Positions 1 through 64,000 of a stretch of 64,000 bases of DNA are shown here, piece by piece. Both the position numbers and the translations under genes were made by a program. The DNA lies in the NCBI RefSeq assembly GCF_014522305.1, contig NZ_CP041982.1, positions 191,001-255,000 on the forward strand, in the 5' to 3' direction. Position 1 is the stretch's first letter. Each line of letters starts with the position of its first letter. The notes beneath the pieces are model-generated. The model was not told the origin of the DNA. It was given only the letters and a program-made list of their open reading frames with translations, and did not search any database. Source of the stretch: Lactobacillus sp. PV034. GTDB lineage: Bacteria; Bacillota; Bacilli; Lactobacillales; Lactobacillaceae.

Positions 1-1
1 G

Positions 2-244
2 TTGTTTATACTTTCAGATGCTATGATGCCGATATCAATTTTTCCAAAATGGATGCAAACACTTGCAAATTATAATCCACTGTATAGACTAAATATTTTT
101 TTGAGATATTTTTGGAATACTGCTTCAAATATTTCAACGGAAAAGGTTCTTTTCTCTATTACTTATTTGAGTATTTTTATGGTGATATTTTTAATAATTG
201 TTGGATACAGATGGAACCAAGGACAGTACAGGAGTTATAAATGA
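2..244 (+). CDS. ABC-2 type transporter permease, C-terminal end (partial)
   Basis: The frame is open at the left edge, so only the last 80 or so residues of a longer protein are visible. They contain a short amphipathic stretch, the motif NYNPLYRLNIFLRYFWN, which resembles the 'NP' region before the last helix of ABC-2 permeases (drug/bacteriocin exporters), one strong membrane segment (about residues 50-68) and a short basic tail. The stop codon overlaps the ATG of the next gene (ATGA), so it is translationally coupled to the peptide-modification operon. Export of, or self-protection from, the modified peptide is inferred from this position. The ATP-binding partner must lie upstream. Confidence 0.6.
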   Translation: MFILSDAMMPISIFPKWMQTLANYNPLYRLNIFLRYFWNTASNISTEKVLFSITYLSIFMVIFLIIVGYRWNQGQYRSYK

Positions 245-2730
245 AAATAGAAATCCATCCGTTTACTCTTGAAAGAGAGAAACTACCCGATCATAATTTT
301 CTAGATACACATACTAAAGTATCATTTGAAAAAGATATTTTAGTAAAGGAAGCTATAGCTAAAGAAGAAGGAAACAAACTTGCTGATCAGATTAGTAATT
401 CTATATTTAGTAGAAATTCAAAGAAGAAAAAATTAATAAAAAAACTAAGAAATTTGGATTTAAATTTTGATTACGTTTCTACTTCGATAAATAAGGATAT
501 TAATTCAAGACTTAAAAAATTTCAAGATCAACTTGATAATATAAAGGAAGACAGAACTAGGTTATTGAATCAGATTGAATGTGACAACATCAGAACTAGA
601 CAAAGTCTTAAAAAACTATATTTGCATAATAAATCAATTTATAATTCTATTCAAATTATAAATCCAAACATTTATTCGAAATTAGATAAATATTTAAAAT
701 TGCCAGAAGAAAGCAAGAGCACCAGAAAACTTGAGCTAGTTCTGGCTCGGACAGCAAGCCATGCCTTAACAAAAACTAGTCCAATTGGTTTTTTAAATAA
801 AACACATATCAAAAGTAACCGTAATATACGGATAAGCAGTAAAATTACGAATACTATTTTACCAAATAATGTATTTCTATTATATTTGTATGAATTTTTT
901 TTACAACAAGATTGTATCCTTCCAAAAATTCAATTACGTAAAAATAGAAATTTTTATGTGAAAGATAATAATATATACCTTTTTGTTTTGAAAGATAATT
1001 TAATTAATAAAAAAACTTTTAAAACTAAAGATAGTTACATTAAAGTTAAAAGTAATTCGATGCTGCTTCATATTATAAATTCAAATAAAGAAATGTGGAA
1101 TTTAAAGGATATAGAAAGAACTTTCAAATTAAATAAAGAAGAAGCATTAAATTTTGAAAAAGAGCTCTTAAAATATGGTTTTTTGATGATTGATGATTAT
1201 TTTTGTGATGATTTAAATTCAATCGGTAATTTACTTCAAAAAATGGATCAGTATAAAGCAACATGGAACTCCACGATTTCCAACATTGTAAGTGAATTGG
1301 AGAAACTTAAATTACAATTCTCGCGTATTAATCGGGCTTACTCTTTAGAGTTACATAGAAAAATAATATCTACTTTTAACCGTATTTCTGCTATAGCAAA
1401 TCTACCCTCATTTGACAAAAATTCTCTTTTATATATAGATAATGTTACATGTGATAAAGAACCATTTAATGGAATTCAAAAATACAAGAATGTTTTTGAA
1501 AATATAGTAAAACTTTATCCAATTTTTGACATTAATACTAGGATACAGGAAGAGTTATTGTTTGAGTTAAAGAAAAAGAATAAGAAAATAGACTATCCAA
1601 TTGAAACTCCATGGCTATTTAATATGGTAGGAAATCTTAATCTTAAATTTCAATCATATTGGACTAATCCTAATCAATTGTTTAAATGTAAAAGTAATGT
1701 TAATCAAAAGTTAGAAATCTTAAAATTGAGATTTTTTGATTACATATTTAATTATGATTTAGATGAAACTCAGACTATCCAAATAACCCCTGAATTTTTG
1801 AAAAATCTTTATAGTGAGATCCCCTATCATTTAAAAAATAAGTCAGCTTCATATACTTTCTTTTATCAACTTGAAGATAAAAATATTGTAGTAAATAAGA
1901 TTTATCCAGGATATCAAAGTTTTTATAACCGATTTTTACGTTATACTGATATTCCTAAAAAACAAAAGCGAGAACTTGATAATTACTATAAAATTCTATC
2001 AACAGAGTTAGTGGATATAAATGAAACAGTCGGATTTAATGCAAACGCCTTTGTCCCGATATTAGATGGAAGACTTATATTTGATATCACCAGAGATAAG
2101 GCATTAAATAAAAAATATAAAAAAATCTACAATTTTCACGATCTCTTCTTAGTAGAAAAAAACGGTGAGTTTTTCTTAAAAGCGAAAACAGGAAAAGTAA
2201 TAAAGCCCGTAATAGGTACTAGCTTAATTAGGATATTATATCCTGGTAAGATTGCATTTTATTCATCTCTTTTTTCTAATATTTCTTTGATTAGTGATTT
2301 AGCTTGTCTATTTTTTAAAGATATCAAAAATAAAAAAATTATAAAAGCACCTCGTATAGTATATGAAAATATGATTCTGTCTAGAAAAATGATGTTGGTA
2401 GATACCAATATTTTTAAAAAAATTTTTTCTAAACAAAATGAATTGGAAATGTTTACCTATATTTCAGAGATTTTGACTAAAAATAAAATTCCTACTAAGT
2501 TTTTTTATCAAAGTAAGAAACGCAGAAGTGAAACTATAACCAGTATTTCTCAAGAATTTTCCAAACCTCAATATTTTGATTTAGAGAATGCTATGTTAGT
2601 AAAAGTATTTATAAATTCTCTTCGAACTAACAGTTATGTTTTGATTTCAGAGTTATATCCTGAAAATATAAAGTCTTCTGAATATATTACTGAATGGAAT
2701 CTAAAGGCAGAAGGTGATATTTGTGATTGA
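241..2730 (+). CDS. LanB-like dehydratase, glutamylation (N-terminal) protein of a split lantibiotic-dehydratase system
   Basis: This 829-residue protein looks like the large N-terminal part of LanB dehydratases, which use glutamyl-tRNA to glutamylate Ser/Thr of a precursor peptide. Visible hallmarks are the RTASHALTKTSPIGF stretch (about residues 176-190), equivalent to the 'R-tpFGlf' region of LanB proteins, long helical and coiled segments near 60-150, and a winged-helix-like piece around 270-330. No C-terminal elimination domain is fused, as in thiopeptide systems (TbtB/TclK type) where elimination is done by a separate small protein; a candidate lies at 7848. Very AT-rich. It overlaps the upstream permease by 4 bases and the downstream gene by 17. 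Confidence 0.82.
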   Translation: MKIEIHPFTLEREKLPDHNFLDTHTKVSFEKDILVKEAIAKEEGNKLADQISNSIFSRNSKKKKLIKKLRNLDLNFDYVSTSINKDINSRLKKFQDQLDNIKEDRTRLLNQIECDNIRTRQSLKKLYLHNKSIYNSIQIINPNIYSKLDKYLKLPEESKSTRKLELVLARTASHALTKTSPIGFLNKTHIKSNRNIRISSKITNTILPNNVFLLYLYEFFLQQDCILPKIQLRKNRNFYVKDNNIYLFVLKDNLINKKTFKTKDSYIKVKSNSMLLHIINSNKEMWNLKDIERTFKLNKEEALNFEKELLKYGFLMIDDYFCDDLNSIGNLLQKMDQYKATWNSTISNIVSELEKLKLQFSRINRAYSLELHRKIISTFNRISAIANLPSFDKNSLLYIDNVTCDKEPFNGIQKYKNVFENIVKLYPIFDINTRIQEELLFELKKKNKKIDYPIETPWLFNMVGNLNLKFQSYWTNPNQLFKCKSNVNQKLEILKLRFFDYIFNYDLDETQTIQITPEFLKNLYSEIPYHLKNKSASYTFFYQLEDKNIVVNKIYPGYQSFYNRFLRYTDIPKKQKRELDNYYKILSTELVDINETVGFNANAFVPILDGRLIFDITRDKALNKKYKKIYNFHDLFLVEKNGEFFLKAKTGKVIKPVIGTSLIRILYPGKIAFYSSLFSNISLISDLACLFFKDIKNKKIIKAPRIVYENMILSRKMMLVDTNIFKKIFSKQNELEMFTYISEILTKNKIPTKFFYQSKKRRSETITSISQEFSKPQYFDLENAMLVKVFINSLRTNSYVLISELYPENIKSSEYITEWNLKAEGDICD

Positions 2731-3775
2731 CCATTATAAAGTCTTCCTAAATGTATCTAGTCACAGTAAAAATAAATTTATTTGTAAGTATTTAATTCCA
2801 TTTCTTAGAAAAAACGTAAAGAGTGATTATTGGATTGAGCGTCATGTTGAAATTTTACCGGTGATTGACATTTATGTGATAAGAAAAAGATCATATAAAA
2901 ATGAATTTCCTTACTTAAAATCATTTAAAATATTACTCAATGATTTTAAGGAATCCTTAACTCTATCTGATCGTATGCCAAACAACGTTTATATTAATAG
3001 AAAAAATGATATTAGAAAAATGAATAGGCTGAAGAGAATCCATAGATTACCTCAAAATTTTTCTATCATGGCTGAATGTATTAGTTTTGTTAAGAGAAAA
3101 GGAGAATACACATATGCTGAAGAACCAATGATATATAATGATACATTTAGATTGTCAGAAAGATTATATGAAGATACATATCTATATCTTTATAACCATC
3201 CTCAACAAGAGATGCTTTTTATATTTGGTTTATTTTATTTTTCAGCAAAGAATTTAGATAAAACTGGTATTGGATTAGGATACAGATCGTACCAATCACA
3301 TGTTTTAGGCTTTTTAAGCTATAAAAAAGAAAATATGGACGGATATAAAAATTATTTTGAGGAGTACTATAAAGTAAATCATGCAATTCTTTTATCTTTT
3401 TATAAACTGATAAAAAATATGAATTCAGCATTAACTGATGATATTGAGTTATTAGCCTTAATAAGGCGATGGAAAAATGTACTGGATAAAACCTATGAAA
3501 AATTATTTTATGTTCAAAGAGATATTACTCTATCACTTGTACATGCAATTAGAAGAGAAATAGCACAAGCTAAATTTAGAGGATATTCTCAGTTTCATAA
3601 AGTCGTTTTCGATAAGAGACATAAATCTATGTTTAGTACAAAGGAATTTTGTGCATATAGGATGCTAGTAAACTTTACATATTTAATTTTACCAAATTTG
3701 GGTTTAAGTTCTAGAAAACGAGTTCAGGGTGGCTATATCTTAGTTAAAATTATGCAGGAAACTGAGGATAAGTGA
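2714..3775 (+). CDS. Divergent LanB-C-like protein, putative thiopeptide [4+2] pyridine synthase
   Basis: The protein has 353 residues and starts at a GTG (2714, or 2723 with AAGGTGA just ahead), overlapping the glutamylation gene. It fits the small LanB-C-like class found in thiopeptide clusters. The N-terminal part has the alternating strand pattern WIERHVEILPVIDIYVIRK, and the C-terminal half is helical. It lacks the HLRxR and ERYG motifs seen in the other small LanB-like protein at 7848, so by elimination it is the better candidate for the TbtD/TclM-type aza-cycloaddition enzyme that builds the central pyridine and releases the leader. Its length also fits that family as I recall it. The assignment is inference; an extra elimination protein is the alternative. 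Confidence 0.5.
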   Translation: MIFVIDHYKVFLNVSSHSKNKFICKYLIPFLRKNVKSDYWIERHVEILPVIDIYVIRKRSYKNEFPYLKSFKILLNDFKESLTLSDRMPNNVYINRKNDIRKMNRLKRIHRLPQNFSIMAECISFVKRKGEYTYAEEPMIYNDTFRLSERLYEDTYLYLYNHPQQEMLFIFGLFYFSAKNLDKTGIGLGYRSYQSHVLGFLSYKKENMDGYKNYFEEYYKVNHAILLSFYKLIKNMNSALTDDIELLALIRRWKNVLDKTYEKLFYVQRDITLSLVHAIRREIAQAKFRGYSQFHKVVFDKRHKSMFSTKEFCAYRMLVNFTYLILPNLGLSSRKRVQGGYILVKIMQETEDK

Positions 3776-3777
3776 TT

Positions 3778-4959
3778 ATGAAGAGGCTCTATTATCGTGG
3801 AAATGTGTTTTTAGCAAAAGATAAGAACTATACAGTTTTACGTATTGATAAAAAAGTATTTAAAATTCCTAAAGATAAATTTTTGTATGAAGATATTCTT
3901 TCAATTTTGACATCTTTGTCTACACCCAAAGATATAAGTCAAATTGATTCTTGTCAGTTATATCTTATTAAGTTTTTGCTTAAAGTAGGAGCACTAGTTT
4001 ATGATGAAATGCCTACTGAACTAAATTACATACAAGAATATTTTCTCCATAATTATAGTAATCCCAGTACAGTTTATAAAAAATGGATTAATACTGAGGT
4101 ATGTGTTTTAGGTAAAGGATTAAATTCTTCTGTTTTTGAAGATAAAAAAAAGTTTTTTATGAGCGCAGAATATGGGTTAGGTAAGAAGATCTTTGTAATA
4201 TATGGAAATACGAAATCTGAACTAAAGAAAAATCTTAGAGTTGCACGCAAATGCATAGACGACGGCGATATAATTCTTGTGTCTCCCATTTGGGTAGAAA
4301 ATGGAACTGTAGCAATAAGCTTTTATAACAGTTATAAGCATGCCAAGCAGTATGTAGAATCATTAAATTCAAAAAACACTTTTATGATGAATCATCTTAA
4401 AGAAAAAGTCATCATGAATTATATTTTCCTATTAGCTATGGATAGTCTTAGTGATCGACATAAGTTTAAGAATTTTTTTCTGATAAAAGACGACTTAGAA
4501 ATTAGAAATATCTCATTTACTCATTTTACAAAGAGAAATTTTATATTTAGAAATAAAAAAATAGATATTGATAAAGTATTTACCACTTCTGAGAGCATAA
4601 ATCATTTATTAGTTGCTAGCAATTTGATTGGAGAATTTAAGTTAAAAACTCACTACGATGATCCAAAAATTGGAAATTGTTCGTTATCTTTTAAGAGTTC
4701 CAACAAACTTTTGTTAAATTCACAAATAGAAGGCAAAAATCTAGAACAAACAATAAAAAAAGAAGTCATATCTGTTTTAAAAAAATACTTTAAATCCTAT
4801 GACTATGAAGTAGATGTTTTTAAATACTTTAAATCCTATGACTATGAAGTAGATGTTTTTATAGGAAAAGAGTCATTGCAAGAGAAGAACACTATAACTT
4901 CCGAATGGCTAATTTGGCCTGAAATGGAAGATTCTGGTGTTTTTATAAGAAAGAAATAA
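3778..4959 (+). CDS. Putative RRE/ThiF-like cyclodehydratase partner protein
   Basis: This gene lies 5 bases ahead of the YcaO gene. Start chosen at ATG 3778, ten bases after GAGG; a GTG at 3772 is in frame. The first 80 residues have the strand-strand-helix-helix-wing layout of a PqqD/RRE leader-binding domain (a hydrophobic EDILSILTSLSTPKDI stretch, then FLLKVGALVYDE). After that, VCVLGKGLNSSVF resembles a degenerate E1/ThiF nucleotide-binding strand and turn. The likely role is to bind the precursor leader and activate the YcaO enzyme. A perfect 39-base tandem duplication (4783-4860) repeats 13 residues near the C-terminus. Family membership is tentative because most of the protein is unfamiliar. 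Confidence 0.4.
   Translation: MKRLYYRGNVFLAKDKNYTVLRIDKKVFKIPKDKFLYEDILSILTSLSTPKDISQIDSCQLYLIKFLLKVGALVYDEMPTELNYIQEYFLHNYSNPSTVYKKWINTEVCVLGKGLNSSVFEDKKKFFMSAEYGLGKKIFVIYGNTKSELKKNLRVARKCIDDGDIILVSPIWVENGTVAISFYNSYKHAKQYVESLNSKNTFMMNHLKEKVIMNYIFLLAMDSLSDRHKFKNFFLIKDDLEIRNISFTHFTKRNFIFRNKKIDIDKVFTTSESINHLLVASNLIGEFKLKTHYDDPKIGNCSLSFKSSNKLLLNSQIEGKNLEQTIKKEVISVLKKYFKSYDYEVDVFKYFKSYDYEVDVFIGKESLQEKNTITSEWLIWPEMEDSGVFIRKK
4783..4860 (+). repeat. Perfect 39-bp tandem duplication inside the putative cyclodehydratase-partner gene
   Basis: Bases 4783-4821 and 4822-4860 are identical. The duplication is in frame and gives KYFKSYDYEVDVF twice in a row without disturbing the downstream frame. The lack of any divergence between the copies suggests a recent slippage or recombination event. 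Confidence 0.97.
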
Positions 4960-4964
4960 TTATT

Positions 4965-6539
4965 ATGTATGTGATTAATAATTTAGACAGAGAACTACTT
5001 TCAGCTAATAATCAAGATATTACTTATTTAAGGCAACAATATAAATTAAATCATAGGAGTAATGAAACGTGGATTAATGAGTGTGGAAAAGTAGAACAAA
5101 AACTTTTAAATGATTATACAAATTTTTTAGAAGGGAATACTGATAGCTTCGCGAGAGAATTTAATAATCTTACCTTGGAATGTAGAAAAATTAAAGCTGT
5201 TAATAAATCAAAAAACTCTAGTAAGATGATAATCAATGGAAAATTTCTACATAATTCCTGGAGAATAAAGGAAAATTTTAATTTTAAGAATTTAAAGATT
5301 AATTTTTATGATTATGATTATGGAATTATAACAAAGATTTACAAAGATTTGTATTCGAAAAAAATAGCTTTTGTTGGTGCAGAATTTATTGTAGATGAGC
5401 AAATAATTACGGCATATGGGAGAAACACTAGTTTTGATAAAGCAGAATCAGATTGTTTTTTAGAACTATTAGAGAGACATGCAATGTATGGTTTGCAAAA
5501 AAATAGCAAAAGTATGACTTATAGGCTAAATAAAAAGATATGTGTTAATCCAGCTGATTTTCTTTTTTACGTTGAGAAAAATTCTAAAGAACGGATAGAT
5601 TATGATAGTAAAGCAACCATCACATGGATAGAAGGCTTTGATTATAAAACTAAGAGAAAAATTTGGATTCCAAAACAATTTATTGACCTAAGTTTACCGG
5701 ATGAACCATATTTTACGGTACCTAATTCTTCTGGAGTTGCACTAGGATCTAGTTTGTATGAATCTCGCTTATATGCATTGATGGAATTAATTGAACGAGA
5801 TGCTTTTTTAACGTTTTGGCAAAAAGATGTGTGTCTTAGAGAAATACATTTAAAGTCTCTCCCCAAAGACATAAGAGAAAGAATAAAGGATATAGAAACG
5901 AAAAATGCTACTCTACACCTATATGATATGACGTTTGATATAAAAGTACCTACTGTTCTTGCGTTAATTATTTCTAATACTGGTCCTGTCTACCAATTTA
6001 TTTCTACTGCTACTCATCCTGATCCACTCGAAGCAATTTCTAAAGCTATAAATGAATGTATAGTAGGGTTTAATGTATATCAACATAACCGAGCAGTAGC
6101 TTCTAATAAATATAAAAGTGTAGATGATGTAAAAACATTATTTGATCACGTATGTTTTGCTTCAAAGCGTAGTTTCCGAAAAAATTATTCTAGTATTCTA
6201 AATGATGTAAAAAGTGACTGGAGAGCAATTTATAACAATAAAGCAGTAGAGGTATTAAAAAAATATGATAATCCTAAAGATTTACTTGATTATATTGTTA
6301 ATACATACCTTACTGATTATCAAATTTATTTTGTTGATATTACGGATAATTTGGCAAAGAGTTTTGGTCTGGCTGTCTCGAAAGTATTAATTCCCAGTTT
6401 TTCAAATATTAAATTTGGGTATGCAAATAGAACAGCATCAGTGGAAAGACTAGATTTTGCTTTGGAACATTCTTATTATCGAAATAGTTCTAAATTACGA
6501 AAAGGTGAGTTTATTGACCGAGTCCATCCTTACGCTTAA
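4965..6539 (+). CDS. YcaO-domain cyclodehydratase (azoline-forming)
   Basis: YcaO enzymes use ATP to cyclise Cys/Ser/Thr of a precursor peptide to thiazolines or oxazolines. The 524-residue protein carries the YcaO nucleotide-binding elements: a first acidic helix AESDCFLELLERHA (about 160-173), the NSSGVALGSS turn (about 250) and the second helix ESRLYALMELIERDAFLTFW (about 264-283). A further helix with HPDPLEAISKAINECIVG follows (about 347-364). The C-terminus ends HPYA rather than in the Pro-rich tail common in this family. The N-terminal 100 residues look like an added helical domain. It sits directly after its putative partner and overlaps the next gene, so it is part of one operon. With a dehydrogenase present, the final rings should be thiazoles/oxazoles. 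Confidence 0.9.
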   Translation: MYVINNLDRELLSANNQDITYLRQQYKLNHRSNETWINECGKVEQKLLNDYTNFLEGNTDSFAREFNNLTLECRKIKAVNKSKNSSKMIINGKFLHNSWRIKENFNFKNLKINFYDYDYGIITKIYKDLYSKKIAFVGAEFIVDEQIITAYGRNTSFDKAESDCFLELLERHAMYGLQKNSKSMTYRLNKKICVNPADFLFYVEKNSKERIDYDSKATITWIEGFDYKTKRKIWIPKQFIDLSLPDEPYFTVPNSSGVALGSSLYESRLYALMELIERDAFLTFWQKDVCLREIHLKSLPKDIRERIKDIETKNATLHLYDMTFDIKVPTVLALIISNTGPVYQFISTATHPDPLEAISKAINECIVGFNVYQHNRAVASNKYKSVDDVKTLFDHVCFASKRSFRKNYSSILNDVKSDWRAIYNNKAVEVLKKYDNPKDLLDYIVNTYLTDYQIYFVDITDNLAKSFGLAVSKVLIPSFSNIKFGYANRTASVERLDFALEHSYYRNSSKLRKGEFIDRVHPYA

Positions 6540-7827
6540 TCAAAAATATCAAGAACGATATATAAAGAAAAGATATGAGTTATTTAGGGAAGAAATTCTG
6601 CCAACCAATAGCAACTTGATTACATATGTTAATGAAGAAAAATATTATTTAAAATCAGGAACATTATTTGCACAGTTATTTGTTAAACTGTTTTCCCTTA
6701 ACTGGATGTCTGTAGAAAATCCATATGTATTCCATACTCTGTCTCCATCCGCTAGGGGGAAAAATTCTAATCGGATTATTTTAGAATACAAAGGATCATT
6801 GTTTGAATTTCACCTGAGCGGGAATTTTTTTAGATTAATTGTAGGAAAAGTACCAAAAAGCAATGATTTAGATATTGATTTAAAGGTAGCAAACATTTAT
6901 TTAGTAGGAGATATTAATAATATCGGCCATATTTATGGCTCTTTCGGTTGGACCTTATCCTTATTAGATGCAGGCCATCAAATTGAACATTGCAGACAAT
7001 TATCTATGCTCTACAAATTTAACGTTAGAATTAAACTATTTCCACAATATGAAATGAGTTCCCTGTGTTCTATTTACAATCAAAAAGAACTTTTTCCTAT
7101 TGTAAAGTTATATTTTTCTTCAAAAAAGAACAGTCTTTTTCCGATAGAAAGTAAAATCACTTGTAAACAAAAATTGCAAATGGAACCAAGTGGAGTTTTT
7201 GATGAAATATTGACTTATTTTATGCATTATTCTGGGAAAGAAATAACTTTAGAAAAAACGATGTTTTCTCGTTTTTCCTTTAATCAAATTCATAGGCGCA
7301 TGTCGGATCAATCTAATCAAGGATTATCATTTTTCCCATACTATATTAAAAGAAATGATTTAGTATCATTGGCTAAAATGGTAAAAGAACTGCTCCATTC
7401 TTTCAATCAAGAAATTGACATATATATTATCTCTAAAATTTCACCATTCAATAAAGAAAAATGGATAATTAATAAACATAGCATTCAGAGAGAGCCTGTT
7501 GATATATCCTTTAACCGAGTAATTCATGATTCACTCGACTTTTTGAATCCTCAAGAAGCAGCATTAGTAGTCTGGGCTTCAGTAAATAAAAGAAAATCCC
7601 ATAGCGATTCTATGAGTGATTGTGGGGAGTCTTTAATAGAAGCGGCCCGTTGTTTACACTGTATAAGTTTATTTTTTTCCGATTATGATAGGGAATTTAG
7701 AGTTCGTACTTTGAAAAATATTAATGAATTATTTTTTGAAAAAGTAGTATCACAGAATAAGAATTTGGCATTGTATATGCTTATTGGCGGAAAGTCAATG
7801 AATACACAAATGCAGATACCTATTTAG
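6514..7827 (+). CDS. SagB-like / nitroreductase-fold dehydrogenase, long form
   Basis: About 437 residues. I place the start at TTG 6514, five bases after AAAGGTGA, inside the end of the YcaO gene; an in-frame ATG at 6457 and GTG at 6505 are alternatives. The stretch YGSFGWTLSLLDAGHQIEHC (about residues 138-157) matches the central FMN-fold helix of SagB-type azoline dehydrogenases (compare 'G-R-aYR-al-eaGH-qNl'). The C-terminal half ends in a second, weaker copy-like section with LALYMLIGG. Azoline dehydrogenase, or a non-catalytic partner of the second SagB protein at 8665, are both possible. Standard FMN-binding Arg residues near the N-terminus are not obvious. Confidence 0.55.
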   Translation: MTESILTLNQKYQERYIKKRYELFREEILPTNSNLITYVNEEKYYLKSGTLFAQLFVKLFSLNWMSVENPYVFHTLSPSARGKNSNRIILEYKGSLFEFHLSGNFFRLIVGKVPKSNDLDIDLKVANIYLVGDINNIGHIYGSFGWTLSLLDAGHQIEHCRQLSMLYKFNVRIKLFPQYEMSSLCSIYNQKELFPIVKLYFSSKKNSLFPIESKITCKQKLQMEPSGVFDEILTYFMHYSGKEITLEKTMFSRFSFNQIHRRMSDQSNQGLSFFPYYIKRNDLVSLAKMVKELLHSFNQEIDIYIISKISPFNKEKWIINKHSIQREPVDISFNRVIHDSLDFLNPQEAALVVWASVNKRKSHSDSMSDCGESLIEAARCLHCISLFFSDYDREFRVRTLKNINELFFEKVVSQNKNLALYMLIGGKSMNTQMQIPI

Positions 7828-7847
7828 CATTGTGGAGGAACAAGAAT

Positions 7848-8672
7848 ATGTGGAAAGCAATATATTTTTATTTACACAGCGTACAACAGCAGGAAGCATT
7901 TTTAAGAGAAGCTAGCTATCTTCTAGAACACTACAATAATAAATGGTTTTTTATTAAATATTGGTATGGAGGTCCGCACCTTAGATTTAGATTTTTGAAT
8001 CCTAGTGATGAATTTTTGAACAGCTTTGATAAACTAGCAGCTGATTTTTCTCATCAATCGGTAGCTCCTATTATTTCTCCAACTGTATATTATTCAAATA
8101 TAAACTTTTCTAATGAAGGAATTGTTCCAAATAACTTGCCATGGCATAAGCATGGTACATGGTTTTATACAGAATATCAACCAGAATTTGAAAGATATGG
8201 TACTGGCACAGCTTTAGAACTTTCTGAGAACTTTTTCTTCGTATCAAGCAAACTAGCACTAAAAATAATTAAACTTTCGGATAATTTTTCTTTATCTAAA
8301 CGTATTGCAATAGCTTCCATAGTAATGAAAGAATTACTAAAAATAACAGATTGTTGGAAAGAATCCTTTTTAAAGCAATATTCAGACTACTGGAAGAGTT
8401 ATGACAATTTAAATGAATTATCAAAAAAGAATGTATATCTTATTACAAAAAAGTCAATTGGGATTCCTAATATTTTAGAAATTAAAGATTTTACTGATGA
8501 AATTAGCATTATATGGTCTGAGTTGTTAAAGGTTTTATCTTTTTCTGAAGCTCAATATGTATTAAGTTCTCAAATTCATATGAATAACAACCGTATATCT
8601 GTGACCCCTGAGTTTGAATATATAATTGCTAAATCATTGTCTAAATTAATCATGAGGAAAACGTATGAATAG
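7848..8672 (+). CDS. Small LanB-C protein, glutamate-elimination domain (thiopeptide-type bacteriocin biosynthesis)
   Basis: The start is ATG 7848 behind TGGAGG; an in-frame TTG at 7830 would overlap the ribosome site. The 274-residue protein shows the classical SpaB_C signature. GGPHLRFRF (about 41-49) supplies the Arg-x-Arg pair, and YQPEFERYGTGTALELSENF (about 110-129) matches the E-x-x-RYG element of elimination domains. These proteins remove glutamate from glutamylated Ser/Thr to give dehydroalanine/dehydrobutyrine. The pair with the 829-residue glutamylation protein makes a split LanB, typical of thiopeptides. It overlaps the next gene by 8 bases. Confidence 0.8.
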   Translation: MWKAIYFYLHSVQQQEAFLREASYLLEHYNNKWFFIKYWYGGPHLRFRFLNPSDEFLNSFDKLAADFSHQSVAPIISPTVYYSNINFSNEGIVPNNLPWHKHGTWFYTEYQPEFERYGTGTALELSENFFFVSSKLALKIIKLSDNFSLSKRIAIASIVMKELLKITDCWKESFLKQYSDYWKSYDNLNELSKKNVYLITKKSIGIPNILEIKDFTDEISIIWSELLKVLSFSEAQYVLSSQIHMNNNRISVTPEFEYIIAKSLSKLIMRKTYE

Positions 8673-9438
8673 TAAGAAATGGAAAAAAATTAGTTCTTCC
8701 TTTAGAGATTGGAATTCGATCAAAGAATTTCATGCAGGGTCAATGCATCTTATTTCAAATTTATCGGCTAATGGCATTAAAAGTATCGATCCTGAGATAA
8801 AGGATAAAGTAGGCGACATAAAATTAAAAAGATTTGGTGATATCCAGAATAATAAAACGCTTTCACTTAATGAGATATTACTTAAAAGGCGCACCAGTTG
8901 GAATTTTAAGTTTAATCTTGATTACAAGAAATTTTCAAATATACTATTAGATTCTTTTGCTCAAACAGACTCAATCATATTTAAAGGTCAAAAAGTTAAC
9001 CTGAGAGCTTATCCTTCTGCCGGCGCTCTATATTCGGTAGATGTATATATATGGACTCAACATTTGGGATCTAACATGGAACAAAAGATTTGGAAATTAC
9101 AGTTATCAAACAATTCATTGATTTTTATAAAAAAGGCCGCACTAGCAGAGATAGAAGAACTAACGTCTACTACTAAATTTAATGTACAAACTTTTAAAAA
9201 AGCTAATGTAGTTTTCTTTTTTGTTTCTAATTTAAAACTTTTATTTAAAAAATATGGTAGACTCGCATATCGATTAGCATTTTTAGAAAGTGGACACATG
9301 TGTGAGAATTTATATTTAAATTCTACTAAATATGATTTATCCATGGTTGCACTAGGAGGATTTTATGACCATCTTGTCGAAGATACTTTGAAGCTAACTG
9401 ATGACCAAATTTGTACTTACATGGCAGCAATAGGGTGA
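8665..9438 (+). CDS. SagB-type FMN-dependent azoline dehydrogenase
   Basis: The 257 residues form a full-length, clearly recognisable SagB/nitroreductase domain: an LKRRTSWNF phosphate-binding start (about 73-81), AYPSAGALYSVDVYIW (about 115-130), and GRLAYRLAFLESGHMCENLY (about 198-217) followed by an ALGGF loop. The reaction is FMN-dependent oxidation of thiazoline/oxazoline to the aromatic azole after YcaO action. The start ATG follows ATGAGG in the end of the elimination gene. It is the second SagB-like protein in the operon (see 6514) and is the one that keeps the usual motifs, so it is the more probable catalyst. Confidence 0.85.
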   Translation: MNSKKWKKISSSFRDWNSIKEFHAGSMHLISNLSANGIKSIDPEIKDKVGDIKLKRFGDIQNNKTLSLNEILLKRRTSWNFKFNLDYKKFSNILLDSFAQTDSIIFKGQKVNLRAYPSAGALYSVDVYIWTQHLGSNMEQKIWKLQLSNNSLIFIKKAALAEIEELTSTTKFNVQTFKKANVVFFFVSNLKLLFKKYGRLAYRLAFLESGHMCENLYLNSTKYDLSMVALGGFYDHLVEDTLKLTDDQICTYMAAIG

Positions 9439-9442
9439 TTAA

Positions 9443-10327
9443 ATGACAAATTATTATGTAGTCAATAAAGAACTATGTTTACTCCGAGAAAATAACATCA
9501 TAAAATTTTATAATTTGATAAATGATACAGTTATAGACGCAATTTCTATATCTAATACTAAATTAATATCATTTTTTTTGTCTCTTAATTATCCTCAATC
9601 AGTTAAGAGCAATCCACTTCTTAAGCAATTTATTTCATCAACTTTATTTAAGAAAAAACTAGGCAAATACTTTACTAACTACAGTACAACAATCTTAAAA
9701 AAAGAAAATCATTTTTATAAGCTATTGTATAATTTTACATCCAATTTCAATCAAGCATTTGAACTGACGGAAGGAGGATTGTTATGCTTGGTTAAAAAGG
9801 CCATTCTTTTTACTAAAGTATATTTGGTCGATGCAGAGAATTCATTAATAATTGATGGACTAAATATTAAAAGCATAAGTATTGATGAAGCAATAGAACT
9901 GGCCCTCAAGCATCTACATACTGAAAGCTTTAGATATGAATTATATATTATAGTTCCAAATTCTTCTCATAAATCTAAATTAAAAAAATTAGAAGCAATA
10001 TTCAGTACTAATCGTGTTACTAGAGTCTACGTCCAAGAAAATAGATACTATTTAAAAATAGGCCCTTGTCTTGTTGGCAATGATTATGGGTGCTTCTTTT
10101 GTAGAGAAAACTATCTAGATAACTCGAATCCTTCTCTAGATAATAATCTCTTAAATGCATTGTTAAGCGAGGAAATTCCTAAACTTTTTCCTTTACTTCT
10201 TGAAAGTACAATAAAGAACTATACGATTTCAGGGGGTAAAATATTTAAATTATATAAGTTCAATTTAAGTGCGGAAGAAGAAGAATACCTAAATAATCAA
10301 AAGTGTAGTATCCATAAATTAAAATAG
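9443..10327 (+). CDS. Ocin-ThiF-like leader-binding protein (TOMM maturation)
   Basis: 294 residues. The motif IGPCLVGNDYGCFFCRENYL (about 211-230) corresponds to the 'GP-lv-p----Cf-C---r' element of ThiF-like proteins that present precursor leaders to YcaO enzymes, with a CxxC pair (about 222-225) and a second Cys near the C-terminus (KCSIHK) as possible zinc ligands. In thiopeptide systems (TclI/TbtF type) this protein binds the leader and supports cyclodehydration. It lies 4 bases after the dehydrogenase. How it shares work with the putative RRE protein at 3778 is unclear. Confidence 0.6.
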   Translation: MTNYYVVNKELCLLRENNIIKFYNLINDTVIDAISISNTKLISFFLSLNYPQSVKSNPLLKQFISSTLFKKKLGKYFTNYSTTILKKENHFYKLLYNFTSNFNQAFELTEGGLLCLVKKAILFTKVYLVDAENSLIIDGLNIKSISIDEAIELALKHLHTESFRYELYIIVPNSSHKSKLKKLEAIFSTNRVTRVYVQENRYYLKIGPCLVGNDYGCFFCRENYLDNSNPSLDNNLLNALLSEEIPKLFPLLLESTIKNYTISGGKIFKLYKFNLSAEEEEYLNNQKCSIHKLK

Positions 10328-10337
10328 GAGAAAACCA

Positions 10338-10763
10338 ATGAATGCTATAGTTCATATAAAATTAAATTTGATAATTAGTACTATTGTGGGCTTATTAGTA
10401 GCATTATTTTTTATATTTTTACCTAATATTGCTAGTATTTTACCTGCTAGGATTAGTAATACTCTAAATAATATCTATAATTTGAAGAGTTGGTCTCAGC
10501 TTATACCATTGTATATAGTCATTTTCTTTGTTGGACTAGCAAAAAACATATCTTCTCTGTATTCTAATAATAAAATGATTTTATTAATTTTATTATTGTT
10601 GGATATTGTTCAAATAATGTTGTTTTTATTCTTATTTTTAGACACTCCTTTTTTTAATAAGAATTATTTATATATTTCAAAATCAAGTCAATTTATTTTT
10701 ATCTTTGCATTTTCTATAGTGTTTGGATTTGAGATAATTGGAGATTTAATTAGATTACTGTAA
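10338..10763 (+). CDS. Small integral membrane protein, possible immunity protein
   Basis: 141 residues with four predicted membrane segments (about 9-33, 55-75, 80-102, 118-138) and no recognisable domain. It is the last gene of the biosynthetic operon, has a good ribosome site (AGGAG, 7-8 bases ahead) and is followed directly by a terminator. A terminal membrane protein in a bacteriocin operon often gives immunity or helps export; that is only positional inference here, because thiopeptide resistance normally acts at the ribosome. Confidence 0.45.
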   Translation: MNAIVHIKLNLIISTIVGLLVALFFIFLPNIASILPARISNTLNNIYNLKSWSQLIPLYIVIFFVGLAKNISSLYSNNKMILLILLLLDIVQIMLFLFLFLDTPFFNKNYLYISKSSQFIFIFAFSIVFGFEIIGDLIRLL

Positions 10764-10784
10764 GTTTTAATTTTATATAGAAAC

Positions 10785-10823
10785 AGCTAGTGTTATTTGT
10801 AGATAATGACACTAGCTATTTTT
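10785..10823 (+). terminator. Rho-independent terminator ending the thiopeptide operon
   Basis: A 13-bp stem (AGCTAGTGTTATT paired with AATGACACTAGCT, one G-T pair) with a 7-base loop is followed by ATTTTTAT. It separates the biosynthetic operon from the plasmid-type genes. Confidence 0.85.
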
Positions 10824-11029
10824 ATATAAAATATTGATATATCGCCATTTTCGTAAATATATAAAGTAATAGTGTTATAATTATAAAATAGCATAAAATG
10901 ATACTATGACTAAAATGAAGATGGTTAATGCTGAGAGGAGCATTCTACGACCTTTAAAATTTATTTAGGTTAATAGTTAATCATTTGTGATGCTTAAATA
11001 CAATTATCAGCATGGAGATAAAATAGCAT

Positions 11030-11641
11030 ATGAGACAGATAGTTAAGCCAATCAAAGATTCTTGGGTTTTGCGCTCAGTTCAGGAATCTCTTTTAAAAGA
11101 TTTCGATCTGGGATGCAGAAACTATACTATTTTTCAGACGGGTAAGGCTACCTTGCTTAGAGTTAGTGATGTACTACGATTAAAGAAGTCAGATGTATAT
11201 GATGAGCGGGGGCGGGTTAAGAAAAACGCCTATATAATAGATAAGAAAACTAAAAAGCCAAATACCTTATATCTTAATCCGATTAGGCAAGATTTAGAAA
11301 CTTACTACGATTGGCTTGAAAAGTGGCAAAAAGAAAATCCCACTCAAACTGTCTTTTACAGTCCTTGGTTATTTCCTTCTTTTAAGCGTCCTGAGAAGCA
11401 CATTGATGAGCGGCGTTATTATATGATTATGTATAAAGTAGGGAAGAAGTTAAATATCGATTATCTTGGTACTCACACCATGAGAAAAACCGGTGCCTAT
11501 CGTGTTTATGAACAAACTAACCATAATATTGCATTAGTAATGAAGCTGTTAAATCACTCATCTGAAGACATGACCCTAGCATATTTAGGACTAGATCAAG
11601 AAACCCGAGAACACATTCTAGATACAATTGATTTTGGATAG
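11030..11641 (+). CDS. Small tyrosine recombinase/integrase
   Basis: 203 residues comprising essentially only the catalytic domain of tyrosine recombinases. Visible catalytic residues are Arg in LLRVSD (about 44), a Lys in the DKKTKKPNTLYL beta-hairpin (about 80-90), HTMRK (His/Arg about 150-153), LLNHSS (His about 175) and AYLG (Tyr about 185). The DNA-binding N-terminal arm of large phage integrases is absent. This size class occurs on Lactobacillus plasmids, where such enzymes resolve multimers or integrate small elements. The usual 'tGLR' is ATLLR here. It is separated by terminators on both sides. Confidence 0.85.
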   Translation: MRQIVKPIKDSWVLRSVQESLLKDFDLGCRNYTIFQTGKATLLRVSDVLRLKKSDVYDERGRVKKNAYIIDKKTKKPNTLYLNPIRQDLETYYDWLEKWQKENPTQTVFYSPWLFPSFKRPEKHIDERRYYMIMYKVGKKLNIDYLGTHTMRKTGAYRVYEQTNHNIALVMKLLNHSSEDMTLAYLGLDQETREHILDTIDFG

Positions 11642-11642
11642 G

Positions 11643-11676
11643 AAAAGATGCTAAGCATGTTAACTTAGCATCTTTT
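11643..11676. terminator. Bidirectional terminator between recombinase and membrane-protein gene
   Basis: A perfect 13-bp inverted repeat (AAAAGATGCTAAG / CTTAGCATCTTTT) with an 8-base loop has A-tract on the left and T-tract on the right. It sits between the convergent genes ending at 11641 (+) and 11735 (-). Confidence 0.9.
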
Positions 11677-11734
11677 ATTTTAAGATAATTAGACTATAGA
11701 CTAATTTAGTCTTAGCACTATGTAGTATTAATGA

Positions 11735-12532
11735 TTAACTATTTGTATTTCGCGTGTCTCCTACTCTTGCTTCATATTCGTACTTAATTTCTTCAAATTT
11801 TTTTGAAAAATCAATAATTTTATATTTAACATTTATGCCATTTATTTGTCTTTGCACTAAATAAAATACAGGAGTAGTAAGCATTTGATCTTTGACAAAT
11901 AAATATTCGTTTGACTGATCAATTATTAAGTATCTTATTTCTTTAACATTAATCTCTTTCCTCACATAATCAGTTTGAATAACATATGCCCCGGTTGCAT
12001 AAAATATGGTCCAAATAGTATAAATTCCATTTGCAGTCATGAAGAGCCAATATAATAGAGAGAACTCATATTCATCAATTACTGGATGAAATAATACCGA
12101 ATAAATATAAGCTCGTTTACCAATTGCCAAAATAATAGCAACATATATAATCCACCCTTGATGAATAAATATCCATGATAATTTCATTAGCCTTTTAACA
12201 GCACGAACTAAAGAAAAGCCATGTGTAGTACCATCTATATATTCAGAATTACTATTTAAAAATGAAAGCCAATTTTCATTTACACATACCGCTAACCCGG
12301 AAGCTATTAAGATAGGTAAGAAAATAATCCAGATACTGAGTGATCCATAAAGTAGCTGCCCAATATGATACAAAATATTTCCAATATCTATATTATTCCA
12401 GTAAAACAGATTGAATTTTTTATTAGGTAGATAAATTATTAAAATGATCTCTAAAATAAAAATATAATTGAAAATAGGAATATTCATTTTACGAAAGTAC
12501 TTCTTTATAATATCGTAAAGTTCTTTAAGCAT
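11735..12532 (-). CDS. Hypothetical four-helix membrane protein, paralogue A
   Basis: 265 residues with membrane segments about 20-35, 55-80, 125-145 and 160-185 and a soluble C-terminal tail of about 80 residues. The central signature YIDGTTHGFSLVRAV and the tail motifs YLIIDQSNEYLFVKDQ and PVFYLVQ recur in a second protein at 15382-16110, so the two are paralogues of one family that I do not recognise. A good ribosome site (AAGGAGAAAACA before ATG on the minus strand) supports the start. The two copies flank the AbiE locus. No function can be assigned. Confidence 0.7.
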   Translation of the reverse strand: MLKELYDIIKKYFRKMNIPIFNYIFILEIILIIYLPNKKFNLFYWNNIDIGNILYHIGQLLYGSLSIWIIFLPILIASGLAVCVNENWLSFLNSNSEYIDGTTHGFSLVRAVKRLMKLSWIFIHQGWIIYVAIILAIGKRAYIYSVLFHPVIDEYEFSLLYWLFMTANGIYTIWTIFYATGAYVIQTDYVRKEINVKEIRYLIIDQSNEYLFVKDQMLTTPVFYLVQRQINGINVKYKIIDFSKKFEEIKYEYEARVGDTRNTNS

Positions 12533-12629
12533 TGTTTTCTCCTTTTTATATAATTAATATAGGTTTTAATTTACATTTTTCTTCATTGTAATAGGCACAC
12601 CAATGGAGTTCAGAACACTTGAGTATTTT

Positions 12630-12735
12630 AAAGCTCCCAGTAGTGGAGGGCTTGGCTACTTCGAGACGGTACGGAAGACGGCTTTAGCCGGCTGAAGCGT
12701 CGAGAATAGACTTGCCCGCAACGGAAGGGAGCTTT
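12630..12735. ncRNA. Candidate structured RNA of about 106 nt
   Basis: This block is visibly GC-richer than its surroundings and carries nested complementarity. AAAGCTCCC (12630-12638) pairs perfectly with GGGAGCTTT (12727-12735). AGTAG (12639-12643) can pair with CTACT (12656-12660). GACG (12665-12668) pairs with CGTC (12698-12701), flanked by opposing GA/GA (12663-12664 and 12702-12703) and then TTC/GAA, a tandem-GA arrangement typical of structured RNA. Inside, CGGC-TTTA-GCCG (12679-12690) makes a hairpin. I do not match it to a known family, and strand is not decided. The rest of the 374-base gap (12533-12906) shows only a 14-bp palindrome at 12772-12785. Confidence 0.45.
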
Positions 12736-12906
12736 TATCAAATTTTAGAATAAAAGAATAATCTAGTATAGTAATGCTAGCATTATTTTATCTCGCTATC
12801 TCTTTACCACTTAAGCTTTCATTAAGCCCGAGCTAATAAATTAAGTTATCAATCTTAGATAATATAAAATAAAGGTAAGGTACTATCATAGATATAGAGG
12901 CATGCA

Positions 12907-13398
12907 ATGAAAGCACACGAAAAAGAATTTTTATCTAATATTGAAGATCTTAAAAATACATTTAATACGATTAAGAATGACCCATCTTTTATTTATAATC
13001 CCGATAAACCAGACGGGGCACATTTAATAAATATTCGTTCAGTTGGAGAAGAAATGGTAGAGCATACTGAAATTCTGAATGCAATTATTGTTCCTGAATG
13101 GGCATTTAACGCTGAATTCTTTGATGAAAAACATGAAACTGCTAAAATTCAGTTTGAAAATTATTATGCTGATAAAAATGAAAGTCTGCCTCAAAATATG
13201 TGGCAGACTCCTGTAAAATTTGTATATGATTATTGTACTTACGATTATACAATTGGTAGTTTTTCTGAAAATTTAGATAATTATTCAGAGAAGTTTATTA
13301 GTTATGATGAAGCATTAGAAAAATTCCAAGTTTATCAAGAAAAAATGATTGAAATGAATAAGTTGATTGCGCAGGCTAAGAAAAAAAGAAAATCTTAG
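12907..13398 (+). CDS. Hypothetical protein of the plasmid segment
   Basis: 163 residues, soluble and acidic in the first two thirds with a basic, helical end (AQAKKKRKS). No membrane segment, no cysteine cluster, and no motif I recognise; one feature is an aromatic-rich central stretch (VKFVYDYCTYDYTIGSF). A ribosome site (GAGG) lies seven bases before the ATG and a strong terminator follows, so it is probably a monocistronic gene. It stands between the candidate RNA and the AbiE locus. Confidence 0.6.
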   Translation: MKAHEKEFLSNIEDLKNTFNTIKNDPSFIYNPDKPDGAHLINIRSVGEEMVEHTEILNAIIVPEWAFNAEFFDEKHETAKIQFENYYADKNESLPQNMWQTPVKFVYDYCTYDYTIGSFSENLDNYSEKFISYDEALEKFQVYQEKMIEMNKLIAQAKKKRKS

Positions 13399-13422
13399 TC
13401 TTAATTAATCTTGAATATAAAG

Positions 13423-13461
13423 AAACGACAAATCTAGTCTAAAGATTTGTCGTTTTTTTGC
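13423..13461 (+). terminator. Rho-independent terminator after the hypothetical gene
   Basis: A perfect 13-bp stem (AAACGACAAATCT / AGATTTGTCGTTT), a 7-base loop and a run of seven Ts. Confidence 0.92.
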
Positions 13462-13536
13462 TTACTTTTACATTTCTCCATTAAACGATATTACTTTGGC
13501 ATAATAAACTAAATCTCTATAAAGGCGGTGATTATT

Positions 13537-13736
13537 TTGACGATTACAATTAACATAGATCCTTTTTTGGTCATTCTTTTAGTGTTAATACTATTATAAT
13601 CTTGTCTCTTATTATTACTTCATGGTTATTACTTAGAAATCGTTTTAGCATAGCGAAAAAATTAAATTTTAAAACGCAAATTTATCTATATTATACCCCA
13701 TTTAGTAATACTATGGGGTATAATATAGATAAATAA
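13537..13736 (+). pseudogene. Possible frameshifted small membrane peptide
   Basis: AAAGGCGGTG (13521-13530) precedes TTG 13537, which opens a 20-codon hydrophobic reading frame ending at 13599. One frame over (from about 13587) the hydrophobic character continues as TIIILSLIITSWLLL followed by RNRFSIAKK, which together would make a natural one-helix peptide with a basic tail of the kind found in small plasmid toxins. A single-base change near 13587 would explain the split. The far end would run into the abiE operator palindrome, so the true end is uncertain. It could also be non-coding. The rest of the 349-base gap is described under the neighbouring terminator and operator. Confidence 0.25.
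13680..13734 (+). promoter_or_regulatory. Large perfect palindrome covering the abiE promoter, probable AbiEi operator
   Basis: Bases 13680-13700 and 13714-13734 are perfect inverted 21-bp repeats separated by 13 bases. The right arm contains TATAAT (13719-13724), a good -10 element 24 bases ahead of the AbiEi start codon. AbiEi antitoxins of the type IV AbiE system repress their own promoter by binding inverted repeats, so this is the expected operator. The ribosome site AAGGAGGG follows at 13735. Confidence 0.8.
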
Positions 13737-13747
13737 GGAGGGACACT

Positions 13748-14338
13748 ATGGCTAATATTATTACTTTAAACAAGTTGCTAAAAGAAAATAACTATATCGC
13801 GTCTAGAAAACAACTTTCAGAAAAGAATTTCTCTGGTCAACAAATCAAAAAATATCTTAAAGATAATGTATTAGTTTTGCTAGATAAAGGAATTTATGGA
13901 AGTGCTAGTCATTTAGGAGATACATTTTATACTACTCAACTAAGATTACAAAAGGGAATAATTTCGCTTAATTCCGCTCTCTATTTATATGGGCTTAGTG
14001 ATCGCCTTCCAGATAAAATAGACTTTACTTTCCCTAGAGGATACAAAAATCCTAAATTAAGAAAAGAGATTGTGGCGCATCAGCAATTACCTAATCTTTA
14101 TAAATTAGGAATTGTCACCATTAAAACACCACAAGGAAATGAGGTTAGAGCTTATTCTTTAGATAGGACTATGGCCGAAATTCTGAGACCACAATATCAT
14201 GTAGACCCAGAAATAATAAATAGTGCGTTTAAGCAATATTTAAATGGAGCAAATAAGAATATTGCTAAGTTAATGTATTTTGCTAAAATTTTTAAAACCA
14301 CTAAGAAAGTTATGAACTATGTAGAGGTATTACTATAA
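13748..14338 (+). CDS. abiEi: AbiEi-type antitoxin/transcriptional autoregulator
   Basis: 196 residues with the AbiEi layout: an N-terminal winged-helix segment (about 1-55, LNKLLKENNYIASRKQLSEK then LLDKGIYG) and a C-terminal domain with SLNSALYLYGLSDRLPDKID and RAYSLDRTMAEILRPQ, both typical of AbiEi/type IV antitoxin family regulators. It neutralises the AbiEii nucleotidyltransferase and represses the operon through the palindrome just upstream. The toxin gene starts 2 bases after its stop codon. AbiE systems were first described as phage abortive-infection loci and can also stabilise plasmids, fitting this plasmid-derived setting. Confidence 0.88.
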   Translation: MANIITLNKLLKENNYIASRKQLSEKNFSGQQIKKYLKDNVLVLLDKGIYGSASHLGDTFYTTQLRLQKGIISLNSALYLYGLSDRLPDKIDFTFPRGYKNPKLRKEIVAHQQLPNLYKLGIVTIKTPQGNEVRAYSLDRTMAEILRPQYHVDPEIINSAFKQYLNGANKNIAKLMYFAKIFKTTKKVMNYVEVLL

Positions 14339-14340
14339 AT

Positions 14341-15282
14341 ATGAATGATAATTTTAGAAGCTTTACTAATAATCAACAAATGATTGCTCATATGCGTAAA
14401 TTAGCTAAAGAAAGTAAAACTACAACAGAAGTAATTCTGGAGGAATATACTTTAGATGATTTTGTTCAACGAATTGCAAAATCAAAGTATAGAAATAACT
14501 TAATTCTAAAAGGCGGCTTTCTTTTATCAAGTCTAATGGGAATAAATAATAGAACCACCGAAGATATTGATACTGATATTAAAGGAAAGGATCTATCTCT
14601 TCCTGAAGTAACGAAAATGGTTGATGAAATTTGTGAAATTATTCCAGTTAAAAATGATCCTATTACTATTGAACGTGTAGGCAAAATTGAAAAATTGCAT
14701 GAAGGAGCAAGATATGTTGGATATAGAGTTCATTTACTTGGTACTCTATACGACAAATCCAGGGCCAATATTAAGATTGATGTCTCTACAGGAGATGTAA
14801 TAACCCCAAAAGAAATAAAATATACGTATAAATCTTTAATTGACGGCACTCCGATAGAAATAGCTGCATATAATAATGAAACTATTATTGCTCAAAAATT
14901 GGAAACAGTATTTAGTCGCAGTATCGCAAATACCCGAATGAAAGACTTTTACGACTTATACATGTTGAATAATCTTAGAAAATTGACGGGATACCAACAA
15001 CTAAAATTAGATTTACCTTTAACCAAACAGGCTTTAATTAATACTGCTATGTCACGAAAGAGTTATGATGAAATTTTCGAAAAATTAGATGACAATCAAT
15101 TTTTGTGGCAATTTACATTCAGCGAAATAGAAAGTAATGCTGCTATGAAAAAGAAGTGGGAAAATTACACTCATGAAAAAGCGTATGCTGAAAATATTGA
15201 ATTTCAAGATACTTTAATAGCAATTAAAGAACTAATGACTGAACTATTTTCAGAAAACTTAACTGTAAAAAGATATAAGTAA
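14341..15282 (+). CDS. abiEii: AbiEii-type nucleotidyltransferase toxin
   Basis: 313 residues. LILKGGFLLSSLMGI (about 53-67) is the nucleotidyltransferase GS-like motif, TEDIDTDI (about 74-81) gives the acidic metal ligands, KIDVSTGD (about 143-150) holds the third acidic site, and ETIIAQKLETVFSR plus RMKDFYDLYML (about 180-210) are the conserved C-terminal motifs of the AbiEii/AbiGii family. The toxin is thought to be bacteriostatic and needs nucleotides for activity. Length is normal and all motifs are intact, so the pair is probably functional. A bidirectional terminator follows. Confidence 0.9.
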   Translation: MNDNFRSFTNNQQMIAHMRKLAKESKTTTEVILEEYTLDDFVQRIAKSKYRNNLILKGGFLLSSLMGINNRTTEDIDTDIKGKDLSLPEVTKMVDEICEIIPVKNDPITIERVGKIEKLHEGARYVGYRVHLLGTLYDKSRANIKIDVSTGDVITPKEIKYTYKSLIDGTPIEIAAYNNETIIAQKLETVFSRSIANTRMKDFYDLYMLNNLRKLTGYQQLKLDLPLTKQALINTAMSRKSYDEIFEKLDDNQFLWQFTFSEIESNAAMKKKWENYTHEKAYAENIEFQDTLIAIKELMTELFSENLTVKRYK

Positions 15283-15308
15283 GTAATATTTAAAATTATA
15301 AGATAAAG

Positions 15309-15358
15309 AAAACACTGATAATCATCATTAAATAAATGTTGATATATCAGTGTTTTTT
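15309..15358. terminator. Bidirectional terminator between abiEii and membrane-protein paralogue B
   Basis: A perfect 12-bp stem (AAAACACTGATA / TATCAGTGTTTT) with A-rich and T-rich flanks. The genes on either side converge on it. Confidence 0.85.
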
Positions 15359-15381
15359 CTTTATATAAATTTCAATTTAAA

Positions 15382-16110
15382 TTAAAACTTACTTCCTAGA
15401 CTTTTATTATTGGCTTTTTTTGCTTCAAATTCATTTTTAATTTCATCAAACTTGCTGGAATAATCTAAAATTTTATAATTATCGGATAGGTTATCTACCT
15501 TTTCTACCAAATAAAATATAGGAGATTTTAAAATTTGATTTTTAATAAATGCATATTCATTTTCTTGATCAATTATAAAATAAGAAGATGCATTAATATC
15601 AATATAAGTCCCAATATAGTTCGTAGGAACAGTAAATGATCCTAAAGAATAAATAATGGTCCAAATCAAATAAATACTATTAATTGCCATATACAGCCAA
15701 TATAGTAAAAAGTTATTATCACCAAAATTCGCATTCGAATTTGTAAGTGTGTAATACAGCGAATCTTTTTGCCCACTAGCCAAAATAATGGCAAGATAAA
15801 TAATCCATCCTTTATGAATAAATTCCCATAATAGCTGGACTATATTTCTAATCACAGTAGCTAAAGAAAATCCACGAGTTGTGCCGTCGATATATTCAGT
15901 ACTATATTCAAGAAACCATAACCAATCCTTGGTATATATCAACGTTAAAAGTCCTACAAAAGCTAAAATTATTAGAATAATATTAATACTGTGATCATAC
16001 AGGTAGTAACCAAAATTATACAAAATATTTCCAACATCTGAATTATCAAAAAGAGGAGCAAATACTCTTCTTTTAGATTTAGATCCGCAAGCGAATGCCA
16101 CAAACATCAT
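15382..16110 (-). pseudogene. Hypothetical membrane protein, paralogue B, 5'-truncated
   Basis: This is a second copy of the family seen at 11735-12532. It aligns from about residue 20 (SDVGNILYNFG against IDIGNILYHIG) through YIDGTTRGFSLATVI to the C-terminal YFIIDQENEYAFIKNQ motifs. Roughly the first 45 residues of paralogue A, including its first membrane helix, are missing; the frame instead runs into the antisense of parA, giving a spurious FVAFACGSKSKRR start. No ribosome site or promoter remains. The 5' end was lost at the same junction that truncates parA (about 16055-16065), so I treat it as a remnant. Confidence 0.7.
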
Positions 16111-16771
16111 GCTTAAAACTAAAGCAAACCTAACGGATAAAATCGATCAATTTGATTTATCCTTAATGGCTGCTATCCAAAACAAGGATTTATCAAAGGC
16201 CTTAGTTAATATTACAAGTAATTTAGACTTGATAGGATCATCGGCAGATTTTTCCTTATTTCCACGAGTAATGGAAAAACAATTTTCAAAGTATATTGAT
16301 CGGGTCAAATATTTGAATGAATTACTATCTCCAATTACTAAAAATTATGATTATGTGATTATTGATGTTCCGCCTACGATTAGTTTAATTACTGACGCTG
16401 CTCTTTATGCCAGCGATTGGTGCGTAATTGTCATGCAAACACAACAACAAGCTTTAGATGGGGCTAGTGCATTTATTCAATATATGCAGCAAGAAGTAAT
16501 CGATACCTATAAAGCACCTAGTTTGGACTTAGTAGGAATTTTACCTGTACTAATCCAACCCGGAGCTCCTGTTGATAATTTGACCTTGCAAAACGCAGAA
16601 GAAGAGTTTGGCCAAGATAATATTTTGCCAACTTCAATTCATCAAATGCAGCGTTTAAAGCGCTATGGGGTAACCGGGATTACCAATGATAGTCGCTATG
16701 ATGAAAAGGTATTTGAAGTTTATAAGCAAGTTGTGAATGATATTTTGAATAGGATTAAAGCAAATGAGTAA
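16052..16771 (+). pseudogene. parA: ParA-type plasmid partition ATPase, 5'-truncated
   Basis: ParA proteins use ATP to segregate plasmids. The first ATG is at 16109, but ParA-like coding extends upstream in frame: from about 16052 it reads RGANTLLLDLDPQANATNIM, which contains the conserved DxDPQxNxT motif. Further upstream the frame is unrelated and stops at 16007. About 35-40 residues with the Walker A loop (KGGxGKT) are therefore gone and no start region remains. Walker B is present as YVIIDVPPTISL. Without the P-loop it cannot hydrolyse ATP. The partner gene overlaps its end by 8 bases. Confidence 0.85.
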
Positions 16772-17069
16772 TTTAATTAACAGTAACAAGCGTAAAATTA
16801 ACGTAAAGCCAAAGCATGAAGTTTCAATTAATGAAATTGAGGGTAATGACAATAAGAAGACGTTTAACGTAAATATCAAAATTGACAATACAGTTAGAAA
16901 TAGTCTGATAGCAATTTCTAATTTAGGAGTTGCTCCAAATCAAAAAGAAGCTGTTGCATATTTAGTTCAACAATTCCGTGATAATTTAGATGCAGACAAT
17001 CAACGCTTATTTGATTTACAAGTTGATGTGTTAAATAAAAAAGATGCTAAATTACATGAAAACAATTAG
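16764..17069 (+). CDS. Small plasmid partition/replication partner protein (ParB-like role)
   Basis: 101 residues. The N-terminus is basic (NSNKRKINVKPKH) and the second half has a ribbon-helix-helix-like run (FNVNIKIDNTVRNSLIAISNLG then NQKEAVAYLVQQFRDNL). Small proteins of this kind follow parA in many Lactobacillus plasmids (I recall the name DUF5388) and are thought to be the DNA-binding partner. It overlaps the end of parA, so expression would have depended on the promoter now missing ahead of parA. Confidence 0.6.
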   Translation: MSNLINSNKRKINVKPKHEVSINEIEGNDNKKTFNVNIKIDNTVRNSLIAISNLGVAPNQKEAVAYLVQQFRDNLDADNQRLFDLQVDVLNKKDAKLHENN

Positions 17070-17141
17070 TATTTTGTAGTGCTGTAGTATTAAGACTAGA
17101 GGATAATTGAATAGGTTAGTGGTACCATTACTTTATCTTTG

Positions 17142-17167
17142 AAGCCCCATTTTGGGGCTTTTTATTT
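17142..17167 (+). terminator. Rho-independent terminator after the partition genes
   Basis: AAGCCCCA / TGGGGCTT, an 8-bp perfect stem with a 3-base loop, then a TTTATTTATT tract. Confidence 0.88.
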
Positions 17168-17341
17168 ATTATAAAAAGTACGATATGCTGGTTTAAAATT
17201 TTTTACTCCGTAATTTAAAATGAAACTATAATCAAAACTCTAGTAGAAGAAATGGATTTTGAATTTTACACAAAATTTTTATAATTAGCTGTAATAGAAT
17301 AAATTAAATTATTCAACTGATTACGAAAGAGAGGAAAATAA

Positions 17342-17962
17342 ATGGGTAATTTAGATCACCTTAAGTTATTAAGAACTGATATGGAAGCTAAGGGGTGGAC
17401 CATTTCTAGTTTTATTTTTGTCTATAAAAATATTAAATATGTCGTTCTCGTTAAACTATTTGTAGGTCCAATAAAAAAAGTTAATCCATATGCATTGGTT
17501 CAATTGGAATTTATGAAATACAACAATATCCAAGACAATTATGTAGTAGAAGCTCATAGTAATGGTCTACTTGATGATATTAAATCTATCAGAAAATACT
17601 TTGGAATTGCCTACAAGCTAAATATGGGGCAATTGATGAAGCAATTTGCTCAAACTCTTAATAGTGCAGTTCCCACTCAAGTTCCAAATACAAATAGCTA
17701 TGATAAAACTCAACTTGCATGTTTAAACTCCTCTTTAAGCCGATCCGATTCAGAAGATCCGACTAAAATTTATTGCTACGGTACAATAATGAATCCAGTG
17801 GGGAAACAACGATCACCATTTAATTCAGATAAAACTAAATTAAACAGACTTGCATTATTTGAAGAATTGGGCGTCGATCCTAGACGTAGTTTTTGTTATT
17901 CAAATGATCCTCAAAAAGAAAAATCTGATGCTGAAATTATTGCAAGTATAAATAAACCATAG
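17342..17962 (+). CDS. Plasmid-associated hypothetical protein
   Basis: 206 residues. The N-terminal half is a compact alpha/beta domain (LKLLRTDMEAKGWTISSFIF, then YVVLVKLFVGP), reminiscent of uncharacterised proteins annotated DUF6037 on Lactobacillus plasmids, though I cannot confirm that. The C-terminal half is polar with four Cys and looks less ordered. It has its own ribosome site (GAGAGGA) and sits between two terminators, immediately upstream of the plasmid origin. Confidence 0.55.
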   Translation: MGNLDHLKLLRTDMEAKGWTISSFIFVYKNIKYVVLVKLFVGPIKKVNPYALVQLEFMKYNNIQDNYVVEAHSNGLLDDIKSIRKYFGIAYKLNMGQLMKQFAQTLNSAVPTQVPNTNSYDKTQLACLNSSLSRSDSEDPTKIYCYGTIMNPVGKQRSPFNSDKTKLNRLALFEELGVDPRRSFCYSNDPQKEKSDAEIIASINKP

Positions 17963-17969
17963 ATGTTTT

Positions 17970-18021
17970 GAGATTAAGAAGTAGATAACTTTCAAAAATG
18001 TAGCTTCTTAGTCTCTTTTTT
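17970..18021 (+). terminator. Rho-independent terminator upstream of the plasmid origin
   Basis: GAGATTAAGAAG pairs with CTTCTTAGTCTC (12 bp, one G-T pair), followed by TTTTTTAT. Confidence 0.82.
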
Positions 18022-18110
18022 ATGGGTAAAGAAATTAATACTTAATTACAATAATTCAAGTTTTGAACAATTTATGTTCTAAATTTATTTTTTTCTTTGA
18101 AAATGACATT

Positions 18111-18180
18111 CCTTTAATACCTTTAATACTAATATACCTTTATATATAATCCTTTAATTACCTTTAATTACCTTTAGCAC
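18111..18180 (+). repeat. AT-rich 10-mer direct repeats, likely origin unwinding region
   Basis: CCTTTAATAC and then CTTTAATAC lie at 18111-18129. CCTTTAATTA occurs twice in tandem at 18151-18170, followed by the related CCTTTAGCAC at 18171-18180. Short AT-rich direct repeats next to iterons are typical of the duplex-opening element of theta-type plasmid origins. Confidence 0.7.
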
Positions 18181-18218
18181 ATTCGTAAGCCCTTGAGCCA
18201 TCTGCATTTGCTCTATAT

Positions 18219-18415
18219 AAGGAACACCCAAAAGGGAGTAAGGAACACCCAAAAGGGAGTAAAAATACTAAAAGGAACACCAAAAGGGGAGGTTTATAAC
18301 ACCCAAAAGGGAGTGGATAACTTATTTAAGGTTAAAAACACTATATATAGATGACCACGTTTATCTTAAATACAAAATATAGTGAAAATACCCAATAAAG
18401 GACACCCAAAAGGGA
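18219..18415 (+). repeat. Plasmid iterons (initiator-binding direct repeats)
   Basis: Two perfect tandem 21-bp units, AAGGAACACCCAAAAGGGAGT, occupy 18219-18239 and 18240-18260. Variants follow at 18272-18291 (AAGGAACACCAAAAGGGGAG), 18298-18314 (AACACCCAAAAGGGAGT) and 18397-18415 (AAAGGACACCCAAAAGGGA). All five share ACACC(C)AAAAGGG. AGTGGATAA at 18312-18320 matches 8 of 9 bases of an inverted DnaA box. With the AT-rich repeats to the left and repA to the right this is a complete iteron origin (oriV, about 18111-18505). Confidence 0.9.
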
Positions 18416-18441
18416 AAACAAAAATTATCTTCTTTATTTAG

Positions 18442-18468
18442 AACACCAAATTGCATTGATATGGTGTT
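18442..18468 (+). promoter_or_regulatory. Inverted repeat between iterons and repA, possible Rep autoregulation site
   Basis: AACACCA (18442-18448) and TGGTGTT (18462-18468) form an inverted repeat whose arms share ACACC with the iterons. Rep_3 initiators commonly bind inverted iteron-like arms as dimers to repress their own gene; that role is inferred. Confidence 0.5.
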
Positions 18469-18509
18469 TCTTTTATAATTAATAAAAAAGATAATTAGGA
18501 TGGTTTGTG

Positions 18510-19349
18510 ATGTCTGAAGAACTTAATCTCATTGAAATTAGTGACGAAGATCAAAATAAGAAATTGAGTACCATTGTCAAGATGGATAATGATCTGCTAG
18601 TAAAAGGATTTCCTAATTTTTCCAAAAAGTGGACGCCCTTTGATATTGACTGGTGGAATATCATTGATTCTCAGGTTCTCGATCAAAAAGATAATCTAAT
18701 CAAAATTCCAATTTCTAAAGTAAAAGAATTAATGTATTTTAGAAAACATATAACAAATGATGAATTTATCAAAAAATCGAATGATACATTGAAGAAATTT
18801 ATGACTATTCAGGCCAGCTTGGAACAAGAAGATGGGGACAAAAAGATATATATGAATGTTAATATCTTTAGCCAATCTTATATCGATACTGATTACAATG
18901 CTTGGATTAGAGTTTCACCACAGGCAACAAAGTATTTCAATAATTTATCGCAATGGACGAGATTTGCCTTAGAACAAGCCACTCGACTTCATACCTCATA
19001 TTCAAAGAAGTTGTTTATGTATTTAAAGCAATGGCGTACGGTAGGCAAAAAGACATTTACCTTAGAGGAATTTAGAAATGCCCTTGATGTACCTAAGAGC
19101 TATCGTCCCGGAAGTATTGACCAAAAAATACTCAATCCGACAGCAGAATATTTAGCGCCGTACTTTATGAATTTTCGAATTACTAAGAATTATTCTAAGG
19201 GAATTCGAGGAAGAAAATTAATTGGTTATACCTTTACTTTTAGACCGGAATCTAAAACGCAAAAAGATGTGGGTTATAATAAGCGCATTGAAGAAATTAC
19301 TCATCTGTATTCAATTATGACGAACACTTTCTTAAAAGTCGCAAGGTAA
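18510..19349 (+). CDS. repA: RepA, Rep_3-family theta replication initiator
   Basis: 279 residues from ATG 18510 (GTG 18507 is also in frame; AGGATGG lies seven bases ahead). It shows the two winged-helix layout of Rep_3 initiators: IKIPISKVKELMYFRKHITN (about 69-88), then the second domain with TRLHTSYSKKLFMYLKQWRT (about 165-184) and FTLEEFRNALDVPKSY. It binds the iterons and opens the origin. The C-terminal end (THLYSIMTNTFLKVAR) may be cut short, because T-box leader sequence begins within about 10-50 bases of its stop; the plasmid-chromosome joint is therefore at or just inside its 3' end. Confidence 0.88.
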   Translation: MSEELNLIEISDEDQNKKLSTIVKMDNDLLVKGFPNFSKKWTPFDIDWWNIIDSQVLDQKDNLIKIPISKVKELMYFRKHITNDEFIKKSNDTLKKFMTIQASLEQEDGDKKIYMNVNIFSQSYIDTDYNAWIRVSPQATKYFNNLSQWTRFALEQATRLHTSYSKKLFMYLKQWRTVGKKTFTLEEFRNALDVPKSYRPGSIDQKILNPTAEYLAPYFMNFRITKNYSKGIRGRKLIGYTFTFRPESKTQKDVGYNKRIEEITHLYSIMTNTFLKVAR

Positions 19350-19357
19350 TTCTCATT

Positions 19358-19449
19358 AGAGAGCTACTTACTAAGGTTATTTATGTAAATAAATAATAAA
19401 TTAAGGTGGTAACACGAAGCACTCGTCCTTATTGGATGAGTGCTTTTTT
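19358..19449 (+). promoter_or_regulatory. Partial T-box leader (antiterminator/terminator half only) before mmuM
   Basis: AAGGTGGTAACACG (19403-19416) is the conserved T-box sequence; its AAGG can pair with CCTT (19427-19430) as antiterminator. The competing terminator is AAGCACTCGTCC (19417-19428) with GGATGAGTGCTT (19434-19445) and a T-run. AGAGAG (19358-19363) resembles the 3' strand of the Stem I base. The 5' part of Stem I would have to lie inside repA, so the tRNA-reading half appears lost. The downstream genes suggest the intact leader sensed methionyl-tRNA supply. Confidence 0.8.
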
Positions 19450-19471
19450 GTTTGAAATAGGAGGTATCGTG

Positions 19472-20401
19472 ATGACAATTTTTGAAGAAGCTAAAAAAGG
19501 TTTAGTGCTTGATGGAGCAATGGCTGATGAGTTACAAAGACAAGGAACAAATTTAAATAGTAAACTTTGGACCGCAGCTGCCCTGATTGATCAAGAAGAA
19601 AAAGTTTATCAAGCTCATTTAAATTATTTCAAAGCAGGTGCCAATCTTGTAATCACTGATACTTATCAGGCTAATGTTCCCGCTTTTATAAAAGCAGGCT
19701 ACAGTCAAAAACAAGCAGCAAGCTTTATTAAACAGGCGGTTAAAATTGCTAAACAGGCAAGAGATGATTATGAAAAACAAACAGGTATCCATAATTATGT
19801 AGTAGGTACTGTGGGACCATATGGTGCTTACTTGGCCGATGGTAATGAATATCGAGGAGATTATGAATTAAGTAAGCAAGAATATTTGGATTTTCATTTA
19901 CCAAGATTAAAGTTAATTTTATCTGAGGAGCCAGATTTAATTGCAGTTGAAACACAGCCTAAATTAGATGAGACGCTCGTTTTACTTGATTGGTTAACTC
20001 AAAATGCACCAAAAGTACCAGTCTATGTAAGCTTTACTTTGAAAAATGAAACGACAATTAGTGATGGAACTTCTTTAGCTCAGGCAGCTCAAGTAGTAGA
20101 TAACTATGATCAAGTGATTGGAATTGGGATTAATTGTGTGGCTCCAAATTTGGTGACGCCAGCTTTGGAATTGTTAAATAAAAATACAACAAAGCCTTTA
20201 ATTGTCTATCCTAACCAAGGAGCAAGTTATAATCCAGAAATTAAAGAGTGGGAAGAAGTTAAAGAGAACTTTGATTTTTCGAAATTGACTAAAATTTGGT
20301 ATGAAAAAGGTGCACGTTTGATTGGGGGATGTTGCACTACGGGTCCCAAAGAAGTTAACCAGATAAGTACAACCTTGAATGAACTTAAAGAAAGAAGGTA
20401 A
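19472..20401 (+). CDS. mmuM: Homocysteine S-methyltransferase
   Basis: Transfers a methyl group from S-methylmethionine to homocysteine, giving methionine. The start is ATG 19472 behind AGGAGGT; an upstream in-frame ATG at 19406 lies inside the T-box and is not used. 309 residues, normal for MmuM. The zinc ligands are visible as NCV (about 214-216) and GGCCTTGP (about 279-286). [13 protein letters not shown] (about 11-23) is the conserved start of the barrel. It forms an operon with the permease 5 bases downstream, under the truncated T-box. Confidence 0.93.
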
Positions 20402-20406
20402 ATAAA

Positions 20407-21825
20407 ATGAAGCATGAAACGCACTTAAAAAGAAAGATGAGTACACGCCATATTCAAATGATTTCTTTAGGCGGAGTAATTGGTACAGGGCTATTTTTAA
20501 GTTCGGGCTATACCATCCATGAAGCCGGTCCTTTAGGTACAGTCCTAGCTTATGGCGTAGGAGCATTAATAGTTTTTGCAGTAATGCTTTGCTTGGGAGA
20601 ATTATCAGTAGCAATGCCTTATACAGGTGCCTTTCATGTTTATGCTAAAAAGCTTATTAGTCCTTCTGCAGGATTTGTGGTGGCTATCTTATATTGGTTA
20701 ACATGGACAATTGCATTAGGCTCAGAATTTACTGCTGTGGGGCTAATTATGCAGAAATGGTTCCCTAACACTCCCGTTTGGATTTGGAGCTTAGTATGTA
20801 TGGTGGTAATTTTTTTGAGTAATTTCTTTTCAGTTAAAGGATTTGCCGAAAGTGAATTTTGGCTTGCGGCAGTAAAAGTATTGGCAATTGTTGCTTTTAT
20901 TATTTTAGGAGGAGCAGCAATTATTGGATTGTTACCAGTGGGTGGACAAACTCATGCACCAGGATTAGCTAACTTCTGTAAAAATGGTTGGTTTCCTAAT
21001 GGATGGGGTGGCGTATTTACAACCATGTTAACTGTTAACTTTGCCTTCTCAGGAACAGAATTAATTGGTGTAACTGCAGGCGAAGCAAAAGATCCCAATA
21101 AAGCTATTCCACAAGCAATTAAGACAACATTATGGCGATTATTAGTATTTTTTATTGGTAGTATTGTCGTCATGGCTGCTTTAATACCTTATAAAGTAGC
21201 AGGGGTTACAGAAAGTCCTTTTGTTTACGTGTTGGATGAAATTCACGTTCCATTTGCGGCTAATATTATGAACTTTGTCATTTTAACTGCAATTATTTCG
21301 GCGGCAAATTCGGGCCTTTATGCTTCAACTAGAATGCTCTGGTCACTTGGAAATGAAAAGACTTTACCTGCAATTTTTACTAAAACAAATAGGGCAGGCG
21401 TTCCTGTTGTCGCTTTACTAGCCAGTATGTGTGGTGGAGTTCTAGCTTTAATTTCCAGTAAAGTAGCTGCAAGTACAGTTTATTTAGTGTTAGTATCAAT
21501 TTCTGGTTTAGCAGTTGTTTTTGTATGGATGGCAATTGCTTGGTGTGAATTGAAGTTTAGAAAAGAGTATCTTAAAGCAGGGCACCAGGTTAGCGATTTA
21601 AAATATCACACTCCTTGGTATCCCGTAGTTCCTTATTTTGCTTTCTTTGCTAGTTTAATTTCTTGTATTTTAATTTGGTTTGACCCAAGTCAAAGAGTTG
21701 CTTTGTATTATACAGTGCCTTTTGTGGCAATTTGCTGGACATTACATTGGTATTGGTACAATAAGAAACAAGAAAATGAAAAGTCGATCGGTAAGAGAGA
21801 GGAACAGGGAGATTTTGTTAAATAA
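20407..21825 (+). CDS. mmuP: S-methylmethionine permease, APC superfamily
   Basis: 472 residues with twelve hydrophobic segments and the APC-family signature near the start ([20 protein letters not shown], about 18-37) plus [20 protein letters not shown] (about 216-235). It resembles the amino-acid permease group that includes MmuP; the substrate is inferred from the adjacent homocysteine methyltransferase. Import of S-methylmethionine and its use as methyl donor would make a two-gene methionine-salvage operon. Other amino-acid substrates are possible. Confidence 0.82.
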
Positions 21826-21959
21826 CTTGCACATTTGCTATACTAAATAGCGGTTACTATTTTTTAAAGCTAAATTTAATTTTATTTTTAATGGTTTAAG
21901 TTGCTAAAAATAGAGCAAGATTGGTAATATAATATTAGATAGAAATGAGGTAATTTAAC

Positions 21960-22529
21960 ATGACAATGATCTCCGTTAATGAGTTCAAAAACGGACTTAC
22001 TATTCAATACAATAATGATTTATGGCGTATCGTTGAATTCCAACACGTTAAGCCAGGAAAAGGTAGTGCTTTTGTACGTTCAAAGCTTAAGAGTTTGAGA
22101 ACTGGTGCTGTTCAAGAATATACTTTCCGTTCAACTGCTAAAGTTGATACTGCTGATATTCAAACTAAGGGTATGCAATACCTTTACAATGATGGTTCAA
22201 GTTATGTATTTATGGATAACAATACTTATGAACAACTTGAAATTCCAAATTCTCAAATTGAAGAAGAAGCAAAATACTTAAAGGAAAATATGCAAGTTAA
22301 TGTTATTACTCATGAAGGCGAAACTTTAGGTATTGAATTACCAAATACTGTTGACTTAGAAGTTGCAGAAACTGAACCTAATATTAAGGGTGATACTTCT
22401 TCTGGTGGTGGTAAACCAGCAACTATGGAAACTGGTTTAGTAGTTAACGTACCATTCTTTATTAACCAAGGTGATATTTTAACTATTAACACTGCTGATG
22501 GTACTTACGTATCTCGTGCAAACAAGTAA
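21960..22529 (+). CDS. efp: Translation elongation factor P
   Basis: 189 residues (187 if started at the second ATG, 21966; GAGGT at the usual distance favours 21960). The KOW-like first domain carries [12 protein letters not shown] (about 30-41) with the lysine at the tip of the loop that contacts the P-site tRNA, and two OB-type domains follow, ending in [17 protein letters not shown] relieves ribosome stalling at proline runs. It stands alone behind a 130-base gap after mmuP and leads into asp23-nusB. Confidence 0.95.
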
Positions 22530-22553
22530 TTGATTATATTTTCGAGGTAAATT

Positions 22554-22985
22554 ATGGCTGATAATTCAACAATTCTTTTATCAAGCAATGACAACGGCGA
22601 CGAAACTAGAGTTGATTTGAGTGTTCTTGAAGTCATTTTAGGCATTGCCGCTAAAAAAGTTGATGGTGTAAATGAAATGCGCGGTTCTTTGCGCAGTGGA
22701 TTAAATTCACTTTTTGGTCATTCAAATCGTGGTAAGGGTGTTTCCTTATCAGTGGAGGATAACCAATTAACAGCTGATATTTATGTTTACTTAGACTATG
22801 GCGTTAATGTTCCTAAGGTAGCTGTTCAACTTCAAAAAAATCTTGTTGCTCAGTTACAACAAATGACTGATTTGGATCTTAAAGCTGTAAATATTCATGT
22901 TGTAGGTCTTGTATCAGAAGATGATAAGGTTGAAGATTCTGAAGCACTATTTTCCTCAAATGAAGATAGCGAGGCCGATAAATAA
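22554..22985 (+). CDS. Asp23/Gls24 family envelope stress protein
   Basis: 143 residues. The Asp23 domain spans about 15-120, with VLEVILGIAAKKVDGVNEM and ADIYVYLDYGVNVPKVA as typical strands and helices, and the C-terminal 20 residues are acidic. Members of this family associate with the membrane and are linked to cell-envelope stress; position between efp and nusB is conserved in lactobacilli. Its stop codon overlaps the nusB start by one base (TAATG). Confidence 0.88.
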   Translation: MADNSTILLSSNDNGDETRVDLSVLEVILGIAAKKVDGVNEMRGSLRSGLNSLFGHSNRGKGVSLSVEDNQLTADIYVYLDYGVNVPKVAVQLQKNLVAQLQQMTDLDLKAVNIHVVGLVSEDDKVEDSEALFSSNEDSEADK

Positions 22986-23386
22986 TGAATCAACATGAAA
23001 TGCGACGCATAGCCTTGCAAGCACTCTATTTAGCAAATCAAGAACCAGAATTAAATTATAATGATATAGTTGGTCGCACAACTAAGGCTCTTGATTTAAA
23101 GGCTTTTCCTGAATTATCAGGAAGCCTTTTAAAGGGTATTTTAGAGCAAAAACCTGAATTAGATGAAGAAATAGGTAATTATTTAAAATCAGGTTGGCGT
23201 ATTGAAAGATTGGCTCAAATTGATCGTGCAATTTTAGAATTAGGATTGTATGAAATAAAGAATAGTGATCAAATTGATCCAGTTGCTGCTTTAGATGAAG
23301 CTTTAAATCTTGGCGAAGAATTTTCTTCAGAGAAGTCAAAGGCATTTATTAATGGTGTCTTAGGGAACTTTATTGAAGAAAAATAA
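22985..23386 (+). CDS. nusB: Transcription antitermination factor NusB
   Basis: 133 residues, all-helical. HEMRRIALQALYLANQE (about 3-19) is the Arg-rich first helix that binds boxA RNA with NusE/S10, and the C-terminal part IDRAILELGLYEIK and ALDEALNLGEEFSSEKSKAF is highly typical. It acts in rRNA transcription antitermination. It is followed by a short GAAA-loop terminator. Confidence 0.95.
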   Translation: MNQHEMRRIALQALYLANQEPELNYNDIVGRTTKALDLKAFPELSGSLLKGILEQKPELDEEIGNYLKSGWRIERLAQIDRAILELGLYEIKNSDQIDPVAALDEALNLGEEFSSEKSKAFINGVLGNFIEEK

Positions 23387-23389
23387 CTT

Positions 23390-23418
23390 AAGTCGGCTGA
23401 AAAGTCGGCTTTTTTTAT
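23390..23418 (+). terminator. Terminator after nusB
   Basis: AAGTCGGCT pairs with AGTCGGCTT over nine bases including two G-T pairs, capped by a GAAA tetraloop and followed by seven Ts. Confidence 0.75.
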
Positions 23419-23433
23419 TATGAGGTGAAAATT

Positions 23434-24282
23434 TTGACTACAATATTAGATGGTAAAAATGTAGCCAATCAATTAACTACAAAGTTACAGGAGAAAGTAA
23501 AAGAACTTAATCTTAAAAATATTATTCCGACTTTGTACGTAATAGAAGTTGGAGAAGATCCAGCAAGTAGAATATATTTAAAGGCAAAAGAAAATTTAGC
23601 TAAAAGGATTGGAATTAAAGAAGTTACTCTTAAATTTTCTGAAAATATTAGTCAAAAAGAGTTAATTGATAAAATTATTGAGCTGAACCGTGATCCAAAA
23701 GTAAATGGAATTATGGTACAGTTACCTTTGCCTAAGCACATTGATACTGAAAAAATAGTTGCCACAATCGCTCCTGAAAAAGATGCTGATGGTTTTCATC
23801 CTTACAATCAGGGAAGAATGTGGCAGAGCAAAACTCAGATTATTCCAGCAACTGTGAGAGGAATTCTAGCACTTTTAGATTATTATCAGCTAGATGTAAG
23901 TGGCAAAGATGCTGTAATTATCGGGCGAAGCTTGATTGTGGGAAAGCCTCTAGCTAGTCAATTCTTAAGGCGAGATGCGACGGTTACTATCGCTCATTCT
24001 AAAACAAAGAATCTAGCTGATTTAACTAATAGAGCAGATATAGTAGTTTCAGATGTTGGACAAGCTCATTTACTAAAACGGGACATGATTAAGGAAAATG
24101 CGGTTTTAATTGATGTAGGGATGAATCGTAAAAATGGTCATCTTATGGGAGATATTGATTATCAAGAGTGTTTCGATAAAGCAAGTGCAATTACTCCGGT
24201 GCCAGGAGGAGTTGGTCCCTTAACAGTAGTTAGTTTAATGCAACAAGTTCTTATATTAGCGGAGAACCAAATAAATGGTTGA
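23434..24282 (+). CDS. folD: Bifunctional methylenetetrahydrofolate dehydrogenase/cyclohydrolase
   Basis: Interconverts 5,10-methylene- and 10-formyl-tetrahydrofolate for purine, fMet and one-carbon metabolism. I place the start at TTG 23434, after TGAGGTGAAA; a GTG at 23425 lies within that ribosome site. About 282 residues. VQLPLPKHI (about 92-100), the NADP site GRSLIVGKPLASQF and the C-terminal TPVPGGVGPLTV are all present. It starts the folD-xseA-xseB-ispA-tlyA-recN run and overlaps xseA by 8 bases. Confidence 0.95.
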   Translation: MTTILDGKNVANQLTTKLQEKVKELNLKNIIPTLYVIEVGEDPASRIYLKAKENLAKRIGIKEVTLKFSENISQKELIDKIIELNRDPKVNGIMVQLPLPKHIDTEKIVATIAPEKDADGFHPYNQGRMWQSKTQIIPATVRGILALLDYYQLDVSGKDAVIIGRSLIVGKPLASQFLRRDATVTIAHSKTKNLADLTNRADIVVSDVGQAHLLKRDMIKENAVLIDVGMNRKNGHLMGDIDYQECFDKASAITPVPGGVGPLTVVSLMQQVLILAENQING

Positions 24283-25645
24283 TAGTTCAAATTATTTAAA
24301 AGTTAGTGATTTAAATTATTATATTTCACAAAAATTTAAAAATGATCCTTATCTACATAAAGTATTTTTGCAGGGAGAACTTTCTAACTTCCGTTTTCGC
24401 ATGAATTCCCATCAATACTTTTCTTTGAAAGATGAAAAATCAAAAATAAATGTAGTGATGTTTAAATCGTACTTTGACAAGTTAAAATTTAAGCCGGAAG
24501 AGGGAATGAAGGTCTACGTAAGTGGTTATGTAGGCGTCTACGGACCACAAGGATCTTATCAATTTTATGCTCAAACTATGGAGCCAGCAGGATTGGGTGC
24601 ATTATATGAACAATTACGTCAATTACAAGAAAAGCTGGCTAAAGAAGGCCTCTTTAATCAAGAGCATAAAAAGCCTCTTCCTGCATTCCCGGATCGTATT
24701 GCAGTAGTAACAAGTGCATCAGGTGCAGTTATCCATGATATTATGGTTACAGCTAATCGGCGTTTCCCCCATGCTGAAATTGATCTCTTTCCAGCTAAAG
24801 TACAGGGGGACGATGCAGCGGATTCAATTGTGAGGTCTTTGCGTCAAATCGCTGAAAATAGTGATAAATATGATGCAGTAATCATTGGACGTGGAGGAGG
24901 ATCACTAGAAGATTTGTGGCCATTCAATGAAGAAGAAGTTGTGCGTAAAATCTATGAAATGCAAATGCCAGTAATTTCTTCAGTTGGTCATGAGACGGAT
25001 ACGACTTTAGCTGACTTAGTTGCTGATGCACGGGCAGCGACACCAACAGCAGCTGCTGAATATGCAACTCCCAATTTAGTAGAAGTGGTTATGCAAATTA
25101 ATCAATTACGTAATCGACTTTTTGCTTCAATTCAATCAATTATTCGAAATAAGCGTGAACAGGTAAGAAATCTAGAGAATTCTCCTGTTTTACGTGATCC
25201 AAGTAGAATATATGATGAACCACTGCAAAAGGTTGATTTGCTAAGACAAAGACTTTTCCAAGTAGAAAAAAATATTCTTGCCCAAAAGAAAGCTAATTTT
25301 AAGTTAGTAAGCCAAAAATTAATGGGAATCAATCCTCAAAAACAGTTGGTACAACTTGAACAAAAACAAAAATATCTTACTAGCAATTTAAATCGAGTTA
25401 TGCTTAATTATTTAAAAAATGAACGTAATCGTTTTGCAGGTCTTGAGCAAAAGCTAGATGATAATAGTCCACTTAAAACAATTAGTCGTGGTTTTGTTTA
25501 TACTGCTAATGAAGAAGGTCAAACAATTACTTCAGTTAACGAATTAAAAGTAGATCAAGCTTTACAATTACAATTTAAAGATGGAAAAGCTAAAGCTAAA
25601 GTAACTGAAATTAGGAGAAATGAAAATGCCAGAAAAGAAAAATAA
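24275..25645 (+). CDS. xseA: Exodeoxyribonuclease VII large subunit
   Basis: 456 residues. An N-terminal OB-fold (about 15-105, VFLQGELSNFRFRMNSHQYF) precedes the catalytic domain with RIAVVTSASGAVIHDI, IIGRGGGSLEDLWPFNEE and SSVGHETDTTLADLVAD, and a long coiled-coil C-terminus that binds the small subunits. The complex degrades single-stranded DNA. It overlaps xseB by about 20 bases, an arrangement that couples their translation. Confidence 0.96.
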   Translation: MVDSSNYLKVSDLNYYISQKFKNDPYLHKVFLQGELSNFRFRMNSHQYFSLKDEKSKINVVMFKSYFDKLKFKPEEGMKVYVSGYVGVYGPQGSYQFYAQTMEPAGLGALYEQLRQLQEKLAKEGLFNQEHKKPLPAFPDRIAVVTSASGAVIHDIMVTANRRFPHAEIDLFPAKVQGDDAADSIVRSLRQIAENSDKYDAVIIGRGGGSLEDLWPFNEEEVVRKIYEMQMPVISSVGHETDTTLADLVADARAATPTAAAEYATPNLVEVVMQINQLRNRLFASIQSIIRNKREQVRNLENSPVLRDPSRIYDEPLQKVDLLRQRLFQVEKNILAQKKANFKLVSQKLMGINPQKQLVQLEQKQKYLTSNLNRVMLNYLKNERNRFAGLEQKLDDNSPLKTISRGFVYTANEEGQTITSVNELKVDQALQLQFKDGKAKAKVTEIRRNENARKEK

Positions 25646-25868
25646 CTTTGAAGAACAATTAAATGAATTACAACAAATTGTTAATAAATTAGAATCAGGA
25701 AATGTTCCACTTGAAGATGCATTAAGTGAATTTCAAGCTGGAGTAAAGTTAAGTCGAGATTTAGAAAAGAAATTAACTGCAGCTGAACAAACAGTAGCTA
25801 AGCTAATTGACGAAGACGGCAATGAAAAAGATCTTAATCCAGAAGATGCAGCAGCACCGGAGGAATAA
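25626..25868 (+). CDS. xseB: Exodeoxyribonuclease VII small subunit
   Basis: 80 residues from ATG 25626, eight bases after TAGGAGA (ATG 25620 is too close). It is a helical hairpin with FEEQLNELQQIVNKLESGNV and LEDALSEFQAGVKL, the complete family signature, and an acidic tail. Several copies assemble on the XseA coiled coil. Confidence 0.94.
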   Translation: MPEKKNNFEEQLNELQQIVNKLESGNVPLEDALSEFQAGVKLSRDLEKKLTAAEQTVAKLIDEDGNEKDLNPEDAAAPEE

Positions 25869-26740
25869 TGATGAATTTAACAGAATTTAGACATAAATAT
25901 ACTCCGATTATAAATAGCTTTTTAGAAAAACATTTAGAAGAAGACATTGATAATAAAAAATTTAGTAACATTATGGCTTATTCAGTAATGGCTGGTGGTA
26001 AAAGATTACGCCCATTAATTTATTTAGCTACCTTAGCAAGTTTAGATCATGAAATCAATGAAGATGACATAAAAACGGCATGTGGCATTGAATTAATCCA
26101 TACTTATTCATTAATTCATGATGATTTACCGGCAATGGACAATGATGATTATCGTCGTGGCAAATTAACTAGTCATAAAAAATGGGGCGAGGCAGAGGCA
26201 ATTTTAGCTGGTGATGCTTTACTTCCCTTAGGAATCCAATGGATAGCACAAGGTAGTAAAAATATTACTGAAGTAGAAATAATTACTAAAGCAGTGGGTC
26301 CTAACGGTATGGTCGGAGGCCAATATTTAGATATTGATTCTACTAATAATAGTTCGGTTAAAGATAATGGCGAATTTATTTCAAAGATGGAATGGCTCAA
26401 AACTGGTTGTTTACTACAAGCTAGCGTAGAAATGGCAATTGCTAAAGTTGCAGAGACAGATAAGAATAAAATTACTGCTTTAAATAAGTTTGCCTATACC
26501 TTCGGTCGTTCTTATCAAATTTATGATGATTTAGTTGATGTAGTTGAAAGTAGTCAAGAAGCAGGAAAGGCTACTCATAAAGATGAAGCAGAAGGAAAGA
26601 ATAATACCTTTACTTTATTAGGATTAGATGAGAGTCGCCAAGAGTTAATCGCTTTAGTTGATGAAGGAAAAAAATCTCTCGACATTTTTGAAAGTTCTCT
26701 TTTGGCAGAGTTCTTTGATTTATATCAGAAGGTATTGTAA
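25868..26740 (+). CDS. ispA: Polyprenyl (farnesyl/geranyl) diphosphate synthase
   Basis: 290 residues. Condenses isopentenyl diphosphate with allylic diphosphates to supply undecaprenyl carrier lipid and quinone precursors. The first Asp-rich motif is DDLPAMDND (about 84-92) and the second is YQIYDDLVDV (about 217-226); GGKRLRP lies at about 39-45. It begins on the xseB stop (TAATG) and ends on the tlyA start, so the genes are co-translated. Confidence 0.93.
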   Translation: MMNLTEFRHKYTPIINSFLEKHLEEDIDNKKFSNIMAYSVMAGGKRLRPLIYLATLASLDHEINEDDIKTACGIELIHTYSLIHDDLPAMDNDDYRRGKLTSHKKWGEAEAILAGDALLPLGIQWIAQGSKNITEVEIITKAVGPNGMVGGQYLDIDSTNNSSVKDNGEFISKMEWLKTGCLLQASVEMAIAKVAETDKNKITALNKFAYTFGRSYQIYDDLVDVVESSQEAGKATHKDEAEGKNNTFTLLGLDESRQELIALVDEGKKSLDIFESSLLAEFFDLYQKVL

Positions 26741-27552
26741 TGGGGAAAAAAAGAGCAGACGTATTACTTTTTGAACAAAATCTATTTCATTCACGCACTG
26801 CTGCCCAGCGCGCAATTATGGCAGGGCTAGTCAGTGATCATAATCATCAAAGAATTGACAAGGCTGGGCAAAAGTTCGATGAAGATGAAGTATTTTATAT
26901 TAAATCAGATGGAAAAAAATATGTTTCTCGGGGAGGATTTAAATTAGAAAAAGCTCTCCAAGTTTTCCATATTGATTTAACGGATCGGATTTGTTTAGAT
27001 ATTGGGGCCTCTACTGGTGGTTTTACAGATGTAGCTTTACAAAATGGTGCGAAAATGGTTTATGCACTTGATGTTGGTTATAATCAACTTGCATGGAAGT
27101 TAAGAGATGATCCACGAGTAGTCGTAATGGAAAAACAAAACTTTCGTTTTAGTAAATTAGAAGACTTTACCTTAGGGCGTCCTACTTTTGCAATGACTGA
27201 TGTATCTTTTATTTCTTTGGATTTAATTATGCCACCAATGTATGAAATATTAGCTGATCAGTGTGATGCGGTATGTTTAATTAAGCCGCAATTTGAAGCA
27301 GGCCCAGAAAATGTTGGTAAGCATGGAATTGTGCATGATCATCAGGTTCACCATGATGTAATTGAACATACTATGCAAGAAGCAATGAAACTGGGCTTTA
27401 ATATTCTTGGTGTAGATTATTCTCCAATTAAAGGAGGAAAGGGTAATATTGAATTCTTGATCCATTTAAAGAAAGATACTGAGAATCCAGGTCAAAATTT
27501 ATGGAATGGTGATATTACAACTTTAGTTAATAAAGCCGTAGCTGGTCTGTAG
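26740..27552 (+). CDS. tlyA: TlyA/YqxC family rRNA 2'-O-methyltransferase
   Basis: 270 residues: an N-terminal S4 RNA-binding domain (about 1-65, RADVLLFEQNLFHSRTAAQR) followed by an FtsJ-like methyltransferase with LDIGASTGGFTDVALQNGA (SAM site, about 86-104) and the catalytic Lys in CLIKPQFEAG (about 180-189). The family methylates rRNA. Its place between ispA and recN is conserved across Firmicutes. Confidence 0.9.
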   Translation: MGKKRADVLLFEQNLFHSRTAAQRAIMAGLVSDHNHQRIDKAGQKFDEDEVFYIKSDGKKYVSRGGFKLEKALQVFHIDLTDRICLDIGASTGGFTDVALQNGAKMVYALDVGYNQLAWKLRDDPRVVVMEKQNFRFSKLEDFTLGRPTFAMTDVSFISLDLIMPPMYEILADQCDAVCLIKPQFEAGPENVGKHGIVHDHQVHHDVIEHTMQEAMKLGFNILGVDYSPIKGGKGNIEFLIHLKKDTENPGQNLWNGDITTLVNKAVAGL

Positions 27553-27562
27553 GAGAATTGTA

Positions 27563-29251
27563 ATGTTAGTAGAACTTGATATTAAAAATTTTGCCATTAT
27601 TAAAGCACTCAAGGTTCGCTTTCAAGAAAATATGACTGTAATCATTGGTGAAACAGGAGCAGGAAAATCTATTATTATCGATGCGGTTTCTTTACTATTA
27701 GGTAGTCGTGCTCAACATGAGATGATTCGTAGTGGAGAAGAAAAAGCAATTATTACTGGTCTATTTGAATTAGAAGATCAATTTGAAACTGTAAAAGAAA
27801 TTTGTGAAAAATATGGCTTACCTTGTGATGATAAACAAATTGTTATTAGTCGCGAACTGTCATCAAAAGGTAGAAATGTAGTTAGAATTAATGGACAACT
27901 GACGACAATAAATGTTTTGCGTGAATTAGGACAAAACTTGGTTGATATTCATGGGCAAAATGATCAGCAAATTTTGATGGATCCAGATCGTCAGATTGAT
28001 TTGGTTGATAATTATGCGGATAAAAGCTTTAAAATTAAATTAACATCTTATAAAAAACATTATCAACAATGGCAAAAATTAAATAAAAGATTACGTCAAT
28101 TGAATGAAGATGCCCAAGAATTGGCACAACGCCAAGATATTTTGGAATTTCAAATTAATGAGTTAGATAATGCACACTTAGAAGATCCAAATGAAGATGA
28201 AAAATTAGAAGAAGAATTTAACGAATTAAGTAATTATCAAAAAATTGCAAATACAGCAGCTTATTTTTTGCAGCTTTATGATGAGGAGGAACATGGTTTA
28301 GCTACTTTACTGGGGGATGCTCAAAATTCAGCTAATGAATTAGCTGAATATGGGAAAAAGTTTGAAAATTTTGCTCAGAGTTTTAATGACGGTGTATATT
28401 CCTTAAATGATGCCCGTAGTGAATTATCTTCATTAATGGATAGCTTGGACTTTGATGAAGAGCATTATAAATTTGTTGTTAGTCGCCTAGATACTTTAAA
28501 TTCCTTAAAGAAAAAATACGGGCCAACTTTAGCAGATGTTTTTAAATTTTACGAAAAAGTTCAAAAAGAATTAGATCAATTTGAAACTGGTGGTCTTGAT
28601 GAAGGAAAGTTACAAACAGAACTTCAAGCTTTAGAAGAAGTAATGGATAAAGAGGCAGATGCATTACATGAAGAAAGAGAAGCCGTAGCTCGTAAACTAG
28701 AAGAAAAGATAAAAAAAGAATTAGCAGACTTGTATATGGAAAAGGCTCGCTTTGCAATTCGGATTAATCAGACTACTCAATATAACCAACTTGGGGAAGA
28801 TGAAGTAACTTTTGTGATTGCTCCAAATCCGGGGGAAGAATTAATGCCCCTAGTTAAAATAGTCTCTGGAGGAGAGCAATCAAGATTAATTTTGGCCTTA
28901 AAAGCAATCTTTAGTAAAGTAGAGCCGGTTGGAACTATGATTTTTGATGAAATTGACACTGGAGTTTCTGGACGGGTATCTGCAGCAATAGGTAAAAAAA
29001 TGCATGCTATTGGTCGAGAAAAGCAGGTAATTGCCATTACACACTCACCACAAGTAGCTGCTGCTGGAGATCAACGATATTCCGTTGAAAAGAAAGTGGA
29101 AGATGGAGCTACATATACGCAAGTAGGCCCTTTAACACAAGAGGAAGCAATTACTGCAATTGCAAAAATGATGGCAGGTCAAGATGTTACTGATGCTGCT
29201 AAACAAAATGCTGCAGATTTAATGAATAGCTTTAAAAAACATAATAATTGA
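27563..29251 (+). CDS. recN: DNA repair protein RecN
   Basis: 562 residues of an SMC-like ATPase: Walker A GETGAGKSIIIDA (about 29-41), long coiled coils around 160-370, signature SGGEQSRLIL (about 435-444) and Walker B MIFDEIDTGVSG (about 459-470). It acts early at double-strand breaks. It ends the folD operon, sharing a terminator with the SOS-controlled gene on the other strand. Confidence 0.96.
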   Translation: MLVELDIKNFAIIKALKVRFQENMTVIIGETGAGKSIIIDAVSLLLGSRAQHEMIRSGEEKAIITGLFELEDQFETVKEICEKYGLPCDDKQIVISRELSSKGRNVVRINGQLTTINVLRELGQNLVDIHGQNDQQILMDPDRQIDLVDNYADKSFKIKLTSYKKHYQQWQKLNKRLRQLNEDAQELAQRQDILEFQINELDNAHLEDPNEDEKLEEEFNELSNYQKIANTAAYFLQLYDEEEHGLATLLGDAQNSANELAEYGKKFENFAQSFNDGVYSLNDARSELSSLMDSLDFDEEHYKFVVSRLDTLNSLKKKYGPTLADVFKFYEKVQKELDQFETGGLDEGKLQTELQALEEVMDKEADALHEEREAVARKLEEKIKKELADLYMEKARFAIRINQTTQYNQLGEDEVTFVIAPNPGEELMPLVKIVSGGEQSRLILALKAIFSKVEPVGTMIFDEIDTGVSGRVSAAIGKKMHAIGREKQVIAITHSPQVAAAGDQRYSVEKKVEDGATYTQVGPLTQEEAITAIAKMMAGQDVTDAAKQNAADLMNSFKKHNN

Positions 29252-29252
29252 T

Positions 29253-29291
29253 AAAAAACGCCACGCACTAAAAAAGTACGTGGCGTTTTTT
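29253..29291. terminator. Bidirectional terminator between recN and the SOS-box gene
   Basis: AAAAAACGCCACG / CGTGGCGTTTTTT, a perfect 13-bp stem with both A- and T-tracts, between convergent genes. Confidence 0.92.
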
Positions 29292-29306
29292 ATTAAAAAT
29301 AAGGAG

Positions 29307-29612
29307 TTACGCAACTTCAATGTTAAAAATAGAAGAGAGATCAATTAAACGATATACTGTATGATCATGATTCCGAAGAACAAAACGACCATTAGTTGAA
29401 CGAGCGATTAATTGACCAATTTCAGTTTTTCCGTTTTGATAAGTAATTAAGACAAATTGTCTTTGAAAAAATGCCTGTTCTAATTTTCTGATTATTAAAC
29501 TGGGATCTTGTTCAAAGGTAGTTAGTTTAGCTAAATCATATTCAAAGAAATGCTGATAAATATTTTTAACATAAGTATTTAATTTGTGTTGAATATTTTG
29601 GGCAAAAGACAT
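29307..29612 (-). CDS. Small SOS-regulated protein, possibly YolD-like
   Basis: 101 residues. The first half is helical (AQNIQHKLNTYVKNIYQHFF), and the second is a small beta-barrel-like section (FVLITYQNGKTEIGQLIARS, then FVLRNHDHTVYRLIDLSSI). The second half resembles YolD-like proteins, which in Bacillus accompany damage-induced Y-family DNA polymerases; that similarity is my reading and is not certain. Two LexA-type boxes stand directly upstream, one overlapping the promoter, so damage induction is well supported. It is a single-gene unit, convergent with recN and divergent from gmk. Confidence 0.65.
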   Translation of the reverse strand: MSFAQNIQHKLNTYVKNIYQHFFEYDLAKLTTFEQDPSLIIRKLEQAFFQRQFVLITYQNGKTEIGQLIARSTNGRFVLRNHDHTVYRLIDLSSIFNIEVA

Positions 29613-29634
29613 AATGTTTGCAGCTCCTTAATTT

Positions 29635-29697
29635 CGAACAAATGTTTGCAATAGTTATTATACGAACGAACGTTCTGAAAAGCAAGGGAAAATTTAA
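29635..29697 (-). promoter_or_regulatory. SOS-type promoter with two LexA boxes
   Basis: CGAACAAATGTTTG (29635-29648) and CGAACGAACGTTCT (29663-29676) both fit the Gram-positive LexA/DinR consensus CGAACnnnnGTTYG closely (the second has T in the last position). On the minus strand a TATAAT -10 (about 29657-29662) and a TTGCTT -35 with 17-base spacing frame the second box, so bound LexA would block RNA polymerase. The first box lies between the -10 and the start codon of the gene at 29612. Confidence 0.85.
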
Positions 29698-29785
29698 ATC
29701 TAATAAAAATTATCTTTGAAACTTGCATTAAGATACGTTTTAATGCAAAATATTCTTGTTAAACAATTATTCGTTAGGAGCAATC

Positions 29786-30400
29786 ATGACAAAGCAAGGA
29801 TTATTGATAGTTCTTTCTGGCCCTTCTGGAGTTGGTAAAGGAACAGTTAAAAGTGCATTAGTTAAGCAAAGAGCTTTTTCATTTGAATATTCGGTTTCTA
29901 TGACCACACGTAAACCACGCCCTGGCGAAGTTGATGGGAAAGATTACTTTTTTGTTTCTGAAAGTCGTTTTCAGGAAGCAATTAAAAATGACGAGTTATT
30001 AGAGTATAATCAATATGTAGGAAATCATTATGGGACTCCTTTAGCACCGGTTAAAAAGATGCTAAGTGAAGGAAAAGATGTTTTCTTAGAAATTGATGTT
30101 AATGGTGCCCGTCAAGTGCGTAAATTAATGCCTGATGGAGTCTTTATTTTCTTAACTCCACCAGATTTACATGAGTTAAAAGATCGAATTGTAAATCGTG
30201 GTACAGATTCTGAACAAGTGATTGCTATGCGTATGCAACAGGCGCGTAAAGAAATCCTAATGATGGAAGATTACGATTATGCGGTGGTCAATGATACAGT
30301 TGCTAATGCAGTAGATCATATCAAATCTATTGTAGAAGCTGAGCATGTTCGCGTTCCTAGAGTTATTAATGAATATAGAAATATGGTTAAGGAGGACTAA
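29786..30400 (+). CDS. gmk: Guanylate kinase
   Basis: Phosphorylates GMP to GDP with ATP. Start ATG 29786 behind TAGGAG; an in-frame TTG at 29756 has no ribosome site. 204 residues: P-loop [12 protein letters not shown] (about 9-20), GMP-binding [20 protein letters not shown] (about 35-54) and [13 protein letters not shown] (about 73-85). First gene of gmk-rpoZ-priA-fmt-rsmB-stp-prkC-rsgA-rpe-thiN, a conserved Firmicutes cluster. Confidence 0.96.
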
Positions 30401-30405
30401 TCATA

Positions 30406-30624
30406 ATGAGAATTACTTATCCATCCATTGATAAATTGTTGTCAAAAGTTGATTCACGTTACTCTCTTTCAGTTTTAGCTGCAAAAAGAGCTCATCAATT
30501 AGAAGCAGGTGCTCCTGGTGCTTTGACTCATTATAATTCTGCAAAAGATGTTGGTAAGGCGTTAGAAGAAATTGCTGCTGGTAAAGTAACAATTGATCCT
30601 GAACATTTTGAAAAACTTGATTAA
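30406..30624 (+). CDS. rpoZ: RNA polymerase omega subunit
   Basis: 72 residues. [20 protein letters not shown] and [20 protein letters not shown] match the omega family (helix that wraps the beta' C-terminus). It lies five bases after gmk, the usual place, and is followed by a short terminator with several G-T pairs, implying only partial readthrough into priA. Confidence 0.95.
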
Positions 30625-30638
30625 TAATTTAAATCATG

Positions 30639-30668
30639 CCTTCATTGTTTAAGCAATGGGGGTTTTTT
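30639..30668 (+). terminator. Weak terminator/attenuator between rpoZ and priA
   Basis: CCTTCATTG can pair with CAATGGGGG over nine bases (two G-T pairs), followed by six Ts and then the priA ribosome site (TAGGTGA). Confidence 0.6.
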
Positions 30669-30681
30669 AGTAGGTGAACTA

Positions 30682-33078
30682 ATGATTGCGCAAGTTATCG
30701 TAGATGTAGCTGCAAAGCAAACAGATCGCGTTTTTGAATATAATATTCCGCCTGAACTAAAAGATGTAGAAATAGGTTCACGTGTTGTAGTGCCCTTTGG
30801 TCGTAGAAAAGTTCAGGGCTTTGTAGTTGGAATTAGTGAAACAACTGAATTTTCTGGAAAACTTAAAGATCTCTTGGTAGTGGTAGATGAACTGCCACCT
30901 TTAACACCGGAATTAGTTGAGCTTTCAGATATATTAGCTAAAAGAATTTTTGCTTATCGAATTACTTTGTTACAGACGATGTTACCACGTGTTATGAAGG
31001 CAAATTATCGGAAAATTTTAACTCCTCTAGACGAAGAAACAGCGAAATTGTCTTTATTTAATAAAGAAGAAATTGATCTGAATGAAGTAACTGATCTAAA
31101 GCAAATTGTTAAAATAAAAAAATTAATTGAAGAAAACAAAGCAAAAATAGAATACTTAGTAGAAAATAAGGCTAAAAAAAAGCAAGAATATCTTTATAAC
31201 TTAGCGTTAGGGCAAAATGCATATCTTAATATTAAAGCTCAGATAAAATCTAACGCAGTAAACCAGCAAAAATTAATTAAGGATATTATTAATAATCAAG
31301 AATCTTACCCTAAGACAGCTAAGCAACTAGAAAGTGAGCTCAATCTTTCAGCCGGTTTTCTAAAACAAACAGTAGAAAAGGGATGGTTAAAAAGAGACTT
31401 AATTGAAACTTATCGAGATCCACTGGCTAATTTTAAAGGTAAGAATAAATCAAAAGAGATTACCTTAAATCCTGGTCAAAACCGGGCTTTAAGTAAAATT
31501 TCTCAAGCAATAAAAGAAAGAGAAAATAAGACTTTTTTGCTTGAAGGGGTTACAGGAAGTGGAAAAACAGAAGTCTATCTTCATGCTATCCAAAAAGCTT
31601 TAGAAAGTGGTCGCAATGCATTAATGTTAGTACCAGAAATTTCTTTGACTCCTCAAATGGTAGAGCAAGTTAAGGCACGTTTTGGTTCAAATGTGGCTGT
31701 GCTACATAGTGGGTTATCTACCGGTGAGCGATATGATGAATGGCGTAGAATTCGGAGAGGAGAAGCACAGGTAGTTGTAGGAGCACGCAGTGCTGTCTTT
31801 GCACCCTTATCTAATGTAGGATTGATTATTATTGATGAAGAGCATGAGTCTTCCTATAAACAAGAAGATACACCGCGTTATCATGCGCGTGATGTGGCAT
31901 TATTACGCAGTAAATATCATCACTGTCCTTTAGTACTTGGAAGTGCAACACCATCTTTAGCGAGTCGCGCACGAGCACAAAAGGGTAATTATGAATTGCT
32001 ACGTTTAACTGAGCGTGCTAATAGTAAAGCTTTACCAGAAGTTACCTTAATTGACTTAAAGCAAGTAGAATTTGCTGGCGGACAATTTGATTTGTCAGTA
32101 GATTTAGTAGAAAAAATTAAGGAAAAATTAGCTCGCAGAGAGCAGGTTATCTTACTTTTAAATCGACGCGGTTTTGCTAACTTCATGCTTTGTCGCTCTT
32201 GTGGTTATGTCATGCAATGTCCTAACTGTGATATTTCATTAACTATGCATAAAGATACCGGTCAAATGCAGTGTCATTATTGCGGATACAAAACTCCTAT
32301 CCCCAATAAATGTCCTAATTGTCAAGAGACTCAAATTCGTTTCTTAGGAACCGGTACCCAAAAAGTTGAAGAGGAGTTAAAGGAATTAATTCCGCAAGCT
32401 TCTATCTTAAGAATGGATGTTGATACTACCAGAAGAAAAGGTAGTTACAAAAAAATTCTTGATAAATTTGGGGCAGGAGAGGCTAATATCTTATTAGGTA
32501 CGCAAATGATTGCTAAAGGCTTAGACTTTCCAAATGTTACTTTAGTTGGAGTAATTAATGCAGATACTTCATTGCAGGTACCAAATTTTAATGCTTCGGA
32601 AAAGACCTTTGACTTGTTAACTCAAGTTTCAGGACGTGCGGGAAGAGCAGATAAAAAGGGTGAAGTTATGATTCAAACTTATAATCCAGAGCATTATGCA
32701 ATCGAACTAGCCCAGAGCCAAGATTACGAAAGTTTTTATCGTAAAGAGATGCAGGTAAGACATCAAGGAAATTATCCGCCGTTTTTCTATACCGTTTTAA
32801 TTTCTGTAGCCTCGAAAAACGAACAAGCTGCTGCTAAATTTGCCTTTGTAGTAAAAAGAAAATTAATGCAAGAATTGCATGCACCAACAATTGTTTTAGG
32901 ACCAACACCAAGTAGTATTGCAAAAATCAAGAATCAATATTTTTATCAAATACTGGTAAAATATAAAAAAGAAGATAAATTAAATCCGATCTTGCATGAG
33001 TTGCAAGATGAGGCTCAAAAAATAAAAAAACAAGGACTAAATGTCTATATTGATAATGAACCAGAACGAATAATTTAG
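30682..33078 (+). CDS. priA: Primosomal replication restart helicase PriA
   Basis: 798 residues. The DNA-binding N-terminal domain (1-110, VFEYNIPPEL and RVVVPFGRRKVQGFV) is followed by a Lactobacillus-typical helical insertion. The helicase core has Walker A EGVTGSGKTEVYL (about 289-301) and DEEHESSYKQ (about 385-394), and the zinc-binding block runs from CRSCGYVMQCPNC to CPNCQ (about 510-550), then a second RecA lobe. It reloads the replisome at repaired forks. A short gap separates it from fmt. Confidence 0.95.
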   Translation: MIAQVIVDVAAKQTDRVFEYNIPPELKDVEIGSRVVVPFGRRKVQGFVVGISETTEFSGKLKDLLVVVDELPPLTPELVELSDILAKRIFAYRITLLQTMLPRVMKANYRKILTPLDEETAKLSLFNKEEIDLNEVTDLKQIVKIKKLIEENKAKIEYLVENKAKKKQEYLYNLALGQNAYLNIKAQIKSNAVNQQKLIKDIINNQESYPKTAKQLESELNLSAGFLKQTVEKGWLKRDLIETYRDPLANFKGKNKSKEITLNPGQNRALSKISQAIKERENKTFLLEGVTGSGKTEVYLHAIQKALESGRNALMLVPEISLTPQMVEQVKARFGSNVAVLHSGLSTGERYDEWRRIRRGEAQVVVGARSAVFAPLSNVGLIIIDEEHESSYKQEDTPRYHARDVALLRSKYHHCPLVLGSATPSLASRARAQKGNYELLRLTERANSKALPEVTLIDLKQVEFAGGQFDLSVDLVEKIKEKLARREQVILLLNRRGFANFMLCRSCGYVMQCPNCDISLTMHKDTGQMQCHYCGYKTPIPNKCPNCQETQIRFLGTGTQKVEEELKELIPQASILRMDVDTTRRKGSYKKILDKFGAGEANILLGTQMIAKGLDFPNVTLVGVINADTSLQVPNFNASEKTFDLLTQVSGRAGRADKKGEVMIQTYNPEHYAIELAQSQDYESFYRKEMQVRHQGNYPPFFYTVLISVASKNEQAAAKFAFVVKRKLMQELHAPTIVLGPTPSSIAKIKNQYFYQILVKYKKEDKLNPILHELQDEAQKIKKQGLNVYIDNEPERII

Positions 33079-33093
33079 AAAGAAGTGTTACAG

Positions 33094-34038
33094 ATGTCAT
33101 CAGTAATCTTTTTAGGAACTCCAAATTTTGGCAAAGTTGTCTTAGATGGCTTAATTAAGGAAGGGTATGATATCAAAGCTGTTGTTACTCAACCTGATAA
33201 AAAGGTTGGCCGCAAGCAAGTCTTACATCAATCTCCAGTTAAAGAATTGGCATTGGCTAATGATTTAAAAGTTTATCAACCAGCAAAATTATCAGGTTCA
33301 GAAGAATTAGCTGAATTAATGCAAATTCAACCTGATTTTATCGTTACGGCAGCTTATGGCCAATTTTTACCAAGCAAGTTTTTGCAATCAGCAAAGATTG
33401 CACCTGTAAACGTTCACGGTTCACTTCTTCCTAAATATCGTGGTGGTGCTCCAATTCAATATTCTTTATTAAATGGAGATCAAGAAACTGGAATCACAAT
33501 TATGGAAATGGTTAAAAAGATGGATGCCGGTGATATTTTTGCACAAGCAAGTTTACCAATTAAGGATGATGATACTTCTGGTAGTCTCTTTGAAAAGCTT
33601 AGTGTCCTAGGACGTGATCTTTTATTAGAAACTTTACCAAAATTTCTTGATGGTACAGTAACTAGAACTAAGCAGAATGAAGCAGGTGTAGTCTTTTCAC
33701 CCAATATTTCAAAAGATCAAGAACAAATTAAAACTAGTATGACCGCTCAACAAGCACATAATTTAGTAAGAGGATTAAATCCAGATCCAGGCGCATATCT
33801 ATTAATAGATGGCAAGCGAATGAAGATTTGGCAAACTAAAGTTAGTGATGAAAAAACTGACCTGGTGCCAGGTAGTTTAGTTACTAATAAAAAACGCTTT
33901 GCACTTGCCTTTGCGGATGGTACAGTATTAGATTTATTGGAAGTACAGCCAACTGGTAAAAAGAAAATGACCGTTAAAGATTATCTCAATGGTCAAGGTA
34001 GTAAATTTAAGAGTGGAGATAAAATAATCGATGACTAG
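33094..34038 (+). CDS. fmt: Methionyl-tRNA formyltransferase
   Basis: Formylates initiator Met-tRNA using 10-formyl-THF. Start ATG 33094 after AGAAAGAAG; GTG 33085 is in frame but lies in that site. 314 residues: VIFLGTPNFGKVVLDGL near the start, VNVHGSLLPKYRGGAPIQYS (about 108-127, catalytic Asn/His), ITIMEMVKKMDAGDIF and a C-terminal OB-like domain. It overlaps rsmB by eight bases. Confidence 0.96.
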   Translation: MSSVIFLGTPNFGKVVLDGLIKEGYDIKAVVTQPDKKVGRKQVLHQSPVKELALANDLKVYQPAKLSGSEELAELMQIQPDFIVTAAYGQFLPSKFLQSAKIAPVNVHGSLLPKYRGGAPIQYSLLNGDQETGITIMEMVKKMDAGDIFAQASLPIKDDDTSGSLFEKLSVLGRDLLLETLPKFLDGTVTRTKQNEAGVVFSPNISKDQEQIKTSMTAQQAHNLVRGLNPDPGAYLLIDGKRMKIWQTKVSDEKTDLVPGSLVTNKKRFALAFADGTVLDLLEVQPTGKKKMTVKDYLNGQGSKFKSGDKIIDD

Positions 34039-35347
34039 TGCACGAAGTGTCGCCTTAGATACTTTAATTAAAGTCCTGAATCAAAATTCATATTCAAATA
34101 TTGCACTTAACCATGCTTTAGCAAAAAGCAATTTAAGTGATAAGGATAAGGCCTTAGTAACTAAAATAGTATATGGGACAATTCAATATAAAATCTTTTT
34201 AGACTATCAATTAAAGCCATTAATTAAAACAAAATTGAAGGATAAATATCTCTATCCTTTACTTTTGATGTCAGCTTATCAATACTTTTTCTTAGAACGC
34301 ATTCCAACTAATGCGATTTTTGATGAAGCGAACAAATTAGCTAAGAAATACGGTAAGAAAAATTCCGGTAGTTTTCGCCTGGTTAATGGAATCTTACGTT
34401 CACTTGAACGCCAAGGAAAATTATTACCTCCTAAGTCAGATATTAAAAAGTACTTAAGTGTAAAATATTCTTTTCCTGAGTGGCTAGTAAATTATTTTAT
34501 TACTACTTTTGGTCAAGAAAGAGCAGCAAGTATCTTAAAAGCAAGTAATGTTCCTGCTTCCACCAGTATTAGAATTACGGCTGAAGACTTAAGCCCAGCG
34601 CAAGTACAAGAACAGTTAAATGCAGCTGGAATTAAAAGTGTGCCATCAAAGTTGACTGATCATAATCTGATTATCGAACATGGTAATGTCGCCGATACTG
34701 AACTTTTTAAAGCAGGGAAAATTACAATCCAAGATAGTGCTGCTTCTTTAGCAGTTGATGCTTTTGATTTTTCTGGGGATGAAGAAGTGCTAGATGCATG
34801 TAGTGCTCCAGGCGGAAAGACAGTCCAAATAGCTGAGCATTTAACTACAGGACACGTGATTGCACTAGATATTCACCAGAATAAACTAACATTGGTTCAA
34901 AAGGCTGCTCAACGACTAAAAGTTAGCGATAAAATCGAGACTAAAACACTGGATGCCCGTAAAGCAGGAGAAGTATTTGCTAAAGGACAATTTAATAAGA
35001 TTTTGGTAGATGCACCATGTTCTGGTTTGGGATTAATTAGAAGAAAGCCAGAAATTAGATATGGTAAAAGCTTAAAAGATATCCAGAGTCTAAGTAAAAT
35101 TCAGCGCGCTATTTTAACTCAACTTGCCCCGCTACTTGCACCCGAGGGTGAATTAGTCTATTCTACATGTACAATTACTAAAGAAGAAGATGAAGACGTG
35201 GTTGGTGACTTTTTGAAGCATCATCCTGAATTTGAATTAGTTCCAATTCAAGTCGGTAATTTACCAAAACAAGATTTTGTTAAAATATTACCAGATGAAT
35301 TTAATAGCGATGGATTTTTTATTGCTAAATTTAAAAAACGAGGTTAA
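34031..35347 (+). CDS. rsmB: 16S rRNA (cytosine-967-C5) methyltransferase RsmB/Sun
   Basis: 438 residues: a NusB-like RNA-binding domain (about 1-140, ARSVALDTLIKVLNQNSYSN), then a Rossmann methyltransferase with LDACSAPGGKTVQIAEHL (SAM site, about 254-271), DAPCSGLG (catalytic Cys, about 334-341) and the second Cys in YSTCTITKEED. It sits between fmt and the PP2C phosphatase, as in most Firmicutes. Confidence 0.95.
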   Translation: MTSARSVALDTLIKVLNQNSYSNIALNHALAKSNLSDKDKALVTKIVYGTIQYKIFLDYQLKPLIKTKLKDKYLYPLLLMSAYQYFFLERIPTNAIFDEANKLAKKYGKKNSGSFRLVNGILRSLERQGKLLPPKSDIKKYLSVKYSFPEWLVNYFITTFGQERAASILKASNVPASTSIRITAEDLSPAQVQEQLNAAGIKSVPSKLTDHNLIIEHGNVADTELFKAGKITIQDSAASLAVDAFDFSGDEEVLDACSAPGGKTVQIAEHLTTGHVIALDIHQNKLTLVQKAAQRLKVSDKIETKTLDARKAGEVFAKGQFNKILVDAPCSGLGLIRRKPEIRYGKSLKDIQSLSKIQRAILTQLAPLLAPEGELVYSTCTITKEEDEDVVGDFLKHHPEFELVPIQVGNLPKQDFVKILPDEFNSDGFFIAKFKKRG

Positions 35348-35352
35348 TTATT

Positions 35353-36105
35353 TTGATTAAAACAGCTTTTGCTTCCAGCATCGGAAGAGTGAGAGAAACA
35401 AATCAAGATTTTGTTAAAGTTTTTAATAATCAGAACGATATCAGTATGGGAATTGTGTGTGATGGCATGGGCGGTCATCAGGGTGGAGATGTGGCTTCTA
35501 CCATGGCTGTGAATCATTTAGGACATGCATTTAAACAGACTGATTTTACTGATCCTCATTTAGCTAAAAAGTGGCTCGAAGTTCAATTAAAATTAGAAAA
35601 TGAAACGATTTTAAATACGGCAGATCGATTCTCAGATCTTAATGGCATGGGGACCACAGTAGTATTAGCAATAGCTTTTGCGGAAAAAATTTTAGTTGCT
35701 CACCTTGGTGATTCTCGAGCTTATATCTATGGCAATAATGATTTTAAGCAAATTACGCAAGATCATTCTTTGGTCAATGAGTTAGTTAAGATGGGACAAA
35801 TAACTGTTCAAGAAGCGCGTAATCATCCACAAAAAAATATCATTACTGAAACGTTAGGAGTCTCGAGTACTGTTAACCCAGAATTTAAAACCCTTGAAGT
35901 TCATGCTGGTGATATTTTCCTTTTATGTACTGATGGTTTAACTAATTCCCTTACCGATCTTCAGATTCAACAAATTTTGGCAACTAAGAATCTTACTTTA
36001 AAAGAAAGATGTAATAAATTAATTAATGAAGCCAACCGTTTGGGTGGTGGAGATAATATCACTGTGTGTTTAATTTCCTATACTGAAAAGGAGGCTGAAC
36101 ACTAG
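35353..36105 (+). CDS. stp: PP2C-type Ser/Thr protein phosphatase (Stp/PrpC)
   Basis: 250 residues starting at TTG 35353 (GAGGTT ahead). Metal-binding and catalytic motifs are intact: RETNQDF (about 13-19), CDGMGGHQGGDVAS (about 36-49), GDSRAYIYG, CTDGLTNSL (about 193-201) and GGGDNITVCL (about 231-240). It removes phosphates placed by the PrkC kinase, encoded immediately downstream with a one-base overlap (TAGTG); the pair tunes cell-wall synthesis and division. Confidence 0.95.
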   Translation: MIKTAFASSIGRVRETNQDFVKVFNNQNDISMGIVCDGMGGHQGGDVASTMAVNHLGHAFKQTDFTDPHLAKKWLEVQLKLENETILNTADRFSDLNGMGTTVVLAIAFAEKILVAHLGDSRAYIYGNNDFKQITQDHSLVNELVKMGQITVQEARNHPQKNIITETLGVSSTVNPEFKTLEVHAGDIFLLCTDGLTNSLTDLQIQQILATKNLTLKERCNKLINEANRLGGGDNITVCLISYTEKEAEH

Positions 36106-38066
36106 TGTTTGATAAGGGCTACCTGATAGGGGGTCGCTATAAAATCCTTGCTTTACTGGGTGAAGGAGGGATGGCAAACGTTTATTTAGCAGAAGATATT
36201 ATTCTAAAACGAAAAGTTGCTGTTAAAATTCTGCGTTTAGACTTGCAAAAAGACCCTAAAACAGTAGAACGCTTTAAAAGAGAAGCTCGCGCAACCAGTG
36301 AATTGAGTCACCCCAATATCGTTTCAATTTTAGATGTTGGTATTGATCATAATCGGCAATATATTGTGATGGAATATGTTGATGGACCTGATTTAGAGCA
36401 GTATATTCAAAAGAATAATCCAATTCCTTTACAAAAAGTCATTAGGATTATGGATCAAATTCTAGCAGCTATGACCTTGGCACATAAGCATCATGTTATT
36501 CACCGCGATTTAAAACCGCAAAATATTTTGATGGATAAAAATGGCAACATTAAAATAGTGGATTTTGGGATTGCAGTAGCTTTAAATCAAAGCACGATGA
36601 GTCAAACTAATACTGCAATTGGTTCTGTGCATTATATGTCACCGGAACAGGCGCGCGGCAGTCGGGCTACTATGCAATCAGATATATATTCATTAGGAAT
36701 AATTCTTTACGAATTATTGATGGGCCAGGTGCCTTTTGGTGGTGAAAATGCAGTCGCTGTGGCGCTGAAACATTTTCAGGAAACTACACCTTCTCTGCGC
36801 AAGCAAAATCCTCAGATTCCACAAGCGCTTGAAAATGTAGTTTTTAAGGCTACAGCTAAGGATCCGCGTGATCGCTATCAGTCCGTGATGCAAATGAAGC
36901 AAGATCTTGATTCAAGTCTTGATCCTAGTCGTCAAAATGAAGCTGTTTTTAAACCAAAATTTGATCCAAATGAAGATAACACCATCGTTTTGCCGCAAAT
37001 GGAGGGTTCTGTCCAAGATACTCAGCAAGCTCCTGATAAAACGAATGAGTCGCCTCAAACACCAACTTTATGGGAAAATATTAAAAAGCATAAATGGTGG
37101 TGGCTTGGAGCGGGAATTGCTTTTATTGGCATAATGGTAATTTTGATTTTTGCGCTGGGACGTAAAGATGATATCACAATTCCAAGTGTTAATAATTTGA
37201 GTGAAAGTGAAGCACGCCAAACTCTACTTGCTCGCGGTTTAAAAGTAGGTAAGACTCGCTACCAATACTCTAATAGTGTTAAAAAGGGCCGAATTATTAC
37301 GACAGATCCACAAAGTGGCCTAACTGTAAAAAATGGCCAAATAGTTGATTTAATCGTATCACGCGGCGCCAAACTTAAAACGGTACCAAATGTAGTTGGA
37401 GAATCTTATACAACCGCACGAAGAAAGTTAACTAAGGTGGGATTTAAGGTTGAAAAGGTAACACAGCAGGATTCACAAGCTCCTAAGAACAGCGTAATTG
37501 CCCAAGACATTCCTCCCGGTCGAAAAGTTGACGCAAATAAAACTACAATCACTTTGTATGTTTCAAGGGGGAAAGCTTCAAGTTCAAAAGATGAAGTAAG
37601 GCTGCGTGATTTAACTGGTTATACTTTAAAAGGTGCTCAAGATTATGCCAAGGATAATGGCCTGAACCTTGATATTACTGAGGAAAAGTCAGCTTCAGCC
37701 CAAAAAGATACGGTTATTAGACAAGATCCTGCACCTGATACCCGAGTAAAGAAAGGGTCACGAATTCACTTAGTAATTTCAAGTGGTAATTCTGATGATG
37801 ACCGTAAAAATGATGATAGTTCAGATAATACTGAGGTTACCAAAGCTTTTACAGTTCCATACCAAGCTAGTGGAACTAACGACCAAGGAAATCATGTTCA
37901 AATCTATATTTCTGATGCAGATCATTCATTAAGTAATATTTATCGTGACCAAGTTATTACTCAAAATGAAACATTTACTATACCTTTTAATTTGAGTAAG
38001 GGAAACGGACATATTAGAATTGAAAGAGATGGTAATACGATTTTAGATGAGGAAATTAATAAATAA
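36105..38066 (+). CDS. prkC: Membrane Ser/Thr protein kinase with PASTA repeats (PrkC/StkP type)
   Basis: 653 residues starting at GTG. The kinase domain (about 10-275) has [13 protein letters not shown], the ATP-binding Lys in [19 protein letters not shown] and DFGIAVA. One membrane helix follows (about 327-350). Outside are three PASTA repeats (about 352-416, 417-483, 490-556; each with the LVxxG/SRG end), which bind muropeptides or lipid II, and a final 80-residue beta-rich domain joined by an Asp/Ser-rich linker. Partner of the upstream phosphatase. The end overlaps rsgA by one base. Confidence 0.95.
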
Positions 38067-38959
38067 TGCTTGAAAAAATTGAAGGAATTGTAATTAGTGT
38101 AATTTCAGGCTACTATGATGTTGAAACTGAAAAAGGCGCCATTCGCTCTCGAGCGCGTGGCGTTTTTCGTAATCGACAACAGAAGCCTTTAGTAGGTGAT
38201 CATGTAATTGTTCAAGTAGATGATCATGGCATGAATTATTTGGTTGAGATTTTACCAAGGAAAAATGAAATTGGCCGTCCAGCTGTAGCCAATGTTGACC
38301 AAGTTTTATTAGTAATATCAGCAGTTGAACCAGATTTTTCTTTGGAATTATTAGATCGTTATTTAACCTTTTTTGCTTGGAAAAATATTGGTGTCACTAT
38401 TTATTTATCGAAAACTGATATTACACCGACTGAGCGCTTAGCAAAGATAAAGGATCAATTAGCTTATTATCAAAAAATTGGTTATCGTGTCTTTACTAAT
38501 CAAAACGAGCTAGAAAAGCAGTTGCCTGAATTAATTAAAAAGAATGCGATTTGGACCCTAGCTGGACAATCAGGAGCAGGAAAATCCACTTTGCTTAACC
38601 ACTTAGAAAAAGATGCTAACCAAGCAACTGGCAAAATTTCTTATGCACTTAATCGTGGTAAACACACAACGCGCCAAGTGCAATTATTTAAATATGGAAA
38701 AGGCTATATTGCGGATACGCCTGGTTTTTCAGCAGTAGATCTTTATAAGATTAAGTTAGATGAACTGGCTAATGATTTTTATGAATTTAAAAAGGCAAGC
38801 GCAAAGTGTAAATTTAGAAGTTGTCAGCATTTACAAGAACCAAAATGTGAGGTGAAAAGGCTGGTAAAAGAAGGCGAAATCGCTCAAAGTCGTTATGATG
38901 ATTATTTGAAGATCCGTCAAGAAATTCAAGATAAACGCATGCCAGATTATTTAAAATAA
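38066..38959 (+). CDS. rsgA: Ribosome small-subunit-dependent GTPase RsgA
   Basis: 297 residues: OB-fold (about 1-70), circularly permuted GTPase with LSKTD (G4) ahead of [12 protein letters not shown] (G1, about 169-180) and DTPGFS (G3), and a C-terminal zinc knuckle [14 protein letters not shown]. It checks late 30S subunit assembly. The gene follows prkC directly. Confidence 0.95.
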
Positions 38960-38981
38960 TAAAAGAATAGAGGGTAAAACT

Positions 38982-39638
38982 ATGAGTATACTTGCACCAT
39001 CAATTTTGAATGCTAATACAATGAATCTAGGTAGTGATATTCAGGAGGCCATCGATGGTGGCGTTAAAAGATTTCATATTGATATTATGGATGGACACTT
39101 TGTGCCTAATCTTTCTTATGGACCAGAATTAGTTGAGAATTTTACGACTACTTTTCCAAATATGGAAGCTGAAATCCACTTAATGAGTAATAATTTAGAT
39201 GTAACTATTCCAGCCTTTGTAAAAGCTGGTGCTGATCTTCTAGAATTTCACTATGAAGCTACTGACGATGTAGAAAAATGGTTAAAATATTTAAAAGATC
39301 ATAATGTTAAAGCAGGCTTAGTGATTAATCCTGATACTTCAGTTGAAGTTATTAAGCCTTACTTAGATCAAATTGACCAATTATTAATAATGACCGTTAA
39401 GCCAGGGTTTGGTGGTCAAAGTTTTAGAGCAGACTCAAGTACTCGAATCGCACAAGCTAAAAAAATTATTGCTGAAGCAGGTAAAGATATTCCAATAGAA
39501 GTAGATGGGGGAATTGATGATAAGACCGCTGAGATCGCAAAAGCAGCTGGAGCTGATGTCTTTGTGGCTGGATCATTTATCTTTAAAAAGGGTCCAATTG
39601 CTCAACAAATTCTTAAACTAGAGAATATCTTAATATGA
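38982..39638 (+). CDS. rpe: Ribulose-phosphate 3-epimerase
   Basis: 218 residues of a TIM barrel: LAPSILNANTMNLG, HIDIMDGHFVPNLSYGP (metal His/Asp, about 35-51), MTVKPGFGGQSF (about 138-149) and EVDGGI (about 172-177). Interconverts ribulose 5-phosphate and xylulose 5-phosphate in pentose metabolism. It overlaps thiN by four bases. Confidence 0.95.
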   Translation: MSILAPSILNANTMNLGSDIQEAIDGGVKRFHIDIMDGHFVPNLSYGPELVENFTTTFPNMEAEIHLMSNNLDVTIPAFVKAGADLLEFHYEATDDVEKWLKYLKDHNVKAGLVINPDTSVEVIKPYLDQIDQLLIMTVKPGFGGQSFRADSSTRIAQAKKIIAEAGKDIPIEVDGGIDDKTAEIAKAAGADVFVAGSFIFKKGPIAQQILKLENILI

Positions 39639-40318
39639 GGGCAGTAGCAGTATTAGGTGGGCCAATTGCCAATTGGCCGATAGATATCAAAGAAAAAATT
39701 AAAAAGGCTCAAGCTAGTGGTGCAGTGGTTGCCGCTAGCGATCGTGGTAGCCTTTTTTTATTAGAATTAGGGATTATCCCAGATTTAGCTGTAGGTGATT
39801 TTGATTCTTTAAGAAAAGTAGAATTAGATAAAATCGAAGAAAAAGTTAAAGATATCCGTTATGCTAAGCCGGAAAAAGATGAAACTGATTCAGAATTATT
39901 ATTTTTAACTTTATTCGAAGATTATCAAATTGAGCAGGTAGAACTTTATGGAGCAACAGGTGGTAGATTAGATCACTTTTTTGTTAATTTGTTTACTTTT
40001 TTAAATGCACCGTTAAATAAATATATGGGGCAGGTACGAATTATTGATCAGCAAAATCTAATTCTTTTTTTGAAACCAGGAACAAATTCTCTTCAACCAC
40101 TAGCTAGTTATAATTACTTAGGTGTTGGCAACCTGACTCCAGTAAGAAATCTTAATATTGAAGGGGCTAAATATCCCTTGAAGCAGTTTAGTTCTCATAG
40201 TCCCCGGATGTTTTCTTCAAATGAATTTATCAAGCAAAATCAAATTAAAGTAACTTTTGATGAAGGAGATGTAATAGCAATTTATTCTCGTGATCAGGAG
40301 CGATTTAGTAATATTTAA
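39635..40318 (+). CDS. thiN: Thiamine pyrophosphokinase
   Basis: 227 residues. VVAASDRGSLFLLELGIIPD, AVGDFDSL (about 51-58), EKDETDSELLF (about 87-97) and ATGGRLDHFFVNLF (about 108-121) are the conserved ATP/thiamine motifs. Converts imported thiamine to thiamine diphosphate. It closes the gmk cluster; its terminator has been split by an IS element. Confidence 0.94.
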   Translation: MRAVAVLGGPIANWPIDIKEKIKKAQASGAVVAASDRGSLFLLELGIIPDLAVGDFDSLRKVELDKIEEKVKDIRYAKPEKDETDSELLFLTLFEDYQIEQVELYGATGGRLDHFFVNLFTFLNAPLNKYMGQVRIIDQQNLILFLKPGTNSLQPLASYNYLGVGNLTPVRNLNIEGAKYPLKQFSSHSPRMFSSNEFIKQNQIKVTFDEGDVIAIYSRDQERFSNI

Positions 40319-40321
40319 ACA

Positions 40322-40335
40322 AAAAAAGACAGTTT
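40322..40335 (+). terminator. Left half of the thiN terminator, interrupted by an IS
   Basis: AAAAAAGACAGTTT (40322-40335) is the exact complement of AAACTGTCTTTTTT at 41807-41820. Together with the loop AACA they would form a 14-bp terminator with T-run. The two halves now lie about 1.47 kb apart. Confidence 0.9.
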
Positions 40336-40339
40336 AACA

Positions 40340-41802
40340 TGATATGAACCCTAAAATTAGGACATATTATTAAGCCATTTGATTTAAAACCATATTTCGA
40401 TATTGAATCGGAGTATGGTTTTTTATTGAGCTCTTAATTCTTTTGTTATTGTAGTAATAAATATATTCTTTGATTGCTTCTTCCAGCTCATCTAAATTCT
40501 TAAATGTTTTCTCAAAGCCATAGAACATTTCTCGCTTTAAAATGCCAAAAAATCCTTCCATTAATCCATCATCTAATGAATTACCTTTTCTAGACATTGA
40601 TTGTTCAATCCCGTGATTTTTAAGCCAATTTTGAAATGCTGGATGTTGATATTGCCAGCCTTGATCAGTATGAAAGATAAGCCCATTTAATGCAGGATGA
40701 TCTTTATAAGCTAATTCAAGCATGTTCATTACTTGTTCTAAGACTGGATGACGACTAAGAGTGTAAGAAATTATTTCATGAGTGCAACCATCCATAATTG
40801 GTGATAAATATAGTTTTTCTCCATTTAAATGAAATTCGGTTATATCAGAGTACCACTTTCTATCTGGCAAAATAGCTAGAAAATTGCGACAGATCAAATT
40901 AGGTTTGATTTTACCTACGGTACCCTGATAACTTGAGTATTTTCTTCTACGTCTAATTGCAATACCAAATAGATGCATCTTTTTCATTAGACGCTTTACT
41001 TTCTTGTGATTAATTTTAACGCCTTCAATGTGTAATTGGGCTGTAATTCTCCTATAGCCGTATCTATGCTTGTGTTCCTCAAATATTTCTTTAATCCGTT
41101 TCATGATATCTTGATTTTTTAAATCTTTATCATCCTGTTTTAAAACATAGTAGTAATTGCTTTTAGATAAATGAGGCAAATCAGGATTAGAATTAATTGT
41201 ATTTAAGATAAAAGTTACGGTTACATGAAGTTCATGCCTTAGTTCAGTAACCACCTGAGCTATTTCTTTGGCTTTTGGTTTTTTCTTTGAGAAACTAAGG
41301 CGCTTAATTTTTTTACAAATTCGTTTTCGACAGTAAGCCTTAAGTTCTCTTGTTTTAGGTCTTTTAGTTGTTTTTGAAGTTCTTTGATTTGTTGGTCTTT
41401 GTTTTTCATGAGATGGTTTGCCTTTCTTGTGATTAATGACATTATACCCATCTTCTTTATATTTGCGAATCCAATTATGGATTAGACCCTGGCTAGGCAA
41501 GGCTAAATCTAAGGATACGTGTTGCGCAATTTCATTGTTAATAAGTACTCTTCTAATTGCTTCTTCCTTAAATTCAATTGTATAAGCAGAAGAAGATCTA
41601 TCTAAAATATTGATTCCATGACGATCTATCAAATTAAGCATATAACGGATATTACCTGAGTTTATTCTGTATTTTTTACTTAACCATGTAGAAGTTTTTC
41701 CATATTTTTTCCAATAATTATAAATATCAATTTTATCTTGTTTTGTTAATTTAGACATAATAAAACCCCGAAATTCTTGTCCAAATTTCGGGGTTCATAT
41801 CA
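40340..41802 (-). mobile_element. IS3-family (IS150/IS1223-like group) insertion sequence, 1463 bp
   Basis: The ends are TGATATGAACCC at 40340 and its complement ending at 41802, with 25-bp imperfect terminal repeats (22 of 25 match by eye) starting TG and ending CA as in the IS3 family. Both flanks carry AACA (40336-40339 and 41803-41806), a 4-bp target duplication. Just inside the right end, AACCCCGAAATT / AATTTCGGGGTT (41764-41795) forms a terminator-like hairpin immediately ahead of the transposase ATG, a layout that would block transcription entering from outside. Confidence 0.93.
40370..41758 (-). pseudogene. IS3-family transposase (OrfAB) with a frameshift in orfA
   Basis: The frame from 41758 reads OrfA's helix-turn-helix part (two repeats, to about residue 112) and, in the same frame, the OrfB integrase with SDITEFHLNGEKLYLSPIMD, FHTDQGWQYQ and the Glu motif GNSLDDGLMEGFFGILKREM (DDE). 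Between them the translation is nonsense-like. The real OrfA leucine zipper (QIKELQKQLKDLKQENLRL, then ENEFVKKLSALVSQRKN) is in the next frame over 41260-41451. A one-base insertion near the CCATCTCATGAAA sequence (about 41410) explains this. The normal A-AAA-AAC slippage site for -1 frameshifting into OrfB is intact at 41278-41284. Confidence 0.85.
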
Positions 41803-41806
41803 AACA

Positions 41807-41820
41807 AAACTGTCTTTTTT
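41807..41820 (+). terminator. Right half of the thiN terminator
   Basis: AAACTGTCTTTTTT; see the left half at 40322-40335. It begins immediately after the target duplication AACA of the IS. Confidence 0.9.
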
Positions 41821-41861
41821 GATGCACATTAATTATTTTTAATAAAAATTGCAAAAATAAA

Positions 41862-41893
41862 AACCCTCTAGAAATGTTGTTCTAAAAGGCTTT
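41862..41893 (-). terminator. Terminator after rpmB
   Basis: On the minus strand AAAAAGCCTTTTAGAA can pair imperfectly with TTCTAGAGGGTTTTT, ending in a T-run just beyond the rpmB stop codon. Confidence 0.6.
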
Positions 41894-41902
41894 TTTCGCT
41901 AA

Positions 41903-42088
41903 TTAAACTCGGGTAACCTTACCTGATTTCAATGCTTTAGTTGAAACCCAAACACGCTTTGGCTTGCCATTGACAAGAATGCGAACTTTTTGAAGGTTTG
42001 GCTTCCATGAACGTCTAGTAGAGTTCAAAGCCTTTGAACGCTTGTTACCGAAAGTGGTCTTGCGGCCAGTAATAAAGTCTTTTGCCAT
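41903..42088 (-). CDS. rpmB: Ribosomal protein bL28
   Basis: 61 residues, strongly basic. [20 protein letters not shown] and [13 protein letters not shown] are the standard L28 sequences; no zinc-binding Cys pairs, so it is the C-minus form. AAGGAGGG precedes the ATG on the minus strand. It is divergent from the asp23-fakA operon, as in other Firmicutes. Confidence 0.96.
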
Positions 42089-42273
42089 TTGTGCTAAACC
42101 CTCCTTTTATCTCGGTTGTTAGTACCTTATAAGGTTATCATATCCTTAAATTGATTTCAATATGATATTTTTAATATTGAGTTTTTCTTGAATAGTTTAA
42201 GTTGGTACTTTGATGTTGCTTATGCTATGTTAAAATAAACATAAAGAAGTATTCTTCAGAAATGGAGGAAATT

Positions 42274-42636
42274 ATGGCAGTAAAAATTAAAGCTAAATAT
42301 GGATTAATTGATATTTCAAATAATGTCATTGCTACTGTTGTTGGTGGTGCAGCTACTTCTAATTATGGAGTAGTCGGGATGGCATCTAAGAATACAATTC
42401 GTGATGGTGCTTTTACGATTTTGAATCGTGAAAATTACCGGCGTGGTGTAGTAATTAAATCAAAAGATAATCAAATTATTGTCGATGTTTATATTATTGT
42501 TGGTTATGGTCTTAAAATTTCTGAGGTTAGCCGCAATGTGCAAGATAGTGTAAAATATAATCTCGAACATCTTTTAGGCATTAAAGCAAAATCAGTCAAT
42601 GTAATTGTACAGGGCGTAAAAGTCTTAGACGAATAG
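42274..42636 (+). CDS. Asp23/Gls24 family protein (YloU-like)
   Basis: 120 residues from ATG 42274 (GGAGG five bases ahead; an in-frame ATG at 42262 overlaps the ribosome site). The Asp23 fold is recognisable in DVYIIVGYGLKISEVSRNVQ and VNVIVQGVKVLD. This is the second Asp23 member in the window (compare 22554). It precedes fakA, a conserved pair (yloU-yloV in Bacillus). Confidence 0.88.
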   Translation: MAVKIKAKYGLIDISNNVIATVVGGAATSNYGVVGMASKNTIRDGAFTILNRENYRRGVVIKSKDNQIIVDVYIIVGYGLKISEVSRNVQDSVKYNLEHLLGIKAKSVNVIVQGVKVLDE

Positions 42637-42658
42637 TGCTTATTTGGAGGAAGACACA

Positions 42659-44326
42659 GTGGAATTAACCGAAATAACAGGTCAACAATTTAAAGATATG
42701 GTTCGTTCAGCATCTCATCGTTTGAGTAAAAATGCTGAATTTGTTGATAAATTAAATGTATTTCCAGTTCCTGATGGTGATACTGGAACTAACATGAATT
42801 TAACTGTAACTAGTGGAGCAAAATCAGTTAATGAATGTGATAGTAATAAGATTGGCGATTTAACCGAAGCTTTATCTAAGGGAATGTTAATGGGGGCAAG
42901 AGGTAACTCTGGTGTTATTACTTCCCAGCTTTTCCGTGGCTTTTACAAGGCAACCGAAGATTTGGATACTTTAACTGCGACAGATTTAGCAACTGCATTT
43001 TCAAATGGTGTTGCTTCAGCTTATAAAGCTGTGATGAAGCCAGTCGAAGGAACAATTTTAACAGTTGCACGGGTTGCTGCCGAATCTGGTAAAAACAAGG
43101 CTGCAGAAACAAATAATGTAACCGAAGTTATGCGTGCAGTTGTTGATGGTGCTCGCAAAGCTTTAAAAACTACCCCAGATTTATTGCCAGTGTTGAAGCA
43201 GGTTGGTGTTGTTGACTCAGGTGGTCAAGGATTAGTCTTTATTTATCAAGGTTTTCTTGAAGGCCTTCTAGGTGAAAAAGATAATGATTACCAATTAGAT
43301 GACACTGAAATGGATGAGTTGATTAATGCGGCTCACCACCAAGCTGAATCAGCACAAGTACAGTTGGCAACTAGTGATATCAAAAATGGTTACTGTACTG
43401 AAATTATGGTAGATTTAACTGCTGATGTTCCTAATAAAAAGAAATTCGATCTAGAAGAATTTAGAAAGCATTTGTCTGAAATTGGTGATTCCTTGTTAGC
43501 CGTATCAGATGGTGATATTGCTAAAGTTCACGTTCATACTGAACATCCAGCCGAAGTATTTACATATGGTAAGCAATTTGGTGAGTTAGGTAAGATTAAA
43601 ATTGATAACATGAGAATTGAACATGAAACCATTGTTGAAAATCATGATGAACAAGAAGAAGCTGTTGACTTTGCTGTTATTGCTGTAGCATCTGGTCATG
43701 GTATTCGTGAATTGTTCAAGAGTGAAGGGGTAAACCGTATTATTTCTGGTGGTCAAACAATGAACCCTTCAACTCAGGATATTCTTGATGCGATTAAGAA
43801 GTCAGGAGCTCGCAAGGCAATTATTCTACCTAATAACGGTAATATTGTGATGGCTGCTAAACAAGCAGCAGAACTTGCAGATATTCCAGTAGGAATTGTA
43901 CCAACTAAAACTATCTCTCAAGGTTTAACTGCAATGCTTTCATTTGATCCTGATGCTGACGTAGATGAAAACGTTGAAGCCATGTCAGAAGATCTTGATA
44001 CAGTAAAATCTGGAGAAGTAACAAAGGCTATTCGTGATACCGAAATTGATGATATTCAAGTTCATAAAGACGATTACTTAGGTATTATTGATGGTGAAAT
44101 CAAAGTTGATAATCCTGATTTAATTGATACTACAGTTGCCATGATCGAAAAAATGCTTGATGAAGACAGTGAAATTATTACCGTTCTTTACGGTAGCGAT
44201 GCAACTAAGAAAGATGCAGATGCAGTAATTGCAAAAATTAAATCAGCTCATGAAGATGATGATTTAGAATTTGAAGTTCATGATGGAGGTCAACCTGTAT
44301 ACTACTTCTTAGTATCAGTGGAATAA
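42659..44326 (+). CDS. fakA: Fatty acid kinase subunit A / YloV (Dak2 domain)
   Basis: About 555 residues from GTG 42659 behind GGAGG; a TTG at 42644 is within that site. The N-terminal Dak2 ATP-binding domain has FPVPDGDTGTNMNLTV (about 34-49) and GARGNSGVITSQLFRGF (about 77-93), followed by the FakB-interacting middle and C-terminal domains. FakA with FakB phosphorylates exogenous fatty acids for phospholipid synthesis, which fits the nearby plsX and acpP. Confidence 0.9.
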   Translation: MELTEITGQQFKDMVRSASHRLSKNAEFVDKLNVFPVPDGDTGTNMNLTVTSGAKSVNECDSNKIGDLTEALSKGMLMGARGNSGVITSQLFRGFYKATEDLDTLTATDLATAFSNGVASAYKAVMKPVEGTILTVARVAAESGKNKAAETNNVTEVMRAVVDGARKALKTTPDLLPVLKQVGVVDSGGQGLVFIYQGFLEGLLGEKDNDYQLDDTEMDELINAAHHQAESAQVQLATSDIKNGYCTEIMVDLTADVPNKKKFDLEEFRKHLSEIGDSLLAVSDGDIAKVHVHTEHPAEVFTYGKQFGELGKIKIDNMRIEHETIVENHDEQEEAVDFAVIAVASGHGIRELFKSEGVNRIISGGQTMNPSTQDILDAIKKSGARKAIILPNNGNIVMAAKQAAELADIPVGIVPTKTISQGLTAMLSFDPDADVDENVEAMSEDLDTVKSGEVTKAIRDTEIDDIQVHKDDYLGIIDGEIKVDNPDLIDTTVAMIEKMLDEDSEIITVLYGSDATKKDADAVIAKIKSAHEDDDLEFEVHDGGQPVYYFLVSVE

Positions 44327-44327
44327 A

Positions 44328-46379
44328 ATGACTGAATTAGCTCAAACAAAAGATTTATTTGCTCCAGTTACTGCTTTAAAAGGCGTCGGTAATAAGACTG
44401 CGGAAGCACTAGCTACCTTAGAGATTAACAGTATTTATGATTTACTGATGTATTTTCCCTTTCGCTATAATGATTTGGAAACTTTGCCACTTGATCAATT
44501 AATGGACGGTCAGAAAGCTCTTTTAAAAGGAGTAATTGTTACTGAACCATATGTTAGTAGATTTGGCTATAAAAAGAGTCGCTTGAGCTTTAAGATTCAA
44601 ATTGACCATGATATTGTCATGGTCAATTTTTTTAATCAACCTTGGTTAAAAGATAAAATCGAGATAGGCAAAGAAATTGCAGTTTATGGTAAATATAATA
44701 CGACTCGTCAATCTTTAAGTGCTTTTAAATTAGTGGCTGAGAAAAAAGAGGATTCAAGTATGGAACCTATCTATCCTTTAAATCGTCACGTAAAACAGAA
44801 AAAGCTTCAAGAATTGATTGATCAAGCTATTACCGAATATCTGCCCTTATTAGATAATGTAGTGCCTGATGATCTAAGGAAAAAATATAAACTTGAAACA
44901 GATCAAGCAATTGTGCAAGATTTGCATCATCCTAAGAATGGAATTATGGCCAAAATGGCCAAAAGAAGTGCAATTTTTAGAGAATTTTTCTTATTTCAAA
45001 TTCAATTAGCACAAATGCTTAATCAAAAAGATGAAACTGCTCCAGGTCAAGCAAAAGAATATGATTTAAAAGAAATCTCTAAATTGATTTCCTCGTTACC
45101 TTTTGAACTCTCAGATGATCAAAAGAAAGTTGTCAATGAAATTTTTGCGGATCTACATGCACCGCGTCAGATGCGACGTTTACTGCAAGGGGATGTAGGA
45201 GCGGGAAAAACAATTGTCGCTGTTTTTGCTATCTTTGCTGTCATTACTGCTGGTTATCAGGCAGTCTTAATGGTGCCGACAGAAATTTTAGCGCAACAAC
45301 ATTTTGATAAAATAAATGAACTGTTAAGTCAATTAGGTGTTAGAGTAGCACTACTAACTGGCGATACTAAAGAATTAGAAAAGAAAGAAATTTATCGTGA
45401 ATTAGAAGATGGAACCATTAACGTAGTTATTGGAACTCATGCTTTAATCCAAGATAAAGTCAAATTTAAAAAGTTAGGTCTAGCAATTATTGATGAACAG
45501 CATCGTTTTGGGGTAAATCAGCGTAATAAATTAATCAACAAGGGTAATAATCCTGATGTTTTGGCAATGACTGCTACACCAATTCCGCGAACTCTCGCTT
45601 TAACTGTCTATGGTGATATGAATGTCTCTTCAATTCACCAGCTACCAAAGGGAAGAAAACCAATTATTTCTTCCTGGGTTACTAGTAATAAGTTACGTGA
45701 TGTACTCATGCAAGTGCAAAGTCAATTAGACCAAGGCTTTCAGATTTATGTAGTTACACCACTAATTAGTGAGTCTGAAGCTACTGATTTAAAAAATGCA
45801 GAAGACTTACAAGTGAAATTAGCACAATACTTTAAAGAGCAAAATGTTGTCTTGCTTCATGGACGAATGGCAGGGGAAGAAAAGAATAAGATCATGGATG
45901 CCTTTGCCGATAAAAAAATTAATATTTTAGTAACCACAAGTGTAATTGAAGTGGGGGTTGATGTCCCTAATGCTAATATGATAATTATTTTCAATGCTGA
46001 TCGATTTGGCTTAAGTCAATTACATCAACTTCGTGGTCGAATTGGTCGTGGTCAAACTCAGAGTTACTGCGTATTTGTAAGTGATCCGAAGACAGAAGTT
46101 GGAAAAAAACGGATGGAAATTGTTGCCAATACTACAGATGGTTTTAAACTGGCTGAAGAAGATTTAAAGCTACGTGGTGAAGGAGATATTTTTGGTAAAG
46201 CGCAATCTGGCTTGCCTCAGTTTAAATTGGGTGATGTAGTTCAAGATTTTAATTCTCTGGTTACTGCCCAAAAAGAAGCGCGCGCTCTTATTAAAAAAGA
46301 TCCGGATTTGACTGGTAAACAATATAACTTTTTGAATAAAGTGTTAAAATATAGCAAAGAATTACAAAATAATGATTAA
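44328..46379 (+). CDS. recG: ATP-dependent DNA helicase RecG
   Basis: 683 residues: a wedge/OB domain (about 50-150), then helicase motifs LLQGDVGAGKTIVA (Walker A, about 286-299), MVPTEILAQQHF, IDEQHRFGVNQR, MTATPIPRTLA and QLRGRIGRG. It remodels stalled forks and Holliday junctions. It starts one base after fakA. Confidence 0.96.
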   Translation: MTELAQTKDLFAPVTALKGVGNKTAEALATLEINSIYDLLMYFPFRYNDLETLPLDQLMDGQKALLKGVIVTEPYVSRFGYKKSRLSFKIQIDHDIVMVNFFNQPWLKDKIEIGKEIAVYGKYNTTRQSLSAFKLVAEKKEDSSMEPIYPLNRHVKQKKLQELIDQAITEYLPLLDNVVPDDLRKKYKLETDQAIVQDLHHPKNGIMAKMAKRSAIFREFFLFQIQLAQMLNQKDETAPGQAKEYDLKEISKLISSLPFELSDDQKKVVNEIFADLHAPRQMRRLLQGDVGAGKTIVAVFAIFAVITAGYQAVLMVPTEILAQQHFDKINELLSQLGVRVALLTGDTKELEKKEIYRELEDGTINVVIGTHALIQDKVKFKKLGLAIIDEQHRFGVNQRNKLINKGNNPDVLAMTATPIPRTLALTVYGDMNVSSIHQLPKGRKPIISSWVTSNKLRDVLMQVQSQLDQGFQIYVVTPLISESEATDLKNAEDLQVKLAQYFKEQNVVLLHGRMAGEEKNKIMDAFADKKINILVTTSVIEVGVDVPNANMIIIFNADRFGLSQLHQLRGRIGRGQTQSYCVFVSDPKTEVGKKRMEIVANTTDGFKLAEEDLKLRGEGDIFGKAQSGLPQFKLGDVVQDFNSLVTAQKEARALIKKDPDLTGKQYNFLNKVLKYSKELQNND

Positions 46380-46416
46380 TTATTAGATTAAAGTAGATCA
46401 TTTATAGGAGAAATTT

Positions 46417-47427
46417 ATGAAAAGAATTGCCGTAGATGCAATGGGCGGAGAGCATGCACCTCAAGCTATTGTAGATGCAGTTATTAAAGCTCGTAAAGAA
46501 TTAACCAATGTAACTTTTATCTTGTTTGGTAATGAAGAACAGGTAAAGGCTGCTTTTCCTAAGGATGAAAATTTTGAACGAGTAGAATTTGTGAATACTA
46601 CTGAAGTAATCGCAGATAGTGATGAACCAGTCAAAGCAATTCGCAAGAAAAAAGATTCTTCCATGGTAGTAGCAGCAAGATATGTTAAAGATAAGAAAGC
46701 TGATGCTTTGATTTCTTTAGGAAATACTGGGGCTTTGCTTTCAAGTGGAATTTTTATCATTGGTCGCATTAAAGGCGTAGAACGTCCAGCCTTAATGCCT
46801 ACGATGCCAAGTCAAAAGGGTGAACAAGGTTTTAATATTATTGATGTTGGAGCGAATGCTCAAAGTAAAGCTAGTTACTTAGTTCAATGGGCTCAAATGG
46901 CTAATTACTATGCTGAAAAAATCCGTAATGTAAACCATCCTAAAGTTGCACTCTTAAATAATGGTGCTGAAGATGATAAGGGCGATCCCATGCACCAAGA
47001 AGCATATAAGCTCTTATCTGAAACTGATTTAAACTTTACCGGTAATATTGAAGGTAATGAATTAATGGAAGGTAAGGCTGATGTTGTTGTAACTGATGGT
47101 TTTACTGGAAATGCAGTCTTAAAGGCAATTGAAGGTACTGCTTCTGTGATTCTTCATATGTTAAAAGATTCATTATTAAATAGTGGTTTAGTGCCTAAAA
47201 TTGGTGCGGGATTAGCTAAACCAGCTTTAAAGAATTTAGCAAAACGATTTGATACTAAACGATATGGTGGAGCTGTTTTATTAGGTGTTGATGGAGTAGT
47301 AGTTAAATCACACGGTCGCTCTGATGCCACAACAATCTATTATGTATTTAAGCAAGTAGATAAAATGCTTGACCAAAATTTAGTAGAAAAATATACAGAG
47401 CTATTTAAAGACGAAAAGACTAAATAA
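46417..47427 (+). CDS. plsX: Phosphate acyltransferase PlsX
   Basis: 336 residues. IAVDAMGGEHAPQAIVDAV at the start, SLGNTGALLSSG (about 100-111), VTDGFTGNAVLKAIEG (about 227-242) are the family signatures. Makes acyl-phosphate from acyl-ACP, the donor for PlsY; acpP follows. Confidence 0.96.
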   Translation: MKRIAVDAMGGEHAPQAIVDAVIKARKELTNVTFILFGNEEQVKAAFPKDENFERVEFVNTTEVIADSDEPVKAIRKKKDSSMVVAARYVKDKKADALISLGNTGALLSSGIFIIGRIKGVERPALMPTMPSQKGEQGFNIIDVGANAQSKASYLVQWAQMANYYAEKIRNVNHPKVALLNNGAEDDKGDPMHQEAYKLLSETDLNFTGNIEGNELMEGKADVVVTDGFTGNAVLKAIEGTASVILHMLKDSLLNSGLVPKIGAGLAKPALKNLAKRFDTKRYGGAVLLGVDGVVVKSHGRSDATTIYYVFKQVDKMLDQNLVEKYTELFKDEKTK

Positions 47428-47469
47428 TTGTAAAATAGTAAGTAAATTTAGTAAAAGAGGGGAATATAA

Positions 47470-47712
47470 ATGACTGAAGAAGAAATTTTTAATAAAATTG
47501 CTGATATGATTGCCGATCGCTTTGAATTTGATCGTGATAAGATTACGATGGATTTAAACTTCCAAAACGATTTAGATGCAGATTCAATTGATTTTGTAGA
47601 ATTTGTCATGGATTTAGAAGATACTTTTGGTGCAGAAATTCCTGATGAAGAAGCTGAAAAACTTCAAACTGTTGGTGAAGCTGTTGCTTATATTAAGGCA
47701 CACCAAGGTTAA
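47470..47712 (+). CDS. acpP: Acyl carrier protein
   Basis: 80 residues, very acidic. The phosphopantetheine-attachment serine is in DLDADSIDFVEFVMDLEDTF (Ser about 36). The usual DSL is DSI here, a variant seen in lactic acid bacteria. GAGGGGA precedes the start. A strong terminator follows. Confidence 0.94.
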   Translation: MTEEEIFNKIADMIADRFEFDRDKITMDLNFQNDLDADSIDFVEFVMDLEDTFGAEIPDEEAEKLQTVGEAVAYIKAHQG

Positions 47713-47748
47713 TTAATTATTTAAAATTAAGAAATAAATTAAGAAAAG

Positions 47749-47801
47749 CCTATCAATTTATGAAAAATATTTAGGGAAATATTGAATTGATAGGTTTTTT
47801 T
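47749..47801 (+). terminator. Terminator after acpP
   Basis: CCTATCAATT (47749-47758) and AATTGATAGG (47785-47794), a perfect 10-bp stem with a long loop and a run of seven Ts. Confidence 0.85.
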
Positions 47802-47885
47802 ATATATAATGAGTGCATTATTAAGAATCAAGTTGATTTTAATTTTAAATTCAAAATTGCATAAAGGTTGAGAGGAGAATGAGCT

Positions 47886-48887
47886 TTGGAAAAGCAAAGT
47901 GATGTATTATTAGACATCGAACACTTGCATACTGCATATCGCTTGCAAGGTAAATTTTATGATGCCGCTGATGACATTAACTTGAGATTGAAGCGAGATG
48001 AAATTCTAGCGATAGTTGGTGAATCTGGTTCAGGTAAAAGTACAATTGCTTCAAGTATTATTGGTTTATACGATCAAAAAAATACTAAAGTTACGGGAGA
48101 TATTTTATATAATGAACTGAACTTAGTGGGCTTAAATGATAAGCTTTTTAATCAAGTTCGCGGTAAAAAAATCGGTATGATTTTCCAAGATCCCTTGGCT
48201 TCCCTCAATCCTTTGATGCGAGTTGGAGATCAAGTAGCAGAAACCTTGTTATATCACACTGATATGAATGAAAAGCAAAGATATAATCGAGTAATAGAGC
48301 TTTTCAATCAGGTTGGGATGCCACGTCCTGAAGAAATGTATTCAATGTATCCTCATGAATTATCTGGTGGACTACGTCAACGTGTGGTAATTGCGATTGC
48401 AATTGCATGTAAGCCGGAGATTATCATTGCTGATGAACCTACAACTGCTTTGGATGTTACTATTCAAGCTCAAATTTTGGATTTATTAAAAGAGATTCAA
48501 AAGGAAACTCATTCAGGAATCATCTTAATTACTCACGATTTGGGTGTCGTTGCTGAAACAGCAGATCAAGTAGCGGTTATGTATGCTGGACAAATTGTTG
48601 AAAAAGCTGATGTTAAAACGATTTTTTCACATCCATTACACCCCTATACTCGTTCATTATTGCATTCAATGCCTCAAACTGATGATAACAGTGAAGAATT
48701 ACATGTAATTCAAGGAACTGTCCCATCATTAAAAAATATGCCACGTACTGGTGATCGTTTTGCAGCCCGTATTCCTTGGATTCCGGCTTCAGCTCATGAA
48801 GATAATCCCCGAATTCATGAAGTAGAGCCAAATCACTTTGTAAGATGTACTTGCTGGCAAGGATTTCATTTTGAGGATGAAAAGTAA
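47886..48887 (+). CDS. oppD: Oligopeptide ABC transporter ATP-binding protein OppD
   Basis: 333 residues from TTG (GAGAGGAG ahead). Walker A GESGSGKST (about 43-51), Q-loop FQDPLASLNPLMRVG, signature LSGGLRQRVVIAIAI (about 159-173), Walker B IIADEPTTALD, and the C-terminal Opp-type extension with CTCWQ. First gene of the oppDFBCA operon for peptide uptake, central to nitrogen nutrition of these auxotrophic bacteria. Confidence 0.95.
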   Translation: MEKQSDVLLDIEHLHTAYRLQGKFYDAADDINLRLKRDEILAIVGESGSGKSTIASSIIGLYDQKNTKVTGDILYNELNLVGLNDKLFNQVRGKKIGMIFQDPLASLNPLMRVGDQVAETLLYHTDMNEKQRYNRVIELFNQVGMPRPEEMYSMYPHELSGGLRQRVVIAIAIACKPEIIIADEPTTALDVTIQAQILDLLKEIQKETHSGIILITHDLGVVAETADQVAVMYAGQIVEKADVKTIFSHPLHPYTRSLLHSMPQTDDNSEELHVIQGTVPSLKNMPRTGDRFAARIPWIPASAHEDNPRIHEVEPNHFVRCTCWQGFHFEDEK

Positions 48888-48903
48888 AAAGTAGGAGTAG
48901 TTT

Positions 48904-49875
48904 ATGGCAGAAGAAATAATTCAAATCAAAGATTTAAAAGTCCATTATCCTATTCGTTCTGGTTTCTGGAATCGTATTACTGATTACGTTCGCGCTGTTG
49001 ATGGTGTTAGCCTTTCAATCAAAGAGGGAGAAACTTATGGATTGATCGGTGAATCAGGTTCAGGAAAATCAACAACTGGTAAAGCAATTGTTGGTATTGA
49101 AAAGGTAACAAGTGGACAAATTCTTTATAAGGGTGTAGATGTTACCAAGGCAAGCAATCGCAAAAAATTGAACTACAATAAGGACGTTCAAATGATCTTT
49201 CAAGATTCGATGTCTTCATTGAATCCGCGTAAGAGGATAGAAGATATCATTGCCGAACCAATTAGAAACTTTGAAAACTTAACCACTGATGAAGAACGTA
49301 AAAGAGTGCAAGAGTTGCTTGATATCGTAGGGATGCCGAGTGATGCAATTTATAAGTACCCACATGAATTTTCTGGTGGACAAAGACAAAGAATTGGGGT
49401 TGCTCGTGCTGTTGCAACTAATCCTAAGCTAATTGTTGCCGATGAACCTACTTCAGCCCTGGACTTATCAGTTCAAGCACAAGTGCTTAACTTTATGAAG
49501 CACATACAGCAACAATATAACATTGCCTTTCTCTTTATTTCTCACGATTTAGGTGTGGTTAAGCATATGTCAGAAGATATTGCGATTATGCACCGTGGTC
49601 GGTTTGTAGAGATTGGCGAACGTGATCAAATTTATAATGATCCAATGCATATTTACACTAAACGTTTACTTTCAGCTATTCCTAAAGTAGATGTTGAAGG
49701 TCGTGAAGAGCATAAATTGGCACGTCAAAAAGTTGAAAAAGAATTTTTAGATAATCAAGATAAATGGTATGACAAAGATGGACGTGTGTTACCGCTAAAA
49801 AAGGTTTCAGATCGTCACTATGTTGCCTTACCAGAAGATATGATTCAAGAAGAATTAAAGGAGGGAGAAGAATAA
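48904..49875 (+). CDS. oppF: Oligopeptide ABC transporter ATP-binding protein OppF
   Basis: 323 residues. Walker A GESGSGKSTTGKA (about 50-62), FQDSMSSLNPRKR, signature FSGGQRQRIGVARA (about 157-170) and Walker B VADEPTSALD. It pairs with OppD to drive the OppBC channel; spacing to oppB is one base. Confidence 0.95.
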   Translation: MAEEIIQIKDLKVHYPIRSGFWNRITDYVRAVDGVSLSIKEGETYGLIGESGSGKSTTGKAIVGIEKVTSGQILYKGVDVTKASNRKKLNYNKDVQMIFQDSMSSLNPRKRIEDIIAEPIRNFENLTTDEERKRVQELLDIVGMPSDAIYKYPHEFSGGQRQRIGVARAVATNPKLIVADEPTSALDLSVQAQVLNFMKHIQQQYNIAFLFISHDLGVVKHMSEDIAIMHRGRFVEIGERDQIYNDPMHIYTKRLLSAIPKVDVEGREEHKLARQKVEKEFLDNQDKWYDKDGRVLPLKKVSDRHYVALPEDMIQEELKEGEE

Positions 49876-49876
49876 A

Positions 49877-50836
49877 ATGTGGAAAACAATTTTACGACGT
49901 ATTCTTGTTATGATCCCTCAATTAATCATCTTAAGTATCTTAGTCTTCTTTTTGGCTAAATTGATGCCAGGGGATCCTTTTACTGGGATGATTAACCCAA
50001 ATTCTGATCCTAGAACGATTGCACGGTTAAAACAGGAATATGGTTTGAATGATCCGGTTTGGGTTCAATATGGCCGTTGGGTTGGTAATCTATTCCATGG
50101 TGACTTAGGGATGTCCTATATCCAAAAAGTACCAGTAGCATCACTTATTTGGGATCGTGCTGTAAATACTTTCTGGTTGTCATTAGTTACAGTTATTATC
50201 ACTTACGCAATTGCAATTCCACTTGGAATTTCTGCTGGTCGTCACCAAAATGAATGGCAAGACCAATCAATTCAAATTTTTAACTATATTACCTTAGCAA
50301 CTCCTGCATTTGTATTTTATATTTTAGGTTTATACATTTTTGGTTTTGTTTTAGGCTGGTTCCCAGTCTCAGGTTCAGTTTCTGATACTGCTTCCGGGTT
50401 CTTTGGTATTTTAGGAAGTAGGTTATATCACATCATTTTACCGGCAATTCTGTGTGCCTTGATTACAACTACTGCAACTGTACAATACTTGAGAACAGGT
50501 ATTGTTGATAATAAAGTTGAAGATTATGTTAGAACAGCACGTAGTAAGGGTGTTCCTGACAAGGTTGTTTTCAATAAACACATTCTCAGAAACTCTTTAC
50601 TTCCAATTGCAGCATTTTTAGGAACAACAATTACTGGTTTGCTTTCTGGTTCAATGATTATTGAAACGGTCTTTAGTTATCCTGGAATGGGTAAATTATT
50701 CTTGGACTCAATTGGCCAACGTGATTACACCACTTTAACTGCTTTAATTATGATTTTCGGAATTTTAACCTTAGTTGGTAACTTGATTTCCGATATCGTA
50801 ATGAGTATTGTTGATCCACGAATTAGAGTTCAATAG
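49877..50836 (+). CDS. oppB: Oligopeptide ABC transporter permease OppB
   Basis: 319 residues with six membrane segments. The N-terminus (RRILVMIPQLIILSILVFFL) and the EAA-type coupling loop DYVRTARSKGVPDKVVFNKH (about 215-234) are typical of OppB/DppB permeases. Confidence 0.95.
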   Translation: MWKTILRRILVMIPQLIILSILVFFLAKLMPGDPFTGMINPNSDPRTIARLKQEYGLNDPVWVQYGRWVGNLFHGDLGMSYIQKVPVASLIWDRAVNTFWLSLVTVIITYAIAIPLGISAGRHQNEWQDQSIQIFNYITLATPAFVFYILGLYIFGFVLGWFPVSGSVSDTASGFFGILGSRLYHIILPAILCALITTTATVQYLRTGIVDNKVEDYVRTARSKGVPDKVVFNKHILRNSLLPIAAFLGTTITGLLSGSMIIETVFSYPGMGKLFLDSIGQRDYTTLTALIMIFGILTLVGNLISDIVMSIVDPRIRVQ

Positions 50837-50850
50837 GAGGGAGAGAGAAA

Positions 50851-51750
50851 ATGGCTGAAGAAGCAAAAAAAGAAACCAAGCCAACTCTTCCTTCATCGGG
50901 ATTGAGAGTTGTTGCAAGAGAAATTTTTCATGATCCTACCGCTATGGTAGCTTTAATCATTATTATTTTAATTTTATTATTTACCTTTGTCGGTTCACTG
51001 TTTTTGAATAGTACTCAAGTGACTCAAATCAATATTGCCGATGCCTATTATGGTTGGGGTGAAGCTGGACACTTACTTGGAACCGATGATGGTGGCCGTG
51101 ATATTGTCCAACTACTTATTATGGGTGGTCGAAACTCAATCTTTATCGGGATTGCCATTACGGTTATTACTGAATGTATCGGTTTGGTAATTGGACTTGT
51201 TACAGGATATTTCGGTGGGATTACGGATTCAATTATCATGCGTATTGTTGATTTTATTCAAATCTTGCCCCAAATGCCAATTTTGATCGTTTTGGTTACT
51301 GTAATCCCTAATTACAATGCCTTTACATTGGTATTATTAATTGCAATGTTTGGTTGGACTACAACTGTTAGATACTATCGTTCTTTTGTTTTATCGCAAA
51401 GTGGTCGCGAGTATGTTTTAGCATCCAAAACTTCAGGTTCTTCAAATATGAAAATTATGTTCCGAGAAGTTTTACCAAACATTACATCAATGATTATTAT
51501 TGATGTCGTATTGACCATCGCTGGAAACATTGGTATTGAAACTACTCTTTCATTTATCGGTTATGGGTTACCACCTAATGTGCCATCACTTGGTAGTTTG
51601 ATTGGTTATGCGAATGATCCAGTTAACGTTACTACCAGACCATGGTTATGGTTACCGGCAACAATTTTATTATTAGCAATTTCATTAAGTATTAACTATG
51701 TAGGTCGTGCGCTTCAAAGAGCCTTTGATGCCCGTCAACGTGTAAACTAG
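50851..51750 (+). CDS. oppC: Oligopeptide ABC transporter permease OppC
   Basis: 299 residues; cytoplasmic N-terminus, then six membrane helices. LLGTDDGGRDIVQLLIMGGR (about 75-94) and the coupling loop REYVLASKTSGSSNMKIMFR (about 185-204) identify OppC. Followed by a strong terminator, so the binding-protein gene has separate or enhanced expression. Confidence 0.95.
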   Translation: MAEEAKKETKPTLPSSGLRVVAREIFHDPTAMVALIIIILILLFTFVGSLFLNSTQVTQINIADAYYGWGEAGHLLGTDDGGRDIVQLLIMGGRNSIFIGIAITVITECIGLVIGLVTGYFGGITDSIIMRIVDFIQILPQMPILIVLVTVIPNYNAFTLVLLIAMFGWTTTVRYYRSFVLSQSGREYVLASKTSGSSNMKIMFREVLPNITSMIIIDVVLTIAGNIGIETTLSFIGYGLPPNVPSLGSLIGYANDPVNVTTRPWLWLPATILLLAISLSINYVGRALQRAFDARQRVN

Positions 51751-51751
51751 C

Positions 51752-51792
51752 AATAAAGATTCAGATTTTATTCTGAATCTTTATTTTTTTGC
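51752..51792 (+). terminator. Terminator between oppC and oppA
   Basis: AATAAAGATTCAGA / TCTGAATCTTTATT, a 14-bp perfect stem with a 6-base loop and a T-run. Confidence 0.9.
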
Positions 51793-51997
51793 CTTAATAA
51801 TACTTAGATTAAAATATTTTAATAATTAATTGCAAGGATGTAAGGGGATTAGTGCTTATTAATGCAAGTATTCATAACGGTTAGCTTAAGTAATAATAAA
51901 ATTAAAAAAATATAAGTAAAATTATTGAATTTTAAAAAAAGTGATGTTAATATCTAATTGTGATTAAAATTAGTTCCAGAAATTGGAGGATAAATAC

Positions 51998-53749
51998 ATG
52001 AAGAAAGCCAAGTTATTTGGAAGTTTAACACTTCTTACTGGTGTGGCTTTAACATTAGCTGCATGTGGTAATTCAAGTTCAAACGATACAAGTTCTGTAA
52101 AGAAGATGAAAGCAGCTGTTCCTACAAAGACTGCTAAAAAGGGTGGGACAGTTTCACAAGCGATTGAAACTGATACTCCATTTACAGGAATTTTTTCAAA
52201 CGAATTATCAACTTCTGCAACTGATACAAGCGTAATGGCACCAGCGAATGAATCTTTGTTTGATACTGATAATACTTACAAGTATAACAATAAAGGTCCT
52301 GCTACAATTGATATTAATAAGGATGCAAAGACTGTAACTATTAATATTAAGAAGGGCGTAAAGTGGTCAGATGGCAAGCAAGTAACTGCTAAAGATTATG
52401 AATATGCTTACGAAATTATTGCTAATCCTGATACTGCTTCACAAAGATATACCAGTAGCTTGGCTGACCTAGAAGGTCTTGAAGAATATCATAATGGCAA
52501 GGCAAAGACAATTTCTGGTCTTGAAATGCCTGATGGTGAAAATGGACTTAAAGTAGTTCTTCACTTTAAAGAAATGAAACCAGGTATGGAACAGTCTGGT
52601 AATGGTTATATTTGGGAATCAGTAGCTCCATATCACTACTTAAAAGATGTACCATTTAAGAAGCTTCAATCTTCCGATCAAATTAGAAAGAAGCCATTAT
52701 TCTTTGGCCCTTACAAGGTTTCTAAAGTTGTCCGTGGTCAATCAGTAACCTATGTTCCTAACAAGTATTACTGGCGTGGAACACCAAAACTTGATAAGGT
52801 AAGTTTTTCAGTTGTTAATCCAAATTCTGCTAGTCAAGCAATTAAATCTCATAAATATGACATTGCGGATGTGGTAAATTCACAATGGGATCAAGTAAAG
52901 AATACAAGTGATGTAAACTTTGTTAAACAAGTTCCACTTGGTTATTCTTACCTTGGCTTTAAGGTTGGTAAATGGGATGCCAAGGCAGGTAAGAATGTCA
53001 TGGATCCAAATGCAAAGATGAATAATAAGAATCTTCGTCAAGCAATTGCTTATGGGATGAATATTGAACCAGTAACCAAGCGTTATACTAAGGGTCTTTC
53101 ATTCCAAGTACCAACTTTAATCCCTAAGCAATTTGGTGACTACTTCAATCCAGATGTTAAAGCCTACACTCAAAACATGAAGAAGGCTAACAAGTTACTT
53201 GATGAAGCTGGTTACAAGAAGAAGGGTAAATGGCGTACACAACCTAATGGTAAGCCTTTAGTCATCCACTTTGCGGCTATGTCCGGTAGTTCAACTCAAG
53301 AACCAATTATCCAGAACTACATCCAACAATGGCAAAAACTTGGCTTAAATGTTAAGTTAACCAGTGGTCGTTTAATGGAATTCAACTCATTCTACGATAA
53401 GGTTCAAAATGATTCTTCATCAGTTGATATGTTCCAAGGGTCATGGCTATTGTCTAGTGAACCTTCACCAAATGATTCATACAGTGAAAAGGCACCATTC
53501 AACTTTAGTCGTTTTGTAACTGCTAAGAATACTCAGTTATTGGATGAAATGGATTCTGAAAAAGCATTTAATACTAAGTACCGTGTTGATAAGTTCCATG
53601 AATGGCAACAATATATGCACGATGAAGCATATGTATTGCCAATGACTAATGCTTACCAAGTTACTGCAGTTAATAATAAGTTAACTGGTTACTCAACTAA
53701 GCCAGCAGATGCCAATGGTTTATGGTTCAAGATTGCTTACGCAAAATAA
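51998..53749 (+). CDS. oppA: Oligopeptide-binding lipoprotein OppA
   Basis: 583 residues. ATG 51998 lies seven bases after TTGGAGGA; the signal peptide MKKAKLFGSLTLLTGVALTL ends in lipobox LAAC, so the mature Cys (about residue 23) is lipidated and anchored outside. The SBP_bac_5 body has VKWSDGKQVTAKDYEYAYE (about 122-140) and LRQAIAYGMNIEPVTKRY (about 344-361). It captures peptides for OppBCDF. Codon use is strongly biased to preferred codons, suggesting high expression. Confidence 0.95.
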   Translation: MKKAKLFGSLTLLTGVALTLAACGNSSSNDTSSVKKMKAAVPTKTAKKGGTVSQAIETDTPFTGIFSNELSTSATDTSVMAPANESLFDTDNTYKYNNKGPATIDINKDAKTVTINIKKGVKWSDGKQVTAKDYEYAYEIIANPDTASQRYTSSLADLEGLEEYHNGKAKTISGLEMPDGENGLKVVLHFKEMKPGMEQSGNGYIWESVAPYHYLKDVPFKKLQSSDQIRKKPLFFGPYKVSKVVRGQSVTYVPNKYYWRGTPKLDKVSFSVVNPNSASQAIKSHKYDIADVVNSQWDQVKNTSDVNFVKQVPLGYSYLGFKVGKWDAKAGKNVMDPNAKMNNKNLRQAIAYGMNIEPVTKRYTKGLSFQVPTLIPKQFGDYFNPDVKAYTQNMKKANKLLDEAGYKKKGKWRTQPNGKPLVIHFAAMSGSSTQEPIIQNYIQQWQKLGLNVKLTSGRLMEFNSFYDKVQNDSSSVDMFQGSWLLSSEPSPNDSYSEKAPFNFSRFVTAKNTQLLDEMDSEKAFNTKYRVDKFHEWQQYMHDEAYVLPMTNAYQVTAVNNKLTGYSTKPADANGLWFKIAYAK

Positions 53750-53771
53750 ACAATTAAGTACAATATTTAAG

Positions 53772-53803
53772 AAGTCATCTTTTTTGCGAGATGGCTTTTT
53801 TCT
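53772..53803 (+). terminator. Terminator after oppA
   Basis: AAGTCATCT pairs with AGATGGCTT (one G-T pair), 8-base loop, then six Ts. Confidence 0.82.
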
Positions 53804-53862
53804 TTGCTTTTTTATCACTCTAAAAATGGGTATAATTAATACATACATGAAAGGACAATTAT

Positions 53863-54537
53863 ATGGTATCAGTAGCTTTTAAAAATAATTTAAAAGAAAA
53901 ATATGGCATAAAATTTATTAATGAAGATTTATTAGAACGTGCTTTTACCCATTCTTCTTATGCTAACGAGCATCATGGTAAGTATAACTATGAAAAATTA
54001 GAATTTTTGGGCGATGCAGTTTTAGAATTAGCTATTTCCGATTATCTTTACCGTCATTTTCCTAAGCTTAATGAAGGACAATTGACAAGGATGCGTTCCA
54101 ATATTGTAAGAACTGAAGGGTTCTCTGAATTTGCTAAGGAAGTAGGATTTCAAAAGGAAATCTATCTGGGTAATGGTGAAGAAAAATCTGGCGCGCGCAA
54201 TCGTAAGACACTTTTAGAAGATGTTTTTGAAGCTTTTAATGGAGCCTTATTTTTGGATCAAGGGATGCCAGCAGTACAACAGTTTTTAAAGCAAACAGTT
54301 TATCCTTTAATTGATGAAGGTGACTTTGATGCTTCGCGTGATTATAAGACTGAATTACAGGAAAAATTACAAGTTAATGGTGCAATTGAGATTAAGTATG
54401 AAGTGATTGCAGAAGATGAGAGTGTACCAACATTTACAGTACAACTGTTAGTTAATGGTAAGAAAATGGCCACTGGTACAGGTAGAAATAAAAAAGCAGC
54501 AGAGCAACAAGCAGCTGCTGTAGCGTTAAAGAAATAA
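53863..54537 (+). CDS. rnc: Ribonuclease III
   Basis: 224 residues. Catalytic signature YEKLEFLGDAVLELAISDYL (about 43-62) and EDVFEAFNGALFLDQG (about 116-131, second acidic site), then a double-stranded-RNA-binding domain ending GRNKKAAEQQAAAVALKK. It matures rRNA and degrades duplex RNA. A TATAAT -10 lies at 53831-53836. First gene of rnc-smc-ftsY. Confidence 0.96.
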   Translation: MVSVAFKNNLKEKYGIKFINEDLLERAFTHSSYANEHHGKYNYEKLEFLGDAVLELAISDYLYRHFPKLNEGQLTRMRSNIVRTEGFSEFAKEVGFQKEIYLGNGEEKSGARNRKTLLEDVFEAFNGALFLDQGMPAVQQFLKQTVYPLIDEGDFDASRDYKTELQEKLQVNGAIEIKYEVIAEDESVPTFTVQLLVNGKKMATGTGRNKKAAEQQAAAVALKK

Positions 54538-54556
54538 ACTAAGAATAGGTGAGATT

Positions 54557-57500
54557 TTGCCGCTTAAGCAACTAATTTTAAATGGTTTTAAATCATTTGC
54601 AGACAAAACAACTATTAATTATGATGCAGGAATTACTGGGATAGTTGGGCCCAATGGTAGTGGGAAAAGTAACATTACCGAAGCTATTCGTTGGGTAATG
54701 GGAGAAAGTTCAGCCAAATCTTTACGTGGTGCGAAAATGAAAGATATTATTTTTGCTGGAAGTCAATCACGTACACCTTTAAATAAGGCTGAAGTAAGTT
54801 TGGTTTTTGATAATAAAGATCGCAAGTTAAACTTCAATACTGATCAAGTAACAATTACAAGAACAATTTTACGTTCTGGCGAAAATGAATATTATATAAA
54901 TAATCAATCAGTTCGCTTAAAAGATATACGTAATCTTTTTATGGATGTTGGTTTATCACATGATAGTTTAGCTATTATTTCACAAGGACGCGTTGATCAG
55001 ATTTTAAATTCTCAACCGCAAGAACGTCGAAGTATCTTTGAACAAGCAGCAGGAGTTTTACATTTTAAACAGCAAAAAGAAACAGCCCTTAAGCAACTTG
55101 ATCAGACCAATAATAATTTAATCCGGATTAATGACTTAGTAAAAGAACTAGAGGCTAGAGTTGAACCCTTGCATGAGCAAAGTTCGCTTGCCAAAGAATA
55201 TAAGTTTACAAAAGAAAAACTTGATGCTGATTTAAAACAATTACTAGCTTTGGAAATTGAAACTTTAAATAAGCAAAAGGCACAAGTAGAGCTTAAATCA
55301 AAAAAGAACCAAGAATTGCTGGCTAAGTTAGATAAAGAGGTTATAGAAAGCAAAGAGAATTTAGCGCAATATCGGGATGAATATACAAGTTGGCATGATA
55401 AAAAAGATCAACAGCAGAAAGATTTATTAACTTTAACTCAAGATATTGCCAGTTTAAATACTGACTTACAGATGAAAGAACAGTCAAGTCAGTATAATGC
55501 AGCTACAAAAAAAGAATATGAAAGTCAAAAGGCTGAGTTAATTAAGCAGCGCGATAATTTAAACAAATTATTAGCTGAGTATGAAAATGATATAAGTAAA
55601 AAGAAAGACCAACTAGATAACTTAGACCAAGAAAAGCAGACTTTGGCGAATAATTTAGCACAGGATCCAGATCAATTAAAAAAGCGATTAGAACAATTAC
55701 GAGCAGAATATATCGATGTTTTACAAGCACAAACTTCTGCTAATAATCAACTTGTTTATCTTAATTCTGAATTGACGCGTTTGCAACACAGTTCAAAGAG
55801 CAGTTCTTCGATTGATACCGAACTTGAACAAGCTGAGTATAAGTTAACCGAGCTTAAAGAAAAGGGAAGTAATTTAGTTGCACAAAGAAAAAAGCTTGAA
55901 GATAAGTTAGCTGCACAGGCAGATAAGGTTAATCTTCAAAGACATAACGAACAAGAATTACTTCAGAGCATTAGACAAGTTGAAGGGCAAATAAGTCAAG
56001 ATCAGGCTCAATTAAATGGTTTAAAACGTTTGCAAGAGCGCCATGAAGGATATTATGGTGGAGTAAAATATGTTTTAAATCACCAGCAAAACTTTAATGG
56101 GATAATTGGAGTAATTGGGGAATTAATTAGTTTTCCAAGCGAATTAGAAGCAGCTTTGACTACAGCTTTAGGCGCTGGCGTCCAAAATATTGTGACGCAA
56201 ACTAGGGAAGATGCAAGAGATGCAATTGGACAATTAAAACAGAATCATGCCGGCCGAGCAACCTTTTTACCACTAGATGGAGTTCGTCAAAATTCAATTG
56301 CTAGTTCTACTCTTAACACTTTAAAAACAATAGAAGGATTTGTTGGTGTAGCTGCTGAGCTGGTTACTTCGACTACAAATAAAGATATTTCACGCGCAAT
56401 TAATTATTTACTTGGGAATGTATTAGTTGCTAAAGATATGAATACCGCTTTAAGAATTCAAAGACGAACTGGACATTATTATCGTATCGTAACACTTGAA
56501 GGTGATATTATTAGCCCTGGCGGTAGCATGACAGGTGGAGCCCGAACACGTCGTAATAATTCACCATTACAAACTAATACTGAAATAACTAAGTTGACAC
56601 AAAATATTAACTTGTTGACTAAAAAATTAAAAGAAAGTCAGCAAAAGCTACATGATATTCAGGTAAGTCTAAAACAAGAAGAGGCTGAATGGCAGAGTTT
56701 ACAAGATAATGTGCAAGAATTAAAACAACAAATTAATGAACAAGCCATCAGATACCAAGCTCAAGAAAAAGAGCTTAGTCGGGTTAAAAAAGTTAAACAA
56801 ATTCAGGATGCAGAAGAAGTTGCGCGTGCTGGTGAGTTAGAAGAATTAAAGCAAAAACTGCAGTCAGAAAAAGAACAGCAAACTAAATTAGATCAAAAAG
56901 CTGATGAGTATCAGCAAAAGATGGATCAAATTAAACATACGTTAGCTGATTTAGATCAAGCTTATGCGCAATTCCAAACACAATTAAGTGAATTAAGCTC
57001 AAAAATTGCCGTAGTAAAAACGCAAGCCAGCAACTTGGAAAAACAAAAAGATCAAGTAAAACATAATCTTGAAAACAATCAACAGCAAATTGATGATTTG
57101 AATACTAAGATCAATAGTTTAAGCGAAAGTAACAAAACAGAAAAATCACCTGATGAGATTAATGCGCAAATTCAGCAACTAACTCAGCAAAAAGAAGAGC
57201 TAAGTACTAAATTAGTTGAAGCTAATGAGTTTCTTGGGAGACAAGAAGCCAAAATTAATCAACTAGAATTACTGGCTAATCGAAACTATGATTTACGTAA
57301 AGATGCTGCTCAAGAACAAGAACAAGTTTCAGTTCAAATAAGTAAATTGAGTGGACAGATTGATCAGAAATTAGCCCAACTCCGTGAAAATTATTCGCTT
57401 ACTTATGAAGCTGCACGTGCACTTTGCCAAAATGATAATACACCCGAAATCCGGGAACAACTTCAACGAGATGTTAAATTAAATAAGATGTCCCTTGATG

Positions 57501-58117
57501 ATATCGGTCCGGTAAATTTAAATGCGATCGAAGAATATGAAGATGTAAAAACTCGTTATGATTTTCTGCATGGACAACAAGATGATCTTTTAACAGCTCG
57601 TCAAGATATTGAGCAATCAATGGCTGCATTAGATGAAAATGTAAAAGAACGTTTTAAAGCAACTTTTGAGCAAGTGGAAGCTAAGTTTGAAAAGATCTTT
57701 CCGCTTATGTTTGGTGGAGGAAAGGCTCAATTAGTCTTAACGGATCCTGACAATTTACTAGAAACTGGGGTAGATATTATTGCTCAACCGCCTGGTAAAA
57801 AGTTGCAAGATTTAGGATTATTATCTGGTGGTGAACGAGCACTTACAGCAATAACGTTGCTGTTTGCAATTTTGGAGGTTAACCCGGTTCCATTCTGTAT
57901 TTTGGATGAAGTTGAAGCTGCACTAGATGAAGCCAATGTCACCAGATTTGCCAAATTCTTGAGTCGCTATGAGTCAGATACTCAGTTCATTGTTATTACT
58001 CATAGACGTGGCACGATGGAGCAAGCTGATCAACTTTATGGAGTGGTTATGCAAGAATCTGGTGTCTCACAGGTATTATCGGTTTCTTTAAAAGAAATAA
58101 AAGATGAGGTGAAATAA
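54557..58117 (+). CDS. smc: Chromosome segregation protein SMC
   Basis: 1186 residues from TTG 54557 (AGGTGAGA ahead). Head motifs: Walker A GPNGSGKSNI (about 32-41), signature LLSGGERALTA (about 1091-1101) and Walker B CILDEVEAALDEAN. Two long Gln-rich coiled coils surround the hinge (about 510-680, GYYGGVKYVL to GDIISPGGSMTGGAR). It condenses and separates the origin regions with ScpAB. Its stop overlaps the ftsY ATG. Confidence 0.96.
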   Translation: MPLKQLILNGFKSFADKTTINYDAGITGIVGPNGSGKSNITEAIRWVMGESSAKSLRGAKMKDIIFAGSQSRTPLNKAEVSLVFDNKDRKLNFNTDQVTITRTILRSGENEYYINNQSVRLKDIRNLFMDVGLSHDSLAIISQGRVDQILNSQPQERRSIFEQAAGVLHFKQQKETALKQLDQTNNNLIRINDLVKELEARVEPLHEQSSLAKEYKFTKEKLDADLKQLLALEIETLNKQKAQVELKSKKNQELLAKLDKEVIESKENLAQYRDEYTSWHDKKDQQQKDLLTLTQDIASLNTDLQMKEQSSQYNAATKKEYESQKAELIKQRDNLNKLLAEYENDISKKKDQLDNLDQEKQTLANNLAQDPDQLKKRLEQLRAEYIDVLQAQTSANNQLVYLNSELTRLQHSSKSSSSIDTELEQAEYKLTELKEKGSNLVAQRKKLEDKLAAQADKVNLQRHNEQELLQSIRQVEGQISQDQAQLNGLKRLQERHEGYYGGVKYVLNHQQNFNGIIGVIGELISFPSELEAALTTALGAGVQNIVTQTREDARDAIGQLKQNHAGRATFLPLDGVRQNSIASSTLNTLKTIEGFVGVAAELVTSTTNKDISRAINYLLGNVLVAKDMNTALRIQRRTGHYYRIVTLEGDIISPGGSMTGGARTRRNNSPLQTNTEITKLTQNINLLTKKLKESQQKLHDIQVSLKQEEAEWQSLQDNVQELKQQINEQAIRYQAQEKELSRVKKVKQIQDAEEVARAGELEELKQKLQSEKEQQTKLDQKADEYQQKMDQIKHTLADLDQAYAQFQTQLSELSSKIAVVKTQASNLEKQKDQVKHNLENNQQQIDDLNTKINSLSESNKTEKSPDEINAQIQQLTQQKEELSTKLVEANEFLGRQEAKINQLELLANRNYDLRKDAAQEQEQVSVQISKLSGQIDQKLAQLRENYSLTYEAARALCQNDNTPEIREQLQRDVKLNKMSLDDIGPVNLNAIEEYEDVKTRYDFLHGQQDDLLTARQDIEQSMAALDENVKERFKATFEQVEAKFEKIFPLMFGGGKAQLVLTDPDNLLETGVDIIAQPPGKKLQDLGLLSGGERALTAITLLFAILEVNPVPFCILDEVEAALDEANVTRFAKFLSRYESDTQFIVITHRRGTMEQADQLYGVVMQESGVSQVLSVSLKEIKDEVK

Positions 58118-59561
58118 TGGGATTATTTGATCGTATAAAAAATCATTATTTAGTAAAAAGAATAAAAATGATGCAGAAGAGCCAAAAAGTGAAGCATCTA
58201 TAGTTGAAAGTGCTGCACCTGAAACTAATGAGGCTGCTGAAAAATCAGAAACGGATCAAGTTGAATCTGGAGCTGAACAGTCAGAATCTGAATCAATTGA
58301 AACTACAGAGCCTAAATTTTCCGAAGCTCCTCAATTGACACCACCTCTCCAAGAGGAAACTCTAAAATCTGAAGCGCCAAGTGAAGCAGGGTATGAAGTT
58401 CAAGTAAGTCAAGCTACTAGTGAAGATAGCCAAGCTAATTCAGAAAGTAGTACTGAAAGCTTAAGTTCTGCTGAAAGTGAAACTACTGAAAGTGCTGGAG
58501 AACAAACAAGTAGTGAAGAAGTAACTGAAGAAGAGTCGGAAGCTCCAGAGTCGGTAAAAGAAGAGGCAACTGAAACCTCTGTTGAGGAAGATGAAATAGA
58601 TGAATCAGAGGAGGAAGAGTCTGAACAAGAAGATCAAGAAAAGTATGATAAAGGATTAGAGAAAACTAACCGCAGTTTTGGTGAGAAATTAAATGCTTTC
58701 TTTGCTAAATTTAGAAGTGTCGATGAAGATTTCTTTGATGACTTGGAAGATCTTTTAATCGAATCAGATGTTGGCTATGAAACTGCAATGCAATTAACTG
58801 ATTCTTTGAGAGATGAAGCAAAATTACAAAAAGCTAAAACCCATGAGGATTTAAAACAAGTAGTAGTAGAAAAACTAGTTGAAATTTATGATCAAAGTGG
58901 AGAAAATAAAGATTCAGCTTTAACCTATGATCCTACTGCTAAGCCAAACGTTTATCTTTTTGTTGGTGTTAATGGTGCTGGTAAAACTACCACTATCGGT
59001 AAATTAGCCAAACGGCTCAAAGATGCGGGTAAGTCGGTTATGATGGTAGCCGGTGATACTTTTAGAGCTGGGGCAGTTGAACAATTAGTTGAATGGGGCA
59101 AGCGTGATGGTGTAGAAGTCATTACCGGAAAAGAAAATGCAGATCCTGCTTCAGTAGTTTATGACGGTGTAGTTAAGGCCAAGGAAGAAGGTATTGATTA
59201 TTTATTAGTTGATACTGCTGGACGCTTACAAAATAAAGTTAACTTAATGAATGAGCTCGATAAAATCGAACGAACTATTAAGAAAATTTTGCCAGATCAA
59301 CCAAATGAAGTTTTGTTAGTTTTAGATGGATCAACAGGACAAAACGCCTTATTACAAGCTAAAGACTTTAATAAGACCACTGAATTAACCGGATTAGTTT
59401 TGACAAAACTGGACGGTTCTTCTAAGGGTGGTGTAGTAATTGCCATTAGAAATGAAATGAATTTACCAGTAAAGCTTGTTGGTTTAGGTGAAAAAGTTGA
59501 TGATTTAGCTGACTTTGATGCCGAGAAGTTTGCAATTGGCCTTTTCCAAGGTTTAATTTAA
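58117..59561 (+). pseudogene. ftsY: Signal recognition particle receptor FtsY, with an apparent early frameshift
   Basis: The native start is ATG 58117, overlapping the smc stop: MGLFDRIK is the normal FtsY beginning, but in this frame translation then reads out of phase and stops at about 58203. In the next frame the protein continues cleanly (KKSLFSKKNKNDAEEPKSEA) through an acidic A domain to the intact NG domain: GVNGAGKTTTIGKLAKRLK, DTFRAGAVEQL, DTAGRLQNK, TKLDGSSKGG and GLGEKVDDL. One more A in the six-A run 58137-58142 would restore everything. FtsY is essential, so a sequencing/assembly error or translational rescue is likelier than true loss. TTG 58335 is an in-frame start that would still give the NG domain. 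Confidence 0.9.
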
Positions 59562-59579
59562 AGATGTAAGGAGACAAAT

Positions 59580-61004
59580 ATGAGTAAATTAAGTGCATGC
59601 ACTACTATTTTAGTAGGGAAAAAAGCTTCGATTGATGGTTCAACGATGATTGCGCGTAATGATGATACATTTCGTCCTATAACACCACAACGTTTCATTA
59701 TTGAACCAGCTGTAAAGGGAGAAAAGGGACGTAAAATTAAGTCATGGCTCAATAAGTTCCAAATGGAATTACCAGAAAATGCGCAACGTGTTCCAGCTGT
59801 TCCAAATGTAGATTACAAGACTCAAGGCTACTATGATGAAAGTGGTATTAATGAAGAAAATGTAGCTATGTCATGTACTGAATCAACTTATGGAAATGAA
59901 AGAACTTTAGCATTTGATCCTTTAGTAAAAGACGGTCTTGATGAAGATTGTATGCAAACTGTTATATTGCCATACATTCATTCAGCTCGTGATGGAGTAC
60001 AATACCTTGGTAAGTTGATTGCTAAATACGGTTCACCTGCCGGAAACTCAGTTTTATTTAGTGATAAAGATGAAGTTTGGTATATGGAAATTGTGACTGG
60101 TCACCACTGGGTAGCTCAACGTATTCCTGATGATTGTTATGCTGCTACTGGTAACCGTGTTGCTATTCAAGAAGTAGATTTTAATGATCCCGATAACTTT
60201 ATGTGGTCTGAAGGAATTCAAGAATTTGTTGAAGAACATAATTTAAATCCAGATCATGAAGGTTGGAATTTCCGTCATATTTTTGGTACTTATACTGAAC
60301 AAGATCGTCACTATAATACTAGCCGTCAGTGGTATATTCAAAAATACTTTAACCCAGATATTGAACAAGATCCTGAAGATGGAGAAATTCCATTCATCCG
60401 TCGTGCCAATAAAAAGATTACACGTGAAGATATTGAATTCTTATTAGGTTCACACTACCAAGATACCCCTTATGATCCTTATGGTAAGGGGAATGAAGAA
60501 GAAAAGCATCGCTTCCGTCCAATTGGTTTGAATAGAACTCAGAACTCACATATTTTACAAATTAGAAGTGATGTTCCTGAAGAAATGGCAGGAATTATGT
60601 GGTTGTGTATTGGTGGACCAACATTTACCCCATTTGTTCCATTCTTTGCAAATATGAATGATACTGACCCATCTTACAACAACACTTCTATGAATTATAA
60701 CCGTGATGATGCTTGGTGGTACTACAAATCATTGGCTGCATTGGTAGAAAGCCACTACTCACACTTTGTACAACTAGATACTAAGTATTTAGAAGAGTTA
60801 AATCGTTATTACCGTGGTCGTGTAGAAGAAATTATCAAAAACGCTGGCGACTTAACTGGAGATGAATTGACTGACTACTTAACTAAAGAAAATCAAATGA
60901 CTGTTGCCCATACTAAAGCAGATAGTGAAAAGTTGATGGGTCAAATGTTTATTGATTCAATTAACATGTCTAAATTAACATTCGATATGGATAAGAATCT
61001 TTAA
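59580..61004 (+). CDS. pepD: Dipeptidase of peptidase family C69 (PepD)
   Basis: 474 residues. SACTTILVGKKASIDGSTM (about 5-23) holds the Cys nucleophile exposed by processing, followed by IARNDD; AMSCTESTYGNERTLAFDPL and the LQIRSDVPEEMAGIMWLCIG region are typical of lactobacillar dipeptidases. Broad-specificity cleavage of dipeptides fits the upstream peptide importer. Ribosome site AAGGAGA; a terminator (ATCCTGCA / TGCAGGAT, about 61011-61039) follows. Confidence 0.92.
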   Translation: MSKLSACTTILVGKKASIDGSTMIARNDDTFRPITPQRFIIEPAVKGEKGRKIKSWLNKFQMELPENAQRVPAVPNVDYKTQGYYDESGINEENVAMSCTESTYGNERTLAFDPLVKDGLDEDCMQTVILPYIHSARDGVQYLGKLIAKYGSPAGNSVLFSDKDEVWYMEIVTGHHWVAQRIPDDCYAATGNRVAIQEVDFNDPDNFMWSEGIQEFVEEHNLNPDHEGWNFRHIFGTYTEQDRHYNTSRQWYIQKYFNPDIEQDPEDGEIPFIRRANKKITREDIEFLLGSHYQDTPYDPYGKGNEEEKHRFRPIGLNRTQNSHILQIRSDVPEEMAGIMWLCIGGPTFTPFVPFFANMNDTDPSYNNTSMNYNRDDAWWYYKSLAALVESHYSHFVQLDTKYLEELNRYYRGRVEEIIKNAGDLTGDELTDYLTKENQMTVAHTKADSEKLMGQMFIDSINMSKLTFDMDKNL

Positions 61005-61010
61005 TAATTT

Positions 61011-61041
61011 AAAATCCTGCAAGAAATTGCAGGATTTTTTG
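61011..61041 (+). terminator. Terminator after pepD
   Basis: AAATCCTGCA pairs with TGCAGGATTT around an AGAAAT loop, then a T-run. Confidence 0.88.
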
Positions 61042-61149
61042 TATAACGAACTATACTTAAAACGTATACTACCATCAAAAGATAGTAATTTCTTTATTAA
61101 TTTTTAATAAGTAAAATAAACTTAAATTAAAAATTAAGAAGGTAATGAA

Positions 61150-62190
61150 ATGAAAGCAGCAATATTTGTCGAACCTAAAAAAGTTGAAGTTAAAGAAATG
61201 ACAATGCCTAAACTTGAAAAGCCAACAGATGCAATTATTCGGGTTATTCGCGCATGCGTTTGTGGTTCAGACTTGTGGTGGTATCGTGGGATTGCTAAAC
61301 GTGAAGGTGGTTCAACAATAGGTCATGAAGCTATTGGAATTGTAAAAAGCATTGGGGACGATGTGACTGCTGTCCATCCAGCTGATTTTGTTATTGCCCC
61401 ATTTACTCATGGTTGTGGGTACTGTGTTAATTGTCGTGCTGGTTTTGATGGCAATTGTTTAAATCAAGAAAAAGGTATTAATGGCGGTTATCAGGGTGAG
61501 TATCTACGCTTTACTAATGCAAATTGGGCATTAATTAAGATTCCAGGACAACCTAAAGATTATACGGATGCACAGTTAAATAATTTTTTAGCCTTGTCAG
61601 ATGTAATGGCAACTGGTTACCATGCTGCAGCTAGTGCGGAAGTTCAGCCGGGTGATACCACTGTTGTAATTGGTGATGGTGCTGTCGGACTATGTGGTGT
61701 GATTGGTGCCCGTTTATTAGGTGCTAAAAGAATTATTTTAATGAGTCACCATGAGGATCGTGCAAAGTTAGGACGAGAGTTTGGTGCAACTGATATCATC
61801 AGCAAGCGTGGTAATGATGCCGTAGCTGAAGTACTTAAATTAACTAATGGTGTTGGAGTAGATAGTGTATTAGAATGTGTCGGCGCAACTAGTGCAATTG
61901 AACAAGCAGGTCAACTTGGCCGTGCAGGTAGTATCATTGGTCGTGTTGGTGTTCCACAAACTGAACCAGCTTCTAACCAACTATTTTGGAAAAATATTGG
62001 CTTACGTGGTGGAATTGCACCGGTGACTACCTATGATAAATCGCGTTTACTTAAGGAAGTATTAGAGGGAAACATTAACCCAGGTAAGGTATTTACAAAG
62101 CGTTTTTCATTAAAAGATATTCAAAAGGCTTATGAAGCAATGGATAAGCGTGAAACAATTAAGTCTTTAATTATCGTAAATGATAAATAA
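61150..62190 (+). CDS. Zinc-dependent alcohol dehydrogenase family protein
   Basis: 346 residues of the medium-chain dehydrogenase type: catalytic-zinc ligands CVCGSDLWWYRG (Cys about 37) and GHEAIGIV (His about 58), structural zinc CGYCVNCRAGFDGNC (about 94-108), and the nucleotide site GDGAVGLCGVIGARLLGAKR (about 175-194) with a following HHEDR that suggests NADP preference. Physiological substrate unknown. Leads a two-gene unit with a flavodoxin. Confidence 0.88.
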   Translation: MKAAIFVEPKKVEVKEMTMPKLEKPTDAIIRVIRACVCGSDLWWYRGIAKREGGSTIGHEAIGIVKSIGDDVTAVHPADFVIAPFTHGCGYCVNCRAGFDGNCLNQEKGINGGYQGEYLRFTNANWALIKIPGQPKDYTDAQLNNFLALSDVMATGYHAAASAEVQPGDTTVVIGDGAVGLCGVIGARLLGAKRIILMSHHEDRAKLGREFGATDIISKRGNDAVAEVLKLTNGVGVDSVLECVGATSAIEQAGQLGRAGSIIGRVGVPQTEPASNQLFWKNIGLRGGIAPVTTYDKSRLLKEVLEGNINPGKVFTKRFSLKDIQKAYEAMDKRETIKSLIIVNDK

Positions 62191-62208
62191 AAATAGGAGG
62201 AATTAAAT

Positions 62209-62658
62209 TTGAAAACTTTAGTTGCCTATTATTCTTGGTCAGGCAATACTAGAAAGGTCGCTGAAAAAATTCATAAGCAAATATCAGAAAGTGATCTTAT
62301 AGAAATAAGGGTACCAGCTGAGACATTTTCTGAAGATATGTATCAAACTAATGATATTTTTAAGGAACAGGTTAAAAATAAACAATTTCCAAAAATAGTT
62401 CTTCCAGCAACTGATTTTCAGAATTATGATCTTATACTAATTGGTAGTCCCGTATGGTCGGGAATGCCAGCGAGTCCGATTAAGACATGTTTAGATAAAT
62501 TAAGGCAGAATGATTATCAAGGAAAGATTGCTTCATTTTTTACTGATGTTGGACAAGAGGGTAATTATGCGGCAACTTTTAAATCATGGAGTAAAGATCT
62601 TAAATTAATTGGAATCGGAAAAAATGATTCTAAAGTAAATGAATGGTTATCAAAATAG
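62209..62658 (+). CDS. Flavodoxin
   Basis: 149 residues from TTG behind TAGGAGG. The FMN phosphate loop is YYSWSGNTRKVAEKI (about 6-20), and LIGSPVWSGMPASPIKTCLD (about 77-96) supplies the isoalloxazine-side loop. It carries electrons or acts as an FMN-dependent reductase partner; it is co-transcribed with the dehydrogenase. A terminator shared with the LysR gene (GGATACTCA / TGAGTATCC, 62658-62680) follows. Confidence 0.88.
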   Translation: MKTLVAYYSWSGNTRKVAEKIHKQISESDLIEIRVPAETFSEDMYQTNDIFKEQVKNKQFPKIVLPATDFQNYDLILIGSPVWSGMPASPIKTCLDKLRQNDYQGKIASFFTDVGQEGNYAATFKSWSKDLKLIGIGKNDSKVNEWLSK

Positions 62659-62687
62659 GATACTCACAATTGAGTATCCTTATTTTT
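62658..62687. terminator. Bidirectional terminator between flavodoxin and LysR genes
   Basis: GGATACTCA and TGAGTATCC flank a CAAT loop, with T-rich sequence to the right; the stem overlaps the last codon of the LysR gene. Confidence 0.75.
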
Positions 62688-63546
62688 GTGGCCAAAGTTG
62701 ACTTAGTTTTAACAGATAGTCCTTAAGCTCAGTTTTATTTTGCTTGAGATAAGTAGCATAAATCTCAAGTTCGTTATGTTCATCTTCAATTTTAACTAAA
62801 GTACGATTATCATCCTGATTATGATTAGTGTCTAAGACAGATAGATTTGAACGGAAAACAGGAAAGTTAGAATATTTTGTTAGTTCGTCTAGAGAATTAA
62901 GGTCATTTTGATAAAGAAATTTAGCATTAGGGATATATTTCTCACTAATGTCTTTCCATTCTCCAATATCTTGAGCTACTAAGAAGCTCAAGCCTTCTAA
63001 GTCTTTAAATGTGACTGAATTCTTTTGCGCAAGAGGATTAAATTTATCAATTTTAACAAATAAGTTTTCTTTTCCTAGATAAAGAGATTCAAGTTCAGGA
63101 GTTTGATATTCTTTAGTAGTAAAAATGATTTTTTCTTTATAAGTGAGTAAGTCAGCAGTAACATTAAGTGGATTAATAAGTTGAGAATTAATTACCAAAT
63201 CTTGATCAAATTTTGGGTCAAAAGTTTTAACTAATAAAAGTGGTCCAGGTAAAGTGGAGGCAATGTGTAACATATTTTGACTGTTGGCAAAATTGATAAC
63301 TTTTTCAGTAAATTCTTTTTGCGAGTCTAGTAATTTTTTCGCTTCTTTAGCAGCTAATTCACCAGTTTTATTAAGAGTAATCTTATTAGCTTGTCGTTCA
63401 AATAAAGTTACACCTAATTCCTGCTCTAATTTTTTCATTCCACGCGTAACACTAGGTTGAGTGATTAATAAATGCTCTGCTGTTGCACTTAAAGTTCCAT
63501 ATTTTTTAAAGGTAACTAACTCTTCTAAAAGTTCTGGGCTAATCAT
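62680..63546 (-). CDS. LysR-family transcriptional regulator
   Basis: 288 residues from the internal ATG at 63546 (AGAAAGAAG seven bases ahead on the minus strand); an in-frame ATG at 63567 would add seven residues. The N-terminal helix-turn-helix is LEELVTFKKYGTLSATAEHL then SVTRGMKKLEQELGVTLFER. The rest is a LysR effector domain. It is divergent from an aldo/keto reductase, the most likely target; it may also act on the dehydrogenase-flavodoxin pair that converges on it. Effector unknown. Confidence 0.9.
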   Translation of the reverse strand: MISPELLEELVTFKKYGTLSATAEHLLITQPSVTRGMKKLEQELGVTLFERQANKITLNKTGELAAKEAKKLLDSQKEFTEKVINFANSQNMLHIASTLPGPLLLVKTFDPKFDQDLVINSQLINPLNVTADLLTYKEKIIFTTKEYQTPELESLYLGKENLFVKIDKFNPLAQKNSVTFKDLEGLSFLVAQDIGEWKDISEKYIPNAKFLYQNDLNSLDELTKYSNFPVFRSNLSVLDTNHNQDDNRTLVKIEDEHNELEIYATYLKQNKTELKDYLLKLSQLWPQK

Positions 63547-63673
63547 TTTAAGTCTTCTTTCTACCATTCGTTAAGTGTATACTAGCATAATTCATTAGTA
63601 ATTTTAAAGCTTTATATTCTGTCATATACTCATAATTGAAATTTAGCAGAAAACGAAATAGAGGTAGACAAAG

Positions 63674-64000
63674 ATGGAATATATTAATTTAAATGATGGA
63701 AACAAAATGCCCATGTTAGGATTTGGAGTTTTTCAAGTTCCTGATTTTAAGCAAGCGCGTCAAGCAGTTACGGATGCAATTGATGTTGGGTATCGCCTAT
63801 TTGATACTGCTGCAGCTTATCAAAATGAAGCGGCAGTTGGTGAATCAATTAATAAAAGTGGAATTGATCGTAGTGAATTTTTTGTTACGTCAAAATTATG
63901 GCTTGATCATTTTACCTACGAAAAAGCTAAAGCGGGAATTGAAGATTCTTTAAGAAAATTAAATATGGATTATATGGATCTTTACTTACTTCATCAACCT
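63674..64000 (+). CDS. Aldo/keto reductase (partial, runs off the window)
   Basis: The first 109 codons from ATG 63674 (AGAGGTAG ahead) read as a typical AKR5-type reductase: NKMPMLGFGVFQVPD, AIDVGYRLFDTAAAYQNEAA (about 35-54, catalytic Asp and Tyr), FFVTSKLW (catalytic Lys) and DYMDLYLLHQP. Reduces aldehydes or ketones with NADPH. Divergent from the LysR regulator. Confidence 0.92.
   Translation, partial: MEYINLNDGNKMPMLGFGVFQVPDFKQARQAVTDAIDVGYRLFDTAAAYQNEAAVGESINKSGIDRSEFFVTSKLWLDHFTYEKAKAGIEDSLRKLNMDYMDLYLLHQP

Follow-up and report, generated by a model that had tools for sequence, protein, structure and literature searches.

The left end of the window, by which we mean the whole 64,000-nucleotide stretch of the Lactobacillus sp. 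PV034 genome that was analyzed, very probably belongs to a complete biosynthetic cluster for a pyridine-centered thiopeptide. This claim covers the class of compound and the roles of the enzymes, and it is based on the sequences of a precursor, an exporter, a split LanB dehydratase, a pyridine synthase homologue, a YcaO protein with a probable E1-like partner, and both a canonical and a divergent SagB-type protein. The predicted product is ring-shaped and uncharacterized; the literature searches made listed no product of the cluster. The genes named in the initial annotation (829-aa LanB, 353-aa protein, YcaO, elimination protein, SagB, and 456-aa protein) are present and open. Indeed, all frames of the cluster are open, co-directional, and overlapping or near-abutting, and the cluster DNA is 99.9% identical to that of two L. 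johnsonii plasmids. The frames are therefore unlikely to be an assembly artifact.

The short Cys/Ser-rich gene that the initial annotation expected to the left was found 1.25 kb outside the window (C1:189555-189746, the window starting at C1:191001). It encodes a 63-aa precursor that ends in SSGSSSCNSCSCCASTSCCSVHIHL and has an acidic leader and a Cys/Ser/Thr-rich core. It scored above the cut-offs of the thiazolylpeptide precursor model NF033400 (59.9 bits; cut-off, 30) and of TIGR03892 (34.1; cut-off, 25). The core, SCNSCSCCASTSCC, to which all residue numbers below refer, is followed by the tail SVHIHL. An exporter ATPase gene (C1:189789-190490) also lies left of the window, and the 255-aa ABC-2 permease (Pfam ABC2_membrane, E 2e-24) starts 524 bases left of it, with its C-terminal end at 1..244 (+). 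Matches to drrA/drrB-like models stayed below cut-off.

By homology, a split tRNA-Glu-dependent dehydratase is present, as had been proposed. The 829-aa glutamylation protein (241..2730, +; TclK type) had no Pfam or NCBIfam match above cut-off, but it grouped with thiopeptide LanBs by BLAST and in the tree and matched PDB 6ec7 (E 2e-4). This entry is named lantibiotic dehydratase domain protein, and we take it to be TbtB. The elimination protein (7830..8672, +; 280 aa, or 274 aa counted from the second Met) matched PF14028 (E 5e-31) and, above cut-off, TIGR03891; it contains both of the motifs noted earlier, HLRxR (as PHLRFR) and ERYG. The distance between these two genes had been called unusual. 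Since the clusters of S. salivarius DB-B5 and Sutcliffiella DSM 8719 also separate them, in the same order, this claim was dropped.

The 353-aa protein (2714..3775, +), which had been described as LanB-C-like, is by profile search a pyridine synthase homologue of the TbtD/PbtD type. Its family profile matched PbtD (E 2e-10) and TbtD (E 4e-7) in the PDB, and its sequence alone matched TbtD at E 0.002; with 6ec7, these are distant homologues of the window proteins (E 2e-10 to 2e-4). Together with the upstream precursor, this result bears out the pyridine-forming thiopeptide proposed in the initial annotation. The match to NF045556 (E 2e-19; 69.8 bits) is far below the cut-off of 325, which none of the 398 genomes of the class passed. 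The motifs GYxSxxSH, FH, and YR are invariant in the pyridine synthase homologues of all six clusters of the group described below. When plasmid records were searched by tblastn with the pyridine synthase, the two L. johnsonii plasmids alone matched, and a scan of viral contigs found none. A further NF045556 match in genome G230 (E 1e-4) was rejected as a cluster; the 16 kb around it gave only ABC ATPase matches and no thiopeptide genes (blastp, E 1e-3).

The YcaO cyclodehydratase (4965..6539, +; 524 aa) scored above the cut-off of PF02624 (E 5e-49) and below that of TIGR03604 (E 3e-50; 171 bits; cut-off, 219). Two leader-binding partners had been suggested for it, which is partly supported. 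The 395-aa protein (3772..4959, +) is probably an E1-like, leader-binding partner, judging from a low-confidence model (pLDDT 57) whose fold search returned TruD, MccB, and a chain of the McbBCD complex (E 1e-7 to 2e-5; TM 0.2-0.4); its family had no credible NCBIfam match. Its gene carries a 39-bp in-frame tandem duplication that is absent from the plasmid copies. The 294-aa protein (9443..10327, +), with IGP...DYGCFFC in the family alignment, is a possible second partner; one of five family members matched TIGR03882 weakly (E 0.05). PDB profile searches with the 395- and 294-aa families gave no credible relative (best E, 0.11 and 0.098, respectively).

The 257-aa SagB FMN dehydrogenase (8665..9438, +) matched TIGR03605 above cut-off (E 4e-27) and contains a KY...ESGH motif. 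The second, longer SagB-like protein of the initial annotation also stood. This 456-aa protein (6457..7827, +; 437 aa from the start annotated in a plasmid copy) is, by family matches and its model, a divergent SagB/nitroreductase-type protein. Two of five family members matched TIGR03605 (best, 7e-8), the window's own member not among them, and Foldseek assigned the window's protein a nitroreductase fold (3eo7, E 1e-11; model pLDDT 55). In 5 of 6 family members the motif Tyr lacks its preceding Lys, and a PDB profile search with the family gave nothing credible (best E, 0.41).

Five clusters share the gene order of the window cluster: L027 (Lachnospiraceae), L028 (Gracilibacillus orientalis), L029 (Bombilactobacillus apium), L030 (Enterococcus ureasiticus; G128), and L023, from a second genome of the same genus as L030 (G242). 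With the window cluster they form one group in the YcaO and LanB trees (support 100/100). In L029, a 297-aa protein occupies the position of the 395-aa protein, which it did not match by BLAST at E 1e-3. The core SSC[NDT]SCSCC[AIL]STSCC is kept in all five relatives, whereas the enzymes beside it are only 25 to 40% identical. A near-invariant core in hosts as different as Lactobacillus johnsonii plasmids, Enterococcus, Bombilactobacillus, a Lachnospiraceae genome, and Gracilibacillus, next to such divergent enzymes, suggests selection on one product.

The spacing of the core matches that of lactazole A (laz) from Streptomyces lactacystinaeus, for which the available text of PMC7210931 gives Ser1, Ser4, Cys5, Ser6, Cys7, Ala9, Ser10-12, and Cys13. 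With Ser or Thr accepted at position 11, the precursors of the window cluster, L028, and L029 and the one scored L030 precursor fit at 10 of 10 positions, and those of L027 and L023 fit at 9. Four more distant precursors scored 5 to 8, and lactocillin and micrococcin scored 4. When the 25 residues of the window cluster were shuffled 200,000 times, 10 of the shuffles scored 10, a figure that is optimistic because the pattern was chosen after the core had been seen. Since the core spacing fits lactazole, a 32-membered ring, as in lactazole, is predicted for the product and is the somewhat favored size. Residues beyond the ring are also common to both, in lactazole to at least position 16 in that same text. 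The likeness to laz is one of core spacing, not of compared proteins, and there are differences: the core of the window cluster has Cys at 2, 8, and 14, the cluster has separate 280-aa elimination and 257-aa SagB genes where lactazole has the fused LazF, and it has the additional long dehydrogenase-like protein.

There is, however, a considerable minority chance that the thiopeptide has another ring (35-membered via the neighboring Ser, or 26-membered), that SVHIHL is trimmed off, or both. In each of the six clusters, the first Cys of the core comes after two Ser, and the L022 precursor has Gly at the Ser that would start a 32-membered ring (ungapped alignment); the lactazole spacing speaks against another ring size. 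As for trimming, the tail differs among clusters, yet two genera have similar tails, SVHIHL and SVHFHI. Moreover, a C-terminal Thr occurs where a TclP-like enzyme is present: this SDR and the Thr end were found together in 4 of 4 clusters, and both were absent from the other 2. In the window's neighborhood (C1:187601-210400), tblastn with four SDRs found no SDR (TclP) gene (best E, 0.018). This pattern suggests that the window product keeps its tail.

Lactocillin is the one thiopeptide of lactobacilli named in the excerpts consulted, and the initial annotation had raised it as the possible product. Both clusters lie on lactobacilli plasmids that share an integrase and flanking DNA (~82% identity), and they have enzyme classes in common. 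When the lactocillin cluster (L006, JV-V03 plasmid NZ_CP040501) was compared gene by gene, however, the identification was rejected, and that the window holds this cluster or a close relative is now exceedingly improbable. Its core is SCTTCTCCCSCCA, against SCNSCSCCASTSCC in the window cluster; its gene order (precursor, 229-aa, YcaO, LanB, LanBC, 261-aa, 455-aa) differs; and its YcaO is 22% identical to the window's and falls outside the window's tree group. The carrier, AMP-binding (AMP-ligase), and hydrolase genes for the lactocillin indolyl group and the TipAS gene are absent from the window cluster, and the whole PV034 genome gave a single YcaO match. The 395- and 294-aa family profiles gave nothing against the 229-aa lactocillin protein, and between the 456-aa family and the 455-aa protein nothing aligned beyond 28 columns around FGxxLSLxDxGH (probability 9%).

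The pBac115 cluster (NZ_KM613043), presumably of the micrococcin type, also shares enzyme classes with the window but has the core SCTTCVCTCSCCTT, its own L11 gene, and a single TclN-type dehydrogenase. Neither the SDR nor an L11 immunity copy occurs in the window cluster; the genome gave one L11 match. Four relatives keep a homologue of the last SDR of pBac115, which we take to be TclP. The plasmid clusters of S. salivarius DB-B5 (LanB, 358-aa, partner, YcaO, LanBC, SagB) and L. curvatus WDN19 share the AASSG leader end of the window cluster but have other cores, an M20 peptidase, and no 456-aa protein. For bee gut peptides, the portion of PMC10673953 consulted describes a Gilliamella cluster, not a Bombilactobacillus one, and the excerpts of PMC11594732 and PMC10134562 held nothing on the window cluster.

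Clusters for linear azole(in)e peptides share YcaO, SagB, and an ABC exporter. A simpler product of this kind, lacking the pyridine, would also agree with the NF045556 match being below cut-off, but it is very unlikely given the thiazolylpeptide precursor, the split LanB, and a pyridine synthase homologue in 6 of 6 clusters that aligns to PbtD with its motifs invariant. Somewhat less improbable, though still unlikely, is a decaying, silent remnant. A 22.7-kb plasmid of the Lactobacillus johnsonii type, integrated in the chromosome, carries the cluster, and a sister genome shows the site empty. In PV034 the genes for the HTH regulator and rep are split, and the integrated plasmid is 3.2 kb short of pLJPF01L. 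On the other hand, the biosynthetic, precursor, and export genes are all open, and free plasmids carry the region at 99.9% identity.

If the cluster makes a thiopeptide, the leader would be bound by the 395-aa protein, perhaps also by the 294-aa protein, and YcaO would cyclize all six Cys of the core, probably Thr11 as well, with the dehydrogenase(s) oxidizing the azolines to thiazoles and a methyloxazole. The 829-aa LanB is expected to glutamylate Ser/Thr of the core, with Glu-tRNA as the donor; with removal of glutamate by the elimination protein, Ser1, 4, 6, 10, and 12 would become dehydroalanine. The 353-aa enzyme would then join Dha1 and Dha12 into the pyridine, closing the 32-membered ring and expelling the leader, and the ABC-2 pump would export the product.

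More tentatively, the six clusters might represent an uncharacterized Bacillota thiopeptide family with a lactazole-sized ring, up to six thiazoles, a heteromeric dehydrogenase pair, and an evolvable tail. The pair may consist of the canonical SagB and a long partner, from which the catalytic Lys has mostly disappeared and which might serve as a scaffold or in oxazoline handling. The C-terminal Thr may be processed by the TclP-like enzyme in some hosts, while a His-X-His-X tail retained in the window host and Bombilactobacillus could bind metal. Thiopeptides of lactobacilli bear on microbiome competition, and this compact plasmid-borne set makes it testable how ring size is chosen and whether two azoline dehydrogenases are needed. 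The regulator gene adjoining the cluster is split in this genome, a point against the main reading, and is intact in L026. The 141-aa protein (10338..10763, +), hydrophobic by eye and matching no Pfam or NCBIfam family, is a candidate immunity protein, and its gene is kept on p9785L, a plasmid that lacks the biosynthetic genes.

The precursor gene, encoding 63 aa, was found left of the window at C1:189555-189746 (C1 is contig NZ_CP041982.1), with 1,254 bases between the gene and the window start. ABC ATPase and ABC-2 permease genes also lie left of the window, and the permease gene ends at window position 244. The C-terminus of the 63-aa product is SSGSSSCNSCSCCASTSCCSVHIHL, and two thiazolylpeptide precursor models matched it over cut-off. 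On the plasmid copy its product is named thiazolylpeptide-type bacteriocin; thus, the precursor had already been recognized by annotation. Window genes 241-10763, part of C1:191001-255000 within a single 1.58-Mb contig, are on one strand with overlapping or near-abutting ends. The Pfam YcaO, LanB elimination, and nitroreductase models matched the 524-aa, 280-aa, and 257-aa (SagB) proteins, respectively, over cut-off, and the last two were also over their NCBIfam cut-offs. Two NCBIfam models stayed below cut-off: TIGR03604 reached 171 of 219 bits with the YcaO, and NF045556, the pyridine-synthase model, reached 69.8 of 325 bits (E 2e-19) with the 353-aa protein. In the PDB, a six-member profile of the 353-aa family matched PbtD at E 2e-10 and TbtD at E 4e-7, and the 829-aa LanB matched 6ec7 (E 2e-4), an entry titled lantibiotic dehydratase domain protein, which we take to be TbtB.

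Within the genus, a full-length YcaO match was present only in the window genome among 75 genomes, four of which had partial matches (E 6e-10 to 8e-5). NF045556 matched 16 of 398 genomes in the class and 6 of 395 in the order, including the window genome and G230, in which the fetched stretch held no cluster. A tblastn search of plasmid records with the YcaO matched 174 records, and of the seven fetched, the JV-V03 plasmid carries the lactocillin cluster and pBac115 the micrococcin core. Genome contigs were scanned once with a YcaO alignment (400 relatives, of which the best 80 were retained), and 6 of these 80 loci were annotated (L026-L031). Four of the six, L027 (Lachnospiraceae), L028 (Gracilibacillus orientalis), L029 (Bombilactobacillus apium), and L030 (Enterococcus ureasiticus), are clusters in the gene order of the window, and L023 from genome G242 is a fifth. 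L030 and L021, the locus of genome G128, are one contig, judged by length and sequence. L026 is another copy of the window plasmid, from a metagenome-assembled genome named Clostridium sp. SUG910; over 19 kb this contig matches the L. johnsonii plasmid at 99.98% identity, and it was probably misbinned.

The order common to the six clusters is precursor, ABC, ABC, LanB, pyridine synthase, 395-type, YcaO, 456-type, elimination, SagB, and 294-type, where the 395-type member of L029 (297 aa) was assigned by place and alignment only. In trees of 14 chosen YcaO and 13 chosen LanB sequences, the six fell on one side of a branch with support of 100/100, and lactocillin and micrococcin were away from that side. 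The DNA 3′ of the 294-type gene varies: L023, L027, and L030 have an additional YcaO of 540 to 544 aa (best NCBIfam match YcaO_for_S12, below cut-off, in the two scanned) and a 316- to 385-aa protein without family, and L028 has a 382-aa protein alone.

Seven precursors from the six clusters, two of them in E. ureasiticus, share the core pattern SSC[NDT]SCSCC[AIL]STSCC, and the tail that comes after it varies. When numbered from the second Ser ahead of the first Cys, this pattern coincides with the lactazole positions; the available part of PMC7210931 gives lactazole a 32-membered ring and lists Ser1, Ser10, Ser11, Ser12, and Cys13 as needed. The window core agreed at 10 of 10 chosen positions, which 10 of 200,000 composition-preserving shuffles also reached, a figure to be read knowing that the pattern was picked after the match was seen. 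The scored precursors of the six clusters reached 9 or 10, compared to 8 for G339, 6 for L. curvatus, 5 each for G067 and S. salivarius, and 4 each for lactocillin and micrococcin. A C-terminal Thr and an SDR occur together in L027, L028, L030, and L023/L106, these SDRs being 26 to 34% identical to that of pBac115; the tails of the window and L029 end in His-Leu and His-Ile, respectively, and come without an SDR. The pBac115 gene, called SDR oxidoreductase in its record, is presumably TclP, acting on the C-terminal Thr. The association of SDR with tail ending is suggestive only, with six clusters. The mass rule that was applied gives 1143.2101 for micrococcin P1.

The initial annotation had raised lactocillin as a possible identity; this was rejected on comparison with the JV-V03 plasmid cluster, as the core, gene order, and tailoring genes differ. 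In lactocillin, LclI is a carrier, LclJ an adenylating enzyme, and LclK a hydrolase, according to the accessible part of PMC5585349. The lactocillin plasmid has an integrase and downstream DNA (L006:18435-22794) about 82% identical to the window plasmid, with a different thiopeptide cluster beside this common DNA. No product of the window cluster was named among the matches listed, outside subscription papers and in the parts available, in literature on thiopeptides of L. johnsonii, Enterococcus, Lactobacillus, and plasmids or on lactocillin, lactazole, S. salivarius DB-B5, L. johnsonii BS15, Firmicutes surveys, and enzymes, nor in the available portions of PMC5585349, PMC7210931, PMC4603692, PMC10673953, PMC11594732, and PMC10134562.

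Two proteins are candidate partners of the YcaO. The model of the 395-aa protein (pLDDT 57) matches TruD, MccB, and a McbBCD chain with E values of 1e-7 to 2e-5 and low TM-scores, which suggests a protein of the E1-like/leader-binding kind. The 294-aa family has an IGP motif in common with the same-place proteins of three other clusters, and TIGR03882 matched one of its five members weakly. F and C partners of this kind are described in thiopeptide clusters in the available part of PMC4603692. The 395-aa gene (window 3772-4959) contains a 39-bp in-frame tandem duplication that the compared plasmid copies lack.

The two dehydrogenases differ in their motifs. All 9 SagB sequences have [KR]Y and ExGH, whereas 456-type proteins have DxGH in 6 of 6 and Lys ahead of Tyr in one of six; this Lys is presumably catalytic, as taken from microcin B17 work. 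In the 455-aa protein of lactocillin the motifs are KY and DTGH, and the G339 and pBac115 proteins, which did not match the motif pattern, were left out of these counts. TIGR03605 matched two of five 456-type members, the window's own not among them, and Pfam nitroreductase matched one of five. The alignment of the low-confidence 456-aa model (pLDDT 55) with 3eo7, a putative nitroreductase of 487 residues, covers 508 columns at E 1e-11 with an rmsd of 16.7, and the model also matched BmdB-BmdC and McbBCD entries; as modeled, the protein may consist of two nitroreductase-like halves. The 456-type protein is absent from the clusters of L. curvatus, S. salivarius, and Sutcliffiella DSM 8719, and G339 has a 389-aa relative.

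The region shows 99.9% identity with both pLJPF01L (25.8 kb) and LJBSp1, and the integrated plasmid spans C1:187682-210336, 3.2 kb shorter inside. The insertion is real because in the sister genome G788 (59% complete) the flanks are 2 bases apart, an empty site. It splits a T-box leader (window 19279-19433; L135:1099-1344 in G788), which scores 97.9 bits in G788 (gathering 93) compared to 39.2 bits in the window genome. The gene behind the leader (19406-20401) looks, by eye only, like a homocysteine S-methyltransferase. The whole rep_cluster_324-type plasmid is in the chromosome, opened within its rep gene (window 18507-19349 and L002:15616-16221, the latter in DNA left of the window). In LJBSp1 the plasmid occurs as two near-copies, of which the second has diverged slightly; this may be an assembly dimer.

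In plasmid p9785L of L. johnsonii FI9785 this backbone is present and the cluster is absent. The missing stretch starts just ahead of the precursor and ends within the 294-aa gene, with 15 bases common to both sides at the junction (L108 around 5285-5299). A remnant of the 294-aa gene is left and therefore we infer a deletion. The regulator, the 141-aa gene, and the integrase are kept; retention of the 141-aa gene would fit a role in immunity.

A hairpin resembling a terminator by consensus match only follows the precursor gene and would yield more precursor than enzyme. Between the precursor and an HTH regulator lies a 16-aa ORF, MTWWQLPVIFFNNLFK (L002:17456-17506), with a ribosome-binding site; the same scan showed none of this type upstream of any other cluster. 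In Rgg/ComR-like pairs, a regulator acts with a peptide pheromone, and the ORF could perhaps encode such a pheromone. The regulator, 280 aa in L026, has weak likeness to Lmo0325 (E 0.014) and a MutR-family regulator (E 0.055). In the window genome it is split into two frames (L002:16532-17375), and the plasmids hold intact copies.
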